DNA of 34,583 nucleotides from a virus. Made by a program: the position numbers and the translations under genes. Shown one piece after another: positions 1 to 34,583 of the stretch (position 1 is the first letter of the stretch; each line of letters starts with the position of its first letter). The stretch spans positions 1-34,583 of IMG/VR virus record IMGVR_UViG_3300038701_001616; one strand, written 5' to 3'. The notes below the pieces were generated by a model. It was given only the letters and a program-made list of their open reading frames with translations. It was not told the DNA's origin and did no database searches.

Positions 1-75
1 GTTCGCATTACAGCGCAGGCTTTCTATTTCCAATTTGGTGGCCCTGCTCAGGAATATTCTCTCTAGGAATGTCAT
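1..75 (-). CDS. Partial ORF at window edge, unknown
   Basis: Open frame of 25 codons that runs off the left edge; the protein begins MTFLERIFLS. Its ATG overlaps the TGA of the preceding gene in an ATGA junction, the usual arrangement in this early operon. That coupling is the main reason to call it. There is too little sequence to assign a function. Confidence 0.5.
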   Translation of the reverse strand, partial: MTFLERIFLSRATKLEIESLRCNAN

Positions 76-236
76 CTGCTCTGCTCCGTTGCTTTGGTTG
101 CCGCGTCTATGGCTGCTGCTGGCCAGCCCTCGGCGAATAGCGCGCGGCGTAGCTGGTCGCGTGGCACCCCGCCTGCTGTGAGGTAGTGAATGCGCGTCGT
201 GACGCTGGCGATCTGCTGTTTCTGGTCGCGGGTCAT
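72..236 (-). CDS. Small early protein, unknown (54 aa)
   Basis: Small protein starting MTRDQKQQIA, preceded by a clear GGGAGG ribosome site. The body (ARG/ALA-rich, with LRRALFAEGWPAAAIDAA) reads like a short helical bundle. It is coupled on both sides by ATGA overlaps: its start overlaps the stop of the winged-helix-like gene upstream, and its stop overlaps the start of the edge ORF. I do not recognise the family. The position suggests an early accessory protein downstream of the replication genes. Confidence 0.6.
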   Translation of the reverse strand: MTRDQKQQIASVTTRIHYLTAGGVPRDQLRRALFAEGWPAAAIDAATKATEQSR

Positions 237-595
237 GCCTCGACCTCCCAAGGCGCAGCCGCGAGGCTCACGCCGACCGTTCTGATTTCACCCACGGAGT
301 TGACCGCATCCATTTCGGTGCGGGTTATCCCCGGCCTGTCGCACACCCGCTGCTTGCCGCCGTCTTTGGGGTGTGGCTTGACCAGCGTGTAATACCGGAT
401 GCCCCGAACCTTGGAATGATGCGCGAGGTAGCCCTGCTTGCAGAGTATCGAGACTTGCGTTCCGACCCACGTGTTGCTTACCGGGCGTCCCAGCTCCCGT
501 TCGATTGCGCGGGATACGTTCAGGGTGCATTCGGGTTCGTCGCCGAAGTTGTCGGTAATCAGGTGCAGGGGGATAGCGCTTTTCTTCGTCACCAT
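233..595 (-). CDS. Small protein with winged-helix-like segment (120 aa)
   Basis: Starts MVTKKSAIPL. I place the start at 595 because this ATG overlaps the stop of the upstream 192-aa gene by seven bases; the longer open frame upstream is arginine-rich shadow sequence. Residues about 25-75 (two helices, then VGTQVSILCKQGYL and a turn into RGIRYYTL) resemble a winged helix-turn-helix, so DNA binding is an inference. The C-terminal third (about 80-120) has no recognised motif. It sits in the early left operon downstream of the replication genes and the iterons. A transcription or origin-binding role is possible but not shown. Confidence 0.7.
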   Translation of the reverse strand: MVTKKSAIPLHLITDNFGDEPECTLNVSRAIERELGRPVSNTWVGTQVSILCKQGYLAHHSKVRGIRYYTLVKPHPKDGGKQRVCDRPGITRTEMDAVNSVGEIRTVGVSLAAAPWEVEA

Positions 596-1167
596 GGGAT
601 TTCGTCCTCCAGCTTTTCTTCGAGTGGCGTTCTTTGGCGCGGGTTGATGCCGCTGATTTCTGCGCCCGGGAAAGTTTCCTTCACCTCGGCAACTGGCGCG
701 GTTTCGCATCGCGCCTTCATCGCCAGGGCGACTTCCCTTAGCGAAAAGAAAATCAGGTCCGGTCGTTTTTCCCGCGCTGCCTGCCATTGGCTGGCGTCGG
801 CGAGAATGCCGAACTTGAAGCCGTCGGCTTCGGCTTCCCAAAAGTCGCCCGCTGCTGGCTGGTGTCCTGCGGCCTCGGCTTCGGCGTCCATGACCTGCAT
901 TCCCCGAACGCAGACCCCGGCCCGTGCCACCGCCTCTTTCGGGTCGTGTGCTTCGAGTGCGGCGTTCAGCTTGGCGACGGCTGATCCGTACTTGGCGGCT
1001 GTCTCTGGGCTGACGAGTGTAGGGAGTCGGTCGATCCCCCACTTCCGATCCATTGCAATCGCCATGCGGTCAAAAGGACCGATTGCATAATCACACTCAA
1101 TGTCGGCTTTGTCGGCCCCGCCGTGCAGCAGTCTGTCGCCTTTGTTTTTCACCCTCGGTCTTTTCAT
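589..1167 (-). CDS. Hypothetical early phage protein (192 aa)
   Basis: A 192-residue soluble protein starting MKRPRVKNKG with a basic N-terminus. The middle is alanine-rich and helical (about 55-110). A hydrophobic stretch follows around 145-165 (PDLIFFSLREVALAMKA), and the end is acidic (EDEIPW). The acidic, aromatic end recalls tails that contact replication proteins, but this is only a resemblance. The start overlaps the stop of the iteron-containing ORF (ATGA), and the stop overlaps the next gene, so it belongs to the same polycistronic message. Family and function not recognised. Confidence 0.7.
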   Translation of the reverse strand: MKRPRVKNKGDRLLHGGADKADIECDYAIGPFDRMAIAMDRKWGIDRLPTLVSPETAAKYGSAVAKLNAALEAHDPKEAVARAGVCVRGMQVMDAEAEAAGHQPAAGDFWEAEADGFKFGILADASQWQAAREKRPDLIFFSLREVALAMKARCETAPVAEVKETFPGAEISGINPRQRTPLEEKLEDEIPW

Positions 1168-1478
1168 TTTTCGACCTCCAGCGCAGCGTGGGCGGTAGAA
1201 CGGTAGAAACCTATAGGGGTTTCTACCGTTTCTACCGCCTTCATCGCCGCAATGCGGAAACGGTAGAAATAGCGGTAGAAACGTGTTTTTAGCATTTCTA
1301 CCGCCCCAGCTAGATCATTGTTTTTATTGGATTTCAGCGGTAGAAACGTGAATTTTAGCATTTCTACCGCCTGTGGATAAAACCCCCGAAAATGGACGTT
1401 TTCTGCGGTGCAGAAAGAGGGGGCGGTAGAAACGCTATTTCTACCGGTTGTAAAATTTGTATAAGCCTTTGCTTTCAT
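1164..1478 (-). CDS. Iteron-spanning ORF, coupled on both sides (104 aa)
   Basis: This frame covers the whole repeat array. Its start codon shares one base with the stop of the primase-helicase gene (TAATG), and an AGGAG ribosome site lies about nine bases upstream. Its stop overlaps the start of the 192-aa gene (ATGA). Both junctions are what a genuine operon gene would have. Against this, the protein is low in complexity because the iterons translate into repeats such as AVEMLK, VETVET and FYR, and no domain is visible. It could be a translated origin region, as in lambdoid phages whose iterons lie inside O, or a frame kept open only to couple translation. Confidence 0.42.
   Translation of the reverse strand: MKAKAYTNFTTGRNSVSTAPSFCTAENVHFRGFYPQAVEMLKFTFLPLKSNKNNDLAGAVEMLKTRFYRYFYRFRIAAMKAVETVETPIGFYRSTAHAALEVEK
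1193..1446. repeat. Iteron array CGGTAGAAA(C), putative replication origin
   Basis: Eleven copies of the core GGTAGAA(A) or its complement lie in about 250 bp. Forward copies start near 1193, 1201, 1261, 1273, 1338 and 1424; inverted copies start near 1219, 1229, 1295, 1361 and 1438. They face each other in pairs and so form palindromes. Two pairs (1273-1305 and 1338-1371) are near-identical copies of a unit of about 33 bp with the spacer TTTTAGCA. The array directly follows the primase/helicase gene. Clustered iterons beside a replication gene are a standard phage and plasmid origin layout. An operator array is the alternative. Confidence 0.8.
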
Positions 1479-3547
1479 TATCTAATTCTCCTATCTACGC
1501 GCCAAATCATGCTTTTTCCTGTTACAAATATTCCGCGACTTTCGGACAGTGCGCGGACTGCGTGATTGAAGGCATGGCGGGGGCTGTTCGAGGTCATTTT
1601 GCCCATGCAGATTTCCCGCAGGGCCTCCGTTTCGACTGCCCAGAATTGCCCCGGTTCCGGCATTCCGACGCCCCCGGGATTGGGTTGCGCCAGCCCTTCG
1701 GCCACCATCTGATCGAAGGCTTCGGCGACGATTTTCTGGTTTCCGCCTAGGCCCTTTTTCGACTTTTTGGCGGCTATGAAGTCCTCGCTATTTGCGGATT
1801 CAACAACGCAGCTTGTGACCTCGTCGCCGTCTTGATCGTGGCCCAGCGTGACGCTTTTGAGGGTAAAGGCGAAGCTGTCGGATCCGGCGTAGTCGCGCTG
1901 TTTCGTGACCATGGCGGCGCGGTGTTGTGCGCCGTCCTCGTCGTCTGTGGTCTGCACTTCGATTTCCGTATCGGTCGCAGCGCGCAGGCTGGAATGGCCT
2001 CTAGCGCCTCTTGCTGTGTCCTTGCCGGTGTGGTGCACAAGCATGATGTGGGCCTGCGTTGCGGCTCTTAGGGCGTCGATATTTCGAATAAGCGCGGTCA
2101 TGTCTGCGGCGCTGTTTTCGTCGCCTCCGGCCATCACGCGGGACAGGGTGTCTATGACAATCATCAGGGGGGCGTCAGGGGCGCGCGCCTTGACCTCTTG
2201 GGCCAATGTCAGCACCGTATTCAGGTCCGCTTCTGATTGCAGCAGATCCATTCCGGCGCGGCGCAGAGCGAACGGCACTTCACACACGCCGGTTTCTGCG
2301 CGCAGGGCGGCAATCCTGTTTGCCACGCCTCTGCCGCCTTCTGCGGCGAGATAGAGCACGGCGGTTTGGCACACCCGCTTGTTGCGCCACTGCGCGCCGA
2401 TTGCGGCGTGATAGGCTACGTCGAGGGCAAAGAAGGTCTTGCCGCTGTTCGACGGCCCGTAGACAACGCTCATGGTTTCCTGGGCGAGAACGCCTTTGAT
2501 GATGTAGCTATCGGCGAGTACCGGCTGAATATCATCGAACCATTCGAGGCCGGCCGGCTGCGCTTCGCTTGTCGTGGCAATGGCTGGTGGCTCGGCGTAT
2601 TTCGGCTCTGGCGTCCATCCCTTTGCGCGCGCCCCGTCGATGGCCGTCTGCACCTCTCTGGCGGTGTCCTCTGCGGTATACCCGGCCAAGGTCAGGGGCT
2701 GCGTCAGGGCGTGAATTTCCGGGTCTGCCAGCCCTTTGCTGACATATGACGCCACGAGACGTATTATCGCGTTATGCCAATCATTCCCCTGCATTGCCTG
2801 AATGGCCATGCGTTCACGGTCGAGCGGTGCTTCGAAGCCGCCAGTGTCGATCCTGAGCGTGTTTTGCGCGGGTGCTGGCGCTGCTGCGAAAACGCGGCCC
2901 ATCTGATCCAGCGTCACGGGCTCGCGGTCGTCGTCGTACTGCGTTCTGATCGTCGTGACTTCTTTGGCGTATCCGCGCTCGACCTTGTGCTTTGCGGGGT
3001 AGCTGACGGTTCCGCCTACGCGCATGATGCGCGACGGGTTCACAACGGTGCTGTCAGAATTGAAGTGCGCCGCGATGCGCTGCTGCATGTCGCGCCACGC
3101 TGACAAATCGGTAATTGGATCTTCCAACTGCCAGTAAATGTGTACGCGGGTTTCCGGTGTTTTGCCGGTGACGATTGCTGCCGAGTATTTCGGGCCGTCG
3201 AAGCGACGGACGTTTTGCGCGCTGTTCTGGTCGTCGCAGTCTGCCCATAGAAAGAAGCTGGCGAGAATGTCGGCGTCGGACGCGGATCCAGTTACATCGT
3301 GCCGGATAGGATTGCGCACGGCATAGATATTATAGCCAAGCCCGTTCATGCTTTCGCACCACTCGACTGCATCATCTATCCAGTCAGGCGCGAATTTAGC
3401 TGTTTGGGGCTGCGCCCCTTCCTTGAAGGCGCGGATTTCAAAAACGGCGGGGGTGCTTAATTCGCCCCAGCGCGCGACCATATACTCGAGGTCGTGGCGG
3501 ATTTCTGCGGTGTTCGGTGTGACCGCCTGCTCTGCACTCGCGGTCAT
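1478..3547 (-). CDS. Primase-polymerase / RepA-like helicase fusion
   Basis: A 689-residue replication protein. The N-terminal part (about 20-215) looks like a prim-pol domain of the archaeo-eukaryotic primase fold: an acidic metal-binding motif WADCDD at 101-106, the segment TRVHIYWQLEDP near 133-144 and NPSRIMRVGGTV near 170-181. The C-terminal part (about 340-570) is a RepA/DnaB-like AAA ATPase with Walker A GPSNSGKT at 364-371, Walker B LMIVIDTLSR at 461-470 and VHHTGKD at 504-510. It would unwind and prime phage DNA, probably at the adjacent iterons. Its start overlaps the stop of the 99-aa gene (TGATG). The domain assignments rest on motifs; the ATPase is the surer one. Confidence 0.93.
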   Translation of the reverse strand: MTASAEQAVTPNTAEIRHDLEYMVARWGELSTPAVFEIRAFKEGAQPQTAKFAPDWIDDAVEWCESMNGLGYNIYAVRNPIRHDVTGSASDADILASFFLWADCDDQNSAQNVRRFDGPKYSAAIVTGKTPETRVHIYWQLEDPITDLSAWRDMQQRIAAHFNSDSTVVNPSRIMRVGGTVSYPAKHKVERGYAKEVTTIRTQYDDDREPVTLDQMGRVFAAAPAPAQNTLRIDTGGFEAPLDRERMAIQAMQGNDWHNAIIRLVASYVSKGLADPEIHALTQPLTLAGYTAEDTAREVQTAIDGARAKGWTPEPKYAEPPAIATTSEAQPAGLEWFDDIQPVLADSYIIKGVLAQETMSVVYGPSNSGKTFFALDVAYHAAIGAQWRNKRVCQTAVLYLAAEGGRGVANRIAALRAETGVCEVPFALRRAGMDLLQSEADLNTVLTLAQEVKARAPDAPLMIVIDTLSRVMAGGDENSAADMTALIRNIDALRAATQAHIMLVHHTGKDTARGARGHSSLRAATDTEIEVQTTDDEDGAQHRAAMVTKQRDYAGSDSFAFTLKSVTLGHDQDGDEVTSCVVESANSEDFIAAKKSKKGLGGNQKIVAEAFDQMVAEGLAQPNPGGVGMPEPGQFWAVETEALREICMGKMTSNSPRHAFNHAVRALSESRGIFVTGKSMIWRVDRRIR

Positions 3548-3846
3548 CAGTCGATTCCGTCCAGCGCTTCTTCACCTGCGTCGATGTATGCTTGTTCGAT
3601 AATGCCGATCAGCGCGGTTTCGCCTTCTACGGCTTTGTAACCGTCGCGCTGGCCCTTCAGGGCATGCGGCCAGAAATTGATGAATTGTGGTTCGCGGCCT
3701 AGGTCAATGACGGCCTGCACGTGCCACGGCGCGGCCTCTGGCGCTGGCTTGAAAAGTGAAATCTGAGGGAATCGTTTGACGATATTGAGAAAAGCTGCGT
3801 TGTTCGCTGCGTGATCTGGCCTGTCGGGATTTGCGTAAAGCTGCAT
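3547..3846 (-). CDS. Small replication-operon protein, unknown (99 aa)
   Basis: Starts MQLYANPDRP. A compact soluble protein with aromatic and proline residues in the middle (APWHVQAVIDLG, about 38-50) and an acidic C-terminus (AGEEALDGID). The stop and the next start overlap (TGATG), tying its translation to the primase-helicase. A gap of about 175 bp with two strong hairpins separates it from the upstream ssDNA-binding candidate. No family recognised. The tight coupling suggests a helicase partner or loader, which is inference only. Confidence 0.72.
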   Translation of the reverse strand: MQLYANPDRPDHAANNAAFLNIVKRFPQISLFKPAPEAAPWHVQAVIDLGREPQFINFWPHALKGQRDGYKAVEGETALIGIIEQAYIDAGEEALDGID

Positions 3847-3879
3847 TGCTAAACGTGCCTCGTTGCTATGGGGATGCCC

Positions 3880-3949
3880 CGCCCCCGGTTGGGGGCGCAG
3901 GCTGGTTCATGGTCACGGGCGGCAGGAGGTGAGATATTTGCCGCCCGTG
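3880..3949 (-). other. Two strong hairpins in the intergenic leader
   Basis: Two inverted repeats lie between the 235-aa gene and the 99-aa gene. CGCCCCC pairs with GGGGGCG across a 4-base loop (3880-3897). CACGGGCGGCA pairs perfectly with TGCCGCCCGTG across 14 bases (3914-3949). Neither is followed by a T-run on the minus strand, so they are poor intrinsic terminators. They may protect the message, set expression ratios or act as a pause site. Confidence 0.5.
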
Positions 3950-3952
3950 GCG

Positions 3953-4024
3953 CTATCTTGGTCGTTTCGCGATGTACCGACGGCTGCGTTCGCGCGCGCG
4001 TTGCTGTTGCGTCGAGCACTGCAT
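3953..4024 (-). CDS. Possible 23-aa basic peptide
   Basis: A short frame starting MQCSTQQQRA whose ATG overlaps the TGA of the upstream gene (TGATG). The product is very basic (RARERSRRYIAKRPR at the end). The overlap is the only support; a GGAG lies about 12 bases upstream. It may be real or a chance frame leading into the hairpin region. Confidence 0.22.
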   Translation of the reverse strand: MQCSTQQQRARERSRRYIAKRPR

Positions 4025-4731
4025 CAGTACATGAACTCCGCATCTGCGGGCACCTGACCGCCGCCCATTCCTACCGCCCCTTGCGCCGCTGCCGGTTGGG
4101 GCGCGGGGGTCGGCTGTTCCGGTGCGGGCGCAGGGGTTGCCTCGCCGGTCGCGATTTTCGGCGCGTCGTCTTTCAGGCAATCCGGGCGGGGAACCCACTT
4201 TTCGATGGTGAGCTGCGGAATATTCGCCGACCCGTTCGGCAGAACGCGCTTTTCAACGCCGGTCTGCTTTACAAGCGGCAAGGTGCCGTCACCGGGGTGC
4301 TGCGCCATGATCTGCTTTGCGAGATTTTCGAACGCGGCGTAAGCGGCAAAGCTGCCCTGTTCCCAAGTTGCGGCCTGCCCGTTTCCGATTGCCAGGCGCA
4401 CGGTCAAAGCCCGCGACCATGCGAAAGCGCCGGATTGTTTCTTGCTGTCGTCGGGACGCGGGGTTGCTTGGGAAATCGACGGGTTCCAGCGGCGTTCCGG
4501 GGCCATGCCCTGAGCGCCGTCTTTTTCCCAGCCCAGCTTGAGGCTGTCGAGATCCATGACGCAGCCGTTTTCAAAGGCGGGGACCATTTCCTCGGTCTTG
4601 TTGCCCGCTTCGTCCTTGCCACGAAGAATCCACTTCATCGGCTGAAAGTTTTTCATCGCGGACCCGTTCGAGGTCCAAGAGATCCACGGCCCGAGACTTC
4701 CGCCGGTGTCACCTGTGTCGATTGCAATCAT
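4024..4731 (-). CDS. Probable phage ssDNA-binding protein (235 aa)
   Basis: A 235-residue protein starting MIAIDTGDTG with a good AAGGAAAG ribosome site. Residues 1-165 look like a compact beta-rich domain with many aromatics (PWISWTSNG, MKWILRGKD, WEKDG). They are followed by a linker rich in Pro, Ala and Gln (about 190-220) and a short acidic/aromatic tail (ADAEFMY). A folded core, disordered linker and tip is the usual plan of single-strand binding proteins. The neighbours (primase-helicase, RusA) fit such a role. I do not see a decisive motif, so the function is inferred from architecture and context. Confidence 0.6.
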   Translation of the reverse strand: MIAIDTGDTGGSLGPWISWTSNGSAMKNFQPMKWILRGKDEAGNKTEEMVPAFENGCVMDLDSLKLGWEKDGAQGMAPERRWNPSISQATPRPDDSKKQSGAFAWSRALTVRLAIGNGQAATWEQGSFAAYAAFENLAKQIMAQHPGDGTLPLVKQTGVEKRVLPNGSANIPQLTIEKWVPRPDCLKDDAPKIATGEATPAPAPEQPTPAPQPAAAQGAVGMGGGQVPADAEFMY

Positions 4732-4778
4732 GTTCTTTCCTTTCGGTCATTGCGCTATCAGGGGCGCTCCCCATGGAA

Positions 4779-4797
4779 GCCGGGAAACCGTCCCGGC
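4779..4797. other. Intergenic hairpin GCCGGGA/TCCCGGC
   Basis: A perfect 7-bp inverted repeat with a 5-base loop in the 74-bp gap upstream of the ssDNA-binding candidate. No T-run follows on either strand. It is probably an RNA-processing or pausing element, or simply a spacer; nothing else is visible in the gap. Confidence 0.35.
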
Positions 4798-4805
4798 GCG
4801 GATAC

Positions 4806-5087
4806 TCAAGCGCGCTGTAGCCGCTCGGCGTATGTCGTTAGGAGTTCATCGAAAACATCCGGGTGCATTTCGGCGAGTGCGAGAATGAAGCCCCAGCGCG
4901 CTGTCATGTGCCGCCGGATTGTTTCGATTTTGCGGGGGCCGTTTTCGTCCAGCATTTCGCCGATCATGTGAAAGGCGAAGTCGTGGGCGATGCGGCTTTC
5001 GTCTTGGATTTCGTATTGGTCGCGAAACCAGTCGGGGACTTGCTCAATCGCCGGGGAAACGGCGTTTCCGGTGTCGATAGTCAGCAT
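4806..5087 (-). CDS. Small helical protein, unknown (93 aa)
   Basis: Start chosen at 5087 (protein begins MLTIDTGNAV) because this ATG overlaps the last codons of RusA (ATGCTGA). The longer frame upstream is arginine-rich and out of frame with RusA. The body is acidic and helical, with DWFRDQYEI, an FAFHMIGEMLDE helix and a C-terminal LLTTYAERLQ helix. Its first residues (IDTGNA) resemble the start of the neighbouring 235-aa protein (IAIDTGDTG). That may be chance or a shared short N-terminal motif. Function not recognised. Confidence 0.68.
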   Translation of the reverse strand: MLTIDTGNAVSPAIEQVPDWFRDQYEIQDESRIAHDFAFHMIGEMLDENGPRKIETIRRHMTARWGFILALAEMHPDVFDELLTTYAERLQRA

Positions 5088-5479
5088 GGCAATGCCTCCA
5101 CGGTTACAACGGTTTGGGCGCGCGGCCCCCAGACTTTGCGGCTGTGCATTTCTGCGATCTGGCCATCGTCGGCGAAGGCGGTACGGTTCAGCCCGTCGCA
5201 GATTGCCTTTTCGATGTTGTCCAGGTCGGGGCGCTGCATGTGCGACTTGTTCAGATGCTCGGCGGTTTTCTTCTTCGACCAAGACTTTGCGGGTTCGAAC
5301 GTCGCGAGGATTTCGACCTTTACCGGGCCTTCCAGCGGCTCTGTGATGACTTGGCTGGCGCATGTGCGCACAGTCTGCTCAAAGCTGATCGTTGCTTTCG
5401 GCGTATATGTGCGGCCATTGCCGAAGCGCGGGCGCTGCTTGGCGAAGGGCTTTCCCGGAATGACAAAGGTAAATCTCAT
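5081..5479 (-). CDS. rusA: RusA-family Holliday junction resolvase
   Basis: A 132-residue RusA-type endonuclease that cuts four-way DNA junctions as a dimer. The N-terminus has the family's FVIPGKPFAKQRPRF signature (5-19). The catalytic block RPDLDNIEKAICDGLN is at 83-98, with metal-binding aspartates D85 and D87, and a further acidic pair follows in AFADD (about 104-105). The length is close to the usual 120 or so residues. In phages it resolves recombination or replication intermediates before packaging. It sits between a 60-aa and a 93-aa gene in the early left operon, next to replication functions. Confidence 0.95.
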   Translation of the reverse strand: MRFTFVIPGKPFAKQRPRFGNGRTYTPKATISFEQTVRTCASQVITEPLEGPVKVEILATFEPAKSWSKKKTAEHLNKSHMQRPDLDNIEKAICDGLNRTAFADDGQIAEMHSRKVWGPRAQTVVTVEALPC

Positions 5480-5482
5480 ATC

Positions 5483-5665
5483 CTAACCCGACTTTCCCGA
5501 CTTGCCGATTTTATCAACGCCGTCGCGCATGTTTTCCAAGCCGCTGTCGAGTGTGCGCCCTTCATCCAAGACGCCGGACACAGATCCAACCGCAGCCTTT
5601 CCAGCCCCGATTGTGGTCTGCACCACGCCCTCAACAGTGTTGGTCACCAAATCAAAAAGTCCCAT
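5483..5665 (-). CDS. Small glycine/valine-rich protein (60 aa)
   Basis: Start chosen at 5665 (MGLFDLVTNT) because TAGGAG lies a good distance upstream; the frame extends further but without a ribosome site. The first half is an amphipathic, small-residue-rich segment (VVQTTIGAGKAAVGSVSG, about 14-31). The rest is charged and ends GKSGKSG. The first half could associate with membrane or form a glycine-zipper helix. It ends just before rusA. No family recognised. Confidence 0.65.
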   Translation of the reverse strand: MGLFDLVTNTVEGVVQTTIGAGKAAVGSVSGVLDEGRTLDSGLENMRDGVDKIGKSGKSG

Positions 5666-5773
5666 CGTCTCGCTCCTAGCTGTCGGTTCCTTTGGCGCAC
5701 TGGCCATCCGCAAAGATGATGGTTACGCCGTTGATTTTCGCCGTTGCGGCGTATTCGGTATGTGCGCGGCCCT

Positions 5774-6028
5774 CTAAAAAGCCCCCGACGCCGAAGCGCC
5801 GGGGAGTTGGACAGAGAGGATTGCGGCAGATGTAACCCGATCTGCCAGCGGGGTTCCGTGAGTGGTGTGCCGGGTCGCAGGCCCACCGGACCCGGCAACG
5901 GTGTCCTGTGCGCTACTGCGGCGCTGGCCCTCCCCAACGCCCTGAGGCAAGGGGTATGGTTTTTCCCACTTGAAAAATGCGGGTGCCGTGCACACCTTTT
6001 CGGGACAGGCAAGAAAAACGGCAGTCAT
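5774..6028 (-). CDS. Doubtful ORF downstream of the Cro-like gene (84 aa)
   Basis: Starts MTAVFLACPE, with its ATG overlapping the TGA of the Cro-like gene (ATGA). The frame runs through two strong hairpins and ends inside the T-run of a terminator. Its composition (many Pro, Thr, Ala, no domain) is what a non-coding GC-rich leader would give. The coupling argues for translation; the RNA structure argues for a leader. A frame ending at 5676 (tail KINGVTIIFADGQCAKG) looks more protein-like, but no canonical start codon was found between its upstream stop and that end. Confidence 0.3.
   Translation of the reverse strand: MTAVFLACPEKVCTAPAFFKWEKPYPLPQGVGEGQRRSSAQDTVAGSGGPATRHTTHGTPLADRVTSAAILSVQLPGASASGAF
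5776..5804 (-). terminator. Strong intrinsic terminator in the early left operon
   Basis: On the minus strand a 9-bp GC-rich stem (one G-U pair) closes a TTCG tetraloop and is followed by GCTTTTT. It lies after the Cro-like gene and before the 60-aa gene and rusA. Leftward early transcription should therefore stop here unless antiterminated or restarted. Confidence 0.85.
5776..5896 (-). ncRNA. Hairpin-rich early leader ending in a terminator
   Basis: Read on the minus strand, three strong hairpins follow one another. GCCGGGTC pairs with GACCCGGC (8 bp, 5869-5896), then GGCAGAT pairs with ATCTGCC (7 bp, 5825-5846), then a 9-bp UUCG hairpin with a T-run. The block lies about 360 bp downstream of the early left promoter, before rusA and the replication genes. 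Such leaders can be antitermination sites (as the put sites of HK022) or immunity RNAs (as in P4). Which one applies here is inference. Confidence 0.5.
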
Positions 6029-6255
6029 TGCGCAGCTACCTCGCTGCACTTTGCTTCGCCGGTCCGGCGGCGCTTGACGCTCTCGGACTTGATATTCCGA
6101 AGGATCATCTGTTCCGTTTCAGGCCAGATGCGTCTTCCACCCCGCAGGCGGTCAATCAAGCGACCGTTGCGAGCCAAAAGGATGCCTGTCCGATGGTCGG
6201 AAAGACCGAATTCGTCCCGAAACCGTTCGACTTTTTTGAGAAGCAAATTTGTCAT
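6025..6255 (-). CDS. Cro-like early regulator (76 aa)
   Basis: Start taken at 6255 (MTNLLLKKVE) because a promoter with -35 TTGACT and -10 GATAGT lies just upstream and would begin the message at or next to this ATG. The longer frame to 6300 would start upstream of the -35 box. A helix-turn-helix-like region lies at about 12-45 (FRDEFGLSDHRTGILLARNG, then IDRLRGG). The C-terminus is basic (SVKRRRTGEAK). It is transcribed divergently from the CI-like repressor with operators between. It is probably the first left-operon gene and the lytic-side regulator. Confidence 0.75.
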   Translation of the reverse strand: MTNLLLKKVERFRDEFGLSDHRTGILLARNGRLIDRLRGGRRIWPETEQMILRNIKSESVKRRRTGEAKCSEVAAQ

Positions 6256-6261
6256 GCGGCA

Positions 6262-6290
6262 ACTATCGCACGCGATAGCGTGCAAGTCAA
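6262..6290 (-). promoter_or_regulatory. Early left promoter, possibly leaderless
   Basis: On the minus strand TTGACT (6285-6290) and GATAGT (6262-6267) are separated by exactly 17 bases. That spacer is the palindromic operator. The expected start point is near 6255, the ATG of the Cro-like gene, so the mRNA may have no leader. Confidence 0.75.
6268..6284. promoter_or_regulatory. Operator O1 (GCACGC-GATA-GCGTGCA)
   Basis: Palindrome with arms GCACGC and GCGTGC around four bases. It fills the spacer of the early left promoter, so a bound repressor would block RNA polymerase. The same pattern recurs at 6817 and 6848. A weaker half-site (GCACGC followed by CATAACGT) lies at 6292-6301. Confidence 0.8.
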
Positions 6291-6342
6291 CGCACGCCAT
6301 AACGTAAGTGCGAGTTTCTTGCTGCCGTGCAAAAATCAGCCG

Positions 6343-6666
6343 ATGAAAATTGGATGGTTTGATAGGTTAAAGGCTGCGATTGAGTCGGATGACCGCAGCT
6401 ATAGTCAGATTAGCGAGGCCGCTGGTCTGGGGCGCAACTACGTTCAACAGATGATCAAGAACGGCAAGCAGCCCACGGGCGATAAGCTGGGTAAGATCCT
6501 CGAAACCATGCCATCGGAAAAAGCGATGTTTATTCTGATTGGTATGGAACTAAGGGATGAAGACGTTGAATTCCTCAATCTGGTGAGACGGCTCGATCCT
6601 GATGCTCGGGAGGATGTTCGGCGTTTTCTGCATCGCTTTGCAGATGATACAGAGCCTGCAGGATAA
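6343..6666 (+). CDS. CI-like phage repressor (107 aa)
   Basis: Starts MKIGWFDRLK. The N-terminal domain is a Cro/CI-type helix-turn-helix at about 18-42 (RSYSQISEAAGLGRNYVQQMIKNG). It is followed by a lysine-containing segment and a short helical C-terminus (VEFLNLVRRLDPDAREDVRRF, about 79-99). There is no S24/LexA-type autocleavage domain. Induction would therefore depend on something other than RecA-driven self-cleavage, such as an antirepressor. Operators flank the gene on both sides, which supports its role as the immunity repressor. I chose this ATG because the domain begins here; the ribosome site is poor. Confidence 0.82.
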   Translation: MKIGWFDRLKAAIESDDRSYSQISEAAGLGRNYVQQMIKNGKQPTGDKLGKILETMPSEKAMFILIGMELRDEDVEFLNLVRRLDPDAREDVRRFLHRFADDTEPAG

Positions 6667-6816
6667 CGCTCCTGCTCATTCTTGGCACCGCCAACCAGGC
6701 GCAAACCACCTGCCAGTCAAAGTTTTTCATTTATCACCTATCCAATTCACAAAAGTGTTAACGAATCTTTAAGGTCGGTCAATAGCGGCTGTCTCTGATT
6801 CGCGTCAAAAACAGAC

Positions 6817-6833
6817 TGCACGCTATCGCGTAT
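6817..6833. promoter_or_regulatory. Operator O2 (TGCACGC-TATC-GCGTAT)
   Basis: In reverse orientation it shares 14 consecutive bases with O1. One arm is degenerate (GCGTAT for GCGTGC). It lies 15 bp before O3, upstream of the right early promoter, where paired operators could allow cooperative binding. Confidence 0.72.
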
Positions 6834-6841
6834 TTTTTTGC

Positions 6842-6870
6842 TTGTCATGCACGCCAAAGCGTGCAAGTAT
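6842..6870 (+). promoter_or_regulatory. Candidate early right promoter
   Basis: TTGTCA (6842-6847), a 17-base spacer and AAGTAT (6865-6870). The -10 box is weak. However, the spacer is again an exact operator, as in the left promoter, and the first right-operon gene starts 42 bases downstream. Confidence 0.5.
6848..6865. promoter_or_regulatory. Operator O3 (TGCACGC-CAAA-GCGTGCA)
   Basis: Perfect 7-bp arms around four bases, followed by AGT as at O1 (both read GCGTGCAAGT). It is placed between the -35 and -10 boxes of the candidate right promoter. The remainder of the gap 6667-6911 is AT-richer than its surroundings and holds no supported gene. Confidence 0.8.
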
Positions 6871-6911
6871 GCCCCCATCACCGCAGCAACAGCGGACAGA
6901 TGGGAGACACC

Positions 6912-7388
6912 ATGACACACGCACCAACAGCCTCTTACTTCTGCTCCATCATTGGGGCGAGACACACTGATAAGCTGCCGGGGTTCTGGAAAGGCTCAGC
7001 CTTTCGTCACCACCCGCGCGGGATCATTCGGAACCGGATGATTTTTACCAACGAATGGAACGTAAACCATTATTGCAGCGTCAAGGTTATCACCGACACG
7101 AGTGCAAAAATCGTCATGGGGTGCAATGCCCCGGCGTCTTATGGCAACCCGCACCCCACCGTTTCATCCGGCGACCTTGTGACCGTTTATAGGAATGGTT
7201 CATTCACTTCTGGTGGCCCTTGGGTGGTCATGATCCCAAAAATTCTTGAGGAAGTTAAAGCCGAAATTCTGGCTGAGGCTGAGGCAGAGAAGGCAGCGCA
7301 TGACGCACGGCAAGAGTCGTCACGCGCCGAGGCGCAAAAACGCATCGAGGCCGCACGCCTTGCGCTTCTGGCGGAGACCGCAGAATGA
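6912..7388 (+). CDS. First right-operon protein, unknown (158 aa)
   Basis: Start at 6912 (MTHAPTASYF) with a GGGAGA ribosome site; the frame extends upstream through the operator but without support. Residues 1-115 look like a small mixed alpha/beta domain with several Cys and His (YFCSII, HYCSVKV, MGCNAPA). Residues about 115-158 form a charged, alanine-rich coiled coil (LAEAEAEKAAHD, SRAEAQKRIEAARLA). It ends in the recurring ETAE junction that couples it to the next gene. As first gene behind the repressor-controlled promoter it should be expressed very early. Function not recognised. Confidence 0.72.
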   Translation: MTHAPTASYFCSIIGARHTDKLPGFWKGSAFRHHPRGIIRNRMIFTNEWNVNHYCSVKVITDTSAKIVMGCNAPASYGNPHPTVSSGDLVTVYRNGSFTSGGPWVVMIPKILEEVKAEILAEAEAEKAAHDARQESSRAEAQKRIEAARLALLAETAE

Positions 7389-7705
7389 CACACGCACAAA
7401 CCCACATCGAATTCGAAGATGCCCCCATCCCGGAAATCGAATTTTCCGGCGATGTGGAATATCAGCCCGCCGAGCCTGACGTTGGCATCTTTCAAGGCCG
7501 TTTCGTCGCCAGCATGGGCGCTGACGGGATGCGCATCGGCCAGCTGCACCTGAGCCGCGATCAGCTTTTGCAGGCCCTTACCACCCGCAACACCGAAAAG
7601 GCCCGCGACGAGGCCCGCGAGTGGCTGGAACGACTCGAAGAACTGGCCAGCAAGCAGGCCGAAACCGAAGCCGCCGAGCGCAACAGCGCTTGGGCCGCAG
7701 AGTGA
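7385..7705 (+). CDS. Small acidic protein with helical tail (106 aa)
   Basis: Starts MTHAQTHIEF by ATGA overlap. The first 40 residues are acidic and extended (FEDAPIPEIEFSGDVEY). A short beta segment follows (GRFVASMGADGMRIGQLHL, about 38-56), then a long charged helix (KARDEAREWLERLEELASKQ). It shares the MTHA-T start with the preceding protein and the WAAE end type of this operon. The function is unknown; it may be an early host-takeover protein by position. Confidence 0.68.
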   Translation: MTHAQTHIEFEDAPIPEIEFSGDVEYQPAEPDVGIFQGRFVASMGADGMRIGQLHLSRDQLLQALTTRNTEKARDEAREWLERLEELASKQAETEAAERNSAWAAE

Positions 7706-7715
7706 GGGAACGGAT

Positions 7716-7844
7716 ATGGCAGTTAGCTTTGAAAAGTCCGGCCCGTGCGCCAAGTGCGGCGACCCCGCCGAGCCTTACAAACGCACGAAAAAGATTGTGA
7801 GCGTAGTCCTGCACTACTGCGACCGCTGCGCCCCAAAGAACTAA
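7716..7844 (+). CDS. 42-aa zinc-ribbon-like protein
   Basis: A short gene starting MAVSFEKSGP, with CAKC near residue 11 and CDRC near residue 35. The two CxxC pairs across about 20 residues (with lysines between) form a minimal zinc knuckle. A GGAACGGAT stretch lies before the ATG. It follows the 106-aa gene by 10 bases. It could bind nucleic acid or a host protein; no family is named. Confidence 0.62.
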   Translation: MAVSFEKSGPCAKCGDPAEPYKRTKKIVSVVLHYCDRCAPKN

Positions 7845-7872
7845 CCTCGCGTAGCGCAGAAGGAGAGATGCA

Positions 7873-8076
7873 ATGTGGAACAAAGAGAAGCGCGGCCCTG
7901 GAAAATGGTGCCCAGAGAATGACGGCGCTTGGCGGGCAGAACAGGCCGCTATCCATGCCCCAGAATGGGGTCCGGGTCAGTGGTGCGCCTGCGGAATGCC
8001 ACACGAGACAGGCGGGCCGTGCTGGGAATGCCGAGGACAGACCCCAGTAACCCCCGGAGGCCACCATGGCAGTTAA
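7873..8076 (+). CDS. Small Cys-rich protein (67 aa)
   Basis: Starts MWNKEKRGPG with a strong AAGGAGAG site. It has seven tryptophans or so and a cysteine set (WCACGMPH, CWEC, plus an earlier WCPEN) that could bind a metal. Its last residues (PGGHHGS) are encoded by the ribosome site and start region of the next gene, which begins 11 bases before this stop. Unknown function. Confidence 0.6.
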   Translation: MWNKEKRGPGKWCPENDGAWRAEQAAIHAPEWGPGQWCACGMPHETGGPCWECRGQTPVTPGGHHGS

Positions 8077-8275
8077 CGCAACAATCCAAGAAATCACCGG
8101 GGCCGTAGCCCGCCAGCTATACGTCGAAGATTTGGGCGGGCGCTCGTCCGTTCATGTGAGCACGGAAAACGGCTCGGCCATCCTGTTCTTTGCTGATCTG
8201 GCAGGGGCGCAGGCCGTAGCCGACGCAATCAACGAAGCCGTAGCGCCGCGCGCTGTATTGGAGGCCGCAGAATGA
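8066..8275 (+). CDS. Small protein ending in the EAAE junction (69 aa)
   Basis: Starts MAVNATIQEI behind CCCGGAGGC. It is a compact alpha/beta sequence with two hydrophobic segments (SSVHVSTENGSAILFFADL and AQAVADAINEAVA). It ends EAAE, encoded by the recurring 16-bp junction that carries the ribosome site and start for the following gene. Unknown function. Confidence 0.65.
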   Translation: MAVNATIQEITGAVARQLYVEDLGGRSSVHVSTENGSAILFFADLAGAQAVADAINEAVAPRAVLEAAE

Positions 8276-8550
8276 GCCCACAAAATATGCCCAAAACGGG
8301 AGACCTTCGCGTCTGGTGGATACCACAAGTGCCGATGCCCGCGTTTCACGTACCTGTCGCTAGCAAGGAAGAAGCGGCCCTGATCCTTCATGCGCTGGCA
8401 CGATACGACCTGTTCCAGCTTGAACACAACGTAAAGCCCGACTTTTGCAACGCTGGCGGCCTTTGTGTCTACGAGGACGGGGAGTGGTGCGACTGGTACG
8501 ACCCGGAAACCGGCGAAGACATAAAAGAGATAATGGAGGCCGCAGAATGA
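8272..8550 (+). CDS. Conserved-looking phage protein (92 aa)
   Basis: Starts MSPQNMPKTG by ATGA overlap. The sequence has the look of a compact beta domain: VWWIPQVPMPAF, FHVPVASKEEAALILHALARYDLF and GGLCVYEDGEWCDWYDPETGED. Proteins of this general pattern are common hypothetical proteins in temperate phages; I cannot name a function. It ends MEAAE with the 16-bp coupling junction. Confidence 0.7.
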   Translation: MSPQNMPKTGDLRVWWIPQVPMPAFHVPVASKEEAALILHALARYDLFQLEHNVKPDFCNAGGLCVYEDGEWCDWYDPETGEDIKEIMEAAE

Positions 8551-8840
8551 CCGCCCCGCACTTCAACAGCACCGAGTTTTGGCAGGCCGAGTTCCACCGC
8601 ACCGGCCCCATGCGCGAAATCGTTGACGACTTCGAACCGGAAGCAGAGCGCGCCGCCCGCGTGGCCAAGGTCAATGCCCTGGCCCGCAAGCTGGGCAACG
8701 AAGCCCGCCACCGCCGCACCTTTGACGATGCAATTCACGACGCCCCCGACCGCCAAGGTGCGGATGGGTGCTGGATTATCCCCGCCATTGCCGCAGGGCT
8801 GGCGCTGACCGCTATCGGCATTGTTGCCGCCATTATCTGA
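8547..8840 (+). CDS. Small single-TM protein (97 aa)
   Basis: Starts MTAPHFNSTE. The N-terminal 70 residues are charged and soluble (PEAERAARVAKVNALARK, RHRRTFDDAIHD). The last 22 are a clear transmembrane helix (WIIPAIAAGL onward) that ends the protein. This suggests a tail-anchored membrane protein facing the cytoplasm. Phage proteins of this shape often act in superinfection exclusion or membrane takeover, but that is inference from topology only. Confidence 0.68.
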   Translation: MTAPHFNSTEFWQAEFHRTGPMREIVDDFEPEAERAARVAKVNALARKLGNEARHRRTFDDAIHDAPDRQGADGCWIIPAIAAGLALTAIGIVAAII

Positions 8841-8849
8841 GGAAAATAC

Positions 8850-9026
8850 ATGACCCGCGACGATCTGAAAGAGCGCATTCTCGACGCAATCGACCGTGTG
8901 CATGACATGGACGTGACCCACGATGACTACGCGGAATCCGTGGCGGATGAACTGTGGGCGGAATGGAACGACCGCGCTGCGCCGAATGTAAAGCCCCTGG
9001 ATGCAGATAATCGGAGGACTTTCTAA
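8850..9026 (+). CDS. Small acidic protein (58 aa)
   Basis: Starts MTRDDLKERI behind GAGGAAAA. It is highly acidic and helical (LDAIDRVHDMDVTHDDYAE, then VADELWAEWNDRA). Its stop overlaps the next start (TAATG), with the ribosome site CGGAGGA inside its last codons. Acidic early phage peptides can mimic DNA or bind host enzymes; nothing specific supports that here. Confidence 0.62.
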   Translation: MTRDDLKERILDAIDRVHDMDVTHDDYAESVADELWAEWNDRAAPNVKPLDADNRRTF

Positions 9027-9649
9027 TGGGCATTCGAATGCACCTGTCTATGGGTTATGGCCTCGACCTGACCAAAGTGCCGAACGTGAACCGTGACGCC
9101 CTGAACTACGAAAACCTTGAATGTCCCAAGCGCTTCGAGGCGTTTCGGTCCGACGTCCTTGAGTGGTGTGGAGGTCGCGACGAGATCATGGAAAAGATGA
9201 TCTTCCATGAGAACATGAAGCCGCCAAAGTATCTCGCCGATATGACGATTTACGCGGACGAAATGGGTGACCCTGACCGGCTGGTTTTGCTCCCCGCGAT
9301 GTCCCGCAATGAATGGACGCGCTATGGCAACATGCTCGACATTCACACATGGGAAGCTGAACACCCGACCGGATACGACGACCCCGATGCGTTTCAGGCA
9401 TATTGGACGCCCCACCCCGGTACGCTCTACCCCTACGTCGGTTTGATGAAGTCGAACCCCGAGCATCCCTTTGGCGTCGAGAAATACTGGGTGCCTTGTT
9501 ACCGCAACGACCCAAGGCACAAAGACGCTGTTGCCTGGGCACCGTGGCACCTGTGGTTTATGATCAAGCACATGGGTTTGGTGCCGGAGGAGAATGTGAC
9601 CGAGACGTTCCTTCAGCTTCGCCCCGGTATCTACCGGCACTGGGGCTGA
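9026..9649 (+). CDS. Hypothetical phage protein (207 aa)
   Basis: A 207-residue soluble protein starting MGIRMHLSMG and rich in aromatic residues, Met and Pro. Its segments include MGYGLDLTKVPNVNRDALNYENLE (8-31), GNMLDIHTWEAEHP and the aromatic run AVAWAPWHLWFMIKHMGLVPEE near the C-terminus. It is the largest gene of the small-gene cluster. I see no catalytic motif. The start overlaps the preceding stop by one base (TAATG). Confidence 0.72.
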   Translation: MGIRMHLSMGYGLDLTKVPNVNRDALNYENLECPKRFEAFRSDVLEWCGGRDEIMEKMIFHENMKPPKYLADMTIYADEMGDPDRLVLLPAMSRNEWTRYGNMLDIHTWEAEHPTGYDDPDAFQAYWTPHPGTLYPYVGLMKSNPEHPFGVEKYWVPCYRNDPRHKDAVAWAPWHLWFMIKHMGLVPEENVTETFLQLRPGIYRHWG

Positions 9650-9651
9650 TC

Positions 9652-9762
9652 ATGACGCTCAAGTATGCTCAAATCAAAGCGCGCCGTAAGTTGAGAAACC
9701 CCACTGAGTTTGTTCTGGCCCCCCACTGGATGCCGCTACCAGCGCCGCCGGTGACGCCATGA
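9652..9762 (+). CDS. 36-aa peptide, doubtful
   Basis: Starts MTLKYAQIKA two bases after the preceding stop; the first part is basic (KARRKLRNP) and the end is Pro-rich. Its stop overlaps a following ATG (ATGA). It may be a real small protein or the broken 5' part of the decayed gene that follows. Confidence 0.4.
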   Translation: MTLKYAQIKARRKLRNPTEFVLAPHWMPLPAPPVTP

Positions 9763-9904
9763 CCCGCCACCTTCAAAGTCATGACCGAGCGCGACAGCAT
9801 CGAGCCGGGACAAATGGCCCGACGCCGCGCTTGGCTGGGATGATGTTTTGCGCGCCTTCATGGTCACGCTGGCCAATCGCCGCAAGGCAGGGCTGATAAC
9901 GATT
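9759..9904 (+). pseudogene. Possible frameshifted small gene
   Basis: The frame opened by the ATGA-coupled start (MTRHLQSHDR) gives a poor protein that stops at 9896. A different frame over the second half, ending TAA at 9902-9904, reads much more protein-like (KWPDAALGWDDVLRAF, then NRRKAGLITI) but has no start. The simplest reading is one gene broken by a single-base shift. The first copy of the 28-bp repeat overlaps its end. Confidence 0.35.
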
Positions 9905-9914
9905 TAACCGAAAG
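9887..9914 (+). repeat. 28-bp direct repeat, copy 1
   Basis: A perfect 28-bp match to 10368-10395 (begins GCAGGGCTGATAACG, ends CCGAAAG). Each copy lies directly in front of the ribosome site of a gene. Confidence 0.92.
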
Positions 9915-9923
9915 AGGAAGGCG

Positions 9924-10361
9924 ATGGCAGACTGCGAACATTGGGAAGGCGACACGATAAACGGCTATTGGCTATGCGCGAAATGCTTTGCCAAGCTGCC
10001 GGAGCGCCCCCGGAAGTATGGTGTCGAAAGGCTGGAACTGCCAAAGGTTTACGATGGCGACAACTGGTGGAACCCCGATGGGTCACGGTACCCCACCCGC
10101 CAAACTATCGCCCCCGCGCCAATCGCAGAAGCGCAGGGGACCACCCTCTCGCAATTCATTGAGGCGATGGCGCTACGGTTGATCGCCCGCACCAGAGGTG
10201 GATTTCAGAAGCCTGACGCTATGGACTACGCTGTCGAAATTCTGCGCGGCTTCGGGGAGCCTTTCGGGTCCGGTGATCTGGACTGGACCAGCGCCGGTGC
10301 GTGGGAACTCGTAGACGAAGATTTGCAACACTGGGACGCCGACGAAGCCGCGCCCAACTAA
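9924..10361 (+). CDS. Hypothetical protein between direct repeats (145 aa)
   Basis: Starts MADCEHWEGD behind GAGGAAGG. It has an N-terminal Cys/His set (CEHWEG, LCAKCFAKLP; residues 4-25) that may bind zinc, a proline-rich middle and an acidic helical C-terminus (WELVDEDLQHWDADE). The gene is bracketed by two perfect copies of a 28-bp sequence, each placed as a leader. It looks like a unit gained, or losable, by recombination between them. Function not recognised. Confidence 0.68.
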   Translation: MADCEHWEGDTINGYWLCAKCFAKLPERPRKYGVERLELPKVYDGDNWWNPDGSRYPTRQTIAPAPIAEAQGTTLSQFIEAMALRLIARTRGGFQKPDAMDYAVEILRGFGEPFGSGDLDWTSAGAWELVDEDLQHWDADEAAPN

Positions 10362-10367
10362 CCCCAT

Positions 10368-10395
10368 GCAGGGCTGATAACGATTTAACCGAAAG
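10368..10395 (+). repeat. 28-bp direct repeat, copy 2
   Basis: Second perfect copy, 481 bp from the first, immediately before the ribosome site of the MazG-like gene. Confidence 0.92.
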
Positions 10396-10403
10396 GAAAG
10401 ATT

Positions 10404-10760
10404 ATGAAATTCCAAGACCGCGTTGACCGTTGGCTGATCGCCTGTTTCGGCAAGACCATCGCCCGCGATGCTACCGAGCGAAATCATCGCTTTCTGGAAG
10501 AGGCTCTAGAGCTGGCGCAGTCATGCGATTGCACCAAGGAAGAAGCCCTCCAATTGGTCGATTATGTCTACGGGCGAGAGCGCGGCGAGGTTGTGCAAGA
10601 GGTCGGCGGCGTAATGAACACGCTGGCCGCGCTCTGCCTTGCCCGAGAAATCGACATGATCGAGGCGGGCCACGTTGAGTTAGATCGATGCTGGACAAAG
10701 GTCGAGACGATCCGCGCCAAGCAGGCGGCAAAACCCAAGTTCTCACCGCTACCTCAATAA
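10404..10760 (+). CDS. MazG-like nucleotide pyrophosphohydrolase
   Basis: A 118-residue all-alpha protein resembling the MazG/dUTPase-like superfamily, which hydrolyses nucleoside triphosphates to monophosphates. The metal-binding helices are visible as FLEEALELAQ (30-39, with E32, E33 and E36) and GEVVQEVGGVMNTLAAL (61-77). The last acidic position, often Asp in the family, reads Asn in VMNT, so the exact metal ligands are uncertain. Phage MazG-like proteins can alter nucleotide or alarmone pools. Its leader is the second copy of the 28-bp repeat. Confidence 0.78.
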   Translation: MKFQDRVDRWLIACFGKTIARDATERNHRFLEEALELAQSCDCTKEEALQLVDYVYGRERGEVVQEVGGVMNTLAALCLAREIDMIEAGHVELDRCWTKVETIRAKQAAKPKFSPLPQ

Positions 10761-10786
10761 CCCCATGCCGGGCATTCCGCCCGCAT

Positions 10787-10833
10787 CCCCCGCCGCGCAG
10801 ATGCTTAGCCGGATTTGAAAGCGGCGGGGGCTT
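10787..10833 (+). terminator. Terminator-like hairpin after the MazG-like gene
   Basis: CCCCCGCCGC (10787-10796) pairs perfectly with GCGGCGGGGG (10821-10830) over a 24-base loop and is followed by CTTT. The T-run is short, so it may only attenuate. It lies in the gap before the methyltransferase-like gene. Confidence 0.5.
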
Positions 10834-10853
10834 TAATCAAAGGAGCCGAGGCA

Positions 10854-11531
10854 ATGAAAATCCTGATCGCCTGCGAAACCAGCGGCATTGCCCGCCGTGC
10901 CTTTGCCGCGCTGGGGCATGACGTGTGGTCATGCGATCTGGAACCGGCAGAGGATGGCAGCAACCGCCACGTCCGCTGCGACGTGCGGGGCGATATCCTG
11001 AACGAAGGCTGGGACCTGGCCGTGATGCACCCGCCCTGCACCCGGCTTTGCAGATCCGGTCGCCGTTGGATGAGCGGTCCCGGCAAATGGACCCCGCCCA
11101 AGCGCCTGCCACAGGGACGCACCTGGGACGACATGCGCGCCGAATTTGACCTTGGCGTCGAGGTGTTCACCGCCTGCTGGGCCGCGCCGATTGACCGCGT
11201 GGCTATCGAAAACCCGGAAATGAACGATCTGGCCCGCGACCGAATGCCAGACGACCTGCCCGCACCGCAAATGGTGCAACCGTTCTGGTTTGGCGAACCG
11301 GCCTACAAATCAACCGGCTGGTATCTGCGCGGCCTGCCACCACTCACGGAAACGCAGCGCTTGGCCGAACCAGAACGGGGCAGCGACGAATGGAAGCGCT
11401 GGAACGCGGTGCACCGAATGCCACCCGGCCCCGAGCGAGCCCGCCTGCGCAGCCGGTCCTTTCCCGGCATGATGCGCGCCGCCGCAACCCAATGGACAAC
11501 AGCCGCACTCGCGACACAGGAGACAGCATGA
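10854..11531 (+). CDS. Cytosine-C5 methyltransferase-like protein (225 aa)
   Basis: Start at 10854 (MKILIACETS) behind AAGGAG. Motif I is ILIACETSGIARRAF (3-17), an SAM-binding start with S-G in place of the usual F-x-G-x-G. Motif IV is MHPPCTRLC (58-66), carrying the catalytic-type Pro-Cys. A motif VI-like IENPEM lies at 118-123. The protein is shorter than typical C5 methyltransferases and has no obvious target-recognition domain. Similar short proteins are frequent in phages. DNA modification against host restriction is the likely role, but activity is not certain. Confidence 0.78.
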   Translation: MKILIACETSGIARRAFAALGHDVWSCDLEPAEDGSNRHVRCDVRGDILNEGWDLAVMHPPCTRLCRSGRRWMSGPGKWTPPKRLPQGRTWDDMRAEFDLGVEVFTACWAAPIDRVAIENPEMNDLARDRMPDDLPAPQMVQPFWFGEPAYKSTGWYLRGLPPLTETQRLAEPERGSDEWKRWNAVHRMPPGPERARLRSRSFPGMMRAAATQWTTAALATQETA

Positions 11532-12292
11532 TGGCCGAAAACAGCGGGATCGAGTGGACGACCCACACCTTCAATCCGTGGATTGGCTGCACGAAGGTAA
11601 GCGCGGCCTGCGACCACTGCTATGCAGAGGCATGGGATAACCGCTTTGGCGGCGAACGCTGGGGGCCACACGCCGCCAGGACGCGCACAAAGACGTGGGG
11701 CAACCCGGTCAAATGGAACCGGCAGGCCGAAGGCGCGGCAGAGCGCCCGCGTGTATTCTGCGCCAGCTTGGCGGATGTGTTCGACAACCACCGAAGCATC
11801 GACCCGTCATGGCGGCGCGAACTTTGGGCACTGATCCGGCAATGCCCGAACCTTGACTTCCTGCTGCTGACCAAGCGACCGCAAAACATCGCGCGCTATC
11901 TGCCCGAGGATTGGGGCGATGGTTATCCGAATGTGTGGCTCGGCGCGACCGTCGAAAGCCAGAAAGAAGCTGACCGCCTGGATCACCTGACCGCCGTTCC
12001 TGCCGTGGTTCATTTCCTGAGCATGGAACCATTGCTTGGCCCGGTCGATCTGTCCCGGCACATCGATCGCTTGGAATGGGTCATTACCGGCGGCGAAAGC
12101 GGCACCCACTACCGCCCAGCTGATCCTGACTGGTTCCGCAGCCTGCGCGACCAATGCGCCGCCGCCGATGTGCCGTTCCTGTTCAAGCAATGGGAAGGTC
12201 GCAACCAACGTGAAATCAAGGCCAAGGGCCGGGAACTGGATGGCGTCGTGCATGACGGCTATCCCACCGCACTGGCAAAGGAGACAGCATGA
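11528..12292 (+). CDS. DUF5131 (phage Gp37/Gp68) family protein
   Basis: A 254-residue protein starting MMAENSGIEW by ATGA overlap with the methyltransferase-like gene. It carries the family's opening WTTHTFNPWIGCTKVSAACDHCYAE (from residue 10), with a Cys set C21, C28 and C31 reminiscent of radical-SAM iron-sulphur ligands. Further conserved-looking blocks are LLLTKRPQNI, WLGATVESQKEADR and VITGGESG. The family is widespread in phages and its biochemical role is not settled to my knowledge. A radical-SAM-like reaction on a nucleic acid or nucleotide is a reasonable guess. The fusion-like spacing with the methyltransferase suggests a joint function. Confidence 0.88.
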   Translation: MMAENSGIEWTTHTFNPWIGCTKVSAACDHCYAEAWDNRFGGERWGPHAARTRTKTWGNPVKWNRQAEGAAERPRVFCASLADVFDNHRSIDPSWRRELWALIRQCPNLDFLLLTKRPQNIARYLPEDWGDGYPNVWLGATVESQKEADRLDHLTAVPAVVHFLSMEPLLGPVDLSRHIDRLEWVITGGESGTHYRPADPDWFRSLRDQCAAADVPFLFKQWEGRNQREIKAKGRELDGVVHDGYPTALAKETA

Positions 12293-12669
12293 CCGAGATA
12301 GCCGCAATTCGGAGCCTGAGGGAACAGGTAGAGGCCGGGGATTTTGGCGATACTGGAGTTGATAGGTTTTCAGCTATTCCTAAGCGCGGAGGTGGGGTTT
12401 ACGCCGATCCTAACTGGTATGACGCGCATGAAGCTTATTGGCGGGGCTCACTCGAAGCGGCAAAGAATCTGCACGAGGCGCTACTGCCGGATGAAGGCTG
12501 GCACGTCGAGTATGCCTGCAAGTATCCCGGCCTGTCGTTTAAGCCTGCATGTTTCTGCGCCTCTGTTGGCTGGGGGACAAGGTATTCTGCATACGCGGAA
12601 ACCCCGGGCCGCGCATGGCTGATTGCCATCCTTTACGCCCTAGAAGCCCAACCCAACAAGGCCGCCTGA
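12289..12669 (+). CDS. Hypothetical protein (126 aa)
   Basis: Starts MTEIAAIRSL by ATGA overlap with the DUF5131 gene. It has a helical N-terminus. A segment WYDAHEAYWRGSLEAAKNLHEALLP (about 43-67) is followed by HVEYACKYPGLSFKPACFCASVG and a closing helix (GRAWLIAILYALEA). It resembles small phage proteins of unknown role often found near DUF5131. No catalytic motif is visible. Confidence 0.7.
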   Translation: MTEIAAIRSLREQVEAGDFGDTGVDRFSAIPKRGGGVYADPNWYDAHEAYWRGSLEAAKNLHEALLPDEGWHVEYACKYPGLSFKPACFCASVGWGTRYSAYAETPGRAWLIAILYALEAQPNKAA

Positions 12670-12670
12670 C

Positions 12671-12907
12671 ATGACCCAGCCACTTCTTGTTATTTCCCCC
12701 GCAGACCTTGCCGCATTGGAAAGCCGTCTGGCCCGGATCGAATCCGCTTTGGAAAAGGTCAACATGACCCCGGTCAAGGAATGGCTGACAATGGCGGAAA
12801 TGGCCGATCTGCTCGGCGTATCCCTCGCGACCGTCCGACGCCGAATGAATGACGGTCAATTTGAAACCCGCGAAATAGGCGGGAAAGTCATGTTTAAGCG
12901 GCCCTAA
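12671..12907 (+). CDS. Excisionase-like HTH protein (78 aa)
   Basis: A 78-residue protein starting MTQPLLVISP. An N-terminal coiled segment (LAALESRLARIESALEKV, 14-31) is followed by a MerR/excisionase-type winged HTH at about 38-78 (EWLTMAEMADLLGVSLATVRRRMNDGQF, then the wing GGKVMFKR). It is encoded convergently with the integrase, and the two genes overlap by four bases at their ends. An excisionase that directs Int toward attL x attR excision is the natural reading. A small transcriptional regulator is the alternative. Confidence 0.78.
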   Translation: MTQPLLVISPADLAALESRLARIESALEKVNMTPVKEWLTMAEMADLLGVSLATVRRRMNDGQFETREIGGKVMFKRP

Positions 12908-13875
12908 TCAAGCCGCTTGGCAATCTCGCCAGCCGTTGCGTTGTAGTACGTCATAAGCTGCCGAATGTCCCGATGCCCCACCATCCGCGCCAGATCCAGC
13001 ACATCCAGCCTGCGCGCCAGCCGCGTGATCGCTTCGTGGCGCGAATCGTGAAACGTCAGATCCGCGACCCCGGCCCGGCGCCGGATTTTGGCCCAGAGCG
13101 ACGTGATCTGCGCACTGGTCAGACCGAACACCCCCGGCGACAGACCCCGAGGCAGCGCCTCTAGCAGGCGCACCGCTTCGCGGCTCAGGGGCACATCCCG
13201 GGGCGATCCGTTTTTCGTCATATTCAACCGTGCGACACGCCCCGGCAGATCGATGTCGGTCCAGTCCAGCCCTGCGATCTCGCCCGCGCGCATCGCTGTT
13301 TCAATCGCGAACAGCCAAGCGTGATGCGTGCGCGCCGTGCGGTGCCCCAGATCAGCGCCCGCGCTCAGGCCCAATGCCGCGATCTCATCGGCAGTCGGGC
13401 GCCGGTCTCGCCCCGGCCCGTCAGAAGGCCGCTTGACCAGTGTCATGGGGTTGCTGGCGATCAGCCCCCATTCGCGCTGCGCGCGCGTCAGGATGGCGCT
13501 GACCTGTTCCATTTCCCGCTTGACCGTCGACCCCTTGACCTGCGCCAGCCGCCGGTCGCGCCAGTCGGCCAGATCCGCCGGGGCCAGATCGCAGATCCGC
13601 ACCGCCGACAGCTTGTCGCGCCTGATTCTCTCGATCCGAATTACCTCGGGGCGCCATCCGCGCTTTTTGGCCGACACCTCGCGGGCGTAGCGGTCCATGA
13701 CGTCGCCAAACAGCATCCTGGACGCCGGGCCGGTCACGCCCTCGATCTCGACCTCCTGCCGCGCAGCCCAGGCCCGCGCCGCCGTTTTCGTCGCAAATGA
13801 CTTTGACCGCCTGACGCCTTGGCGATACACCTCAGCGCGCCATTTTCCCGATTTCAACTGTCGATATGATGCCAT
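12904..13875 (-). CDS. int: Tyrosine-recombinase phage integrase
   Basis: A 323-residue integrase with an N-terminal arm-binding segment (1-55), a SAM-like core-binding domain (about 56-145) and a C-terminal catalytic domain. The catalytic residues are visible: R196 (AMRAGEIAGLDW), K221 (MTKNGSPRDVPL), H276 and R279 (FHDSRHEAITRL), H301 (VGHRDIRQ) and the nucleophile Y310 (MTYYN). I prefer the ATG at 13875 (MASYRQLKSG, a typical integrase start). An in-frame ATG at 13929 would add 18 unlikely residues and overlap an attP arm repeat. It lies next to attP and ends against xis. Confidence 0.95.
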   Translation of the reverse strand: MASYRQLKSGKWRAEVYRQGVRRSKSFATKTAARAWAARQEVEIEGVTGPASRMLFGDVMDRYAREVSAKKRGWRPEVIRIERIRRDKLSAVRICDLAPADLADWRDRRLAQVKGSTVKREMEQVSAILTRAQREWGLIASNPMTLVKRPSDGPGRDRRPTADEIAALGLSAGADLGHRTARTHHAWLFAIETAMRAGEIAGLDWTDIDLPGRVARLNMTKNGSPRDVPLSREAVRLLEALPRGLSPGVFGLTSAQITSLWAKIRRRAGVADLTFHDSRHEAITRLARRLDVLDLARMVGHRDIRQLMTYYNATAGEIAKRLD

Positions 13876-13923
13876 CGCGATTACGCATCCGTGCGTGATT
13901 TGAGCGTAATGTGATGCAATTTC

Positions 13924-14009
13924 CTGCAAATCAGAGCAAGCCAGAACCTTGCGCGAACATCGCTAAGCCAAGGTTTTGCAACGCTTTGTTTTGCATTTGG
14001 CTGCAAATC
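13924..14009. promoter_or_regulatory. Candidate integrase arm-type sites
   Basis: CTGCAAATC occurs at 13924-13932 and again at 14001-14009. The inverted core TTTTGCA lies at 13974-13980 and 13989-13995. Repeats of this size in both orientations between int and the tRNA-like core are typical of arm-type binding sites in attP. The region is also AT-rich against its surroundings, as attP regions are. Confidence 0.6.
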
Positions 14010-14019
14010 GTCGGGTATA

Positions 14020-14043
14020 TGGTGCGGGTGGAGGGACTTGAAC
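14020..14043 (-). other. attP core: tRNA 3' end (probably tRNA-Leu)
   Basis: On the minus strand this is a tRNA 3' end: G53, the T-loop TTCAAGT, the 3' T-stem CCCTC, the acceptor strand CACCCGC, A73 and CCA. No matching 5' half lies upstream, so it is not a functional tRNA. A GCGGGTG acceptor with A73 suggests tRNA-Leu. Such a copy beside int restores the host tRNA after integration. Because phage genes continue on both sides, it is best read as attP rather than attL or attR. Confidence 0.82.
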
Positions 14044-14141
14044 AACCTTTTATTTCAATAAATTGCCAGACCGGTGCGGGACATGGAAGGAAATTGCACC
14101 CCTAATCTACTGGTCGCACCGCCACGAATAGACCCTCCTAT

Positions 14142-14486
14142 TCAGACTCTCGGCATAACCGAAAGATCAATCGTTTTCACATATCCATCGACTTGAAGTG
14201 ACCACGCGCGCCGCCCATGCGGCTTTTCCTCTGGCTCACCAATGACGCGCGCATTGAGGCATGTGCAGAGGGCTTCGACCAAATACTCATCCGAACCGGC
14301 AGTGACGGTCCAAGGTGCCGCGATCAGATCGCAATCACGCTTCATTGAGCCATGGAGGCCGACAGAATATCCGAGCTTGCGCGCGACAGCCCAGATCAGT
14401 CGAAAGTCGGGCAGCGCTGTATCCTCCCAGCCCGGTGCTGCGTCCTCGTATTGTGGTGGCGCTTCGAAATCAGGCCATACACCCAT
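14142..14486 (-). CDS. Hypothetical accessory protein (114 aa)
   Basis: Start at 14486 (MGVWPDFEAP) because AAGGAG sits in good register before it; an in-frame ATG at 14501 lacks this. The core has FRLIWAVARKLGYSVGLHGSMKRDCDLIAAPW (about 28-59). The GS...DCDLI pattern faintly recalls nucleotidyltransferase folds, and small proteins of this look are common in phages. It is the last of three minus genes in the accessory block next to attP. Function unknown. Confidence 0.68.
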   Translation of the reverse strand: MGVWPDFEAPPQYEDAAPGWEDTALPDFRLIWAVARKLGYSVGLHGSMKRDCDLIAAPWTVTAGSDEYLVEALCTCLNARVIGEPEEKPHGRRAWSLQVDGYVKTIDLSVMPRV

Positions 14487-14497
14487 GCCTCGCTCCT

Positions 14498-14701
14498 TCA
14501 ATGTATTCCAAGGTGCGAATAAGCACCAAGTTCAATCGTGTACCATTTCCCATTTGTATCTGGTCCGGCGACTGCAAATTCAGCTTCGTCTGGGTCACAG
14601 TCGTTGCCGTGTTTGTCGAACCAGTTTGTGATGGGGTACGTTTTGCCATCATCCAGCAGAATGATGCGCAGGCTGCGGTTTAAGCCTTCAATCGTCGCCA
14701 T
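14498..14701 (-). CDS. Small hypothetical protein (67 aa)
   Basis: Starts MATIEGLNRS behind TAGGAGCGAGGC, the same ribosome-site/start cassette as the next gene. It is a beta-rich small domain with LRIILLDDGKTYPITNWFD (11-29) and the acidic turn NDCDPDEAEF. It starts 10 bases after the resolvase-like gene. No family recognised. Confidence 0.66.
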   Translation of the reverse strand: MATIEGLNRSLRIILLDDGKTYPITNWFDKHGNDCDPDEAEFAVAGPDTNGKWYTIELGAYSHLGIH

Positions 14702-14710
14702 GCCTCGCTC

Positions 14711-15133
14711 CTATCTCTTTCTCGTTTCGCCGCGCAGAGAGCGCCGCTTGTTGCTTACGTTTTGCGCGCTGGCAAACTTGGCCTGTAGCCCGTCGAGGTC
14801 GCCGCCCGGTTCGATCCGCGCCACGTCACCGTTGACGATGATTGCAACACCCTTGCCCTGCAACTCAGGCAGAAACCAAGCCACGTCCTTGACGCCAGCG
14901 CCAAGGCACAGCGCATTGGCAAACACCACTGTATCGCCGGGCTGCACCGCCAGAAGCATTGCCTCGCGCTCCGCAAGCTGCCCACGGGGGCGCGTCGATA
15001 CCCGCTTGATAGTATCCTGCCAGACCGTGCCTATCGGGCTTGTGTCGCACCCCAGAATATCCAACGCCTTGCGCTGCTGTGCCGCCGAGGGTCGCCCAGG
15101 TGCGGCGAGAATATAGCCCCAAATTTTGCTCAT
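14711..15133 (-). CDS. Catalytically dead resolvase-like domain (140 aa)
   Basis: A 140-residue protein that follows the plan of a serine-recombinase catalytic domain. It has an IWGYILAAPGRPSAAQQRKAL start in place of GYARVST..Q..L (4-24), a middle helix rich in Arg, GDTVVF at 66-71, and ELQGKGVAIIV near 90-100. The catalytic serine position reads Ala (about A11) and the nearby Arg reads Leu. The conserved RLxR segment is replaced by ALCLGAG. There is no C-terminal DNA-binding domain. It may be a repurposed regulator or binding protein. It is first in a three-gene minus unit, transcribed divergently from the plus cluster. Confidence 0.62.
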   Translation of the reverse strand: MSKIWGYILAAPGRPSAAQQRKALDILGCDTSPIGTVWQDTIKRVSTRPRGQLAEREAMLLAVQPGDTVVFANALCLGAGVKDVAWFLPELQGKGVAIIVNGDVARIEPGGDLDGLQAKFASAQNVSNKRRSLRGETRKR

Positions 15134-15159
15134 TGTTGGATTGTCTTACCTCGCTTCTA

Positions 15160-15188
15160 TTGACTTCACTGTATTGCAATAGTAATTT
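15160..15188 (+). promoter_or_regulatory. Promoter with palindromic spacer
   Basis: TTGACT (15160-15165), a 17-base spacer and TAATTT (15183-15188). The spacer holds a perfect 10-bp palindrome TATTGCAATA (15172-15181), a likely operator. It drives the plus cluster from 15324. The region lies between divergent genes, so the same site could affect both. Confidence 0.68.
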
Positions 15189-15256
15189 AATGGCAAGGCT
15201 GGATGACGTTTCGTAGGGTGACTAGACGGCCTTTTAAAATGTCAGAGGAACCCGCC

Positions 15257-15292
15257 GCCCTGCGCCGCAAGCATCACGATCCGGCGCAGGGC
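15257..15292 (+). other. Leader hairpin before the plus accessory cluster
   Basis: GCCCTGCGCC pairs perfectly with GGCGCAGGGC over a 16-base loop. It is in the transcribed leader, about 30 bases before the first start codon, without a T-run. It probably stabilises or attenuates the message. Confidence 0.5.
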
Positions 15293-15323
15293 GTTAATCC
15301 AGAAACCCCCGAAAGGAAAACAC

Positions 15324-15569
15324 ATGGCAGAGAATGACGTGACCCCCGTAGCAATCGCCGGGAATACCAATCCGGAAAGCCCGTATGCCGCGTTTCAGGC
15401 CGATCTTGAGGGGCTGATCAATCAGCACAGCATAGAGAACCTGACAGACACGCCCGACTTCATTCTGGCGGAATATATGGTTGAGAATCTTCGCGCCCTC
15501 GCCCAGCACCACCGCGCCTGCAAAGCGTGGCACTCGCCTGAAATGCAGGCACCAACCGTCCAGTCCTAA
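15324..15569 (+). CDS. Small accessory protein (81 aa)
   Basis: Starts MAENDVTPVA with a GAAAGGAAA site; first gene behind the 15160 promoter. It is mostly helical (YAAFQADLEGLINQHSIENL, then ILAEYMVENLRALAQHHRACKAW) after an unstructured start. No domain is recognised. Its own promoter and position between attP and the late operon suggest expression independent of the lytic programme. Confidence 0.65.
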   Translation: MAENDVTPVAIAGNTNPESPYAAFQADLEGLINQHSIENLTDTPDFILAEYMVENLRALAQHHRACKAWHSPEMQAPTVQS

Positions 15570-15585
15570 AACCCCCGGAGGCACC

Positions 15586-15906
15586 ATGCATTGTCCAGAA
15601 CACCTGATCGCTCAAGGAAAATGGTTCCAAATCTGGCACCACCAAAGTGCTGACATGTCGCGTAAGTACATCTCGATCTGGGAGAAGCTGAACCCACTCC
15701 GTTATGAGGTTTGTATCGGCCCGGGGCCTGGTCGCTTCTGGCACCTGAACAACGACGCAGCCGCGCACCTCTGGGTCCGCAACCTGCGCTGGAAGATCAC
15801 GCGCCTGTGCTGGTTGCGCGGTCACGAATGGCGGGAGCTGAATAGCTTTCAGAAACCGACAATGATGTGCGACCGCTGCATGAAGCAGCGGCCCGCCGAA
15901 TACTAA
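15586..15906 (+). CDS. Small Cys/His protein (106 aa)
   Basis: Starts MHCPEHLIAQ behind CCCGGAGGCACC. It contains an aromatic core (WFQIWHH, KYISIWEKLNPLRYEV, RFWHLNN), then LCWLRGHEWREL and a C-terminal CDRC (about 95-98). The N-terminal CPEH and this CxxC could complete a zinc site. Function unknown. Confidence 0.63.
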   Translation: MHCPEHLIAQGKWFQIWHHQSADMSRKYISIWEKLNPLRYEVCIGPGPGRFWHLNNDAAAHLWVRNLRWKITRLCWLRGHEWRELNSFQKPTMMCDRCMKQRPAEY

Positions 15907-15930
15907 ATCCAGAAACCGCCCGGAGGCACC

Positions 15931-16131
15931 ATGACCGCCAGATCAGCAGAGCGAACAACCCGAGTCGATGACGACAAGATCGAAGTCATGGACAACTACT
16001 GCGGCACTACGCGCGACACCTTGATCCTCGCGCGCGAGGCTACACACCGCATGGTGGTGGATGGGCTGCGCAACATTGAAATGATCCAGGACGGGAAGGA
16101 CTATCGCATCGAAGTCCGCGCCCGCCGCTGA
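15931..16131 (+). CDS. Small accessory protein (66 aa)
   Basis: Starts MTARSAERTT behind the same GGAGGCACC leader as the previous gene. It is a small domain with DKIEVMDNYCGTTRDTLILARE (15-36) and an end rich in Arg. No family recognised. Confidence 0.6.
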   Translation: MTARSAERTTRVDDDKIEVMDNYCGTTRDTLILAREATHRMVVDGLRNIEMIQDGKDYRIEVRARR

Positions 16132-16154
16132 TCCAGCTAACCCCGGAAGCCGAT

Positions 16155-16376
16155 ATGCCAGCCGCCCCAAAATGCCCACAGTGCGGAAGCCGAGATATCA
16201 TATACCCTGGCTTTGCCTCTTTTCATTGGTCAAAGGGCGGATGGAGGCCAATCCGGGGGTCCACCGAGATGGCGACCGACGTAGGTGCGATGATGTTGTG
16301 CCAAGGTTGCGGCGCGCACCTTCAATGCGACGATATAAACGAACCCATGACCGGCATAGAAGTCGGGTACACCTAA
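16155..16376 (+). CDS. Zinc-ribbon protein (73 aa)
   Basis: Starts MPAAPKCPQC. CPQC at about 7-10 and CQGC at about 49-52 form a typical four-cysteine zinc ribbon with two beta segments between (DIIYPGFASFHW, GAMMLCQGC). Such ribbons bind nucleic acid or partner proteins. The leader is CCCCGGAAGCCGAT, a variant of the cluster's recurring cassette. Confidence 0.7.
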   Translation: MPAAPKCPQCGSRDIIYPGFASFHWSKGGWRPIRGSTEMATDVGAMMLCQGCGAHLQCDDINEPMTGIEVGYT

Positions 16377-16390
16377 CCCCGGAGGCCGAT

Positions 16391-16720
16391 ATGGAATGGA
16401 TGCTTGTAATACCGTTTATCACAGCAGGACTAGGCGACCCCGTTCATATCGCTGTTGATGAATTTGAGACAGAAGCGGAATGCGTTGCTGCGATAAATGC
16501 CCCCCTTGAGCAATCAGTGACGACTGGTCTCGCCAGAGAAGGCATTGCGGGACTTACGCCCTACTGCGTATCGCACTCAGAAGAAGCCGAAAAAAGAGAT
16601 GCCCGCGCAGATAAGGCTTGCGCCGATTGGTGGCAATGGTGGGAGACCGATACTTCATGGCTGTTTAGATTGATCAGCCATGAGCCGGAATGCCCCAACC
16701 CCGAAACCCTGTCCAACTAA
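16391..16720 (+). CDS. Small hypothetical protein (109 aa)
   Basis: Starts MEWMLVIPFI behind CCCCGGAGGCCGAT. A beta-like N-terminus (MLVIPFITAGLGDPVHIAVDEFETEAEC, 4-31) is followed by a charged helix (EEAEKRDARADKACADWWQWW). No signal or domain is recognised. It is the last of the five plus-cluster genes; the sulfotransferase-like gene follows with its own -35 box. Confidence 0.65.
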   Translation: MEWMLVIPFITAGLGDPVHIAVDEFETEAECVAAINAPLEQSVTTGLAREGIAGLTPYCVSHSEEAEKRDARADKACADWWQWWETDTSWLFRLISHEPECPNPETLSN

Positions 16721-16729
16721 CACCCCACG

Positions 16730-16758
16730 TTGACAGCCCCCGCCATCGGGCCTACCCA
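16730..16758 (+). promoter_or_regulatory. Candidate promoter of the sulfotransferase-like gene
   Basis: A consensus TTGACA (16730-16735), 17 bases, then TACCCA (16753-16758). The -10 is weak, so confidence is limited. It sits in the only gap between the plus cluster and the gene at 16779. Confidence 0.4.
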
Positions 16759-16778
16759 TTCCAGCGAAAGGGCGCGGC

Positions 16779-17663
16779 GTGAAAAAACTATTCATCCATG
16801 TTGGTGCGGGGAAAACCGGCACATCGGCCTTGCAGCGGTTTTTGCTTGCCAATGAGGCGGCGCTATCGAAGCGCGGCTTTCACATGCCCGCTCATGGCCG
16901 CGTACAACGCGACCAAGGCATTCAGCACCATCCACTATCGGATCACGGCCCCTACGCCACCGGGGAGGCGCTGGACGCATGGAAGCGCATCGCAACCGAG
17001 GCCAGCGGCAATGCCGTTGTGTCGTCGGAATACCTGCACAACAAGATCAGCGGCCCAAGCGGACCGATCTTCTTTGCCAAGATCCGAAACATGTTTACGA
17101 GGCATGGCTGGCAGATTGGGGTGGTGTTCTACATCCGCCGTCAAAGCCAATGGCTTCACAGCGCCTATGCGCAGCACGTCAAGACGGGCCTAGAGACGCG
17201 GAGTTGGGACGAGTTTGCCGCCAGCTACACGCGCAACCTGCCCGACCAGATCGAAGCATTCGCGCAGGTGTTCGGCAATGACGCGATGATTGTCCGCCCG
17301 TTCGAACGCGCGCAGTTCACCGGGGGCGATATTTACCGGGACTTCTGCGCGGCTATCGGGCTGGATTGGTCGGACGGCTTCAAGGCCCCGAAAGGCGACG
17401 TGAACCCGCGCCTATGCCCCGAAGGCTTGGAAATCAAGCGCAAGCTGAACCCTTACTTTCGCACACCGCAGACCGCACAGCCCGTCCTTGATGCCCTTTT
17501 GGCCTATTCCAAGGATCAGCCCGCAGCCGCGCCGTTTTTTGACCCCGAGATAGAGGCAGAGAACGCGCCCAAATACGAGCGCATTGCAAGGATGATGGGC
17601 CGCGCCGATGGTGTGCTTTTTCACGATGGCTTGGGGGCTGAAACGCAAAAGGCCCCGGCGTGA
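16779..17663 (+). CDS. Sulfotransferase-like protein
   Basis: A 294-residue protein with a GTG start (GKKLFIH-type beginning, read MKKLFIHVGA) behind GAAAGGG. The N-terminal FIHVGAGKTGTSALQRF (5-21) matches the PAPS 5'-phosphosulphate loop of sulfotransferases. A later VFYIRRQSQWLHSAYAQHV supplies the Arg and Ser expected for the 3'-phosphate site. The family moves sulfate from PAPS to sugars or other acceptors, and its members are common in marine alphaproteobacteria. On a phage it is an accessory gene. Altering host surface polysaccharide and so excluding other phages is a plausible role, but it is inference. Confidence 0.85.
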   Translation: MKKLFIHVGAGKTGTSALQRFLLANEAALSKRGFHMPAHGRVQRDQGIQHHPLSDHGPYATGEALDAWKRIATEASGNAVVSSEYLHNKISGPSGPIFFAKIRNMFTRHGWQIGVVFYIRRQSQWLHSAYAQHVKTGLETRSWDEFAASYTRNLPDQIEAFAQVFGNDAMIVRPFERAQFTGGDIYRDFCAAIGLDWSDGFKAPKGDVNPRLCPEGLEIKRKLNPYFRTPQTAQPVLDALLAYSKDQPAAAPFFDPEIEAENAPKYERIARMMGRADGVLFHDGLGAETQKAPA

Positions 17664-17673
17664 TGCCGAGGCC
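17647..17673 (-). terminator. Terminator of the late operon
   Basis: On the minus strand GGCCTCGGC pairs with GCCGGGGCC over five bases (one mismatch) and is followed by TTTT. It lies just past the last late gene and overlaps the 3' end of the convergent sulfotransferase-like gene. Confidence 0.82.
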
Positions 17674-17700
17674 CTGGAGTGTGGCGCGGATGGGGAGGGT

Positions 17701-18138
17701 TTACAGAACTTCGCGCATTGAAATCGACGTCACCGATACGTCCGTCACGCCAGAGTTGCGATCAAGGCTGAACGTGGCGCTACCGTCGCCAGTCGCCACT
17801 AGGTCGGCAGTGTGGACGCCGACGCTGGCAGGGAACACGTAAAGGCCGGTAAAGTTGCCGTAGGAAAGCTTGACCCCGCCAGACACGACTGCCGAGATTT
17901 CGATTGTGACCCGGTAAGTCTTGCCTATTTCGACGCTAACAGTAACCCCGGATTGCCTGACATACTGATACGAGCCGTCTGCCGATACGATATGCGCCTC
18001 GCCACCGGACACGCTGCACTGCGCCGAAGTCGACCAGTTGTCCGCAGTGTCAAAGCCGCCGTTTGTCAGCAGTTCATCGCCGAGGGTTTCCCCCGCACCC
18101 CGGCCACCCAGCCGCAAGCCTAGCCCTAGATTATTCAT
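17701..18138 (-). CDS. Carbohydrate-binding-like virion protein (145 aa)
   Basis: Starts MNNLGLGLRL. After a glycine-rich start it is a beta-sandwich-like domain (about 22-145): ELLTNGGFDTADNWS, YRVTIEISAVVSGGVKLSYG, then VTSISMREVL. The TNGGFD-W-S start is typical of CBM4/9-like sugar-binding modules, including those on phage tail and capsid proteins. It is the last gene of the late operon. A receptor-binding or capsid-decoration role is likely; which of the two cannot be told. Confidence 0.72.
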   Translation of the reverse strand: MNNLGLGLRLGGRGAGETLGDELLTNGGFDTADNWSTSAQCSVSGGEAHIVSADGSYQYVRQSGVTVSVEIGKTYRVTIEISAVVSGGVKLSYGNFTGLYVFPASVGVHTADLVATGDGSATFSLDRNSGVTDVSVTSISMREVL

Positions 18139-18331
18139 CGCAACCTGCCTTTATTTTCGTGAGCAACACAGCGCCCGATTTCTTCGACATGGCCCCGCCA
18201 TCAACAAGCAGCGCCGCCGCATGGTCTGCCCGATCCTGCCGGGTGCCATCGCATAACGCGGCCTCACGGATTGGCGAGGTCGCGCAGGCTGTCGTCAACA
18301 GCATCAGGGGTGTTAAGATCATTGCCCGCAT
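18131..18331 (-). CDS. Rz1-like outer-membrane spanin (lipoprotein)
   Basis: A 66-residue lipoprotein starting MRAMILTPLM. It has a hydrophobic signal and a lipobox-like LLTTAC, with the Cys at about residue 16. The mature part is short and soluble with two further Cys. It overlaps the end of the i-spanin gene by 68 bases in another frame, the nested layout of Rz/Rz1 pairs. With its partner it would fuse inner and outer membranes in the last step of lysis. Confidence 0.78.
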   Translation of the reverse strand: MRAMILTPLMLLTTACATSPIREAALCDGTRQDRADHAAALLVDGGAMSKKSGAVLLTKIKAGCDE

Positions 18332-18512
18332 TGTCGATCCTTTCGCGTGTGTCTTGATATGCCTCAGAGGCCTTCAGCGCGTCCCGTGTGCGCTCGTGTG
18401 ACGTTCCCAGCGTGTAGCCCCCGCCAAACAGGGCAGCAGCCCCCAGCGCGCCCAGAATCGCCCATTTGAGCCACGCGGGAACGGCCCGCCAGAGAATGCG
18501 CGCGGTTATCAT
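18264..18512 (-). CDS. Rz-like inner-membrane spanin
   Basis: Start at 18512 (MITARILWRA) by ATGA overlap with the endolysin stop. There is one N-terminal membrane helix (about 14-35, WLKWAILGALGAAALFGGGY). A charged periplasmic helix follows (HERTRDALKASEAYQDTRERID), ending in a proline-containing tail. This shape, position after the endolysin and out-of-frame overlap with a lipoprotein mark the i-spanin. At 82 residues it is on the short side. Confidence 0.8.
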   Translation of the reverse strand: MITARILWRAVPAWLKWAILGALGAAALFGGGYTLGTSHERTRDALKASEAYQDTRERIDNAGNDLNTPDAVDDSLRDLANP

Positions 18513-19273
18513 CGCCAGCCCTCCGCCCAAGCCCGCAGACGGTCGCGAAACACAACGGCACCGGCCAGCGTTCCGGCAATCGCCATCCCGCCAATTAGAA
18601 GCCGCGTTGTTTCATCCTGGGACTGATAAAACGCCCAAGCCGCCGCGCCGTTCAGCGTCACCCACTGCACCGCCTGCGACCAAAGCGTTTTGGACTTGGT
18701 GCGGGTTTCCCGGGGTGCCGTCCCGTCGCGGCGCTCGTTCACAACCGGCGCGGGCTTTTCGACGCCGAAGCCCATAGCCAATAGAGCCGCCTCGTATTCA
18801 CGGGCAATCTCGGCAATGGCCTGTGCCTTGTCGGTGCCGTTAACGATCCGGCGCGCGCCGACATAATCGGACCTTTGCAGCGTGACGTAATCCGCCAGCT
18901 TTTTGCCGGTGAAAAGCCCCTCCTGCATTCCGATCACAAGGATCTGCGCGGAAATATCGGGCTGCATCACAACGCGCGGGTCACTGGTCAGATCGAGGCC
19001 AAGGCGCTCACTCAGGCGCTTGTAATTGGACTCCCACGTAAGTTGCACGAAGCCGCGGCCATGCCACGGATAGTAACGCAGGTTGCGCTGTCGCCAGCCG
19101 TCCATGTCAGCGACACGCCCCGCCAGATGATATGCTTCCTCGACCGGCTCCATGGTGCGCCAGCTTTCCCAATATGCGGTTGCCAGAACATAGGCGGTCT
19201 GATTGCGCAGAAGGCCGCGCTTTTCGCACTCAGCGAGAATTAGCGGCGTTTCGCCAAGGCTCATGTCGGCCAT
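18509..19273 (-). CDS. Endolysin, GH19 (chitinase/lysozyme) type, with TM tail
   Basis: Start at 19273 (MADMSLGETP) because AAGGAAAG lies just upstream; the open frame further upstream runs into the structured-RNA region. The catalytic domain (about 1-165) has TAYWESWRTMEPVEEA (32-47), with a candidate catalytic Glu at 36, and the GH19 signature GRGFVQLTWESNYKRL (72-87). It would cleave peptidoglycan glycan strands. A linker and two hydrophobic segments follow, the last a membrane helix near 222-242 (LLIGGMAIAGTLAGAVVF). A C-terminal TM on an endolysin is unusual and may tether it. Confidence 0.88.
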   Translation of the reverse strand: MADMSLGETPLILAECEKRGLLRNQTAYVLATAYWESWRTMEPVEEAYHLAGRVADMDGWRQRNLRYYPWHGRGFVQLTWESNYKRLSERLGLDLTSDPRVVMQPDISAQILVIGMQEGLFTGKKLADYVTLQRSDYVGARRIVNGTDKAQAIAEIAREYEAALLAMGFGVEKPAPVVNERRDGTAPRETRTKSKTLWSQAVQWVTLNGAAAWAFYQSQDETTRLLIGGMAIAGTLAGAVVFRDRLRAWAEGWR

Positions 19274-19316
19274 GGTCTTTCCTTTCGGGTTGGGGTGTGG
19301 TATTCTTGAGCAATCA

Positions 19317-19623
19317 AGAGCGCGTTGATAAACTCTAACAATGGTGTTAGGCACGACCTTGCCGGGTAAATCCGGCAAAGACCTGAGCCGCGTCATAGGT
19401 CTATAAAAATGCTACGGTAGGGCTGGTGCAAGTCCAGCAACTTAACCCGCGTTGATGTGGATGTATGTACCTAGGTAGCTCCTAGTCACGGCGTTGAATG
19501 AGACGTTGGCATACATCCTCATGAGCGCGGACCACTGAGGCTGGTAATCTCAGGTAATAAGGAACGGTGAGCTATGTAGAATAGACACCACGGAATGCAG
19601 CATCCAACTGCGGCCCGCGCTCT
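19317..19623 (+). ncRNA. Candidate large structured RNA (~310 nt)
   Basis: No coding frame is supported between 19274 and 19621, yet the sequence is packed with complementarity. AGAGCGCG (19317-19324) pairs perfectly with CGCGCTCT (19616-19623) and closes the element. A long imperfect helix of about 20 bp joins 19447-19468 with 19509-19530, including GGATGTATG with CATACATCC. Local hairpins lie at 19334-19351, 19359-19378, 19379-19402, 19422-19438, 19471-19485, 19531-19555 and 19566-19589. The excess of A over T and A-rich junctions favour plus-strand RNA. A minus-strand endolysin leader is the alternative. A possible extended -10 (TGGTATTCT) is at 19298-19306. Family not recognised. Confidence 0.7.
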
Positions 19624-19834
19624 ACTCCGCCCAATCTCTGACGCATCGCCAAAAGCTGGCCTCACAATGGCCCCGCTCATAGGGCCGAAACGCCACGTCC
19701 ATCACCAGACGCCATGCCCGCCAGAACGGATCTCGACGCCATGCCGCGCGGGCGCATAGGCTCCAGCCGTAGCCGAATAGTCGGCTGTGGATCGTTACTG
19801 ATACGGCCTCAACCAGTACAGCAACGCGGCGCAT
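19622..19834 (-). CDS. Small aromatic/basic protein (70 aa)
   Basis: Start taken at 19834 (MRRVAVLVEA), next to the stop of the 140-aa gene; a longer reading would overlap that gene by over 50 bases. There is a hydrophobic N-terminal segment (VAVLVEAVSVTIHSRLFGYGW), then Trp- and Arg-rich sequence (AAWRRDPFWRAWRLVMDVAF). It could be a membrane-associated lysis accessory protein. There is no Shine-Dalgarno site, so translation would rely on coupling. Its stop touches the 3' arm of the structured RNA. Confidence 0.5.
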   Translation of the reverse strand: MRRVAVLVEAVSVTIHSRLFGYGWSLCARAAWRRDPFWRAWRLVMDVAFRPYERGHCEASFWRCVRDWAE

Positions 19835-19835
19835 G

Positions 19836-20258
19836 TCACGGGGCCGCGCCAATGGCAAAGACAGGGCTTTGCGCGTGTGTCTGTTCATCGCCCCAAGACC
19901 ATGTTGCAATCAAGCGATATGCACCCTCGGGCAAGCTGGAAGCGGGGCAAGCGTCACTGCCGACCCACTGCGAAAGCGGCATTGAATAAGCCGCCCGCCC
20001 TGATTTGTAGTTCCACGTTCCCCCGCCAGTGCAGCGCCGCAATGGATCGCCCGTCGCCACATTGACAACCTGCGCACGCCACTTGGCAAAGAATACCGGC
20101 GCGTTAGTGGTCACGGTTCTATCTTGCGTGACGATTCCGGCCTCGTATGAAAGCTGATGCACCACGATAGGCGCAGGTCCCGGCAGGACCGCTTGCAAAA
20201 CCGCAGTTCCGATTGCGACGGCACCAACGCCGCCGACCGCTGTATTGATAACGCTCAT
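19836..20258 (-). CDS. Membrane-anchored hypothetical protein (140 aa)
   Basis: Start at 20258 (MSVINTAVGG) with a strong GGAGGTG site. An N-terminal hydrophobic segment (VGAVAIGTAVLQAVLPG, about 11-27) is an anchor or signal. It is followed by a beta-rich domain (VVHQLSYEAGIVTQDRTVTT, FFAKWRAQVVN, then YRLIATWSWGDEQ) with two Cys that may pair in the periplasm. It lies in the lysis block. The role is unknown; an exported lysis or exclusion protein is possible. Confidence 0.7.
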   Translation of the reverse strand: MSVINTAVGGVGAVAIGTAVLQAVLPGPAPIVVHQLSYEAGIVTQDRTVTTNAPVFFAKWRAQVVNVATGDPLRRCTGGGTWNYKSGRAAYSMPLSQWVGSDACPASSLPEGAYRLIATWSWGDEQTHAQSPVFAIGAAP

Positions 20259-20476
20259 TTTAGAAGCACCTCCAACGCGGCCATAATGTCGGCCCTGTTG
20301 ATAAAGCCAATCACTGCGCCGATGACGCACAGCGCCCGCCAGTTGCTCACAACGGCATGAATAGGCCCGGTGATGATCCATCCCTTTTCGGCCTTTTCCA
20401 GCGCATCCCACACGCCCTGCCATTCGTTATCCTCGGGCGGTGTTCCCCGCCCGGTCTTTAGCTTGTCGTCGCCCAT
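20255..20476 (-). CDS. Small membrane protein, holin candidate (73 aa)
   Basis: Starts MGDDKLKTGR. A charged N-terminal third and an amphipathic middle (WQGVWDALEKAEKGW) are followed by one clear membrane segment (LCVIGAVIGFI, about 49-62) and a short hydrophobic tail. Its stop overlaps the start of the next gene. Placement in the lysis block makes it a holin or antiholin candidate among several small membrane proteins here. Confidence 0.65.
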   Translation of the reverse strand: MGDDKLKTGRGTPPEDNEWQGVWDALEKAEKGWIITGPIHAVVSNWRALCVIGAVIGFINRADIMAALEVLLK

Positions 20477-20500
20477 GACGCCCCCGCAATGTCAGGTGAA

Positions 20501-20662
20501 TTAGCGCGCGAAACGACGCCAGATAGCCCGCGCGGCTCGATGGGCGCGCGGAATAAGGATCAACCAAACGGCCCACTCAATAACCCCGGCCACCCCGGAC
20601 AGAAGGCCCGCCAAAACGGCAACCTCGGGATTTGCAGCTAGGATTTCAAGGATTTGGGACAT
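20501..20662 (-). CDS. 53-aa membrane protein, holin candidate
   Basis: Short gene starting MSQILEILAA. One long hydrophobic stretch (VAVLAGLLSGVAGVIEWAV, about 14-32, continuing WLILIP) is followed by a very basic cytoplasmic-type tail (RAHRAARAIWRRFAR). A hydrophobic helix with a basic C-terminal tail is the common holin plan. It fills the gap between the 73-aa and 146-aa membrane proteins. No strong ribosome site is visible. Confidence 0.62.
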   Translation of the reverse strand: MSQILEILAANPEVAVLAGLLSGVAGVIEWAVWLILIPRAHRAARAIWRRFAR

Positions 20663-20700
20663 TCTGGCACCGGCTATCTACCGGCCCAGAATACCATAAA

Positions 20701-20755
20701 TGACGCTTGTTGGCGTCAGGCTACTTTGTGTCAACGTGACGCCGGTTAGCGTCAA
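20701..20755 (-). repeat. Tandem hairpins TGACGC(N6)GCGTCA
   Basis: Two copies of TGACGC-Y-AAC..GCGTCA lie about 36 bp apart. One is inside the last codons of the 146-aa gene and the other just after its stop. The outer one is followed by TTTAT on the minus strand, so it could act as a weak terminator or attenuator before the small holin-candidate gene. Confidence 0.5.
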
Positions 20756-21161
20756 TCCTTTTCTTGACCCTCAGCGCAAGCAGAAGCGCCCAGAATGCCA
20801 TGATCGAAAGCCGGTAGGCAGGCGAGTAGTCCAGCGTAAACACCGGCGAAGCTGACCCCGCCTCGCTGTACGGCAAAAGCGCCCCGGCTGCGCCAAGGCC
20901 GAACATGGTGGCGTCAAACCAGCTATCGCCAGGCAACCACCGCTGCACCGCCCATTCGACGCCTACCGCGTAGGGCAGGAACACGGCAAGGAACGCCCAA
21001 GCCTTGACGGGCATTTCCCCCGTTGTCAGCGCCCAAACGTCGCAAAAGGTCGCCGCCGCCAAGACGCCTAGAAGGGTGTGGCTCAGTTGGTTCCTCAATT
21101 CGCCGTACCAATCGCGCGCGAAATCGTCGGGCGTCATCAGATAGCGCCAGAACCCCATCAC
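20721..21161 (-). CDS. Polytopic membrane protein (146 aa)
   Basis: Starts MMGFWRYLMT. Hydrophobic segments at about 30-48 (LLGVLAAATFCDVWAL), 54-73 (WAFLAVFLPYAVGVEWAV), 83-98 and 117-132 (SIMAFWALLLALRV) indicate three to four membrane helices. The C-terminus is basic (KKRIDANRR). It follows the tailspike gene and starts the lysis block. It might be a holin-type or host-range membrane protein. The size is large for a simple holin. Confidence 0.68.
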   Translation of the reverse strand: MMGFWRYLMTPDDFARDWYGELRNQLSHTLLGVLAAATFCDVWALTTGEMPVKAWAFLAVFLPYAVGVEWAVQRWLPGDSWFDATMFGLGAAGALLPYSEAGSASPVFTLDYSPAYRLSIMAFWALLLALRVKKRIDANRRHVDTK

Positions 21162-22924
21162 GACACAACCGCCAGCTTGCGCAGGGTGCCGCCCGCGTCC
21201 TTGATGGTAATATACCCGGTGACCGTTTCCGCGCCGATAGCCGAATGCGACCCCATCCAGACATATTCCGAGCCTTTCGGCTGTAGCAGGACGCCAATAT
21301 CCGTATCAGACCCCGCCGCGCCGAACCGCACCGCGTTGCCTGTCAGGGAGGCCATGACCTGCGGATAATTGACGATAGACGAGCCTTCATAGGTCGCCCG
21401 GAACGCCTCGCGGGTGCCGTTCTGCGTCCAGTGGCTGAACGTGCCGTTGCCTTTGGCATAGGTCCGCACCCCGATTGACGTAGCAGTGCCGCTCGTGCGC
21501 ATCGCCACATTGTCCGAACTGGCCTCATAGTCCAGCGATGTATCGCCCGCAGGGAATAGCCGCATGGATGTGGCGGTCAGCGCCGACGCCCAACCCTCGG
21601 ATGTCTGCGACCCTACCCGCGTTATGTCGCCCGCCGTGTTGTTTGATACAATGGACGTAATCGCCAGGGTGTTGTTTGCCGCACCCGTCACCTCGCGATA
21701 GCCGACGCCAGTGTTGTTTTTGATCGCCGCGTCCGTGACAACGTTTTCCCCGGCAATCCGCACACCGTCGCCCGCGTTGCCTTCTATCAACCCCTTGATA
21801 AGCAGGTTGCCGACATAATCGCCGGTAACGTCCACCCCGTGGCTGTCGCCGTCATGCGCATGAATGGAAATGACGCCCGACACCTCGCCCGATCCGCTGA
21901 TCTGTAGGTTCGCCCCAAGGGCTTCCTCAGCCTCAGCAACCATGTTGATCGAGGTCGGATTGCCGCTGGATGCCTGAACGCGAATGCCTGGGGCCGCTGC
22001 CTCAGTCGTCGCGCCGCTGTAGACGTTCATGGCTTGGTATTTCGACGGATAGCCAGCCGCCGCCGTTGATTGCAGCAACACGTTGTCGGTGCCGTTGTCC
22101 CACGACCGCAGCCCGGAAATGAATGCCTCACCGCGCAGGTTGAACCCGCTATCGCTGTTCCCCGTCGCCCAGCAGTCAACAAAGAACATGTTGGTGCCAT
22201 ACTTCACGTCCAGCCCGTCATATTCCGTCGCGCCTGCGCCGTTGTTTTCAAACCCGCAGCGGGTCATATACAGCCCGTCCTGCAATTCGGTCCGCGACGA
22301 TCCGGGATAGGACTCAGCGCCAAACCCGTAGGTATCTGCATCCTCAAATATGCAGTCGGTAAATCGGATGTTGTCAAAGCCCCAGATCAGCACCCCACAG
22401 TCGCCCGCGCCGGTGCTGTTCGTGCCGATGAACCGAATGCCATCAGAGATGAAATCCGTAAGTCGCCCGTCAGTCTCGTTGACATTGAAATAGGCCGCAT
22501 TGGCAGAGCTGCCCGCGCCTTCATGGACCCGCAGCTTGGTCTTGCGCGCAACGCCGAACCACACGCCGTTATTCCGAAGCGAGAACGAGCCGCGATAGGT
22601 CTTGCCCGCCAGCCATAGCGGAACGCCCGCTGATGCCGCCGCCGCGCTGGCCGCGTCGAAAACCGTTGAACAGTCCGTGCTATCCGTGTCGCCAAAGTGT
22701 TCCGGCGTCCAATCACCATCCGGCAACCAGCCCGCCATATCGGTTATCGCCGTGGCGTCCGTGGTTTTCTTCCAGACCAGCCCGCCGACCCGGATCAGCG
22801 CCCCGGCTGGCGCAACATCGTGTTCCCCGGCCTCAATAGCCGTGACCGCAAGCGCGCGGGTTGCGTAGTCGCTGGTGACTTCGCCGGTCTCTTGGACCTT
22901 GATGACGTTTTGAACGTAAGGCAT
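21158..22924 (-). CDS. Tailspike with beta-helix (588 aa)
   Basis: A 588-residue tailspike. The N-terminus (1-about 75) looks like a particle-binding part. It is followed by the pectate-lyase-like opening (TVFDAASAAAASAGVPLWLAGKTYRG, about 87-112). A right-handed beta-helix (about 112-440) comes next, rich in Asn/Gly turns (IRFTDCIFEDADTYGF, NMFFVDCWATGNSDSGF, DGVRIAGENVVTDAAI). The C-terminal end (RFGAAGSDTDIGVLLQPKG) and the final ITIKDAGGTLRKLAV strand resemble fibre tip repeats. It probably binds and may cleave a host surface polysaccharide. Catalytic residues cannot be assigned. Confidence 0.88.
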   Translation of the reverse strand: MPYVQNVIKVQETGEVTSDYATRALAVTAIEAGEHDVAPAGALIRVGGLVWKKTTDATAITDMAGWLPDGDWTPEHFGDTDSTDCSTVFDAASAAAASAGVPLWLAGKTYRGSFSLRNNGVWFGVARKTKLRVHEGAGSSANAAYFNVNETDGRLTDFISDGIRFIGTNSTGAGDCGVLIWGFDNIRFTDCIFEDADTYGFGAESYPGSSRTELQDGLYMTRCGFENNGAGATEYDGLDVKYGTNMFFVDCWATGNSDSGFNLRGEAFISGLRSWDNGTDNVLLQSTAAAGYPSKYQAMNVYSGATTEAAAPGIRVQASSGNPTSINMVAEAEEALGANLQISGSGEVSGVISIHAHDGDSHGVDVTGDYVGNLLIKGLIEGNAGDGVRIAGENVVTDAAIKNNTGVGYREVTGAANNTLAITSIVSNNTAGDITRVGSQTSEGWASALTATSMRLFPAGDTSLDYEASSDNVAMRTSGTATSIGVRTYAKGNGTFSHWTQNGTREAFRATYEGSSIVNYPQVMASLTGNAVRFGAAGSDTDIGVLLQPKGSEYVWMGSHSAIGAETVTGYITIKDAGGTLRKLAVVS

Positions 22925-22940
22925 GTGTGTCGCTCCGCTT

Positions 22941-23813
22941 TTACGCCATCGCGTAGATGATCAGCTTAATGTCGGTATTGGTGACGGTCTGGCGAACGCC
23001 TGACGTGTCCAGAATTTTGAAGACGTTGGTGTCGTTGCCGTAAACGACCGTGATATTGGTGGCGTCCAGTTGCAGGCTCACACCTTGGTTATTCAGCGCG
23101 TCCGCGTTCCTGTGGTCCTCAACGATGATTTCATCGCCGACCGAATAGCCGTGAACCGCGTTCTGAAACTTGATGCGCGGTTGCACGAATTTCGGCATGC
23201 TCCCCAAGCCATGCGCCAAGGTCAGCGTCCCCGCCGATGTGACCGTCTGCACCGGGCTGACGTAGAACATATTGGCGATGTACGCCTTGACGCTCTGCTG
23301 CGAGGGTGGCCGGTTCGGGCTGTCCGTCGAAAAGTCGTCCTCGTCGATCACGACCGCCACGTTGATGCTGCTGCGGATTTCGCCCGCGTCGGCACTGGCA
23401 AGCAATGTCTTGACCGCAGACGACCGATTTTCCCGCGCTGCGCCGTTGATCTGAATTGCCGATTGCACGTTGTCCGCCGGAACCTCAGTGGTCGGCGAAA
23501 ACGTGATCTGTGATGCGCCGCTGCTGGACGTGCTGGATACTGGCGCAGGGTCCAGCGGATATCCCGGCAGATCCGCCCCTGCGTCGGGCTGCGTGACTTG
23601 CAACCGGATATTCACCGCCCCGTCAAAAAACACCTGGGGAAACACCCCAGCCGCGTCGGCATCGAGCGGTACAGAGTGCGCACTGGTCAGGTCGGTATCG
23701 GAGTAGACCGTGACCGGCGTTGTTGTACCGGATTGGTAGAAGTACGCCTCAGCGCCGGGAACAACGTTGCCGTTTGCGTCCAGCGGTCGGCGAATGTCAA
23801 TTTGGTTTGCCAT
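22941..23813 (-). CDS. Tail fibre protein (290 aa)
   Basis: Starts MANQIDIRRP. The N-terminal 80 residues form an immunoglobulin-like fibre domain (DANGNVVPGAEAYFYQSGTTTPVTVYSD, typical of phage tail fibres). A serine-rich linker follows (PVSSTSSSGASQ), then further beta-rich sequence with GTLTLAHGLGSMPKFVQPRI near 192-211. It is encoded just before the tailspike and may be its adaptor or a side fibre. It is separated from the ejection protein gene by 188 bp that hold an opposite-strand gene. Confidence 0.85.
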   Translation of the reverse strand: MANQIDIRRPLDANGNVVPGAEAYFYQSGTTTPVTVYSDTDLTSAHSVPLDADAAGVFPQVFFDGAVNIRLQVTQPDAGADLPGYPLDPAPVSSTSSSGASQITFSPTTEVPADNVQSAIQINGAARENRSSAVKTLLASADAGEIRSSINVAVVIDEDDFSTDSPNRPPSQQSVKAYIANMFYVSPVQTVTSAGTLTLAHGLGSMPKFVQPRIKFQNAVHGYSVGDEIIVEDHRNADALNNQGVSLQLDATNITVVYGNDTNVFKILDTSGVRQTVTNTDIKLIIYAMA

Positions 23814-23865
23814 GGGTCGCCCTTAATTACGGGTTGACACGAGGGCTGTTTTTTGCCCCCATGAT

Positions 23866-24087
23866 ATGATGCGTCATGCTTTCGTGAAAATTGCCGTCGC
23901 CGCCGTGCTGATCTGCGCGCCGCTATCCCTTGGGACAATCGGTTGGGGGCTATACCTGATCTTGGATCATGTGCCGTTGTGGCTGTGGCTCGGTATGTGC
24001 GTTAGCGTGGCTGTGCCATTCTTTGGGGTTGCGTTGCTGCTTGATAGCCGCCACCCGCTGCCGAACCGGAAACCAATTTCCCAATAA
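23866..24087 (+). CDS. Two-TM protein on the opposite strand (73 aa)
   Basis: Starts MMRHAFVKIA. Two long hydrophobic segments (about 8-33, IAVAAVLICAPLSLGTIGWG, and 38-60, LWLWLGMCVSVAVPFFGVAL) flank a short loop and suggest a hairpin inner-membrane protein. It lies on the plus strand in the only sizeable gap of the minus late operon and overlaps the end of the 712-aa gene by 86 bases. A TTGACA lies upstream at 23834, but no well-spaced -10 and no ribosome site are visible. An autonomously expressed exclusion gene is the attractive reading. Confidence 0.5.
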   Translation: MMRHAFVKIAVAAVLICAPLSLGTIGWGLYLILDHVPLWLWLGMCVSVAVPFFGVALLLDSRHPLPNRKPISQ

Positions 24088-26140
24088 GCTGCGCATCCGC
24101 GTCTTTCATCGGCTGCCCTTCAAGGGCCGCTTTGACTACGCTCAACGCCCGCTGCGCATCTTGCCCGCGAATACCCGTCAACGCATCCGCGATTTCTGCC
24201 ATCATTTTGCGTTCGGCCTCATTCATGCTTTGAGGGTCAATGCCAAACAATGTTTCGGTGATGCTCTGAGCCGCATCTAGGGGGTTACCCAACTTGCCCG
24301 CTGTGGACCGGACAACGCCAGGGGCGACTTCATCGCGGGCCGTGCGCTGGATCTGCGTTCGAATGGCCGTAGCGGAATTGCGCGCCATTGCCGCACGAAG
24401 CGCAAGAGCCGCCTCCGCTTGCTCCAGCTCGTCAAAAAGCGCCTTTGCCCCGGTGCCGAGAATAAGGCGCGCTTTTTTCATGTTGGCACGGCTCGACATT
24501 TCCTTGACCAAGCTCATAGCTTCACGCGCATCAACGTTTGGATCAGTGATGGTCCGGCGAACGTTGGAAAGCGTGTCCTCGATCTGTTCGCGCATCCCGC
24601 GCCGCGCTGCCGCCTTGGCTTCAAGCGATGCGCCCTGCATGATTTCACGAGCGTCCTCGAATTTCGTCTTGGAACTTAGAATCCGTCGCCCCAAATCCAG
24701 CGCCTGATCCTCTGCGATCTTGTCGCCGCCTGCCTTGACTGCGTTTCGATAAACGGGAACCGCGTCCGAAACCGCATCCCTCAGTTCGCCCGCCAATTTT
24801 TGCGCGCGGATACCCGCCGCAGTCAGCCTGCCGAACTGGTCTGTTTCGGTTCGCGCGACCGCCCCCAGCGCCTTTTTCAACTCGTCAAGCTGCTGGACAT
24901 TGGGCATTTCGCGGAATGCAACAGTGCCGTCTTCTGCAATTTCCGCCATGATCTGCCGGTTTTGGACGCCTGCCGCCTTCATCGCCTCGTTGGCCTCGTC
25001 AATGGCGGCGCGCAAGGTTCTATCTGGAACGCGGGAAAGAACCTCCTCGATCTTCCGCCCCGGCCCTGAATAGTCGATTGGCGCAGAATAAGCCCGGTCG
25101 TAAAGCGCCTGTCGGGTCTTCGCCGTGCGCTGGGAAATATCCCGCGCCGCTGCCTTCACACCGTCAGCAGGCCCCAAAATGTTGTCCAACTTTTGGCTCA
25201 ACCTGACCCCGGCTTGCGTTGCGCGCTCTTGAACCCGGCTGTCGGCCACTCGCAGAGCCTTGCCGCCAGTTTGCGCCGCCGCATCCAGCATGGCCGCTGA
25301 CCCCATGCCCGCATCGCCAAGCATGGCATTGTCGCCCTGCTTGGATAGTGCCAGCACCGCCGCGTCTAGATCATCGTCAACAAGTGCAGACTTCACCATT
25401 CGCGCAGCCGCTGGTGAAACCCCCAACTCGTTTGCAATGGTACGCACATCCAGCCGCTTGACCCGCTTTGCCAGCGCAGTCACACCTTCGCCAATGGCCG
25501 GCGCAATTCCACCCAATGCGAAGCCCAAGCCCCCGCCAATAGCCGCGCCGCGCTTTGCGCCCGCAATCCGATCCCCATCGTTCGCCGCTCCTGCACCGGC
25601 AAGAGCGCCCTCCGCAGCCCCGCCGCTCGCGCCCAATGCAGCGCCCGTCGCTGCCTGCCCGAAACGGGTTGCCGCCTGCCCCGCCGCGCCTACAGCGCCG
25701 ACCGCAAGAGGAATTGAGCCGAGAATGCCGCCGCCGATCTGTGACGCGATTGCTGTTCTCGGGTGCTGGCGGTCCATCGCGCCCTGAATGTCGCGCATCC
25801 TGTCGCCCCTTCCGGGGTCCAGTGCGTTCAATCCTTCATCAATCCATTCTCCCACAAAGGGCAGACCCTGAGCCGCCTTGACCGCGATACCTCCAGCGGG
25901 TCCAGCGCTACCAAGCCGCATCTGATCCTCTGCGATCTGATCCGCCTCGGCTGCGCGCCTCAGCGATTCCGGCGCGGCCTCAAGCGTCCCACTCTTTGCC
26001 GCCGCGATGCGGTCCGCAGCCGTAGGCTTGGCGGGCGATGCCCCGGCAATAGCCGCCACAGCGCGCGCGGCGTCCTCCGGGTTGTCGCCTGTCACGCGAT
26101 ACTTGGAACCATCGGGGCCGGTGATTTCGAATGTTGCCAT
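24002..26140 (-). CDS. Large ejection (internal virion) protein (712 aa)
   Basis: A 712-residue protein starting MATFEITGPD. A short beta-rich start (1-30, ending GDNPEDAARAVAAI) is followed by a glycine/alanine-rich, potentially membrane-active zone (about 135-230: IGGGILGSIPLAVGAVGAAG, GAALGASGGAAEGALAGAGA, GGGLGFALGGIAPAIGEG). A long helical body follows. This is the usual look of P22 gp16-type proteins, packaged in the head and ejected to help DNA cross the envelope. It is last of the ejection gene group. Homology is inferred from composition and gene order. Confidence 0.78.
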   Translation of the reverse strand: MATFEITGPDGSKYRVTGDNPEDAARAVAAIAGASPAKPTAADRIAAAKSGTLEAAPESLRRAAEADQIAEDQMRLGSAGPAGGIAVKAAQGLPFVGEWIDEGLNALDPGRGDRMRDIQGAMDRQHPRTAIASQIGGGILGSIPLAVGAVGAAGQAATRFGQAATGAALGASGGAAEGALAGAGAANDGDRIAGAKRGAAIGGGLGFALGGIAPAIGEGVTALAKRVKRLDVRTIANELGVSPAAARMVKSALVDDDLDAAVLALSKQGDNAMLGDAGMGSAAMLDAAAQTGGKALRVADSRVQERATQAGVRLSQKLDNILGPADGVKAAARDISQRTAKTRQALYDRAYSAPIDYSGPGRKIEEVLSRVPDRTLRAAIDEANEAMKAAGVQNRQIMAEIAEDGTVAFREMPNVQQLDELKKALGAVARTETDQFGRLTAAGIRAQKLAGELRDAVSDAVPVYRNAVKAGGDKIAEDQALDLGRRILSSKTKFEDAREIMQGASLEAKAAARRGMREQIEDTLSNVRRTITDPNVDAREAMSLVKEMSSRANMKKARLILGTGAKALFDELEQAEAALALRAAMARNSATAIRTQIQRTARDEVAPGVVRSTAGKLGNPLDAAQSITETLFGIDPQSMNEAERKMMAEIADALTGIRGQDAQRALSVVKAALEGQPMKDADAQLIGKLVSGSAAGGGYQAATQPQRMAQPR

Positions 26141-27381
26141 CAGTCGACCCTTTCGACGCGATATTTCACGCCGCCAATCTCAGTTTCTACCACGCGACCT
26201 TTCAGCGATTGGTCGCCCGCGCTGCCTGTGTCGCCTTCGCTCAAGCCTGCCAAGGGGTTGCCAAGCGCCGCGTATTGCTGCGAGGCCGTCTCGTAATCAA
26301 TCTGGCCCAGCTGCAACGCTCGCGCGATCTGGCCGCGCTTCATGTCATATTCGCCAATGGCCTTGAGGTAATTGATGATTTCCCGATTGCCGCCCGGTGT
26401 GTTGATGATCCGGGGCAAGGACCGCTTGAACAGTGCAAGGTCTGCATCTGACATAGTGCCGGAACCCGGCGGGCGTTGTTGCGGCACAAGCTGGCTAATG
26501 ATTGCCTCGGCAACCTCCAACTCGCCGATTCCCTCGGTTTTGATGCCCAAGTTGCCCGCGAAAGATGCCAGAGCGCCCGCGCCGCCCTGGGGCGAGTTTG
26601 AAAGCGCCTGATCCAGCCTATCCAAAGCGCCCATGTTGCGTTGCGCGATGCCGCCCTGCGCCACAACGTCAGCCGTCTCTTGGGCAAGCAGTTCGCCAGT
26701 TTTCTTCTGGAAAGCGCCCTCATTCGGACCACTGTTCACCGTGACTGAGTTGCCAGCCTTGTAGGTTTCCCCTTGGGGGACGTTGCCAAGTTCCTGATCG
26801 CGGTAGAACTTGCCCGCCGACGAAAGCGGTTCAGGCCCGCGCTGTAGTTCCTGCGCCTCGGAAAGCGCGTCAAGCGATCCAAGCACCCGCGCCGCATGGG
26901 CCGGGAATTGCTGGAACGGGAATTGCTGCGGGTCAATGCCCTGCTGCGCAAGGAACTGCTCGTAGCCCTGCTGGTCGCCCTTCGAGAAAAAGAACGCCGC
27001 GCCTTGCAGCGCCCCGGAAAGCCGCTCTTTCGTCGCCGCCGCCTGTTCCGCGTTCATCTGGCGCGCGTATTCAATCTCGGTACGCTTTGCGTTCTCCCGG
27101 ATCTGCGCCAGTTGCGCGCTGTGCATTTCCGCCGCGCGGCCCTCCTGCGCGTTGCCGGTCTTGAAACCGAACGCCGCCGCAGGGTCCGCCGCCGCAAGCG
27201 CGTTGATAGCGCCCGGATCACCGTTCACCAGCCCCGCGCCGTGCTGCGCATAAAGGTCGCGCATCTGCGCCTCTTGCTGCCGGTCCTCATTGGCGAAGCG
27301 CATCTGCATGCCCTGGGCCATGTTGCCCAAAAGGTTCGGCTGTGCGCCCGAAAGAATAATACCGGGATTCATAGCGGCCAT
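26140..27381 (-). CDS. Ejection/internal virion protein (413 aa)
   Basis: Starts MAAMNPGIIL. It is helical and Gln/Ala-rich throughout: NMAQGMQMRFANEDRQQEAQ near the start, ERLSGALQGAAFFFSKGDQQGY in the middle, and LKAIGEYDMKRGQIARALQ late. It ends in a short beta segment (ETEIGGVKYRVERVD). It sits between the peptidase and the 712-aa protein with one- to two-base overlaps, matching the set of three to four ejection proteins of P22-like phages. The specific role is inferred from position. Confidence 0.75.
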   Translation of the reverse strand: MAAMNPGIILSGAQPNLLGNMAQGMQMRFANEDRQQEAQMRDLYAQHGAGLVNGDPGAINALAAADPAAAFGFKTGNAQEGRAAEMHSAQLAQIRENAKRTEIEYARQMNAEQAAATKERLSGALQGAAFFFSKGDQQGYEQFLAQQGIDPQQFPFQQFPAHAARVLGSLDALSEAQELQRGPEPLSSAGKFYRDQELGNVPQGETYKAGNSVTVNSGPNEGAFQKKTGELLAQETADVVAQGGIAQRNMGALDRLDQALSNSPQGGAGALASFAGNLGIKTEGIGELEVAEAIISQLVPQQRPPGSGTMSDADLALFKRSLPRIINTPGGNREIINYLKAIGEYDMKRGQIARALQLGQIDYETASQQYAALGNPLAGLSEGDTGSAGDQSLKGRVVETEIGGVKYRVERVD

Positions 27382-28043
27382 CAGGTGTACCCCATCATTG
27401 GTGTCTGCGATCCGGTCATGCGGTAAGGCTCAAGGGCATTCCCCGAGCCACCGCCGAACATTTGCGCAAGTGCGTTGTAAGTCATGGCCTCGCGTACAGG
27501 CTCAGGCAGCGCCGCCAGTGCGTTCTGGGGGCCTTGCTGGTACGGTGCGCCGGAATAAGCCTCAGCACCCACGCTTTGAGGCGCAGAAGCCGTTGCCTGC
27601 CCCGATACGCCCGCAGGTGCGCCGCTGTAGGCCTCGCGCAGCCAAGACGCTGCGTTTGCACCCTTGCCGCCCGCGCCCCAAACGGCTTCATTGCCAAAGC
27701 CCACATGCATGGAACCCGGCGACATATAGCCATCACCCGCGCCCCAGCCCGTTACGCCGTTCTGCTTGCCGCGTTGCACGATTTCCCGGAAAATTGGCAG
27801 GTCGTCAGGGTTCGACCAATCCAGCCGCCGCCCGTCCTTGTAGAAAAACACATCAGCCGCGCCGCCGTGGTCGTGGCGGGTCGACCCGGTGCGGGGTCCG
27901 CCTGATCCTTTCGCGGCCTGCCCGCCGGAAAAGACCTCCATGGTGATACCCATGTCACCCAGAAACGAAAGCGCCTGCTGCAATTCGGGGGAAATCGGCT
28001 GATTCCTGATTTTCCCCTCGTTGGCGTACCGCAGCCAGGACAT
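27381..28043 (-). CDS. Virion-associated M15-type peptidase (220 aa)
   Basis: Starts MSWLRYANEG. The metal-binding motif of M15 D-Ala-D-Ala type peptidases is clear: STRHDHGGAADVFF (54-67), matching S-x-x-H-x-x-G-x-A-x-D with H57 and D64. A second ligand region SPGSMHVGFG has H113. The catalytic domain covers about 1-130; the rest is a Gly/Ala-rich linker and tail. Encoded among the ejection proteins rather than the lysis genes, it probably opens peptidoglycan during DNA entry. It is well placed to replace the transglycosylase of other podoviruses. Confidence 0.83.
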   Translation of the reverse strand: MSWLRYANEGKIRNQPISPELQQALSFLGDMGITMEVFSGGQAAKGSGGPRTGSTRHDHGGAADVFFYKDGRRLDWSNPDDLPIFREIVQRGKQNGVTGWGAGDGYMSPGSMHVGFGNEAVWGAGGKGANAASWLREAYSGAPAGVSGQATASAPQSVGAEAYSGAPYQQGPQNALAALPEPVREAMTYNALAQMFGGGSGNALEPYRMTGSQTPMMGYT

Positions 28044-29041
28044 TAGACCGCTCCCTGATATGCTTGCCAGCCCATCCAGTTGCCGATGCCGTTCTGCACC
28101 GCGTTGGTCGCGCCCATCCAGCCCGCCGCCTGCGCGTTCCCGAGATTGGCCAGCGCGTTGCTGGTCCCGGTCGCGTAGTTCGTTCCTGCGGTAAGCTGCT
28201 GGGAATTTGCATTCTGCCCGTACCCAGCGATTCCGCTAAGGCCCGCCAGATAGTTCTGGTAGTCAGCCGCGCCGATGTTCTGGCCAAATTCTGTCAGCGC
28301 CTGCCCGGTTGCGCCGCTGAACAGGTTGCCCCGGCTGGCTGCGCTGCTGTCGATAGCCCGCACACCCTCATTGAAGCGATAGTTATATCCCGGCGTTGCC
28401 ATATAGCCGCCGTAGGTTTCACCGCCGCCGCGTTCTGCGATTGGCCCCGCGCCATTGCCGACCGAGATATTGCCGCTCGGGCTTCCTGCCTGCGATGCCA
28501 TGGCCGAAAGCGTCCCGCCGCCGCCTGTCGGGCCACCGTTGACCCGCACCGCCGATTGTGTTCCCGGCTGTCCACCGGGTTGCCCGCCCGTGTTCGGCTG
28601 CACCACACTAGGCCGCGCGCCGCCGGGGATGTTCGAACCGTCCAAGCCCAGCCAGTTGTATTCGCCCTGGGGATAGGACCGATCAAGCCCCGCAACGCCG
28701 CGAATAGACCGGCGGAAATCACCGGCGGGCATGTAGTCGCCGCGCTGGTTAAAGTCGATGTCCGCTTGCGTCAGCCCTTGCGGTGCCTGTTGCTGCTGTG
28801 GCTGCGCCGCTGGCTGCGTCTGTGAGCCCGGCATAGGACCAAGGCCATATTCGTACATCAGCGCATCCAGCGCCGTTGTGCCTGCGTCCCGCCAAGGCTG
28901 CGTCAGTTCGGTGTTCTGGTCGAAGATGTACCGCTGAACATCCGCTTGCGCCTGCGCCGCGTCAGCCTGCGCGCCCGCCGCCTGCGACGAGCCGAACATG
29001 CCGATCAGCGACGAGCCAACCATTGCTTCACCCATGCCCAT
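28043..29041 (-). CDS. DNA transfer/ejection protein (332 aa)
   Basis: A 332-residue protein starting MGMGEAMVGS, with an Ala/Gln-rich helix (AGAQADAAQAQADVQRYIFDQN, about 22-43) and a glycine/proline-rich middle. The C-terminal block (FNEGVRAIDSSAASRGNLFSGATGQALTEFG, then QNYLAGLSGIAGYGQNA) closely resembles the conserved end of phage DNA transfer proteins in this position. It would be packaged in the head and ejected with the DNA. The start overlaps little with its neighbour (gap of two bases). Confidence 0.82.
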   Translation of the reverse strand: MGMGEAMVGSSLIGMFGSSQAAGAQADAAQAQADVQRYIFDQNTELTQPWRDAGTTALDALMYEYGLGPMPGSQTQPAAQPQQQQAPQGLTQADIDFNQRGDYMPAGDFRRSIRGVAGLDRSYPQGEYNWLGLDGSNIPGGARPSVVQPNTGGQPGGQPGTQSAVRVNGGPTGGGGTLSAMASQAGSPSGNISVGNGAGPIAERGGGETYGGYMATPGYNYRFNEGVRAIDSSAASRGNLFSGATGQALTEFGQNIGAADYQNYLAGLSGIAGYGQNANSQQLTAGTNYATGTSNALANLGNAQAAGWMGATNAVQNGIGNWMGWQAYQGAV

Positions 29042-29042
29042 A

Positions 29043-29420
29043 TTACATGCCCACCATGATTATATTGCCCGATGGGAGGGGAATTTCCCCGTCCCGCTGA
29101 AAGCCAATGCGCAGCGCAAGCCGCACCATCAGCCGGTTTCTTTTGTCGATCCAGCCGACCAGACGTTCGGGCCGCTGCTCTCTCAGAAATGCCTGAATAA
29201 TCCGCCGCGCCGGGGCTTCCGTGTGGCCCCATGCTTCCGGCTTTACCGCGATATGACCGGCCCACACTCCGGGCCAATACGAAGGGTGAAACACCCCGCA
29301 CACATCACCATCCGCCCAATATTGGAACGGCTCACCCGGCAGCTTGTCCGCCGTGATGCCTTTGTACTCCTGCGAAGGGTGCGCAAAGTATTCCCGCGCC
29401 GCCTCAACATCAATTCTCAA
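29043..29420 (-). CDS. P22 gp14-like protein (DUF2824/GNAT-like)
   Basis: A 125-residue protein starting MRIDVEAARE. It has the look of an acetyltransferase-like fold: GDVCGVFHPSYWPGVWAGHIAVKPEAWGH (38-66), ARRIIQAFLREQRPERLVGWIDKRNRLMVRLALRIGF and the final beta strand. The same size and position, between stabilisation and ejection proteins, are held by P22 gp14, a head-assembly factor. Enzymatic activity is not implied. Confidence 0.7.
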   Translation of the reverse strand: MRIDVEAAREYFAHPSQEYKGITADKLPGEPFQYWADGDVCGVFHPSYWPGVWAGHIAVKPEAWGHTEAPARRIIQAFLREQRPERLVGWIDKRNRLMVRLALRIGFQRDGEIPLPSGNIIMVGM

Positions 29421-29656
29421 CTCACAACGGCCCTGTCCGTGCAGCGCCGCCAGTCCGTGCCGTCGAAAAACGCCATGACCGCGCCGCCCGATTCATCCGG
29501 GATATAGGCCATGGTTCCGGCTGGATAATCCGACGCCGCTGGCAAGCCTGCCGCCGCAAACGTCAGGGGGTCACGCAATGCCGCCGCCCATTCCAGAAAT
29601 TCAAGCGACGGTCTGTCGCCAGCCGTGATTGGCGTTTGAAGGTCGATCCGCTTCAT
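29417..29656 (-). CDS. Small virion-region protein (79 aa)
   Basis: Starts MKRIDLQTPI. Its segments include LEFLEWAAALRDPLTFAAAGLP (19-40) and AGTMAYIPDESGGAVMAFFDGTDWRRC (46-72); the latter is a beta-hairpin motif common in fibre and baseplate proteins. It overlaps both neighbours by four bases (ATGA). Probably a minor structural protein; not identified further. Confidence 0.7.
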   Translation of the reverse strand: MKRIDLQTPITAGDRPSLEFLEWAAALRDPLTFAAAGLPAASDYPAGTMAYIPDESGGAVMAFFDGTDWRRCTDRAVVS

Positions 29657-31101
29657 GACAGAACCACCCGGCAGTTGCTTTGAAACTCAACGTCCGCAGG
29701 CTCAGAGCAAGACACTTCCGCCGTGAATTGCCGACCCTGCCCCAGCGCGCGCCAGATTGTCCGCTTGTTGTACCGGCCAAGCGCGCCCATGCTCTTGACG
29801 CGGATTTTCGACCAGTGGTGGCCGCTGTCCAGCGATAGCCGCAGGGAACACTCCGCATCCCGCGCATAGTCACCCTGAACATAAGCCCCGATTGCATTGC
29901 CCGCGCTGTCCGTGATTGGCACGTTGTCGCTATCCGCCAGCACATGCAGGCGCCGGGATGATGCGCTGAGGCTGTGCGTCCCGCTGTTCGGAAAGACCTC
30001 GAGTTCGGCCAGTGACGCCCGGTTGCCATCCATATACAGCGTGTTGCTGACCATCATTCGGCGCAACGGCTCATTCGGATCTGCATTGACGCGGCTCAGA
30101 AAGTTGACCTGCCCTGCATCCGTGCCGGTGTACCAAACGTCATGACGCTTTGCCGTGGCCACAACGTCCCATTCGTAAAGGTCCGTTCCGCGCGCCCGCT
30201 CGTGCCATTCCTTGGTCGACAGATCGAGACACCACGCGGGGCGATCCGCAAAGCGAACGCAGCAGATCTTCTGCCCTTCGTCCTCGTAGTAAAACGCCCG
30301 CTCCGGCGTTCCGTCAGCGATTGCCGCCTCCATGGCCCGCGATGACACCGCAGCCATTTGCCCGCCGCTCATGACATAGGCAACGTCATCGTCGCCGATG
30401 AAAAAGAACCCATCGTCAAAGACCGCGACAAGGCCGTAAGCCTTAAGCCCGCGATCCAGCACGGCACCCGGCAGGCGCTGGAATGCGTTCGCCCCGGAAA
30501 GGCCTGTCTCGCCCCAGATTTCAATGGACCGCTCACCCATCAGGTACAGCCGCCCGCCGTGCGCAATGACGCGCAGAATGTCGTCGTCGCGCGCTTCCTT
30601 GGTGGCGAAGTTCAGCGCCTGGAATGTGTCAGGGTCTGCAACATCCGACCACTGGAACCGCCGCCCGCCGCTCTCGCTGATAATCGTGCGCTGGCCCAAA
30701 AATGCGCAGGACGCCGGATCGAACAAGGTCGTCGGCTGCGCAAGCGTGGTGCCATCCCATGTGTAGTAATCGCCACCGCCCGCCAGCGTCACAACGCCGT
30801 TATTGGTCGCCAAGGTGCTGGCCGCGTTCACAACGCTGCCCACGACCGTCTGCCCGCCTGTCGCGGATATGCGGACCAGCTCACCGCCGCAGGAGGCGTA
30901 CAGATCATCCCCCAGCGTAATCAGGTCGCGCATGAAAATGTTGTCAGTGTCGGCGTATGCAACCTCGCCCAGCACCGACCGAATGACATAGCGTGATTGG
31001 CCCATGACAGGAACGCGGTAGCAGTTCACAAGCCGCGAGGTATTGGCGGAAATGTGATTCCGGTCTTGGCTTGTCTGGCCGACGAATTCGAGCATCGGCA
31101 T
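29653..31101 (-). CDS. P22 gp10-like packaged-DNA stabilisation protein (482 aa)
   Basis: A 482-residue beta-propeller-like protein starting MPMLEFVGQT. It carries typical features of the family: NTSRLVNCYRVPVMGQSRYVIRSV near the start, SESGGRRFQWSDVADPDTF (143-161), HGGRLYLMGERSIEIWGETG (about 177-196), and CLDLSTKEWHERA. In P22-like phages this protein seals the portal channel after packaging and joins the tail needle/tailspike. Position after the adaptor gene agrees. The family assignment is by pattern recognition. Confidence 0.85.
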   Translation of the reverse strand: MPMLEFVGQTSQDRNHISANTSRLVNCYRVPVMGQSRYVIRSVLGEVAYADTDNIFMRDLITLGDDLYASCGGELVRISATGGQTVVGSVVNAASTLATNNGVVTLAGGGDYYTWDGTTLAQPTTLFDPASCAFLGQRTIISESGGRRFQWSDVADPDTFQALNFATKEARDDDILRVIAHGGRLYLMGERSIEIWGETGLSGANAFQRLPGAVLDRGLKAYGLVAVFDDGFFFIGDDDVAYVMSGGQMAAVSSRAMEAAIADGTPERAFYYEDEGQKICCVRFADRPAWCLDLSTKEWHERARGTDLYEWDVVATAKRHDVWYTGTDAGQVNFLSRVNADPNEPLRRMMVSNTLYMDGNRASLAELEVFPNSGTHSLSASSRRLHVLADSDNVPITDSAGNAIGAYVQGDYARDAECSLRLSLDSGHHWSKIRVKSMGALGRYNKRTIWRALGQGRQFTAEVSCSEPADVEFQSNCRVVLS

Positions 31102-31442
31102 TAGAAAAACTGCGCCTCAGTTGGCCGGTGGATTTCGCCGCCCATTTCGTCACGCAAAACCCCACGAACGCCCTGCGCCCGCAAAGGCACATATTGAGGC
31201 TTTGCGTAGCCGGTGCAGATAGAGCCAGCCACCGCCGACGCCATGTGCAGCCAAAGGCGGTCAGGCACAGCGTCTACTGTCCATTCCGGCGCCAGGCCGT
31301 AGGTTTCGCCAAGTTCGGCATATATCGCGTCAAGATGCGCTCTTGCTCTTTCGTGGTCGGCCCCGCTTGGATCTTCGTCCAGCGCCGTCACCTCGATCAT
31401 CCGCAGCGCTTCCGTTGTCACGTCCAAGGCTGTTCTCGTCAT
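31101..31442 (-). CDS. Head-tail adaptor (P22 gp4-type position)
   Basis: A 113-residue, mostly helical protein starting MTRTALDVTT, with a GAGGTGAC ribosome site. Segments such as ALRMIEVTALDEDPSGADHERARAHLDAIYAEL (12-44) and LHMASAVAGSICTGYAKP suit phage adaptor folds. It follows the capsid gene and precedes the DNA-stabilisation protein, as adaptors do. The start lies inside the upstream frame, giving an overlap of 113 bases. Confidence 0.75.
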   Translation of the reverse strand: MTRTALDVTTEALRMIEVTALDEDPSGADHERARAHLDAIYAELGETYGLAPEWTVDAVPDRLWLHMASAVAGSICTGYAKPQYVPLRAQGVRGVLRDEMGGEIHRPTEAQFF

Positions 31443-31575
31443 GTGTCACCTCGATCAGCGGATGATTGCGGACAAACTCAAAAGCGACTTCAGGAACCGC
31501 TCTTTCTTCGCCCTTGAAAAACGTTACGCCCATCACGGGCAATTTATGCTGGGGGCCTTTGTAAACCGCGCGCAT
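31330..31575 (-). CDS. Small protein with basic tail (81 aa)
   Basis: Start at 31575 (MRAVYKGPQH) because GAAGGG lies in register. Residues 1-45 form a beta-rich small domain (LPVMGVTFFKGEERAVPEVAFEFVRNHPLIEV), common in phage structural blocks. The last 30 residues are acidic, then strongly basic (GRRSKRGRPRKSKSAS), and are encoded inside the adaptor gene in another frame. A basic tail could bind DNA or RNA. Whether the tail is made or is read-through into the next gene cannot be told. Confidence 0.62.
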   Translation of the reverse strand: MRAVYKGPQHKLPVMGVTFFKGEERAVPEVAFEFVRNHPLIEVTHDENSLGRDNGSAADDRGDGAGRRSKRGRPRKSKSAS

Positions 31576-31593
31576 GTCATATCCCTTCAAGCG

Positions 31594-31616
31594 AAAGGGG
31601 CGACCGAAGCCGCCCC
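31594..31616 (-). terminator. Terminator after the major capsid gene
   Basis: On the minus strand an 8-bp stem (GGGGCGGC with GTCGCCCC, one G-U pair) closes a TTCG tetraloop and is followed by TTTC, seven bases past the capsid stop. The T-run is short, so it probably lowers downstream expression relative to capsid rather than ending the operon. Confidence 0.72.
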
Positions 31617-31622
31617 GATCAG

Positions 31623-32717
31623 TTACGCGTCAGCCACGCAGGCCATGTAGCCCGTGACAATGCCGTGATCCTTCGTCGCGCTGTCCGTGTCGAAGATCAT
31701 CTTGCCGAAGTTGCCCATCTCGTTGATGGCGCAGCCGTGCTTGTCGCCGTAGTCGAACTTTTCTTCGGCGGTGTACCAGCGCTTTTTGATGCCATAAGCC
31801 ATCGCCTGCGAACCGCACATGAACACCGGGGAAACGTCGATGCTGGAAGCGCCGACACCGGACAAGACGGGCATGTCATCAATCTCTTTGAAGATGATCC
31901 CGTCCCACTCGACATCGCCGCCCTTGAACAGCTTTTCGTTCTGCATGCGCAGGCCGACATCGCGCTGCGCAGTCTGAATCACCGTGTCCGATTTCAGGTC
32001 ACGGAATACAAACGGGTGCAGATAGGCGACGTAGAAGCGACGGCCCGAGGATTCCGACCGGATGGGGCGAATTTTCGGGGTCGCGGTCAGCGCCATGCGC
32101 TTCATGACCGATGCAATGCCCGTGGTGAACACGTCATTCGTTGCGTCAACGGCCCCCAGCGAACCGGAGTGGTCATAGGTCGCGCCGCCAGCCGGGGCCG
32201 TGGTGGACAGATTGCTCTGGGCCGCCCCGAAAAGCACGCGGTCGGTGTTGTCATCCAGCCAAGCGTCTTTCTGCGCCTCAGTTGCCGACCCGTAGGCCAC
32301 GCCCTGGATGTCGTGCATATGGCCAATGATACGGTCGCGCGTATCTTCCATGGCCCAATCTTTCAGCACGTCCTTGGCCGCGTTGCGCAGGCCAATCGCC
32401 GAATACTGTTCCTCGATGTCGGAAACGCGAACCGCGTGGCGGCGCTTCGTGATGTCCAGCGTGAAGTCGCGGCTATCAAGCGCCTCTTCGTTGCCTTCCA
32501 GCGTAGACGAGCCGGTTACGCCCGCCCCGGTCAAACGATTGACCAGCGCCCACGTCATCGTCTTGCCCTTGCTGGAACCGAATTCCTTGACGTGGATCAC
32601 GTTGTTCGGGCTGGTGCCCATTTCCGATTTGAAACGGTTCTCCTGGACATATTCCTTGAAGAACTTGTCGTCCCACTGTTGGACCGTAAGGCCCGTTGCT
32701 GCTGTGGTATCAGCCAT
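31623..32717 (-). CDS. Major capsid protein (N4 gp56-like family)
   Basis: A 364-residue capsid protein starting MADTTAATGL. It matches the general pattern of N4 gp56-type HK97-fold capsid proteins. There is an N-terminal WDDKFFKEYVQENRFKSEMG (15-34), a TMTWALVNRLTG strand, DFTLDITKRRHAVRVSDIEEQYS (85-107), SSGRRFYVAYLHPFVFRDL, and FKEIDDMPVL with a glycine-rich C-terminal part. A strong hairpin follows the gene, as is common for highly expressed capsid genes. The upstream neighbour is a scaffold-like gene. Confidence 0.87.
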   Translation of the reverse strand: MADTTAATGLTVQQWDDKFFKEYVQENRFKSEMGTSPNNVIHVKEFGSSKGKTMTWALVNRLTGAGVTGSSTLEGNEEALDSRDFTLDITKRRHAVRVSDIEEQYSAIGLRNAAKDVLKDWAMEDTRDRIIGHMHDIQGVAYGSATEAQKDAWLDDNTDRVLFGAAQSNLSTTAPAGGATYDHSGSLGAVDATNDVFTTGIASVMKRMALTATPKIRPIRSESSGRRFYVAYLHPFVFRDLKSDTVIQTAQRDVGLRMQNEKLFKGGDVEWDGIIFKEIDDMPVLSGVGASSIDVSPVFMCGSQAMAYGIKKRWYTAEEKFDYGDKHGCAINEMGNFGKMIFDTDSATKDHGIVTGYMACVADA

Positions 32718-32746
32718 TGATCATATCCTTGATATATAGCGCGGGG

Positions 32747-33448
32747 CTACTCCCCAATCAGGGAAGTCAAATCCGCTGGACCTTGCCAGCCGGGGGATGA
32801 ATTGCCGCCGCTGCCGTTTGCACCTGCAAGCGATGGGGCTGCTTTGCTTGCCATCGCTTGCGCCTGTTTCGTTGCCATCTCTGCATTGAGTTTCGCGCGG
32901 ATTTCAGCCTCCAGCTTCGCCTTGTAGGCCGCTGGATCTGCGCCGACTTCCTGCGCGGTTTTCTGCGCGTCCACATACGCCTTAGCGGCATGGAACGGGG
33001 AAGCCTCATGGACGAACTGCTGCGACTGCTGAGGGTGTGCATTGAAATACTCCATGACCTCCTGAACGGCCTCAACGCCAAATTCCCGCTCGGCGAAGAA
33101 CTTGGACATTTGCAGCTTGTGCTGCGTCGTCGTCTGTTGCACCTGCCGCTGAACGTATTGCTGGTATCCCTGCGGATCCTCGAACACGTCAGGCGGGGGC
33201 GGGGGCGCGGCCTGCTGCTGTGGTTGCTGCTGCTGGTGACGATCTGCGATTTGCGCTTTGAGATCATCACGCATCGACTTGAACACAGCCAATGGAACAG
33301 TCGGTTCCTCCGGCGTTTCAGCCTTTTCAGGTTCCGGTGTTTCCGTTTGCTCCGGCTCTGGTGTTTCCACCTGCTCCGGCGCTTCCGCTTGCACAGTTTC
33401 TGCGGCCTCCGGGGCTTCCCCCGAAAGCATTTCATCAATATCAGACAT
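32747..33448 (-). CDS. Capsid scaffolding protein (233 aa)
   Basis: Starts MSDIDEMLSG behind GAGGAAAG. The plan is that of a scaffold. There is a very acidic N-terminus with Pro-Glu repeats (TPEPEQTETPEPEKAETPEEP, around 28-48), a Gln/Pro-rich linker (QQQQPQQQAAPPPPPD) and a helical coiled-coil core (about 90-200: VQRQVQQTTTQHKLQ, YKAKLEAEIRAKLNAEMATKQ). The C-terminal tail is short. It sits between portal and capsid genes, its usual place. The sequence is low in complexity, so the family rests on shape and position. Confidence 0.85.
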   Translation of the reverse strand: MSDIDEMLSGEAPEAAETVQAEAPEQVETPEPEQTETPEPEKAETPEEPTVPLAVFKSMRDDLKAQIADRHQQQQPQQQAAPPPPPDVFEDPQGYQQYVQRQVQQTTTQHKLQMSKFFAEREFGVEAVQEVMEYFNAHPQQSQQFVHEASPFHAAKAYVDAQKTAQEVGADPAAYKAKLEAEIRAKLNAEMATKQAQAMASKAAPSLAGANGSGGNSSPGWQGPADLTSLIGE

Positions 33449-33489
33449 AGACTTTCCTCGTGTCGTGAAGGATTACGAAACGCCCGTGA

Positions 33490-33527
33490 CCCGGCGGCGG
33501 TGTTCGCCCGTTAAATCCCGGCGGCGG
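33490..33527. repeat. Direct repeat CCCGGCGGCGG in the portal-scaffold gap
   Basis: Two perfect 11-bp copies (33490-33500 and 33517-33527) occur in the 85-bp gap upstream of the scaffold gene. Nothing else is visible there besides the scaffold's ribosome site. The copies could bind a regulator or be chance in GC-rich DNA. Confidence 0.4.
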
Positions 33528-33533
33528 ATACTC

Positions 33534-34583
33534 TCAACCGATCATCCCCTGCGTAGACCCGAACCGGGCCTCCTGCATTGTCTTGATCGCGTCGGCGTGG
33601 TTTTGCGCGGCTTGCGTCATTGTCTCGCGCGTTTCTGCCTGCGTCTTGCCAAGTTCGGCCTTAGCCGATTCTGCGGCTAACTGCTCTTGCGGCGAAGGCT
33701 GACGCTGCTGCATTTTCTCAAGCAGTTTTTCCTTCTTCGACGCGGGCATTGTCGGGTCGGCCTCGATCAGCACGTCAGGCGGGATGATCTGGCCATATTT
33801 CAGAAGCGCCTCGAATGTCTCGCCCGCAAGCGTGATCCGGTCGGGGGCTTCTTCGATGATGATATCAACATCCATTCGGGTGATGTCGTTTTCGACCTCA
33901 ACCACCATGCTCAGGCGCGGGTCATTCGGCATAAGCCCCATTTGCATTGCAACGGCCTGCGCCTGCTCTGGCGGCAACTGCCCCAGCTTTTCGCCAAAGG
34001 CCACGGGGCGATTCATCGAGGCGAAACGCATGTTGCGGTCGTCGTCAGTGATCCGAACCCACTTTTCCCCGGTCCAGAATTGCTTGATGCGCTGCCACAT
34101 GGCTTCGAAGCACCGTTGCGTGAAATTGCGCAACTCGTCCAACTCCGGCGCAATCTCGATCATGCCGCCCTGCTGCCGCGCCAAGACCGCTCGACCACTG
34201 GAACTCTCGCCGGTTTCGCCCTCAAGCGCCGAATTGGCCCCCATCAGGTCGATCTCGTTCTTGGCCTCCTGCAAGAGCATGACGTGCGCCTGGGCCATGT
34301 CGTTTGTGGGCAGGATTTCGAACTCGTCCCGATCCGCCTCAACAATTCCGTCAGGCTTGGCCAGTTCCCGGCTCAGCTTTTGCCGATCCTGCGCCGCCGC
34401 TGCCGAGACGCGAACCTGCCGCATCGTCATCAGATGCAGCGCCTTGGAACGCCGCTTGTTCACCTCGTCCTGCGGCCCGAACATATCACGCACAACGCCA
34501 TAGCGGTCATTGTCACGCCCGACATAGAGCGATTGCATGATGAGCGGGCAGACGCTTTCGCCGTATTCGTCTGTGTACGGGCC
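33534..34583 (-). CDS. Portal protein, P22-like, partial
   Basis: The C-terminal 349 residues of the portal protein; the frame is open to the right edge (the codons before the first internal Met read GPYTDEYGESVCPL). It shows P22/gp1-like features: RYGVVRDMFGPQDEVNKRRSKALHLM, a region rich in GESSSGRAVLARQQGGMIEIAPELDELR (from about 124), and MWQRIKQFWTGEKWVRITDDD. The C-terminal coiled part (LLEKMQQRQPSPQEQ, then AKAELGKTQAETRETM) resembles the barrel/tail of portals. The dodecamer would form the DNA gate at the packaging vertex. Confidence 0.88.
   Translation of the reverse strand, partial: GPYTDEYGESVCPLIMQSLYVGRDNDRYGVVRDMFGPQDEVNKRRSKALHLMTMRQVRVSAAAAQDRQKLSRELAKPDGIVEADRDEFEILPTNDMAQAHVMLLQEAKNEIDLMGANSALEGETGESSSGRAVLARQQGGMIEIAPELDELRNFTQRCFEAMWQRIKQFWTGEKWVRITDDDRNMRFASMNRPVAFGEKLGQLPPEQAQAVAMQMGLMPNDPRLSMVVEVENDITRMDVDIIIEEAPDRITLAGETFEALLKYGQIIPPDVLIEADPTMPASKKEKLLEKMQQRQPSPQEQLAAESAKAELGKTQAETRETMTQAAQNHADAIKTMQEARFGSTQGMIG

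Follow-up and report, generated by a model that had tools for sequence, protein, structure and literature searches.

A candidate structured RNA of about 310 nt upstream of the endolysin gene of a probable temperate podovirus

Large structured phage RNAs such as GOLLD and ROOL are rare and ornate, and their function is unknown. The level of GOLLD RNA goes up during lysis (PMC12286853). In Pseudomonas phage PAK_P4, an antisense RNA linked to an endolysin gene has been described under the name PAK_P4as15 and was proposed to delay lysis (review PMC12197685). The element described here, at 19317-19623 of a virus sequence, resembles GOLLD and ROOL in being a candidate large, highly branched phage non-coding RNA. 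It differs from them in length (~310 nt, whereas GOLLD is often >800 nt and both are longer than the candidate) and in its surroundings, because GOLLD and ROOL are often found near tRNA islands, whereas ARAGORN detected 0 tRNA or tmRNA genes in the sequence analyzed here; the same result ruled out the element's being a tRNA or tmRNA. Like PAK_P4as15, the candidate would be a phage RNA opposite a lysis region; unlike it, the candidate is intergenic and is predicted to be strongly folded.

The gap upstream of the endolysin gene

The window is the whole stretch of DNA that was analyzed, IMG/VR record IMGVR_UViG_3300038701_001616, a single linear virus sequence of 34,583 bases. Matches to Phage_integrase (E 3e-21) and to a P22-like portal (E 1e-53) show that it encodes an integrase and a portal, and its source is therefore probably a temperate podovirus. 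The late genes are on the minus strand and extend from the portal at 34.5 kb to ~17.7 kb. Near the end of this operon is the endolysin gene (18509-19273, minus strand; phrog_181, E 8e-23), which has relatives at other loci, begins with an ATG at 19273 and is the left-hand neighbor of the RNA candidate. Upstream of it is a small orphan gene (19622-19888, minus strand) for which relatives were sought and none were found. The TAG stop codon of this gene abuts the candidate and, in plus-strand coordinates (19622-19624), lies partly within and partly beside the 3' strand of the candidate's closing stem.

From the start of the endolysin gene (19273) to the stop codon of the upstream gene (19622) there are ~350 bp without a supported gene, in agreement with an earlier reading made from the sequence only. 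The open reading frames in this gap are just 25-54 aa or enter from the flanks, and none was of note. The possibility that the endolysin extends N-terminally into the gap, from an ATG at 19396, was rejected, as the starts of its relatives correspond to the internal ATG. The other genes between 17.7 and 22.9 kb are also rare, with few or no relatives among the fetched loci; the candidate therefore lies in a variable module, and its neighborhood is a variable lysis cassette.

Other features were seen nearby. A plus-strand gene of 294 aa (16779-17663), which converges on the end of that operon, appeared sulfotransferase-like by eye (MKKLFIHVGAGKTGTSALQ); Pfam and PHROG gave no match for it, and a distant relative (26%) was present in L188, a locus that also encodes a related endolysin. 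Several repeats of the TTGGCGTCA/TGACGCC type, which are possible operator sites, lie at 20695-20760 between two minus-strand genes (20476-20721).

Predicted fold and preferred strand

In the predicted plus-strand fold, a closing stem (P1) encloses seven hairpins and two further helices, P4 (long-range and interrupted) and P6 (19 bp). Most helices had a mean pair probability (P) above 0.9, and the ensemble was well defined. P1 is formed by AGAGCGCG (19317-19324) and CGCGCTCT (19616-19623), which are perfectly complementary over 8 bp, as had been read from the letters; the predicted fold uses seven of the eight pairs (mean P 0.98). Inside P1 are hairpins P2 (19334-19351, 7 bp, P 0.85) and P3 (19359-19378, 7 bp, P 0.92), followed by P4, in which 19381-19401 pairs with 19530-19555 to give three segments totaling 18 bp (P 0.93-0.98). 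Hairpin P5 (19416-19447) has a T-loop-type loop, UGCAAGU, an inner stem GCUGG/CCAGC (19422-19438, P 0.92) and an outer stem with a P of 0.51. P6, in which 19448-19468 pairs with 19509-19529 (P 0.99), carries hairpins P7 (19471-19485, CUAGG/CCUAG with loop UAGCU) and P8 (19489-19508, 7 bp including three G-U pairs). Hairpins P9 (19566-19589, GGUG/CACC and CUAU/AUAG) and P10 (19592-19616, UGCAG/CUGCG) complete the predicted structure. An alternative conformer pairing 19523-19529 with 19616-19622 was 13 kcal/mol worse and was rejected.

Most of the pairing noted in the sequence-only reading was recovered by folding. Its imperfect helix of about 20 bp is found at 19447-19467 and 19510-19530 (21 nt, 86% complementary, P 0.99), and its count of at least seven local hairpins agrees with the seven robust hairpins and one weak 3-bp hairpin in the fold. 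The exception was a proposed pseudoknot between TAGCT (19476-19480) and AGCTA (19570-19574). The letters are present; however, 5-mer complements of loops occurred four times, where shuffling gives 3.1 on average, and a stem predicted with a P of 0.99 already overlaps AGCTA. Because of this chance-level count and this overlap, the pseudoknot was dropped as evidence.

Both strands were folded, as that reading had suggested, and both were more stable than shuffled sequences. For the plus strand (19316-19624), the folding energy was -122.3 kcal/mol, compared with -94.7 +/- 5.2 in shuffles (z -5.36); for the minus strand of the same element it was -106.9 (z -3.51). With loose boundaries the z values were -3.73 (plus) and -2.87 (minus), and in a 400-nt context the minus strand formed no enclosing domain. 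The 111 unpaired bases of the plus strand comprised 49 A (44%), 23 U, 22 G and 17 C, whereas those of the minus strand comprised 42 U, 36 C, 34 A and 13 G. The A-over-T excess in the letters, first put at about 80:64, was counted as 84:66. The G+C content of the element is ~49-50%, versus ~60% around it. Within the 4 kb profiled, the GC skew changed from negative to positive (G>C on the plus strand) over the element only, and this reversal is embedded in a 2-kb stretch of negative values. The better fold, the A-rich unpaired bases and the reversal of GC skew all favor the plus strand, which had also been named as the likelier one from the letters. A sigma-70-like promoter and an intrinsic terminator were looked for at the element, and none was recognized.

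A scan of the window with 309-nt windows on both strands placed the exact element second among its most extreme fold regions. The strongest fold, on both strands, lay at ~1185-1450, where inverted copies of GGCGGTAGAAACG...CATTTCTACCGCC form an array immediately upstream of a minus-strand AAA_25 (RepA-like) gene (1478-3547); this array probably represents replication iterons or operators. Moderately strong folds on both strands (z ~-3.5) were also seen at 6001-6600, around divergent short open reading frames, and are perhaps regulatory.

Two controls were used to judge how unusual the fold is. Among random 309-nt windows of related phages, one of 760 was as extreme as the element, in a comparison that favors the element because its boundaries had been chosen to fit. 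In the second control, each random 400-nt region was allowed to pick its own closed domain (559 regions, 469 domains); the element had a z of -4.4 to -5.2, depending on the frame, a value that was reached by 1 to ~5 of the 469 domains. The excess of folding is real but moderate, at ~0.2-1% per region. There are ~100 such regions per genome, and therefore the fold is not overwhelming alone. Its stability and definition nevertheless exceed what base composition accounts for, a property of the large structured phage non-coding RNAs, which are a class by function and not a family by homology.

Known RNA families and relatives

Comparison of the window with Rfam 15 (4227 models) gave 0 matches at the gathering score, and at E values up to 5 gave nothing but a 17-nt Twister-sister fragment. 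This absence from Rfam agrees with the sequence-only reading, in which no match to GOLLD or ROOL had been seen. A cobalamin riboswitch (RF00174) was rejected, since there was no match even at E 10 with a search that was positive in 11 of 14 control genomes; in addition, the candidate differs from cobalamin riboswitches in having no plus-strand gene downstream that it could control. The candidate appears to share with these riboswitches a T-loop hairpin (GGUGCAA.UCC) with CCCGC after it and, beyond the next long helix, a strand resembling GGACCACUG; we mention this likeness as a lead only.

The Twister-sister fragment is the inner P5 hairpin. In the cmscan alignment, GCUGGUGCAAGUCCAGC (19422-19438, 17 nt; GCUGG-UGCAAGU-CCAGC), which carries the T-loop sequence, was aligned to SL4 of twister-sister (RF02681) with 14.6 bits (E 4.8), and was identical to the aligned SL4 consensus region except for covarying stem bases. 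In the solved twister-sister structure, the SL4 loop forms a U-A trans pair, and two of its bases are extruded and dock on the catalytic loop (PMC5660989). An SL4-type hairpin with the T-loop-like UGCAAGU loop is present in the candidate. The rest of the twister-sister covariance model was unmatched: neither both strands of the catalytic internal loop L1 nor its C-A cleavage step was found in the candidate. P6 contains an L1-like loop with CUCAU (19518-19522) opposite AUGUG, where L1 of twister-sister would have GCAAG. The topology is also reversed, with the T-loop hairpin of the candidate on the wrong side of the L1-like loop. On these grounds a twister-sister ribozyme was rejected. Because the catalytic loop is absent, P5 is best read as a putative general tertiary-docking module.

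Relatives of the element were sought in several collections. With blastn there was no relative among 50,697 phage and 72,556 plasmid records, and nothing in two samples of bacterial genomes, one drawn at phylum level (398) and one at class level (385). IMG/VR and GTDB were scanned for exact patterns built on the T-loop hairpin and its flanks, with no match. Two looser loop patterns found 54 loci, which by eye were coding sequence or tRNA-like T-arms with no structural match; the GGUGCAAGUCC core of P5 also occurs in phage tRNA-like T-arms found by pattern. A covariance model made from this one sequence scored the window itself at 390 bits. It had no match in loci fetched by the major capsid protein (up to 87% identical) or the endolysin (up to 68% identical), or in 80 full records of related viruses. 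Among a sample of 385 alphaproteobacterial genomes it had one weak match (23.5 bits), which was antisense inside a protein gene and was rejected as chance, as was a 21-bp match inside a coding gene in L028.

In the loci fetched by the endolysin, the regions upstream of its relatives hold other genes or unrelated sequence, and the RNA is absent. For this reason the proposal that the element might be a conserved minus-strand leader of the endolysin gene was left unsupported. One of these upstream regions, L155:5540-6010, is a long spacer with a row of several terminator-like hairpins (CCCCGG...CCGGGGTTTT) on the opposite strand.

Interpretation of the element

The reading that we favor, at a little less than an even chance, is that 19317-19623 is a stand-alone plus-strand non-coding RNA of ~310 nt that acts by itself. 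Such an RNA would be closed by P1 and would branch into the seven hairpins, P4 and the 19-bp P6. Its folded shape would be its mode of action, with the T-loop hairpin as the likeliest element for tertiary docking. The predicted fold, the strand bias, the gap and the absence of known relatives are direct results; that the element is transcribed, has a function and acts by shape rather than by pairing is inferred. The transcript would run head-on to the late operon, and its sequence would hence also complement that of the endolysin leader; a side effect on late transcription is therefore possible. Within the variable lysis cassette of this probable temperate podovirus, the element may be a rare or recent arrival. 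The wider claim, that this is the first known sequence of a new class, is one that we consider possible but put forward tentatively. An RNA of this class would be large (~310 nt), would have a tertiary fold that includes a T-loop hairpin, and would be encoded by a phage beside its lysis genes, antisense to the late operon; it would act by shape as a scaffold, decoy or catalyst. The original proposal of an unrecognized, probably plus-strand structured RNA of ~310 nt has been borne out in its fold and in its absence from Rfam; its pseudoknot and its conserved endolysin leader have not.

The element could instead be a structured but non-functional spacer, perhaps a decayed insertion, with a chance fold that was singled out by lying in a gap. 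We judge this somewhat unlikely; it nevertheless remains a serious rival, since the searches gave the candidate neither a homologue nor a promoter or terminator. The failure to find a relative in any collection searched, the chance-level pseudoknot and the equal folds among the boundary-optimized control domains are all as a spacer would predict. What a spacer does not readily account for is the element's rank as the second most extreme fold of the window, together with its strand-specific composition and A-rich loops. Moreover, compact phage genomes seldom retain 350 bp of idle spacer.

The remaining explanations are less probable. A cis-antisense regulator, in which the plus-strand RNA or head-on transcription pairs with or blocks the minus-strand message and delays lysis, would be fully complementary to the minus-strand transcript between the endolysin gene and the gene preceding it, and has a precedent in the lysis delay proposed for PAK_P4as15 (review PMC12197685). 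However, ~35-45 nt separate the element from the Shine-Dalgarno region and start codon of the endolysin gene, a plus-strand transcript would head away from that gene, relatives with similar lysis genes lack the element, and a 310-nt branched fold with a T-loop exceeds what simple antisense pairing needs; we consider this regulator improbable. Slightly less probable again is a minus-strand leader through which the endolysin message would be controlled, either in its translation or in its stability. The element is directly upstream of the endolysin gene on the same strand, and the minus strand also folds better than shuffles, but its fold is the weaker one, its unpaired bases are rich in U and C, and no enclosing domain formed in the 400-nt context. 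In the predicted leader, the Shine-Dalgarno region (19277-19282) is partly accessible, and the loci of endolysin relatives lack the element. Least probable, and in our view very unlikely, is the remnant, or a minimal version, of an RNA that is catalytic or mobile (a group I or II intron, twister-sister-like ribozyme, retron RNA or guide RNA of an IS element). The closed P1, the resemblance of the T-loop hairpin to twister-sister SL4 and the insertion-like occurrence in one phage only would fit such an origin. Against it are the absence of the twister-sister catalytic loop and of any Rfam match at E 5 save the 17-nt, 14.6-bit hairpin. A retron and group I or II introns were rejected individually, with no model match and no partner gene; nothing beside the element was recognized as a reverse transcriptase, HNH or TnpB-like gene.

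The favored reading, a self-acting plus-strand RNA, thus concerns a strong single-sequence candidate rather than a proven new RNA, and its present value is that of a well-delimited target, not yet a discovery. If it is correct, a compact RNA next to lysis genes would lend itself well to probing, and variable phage modules would carry orphan RNAs that homology-based discovery misses.

Elsewhere in the window, a DUF5131 (PF07505) protein is encoded at 11477-12292 (E 6e-80), adjoining an unassigned plus-strand gene of 238 aa.
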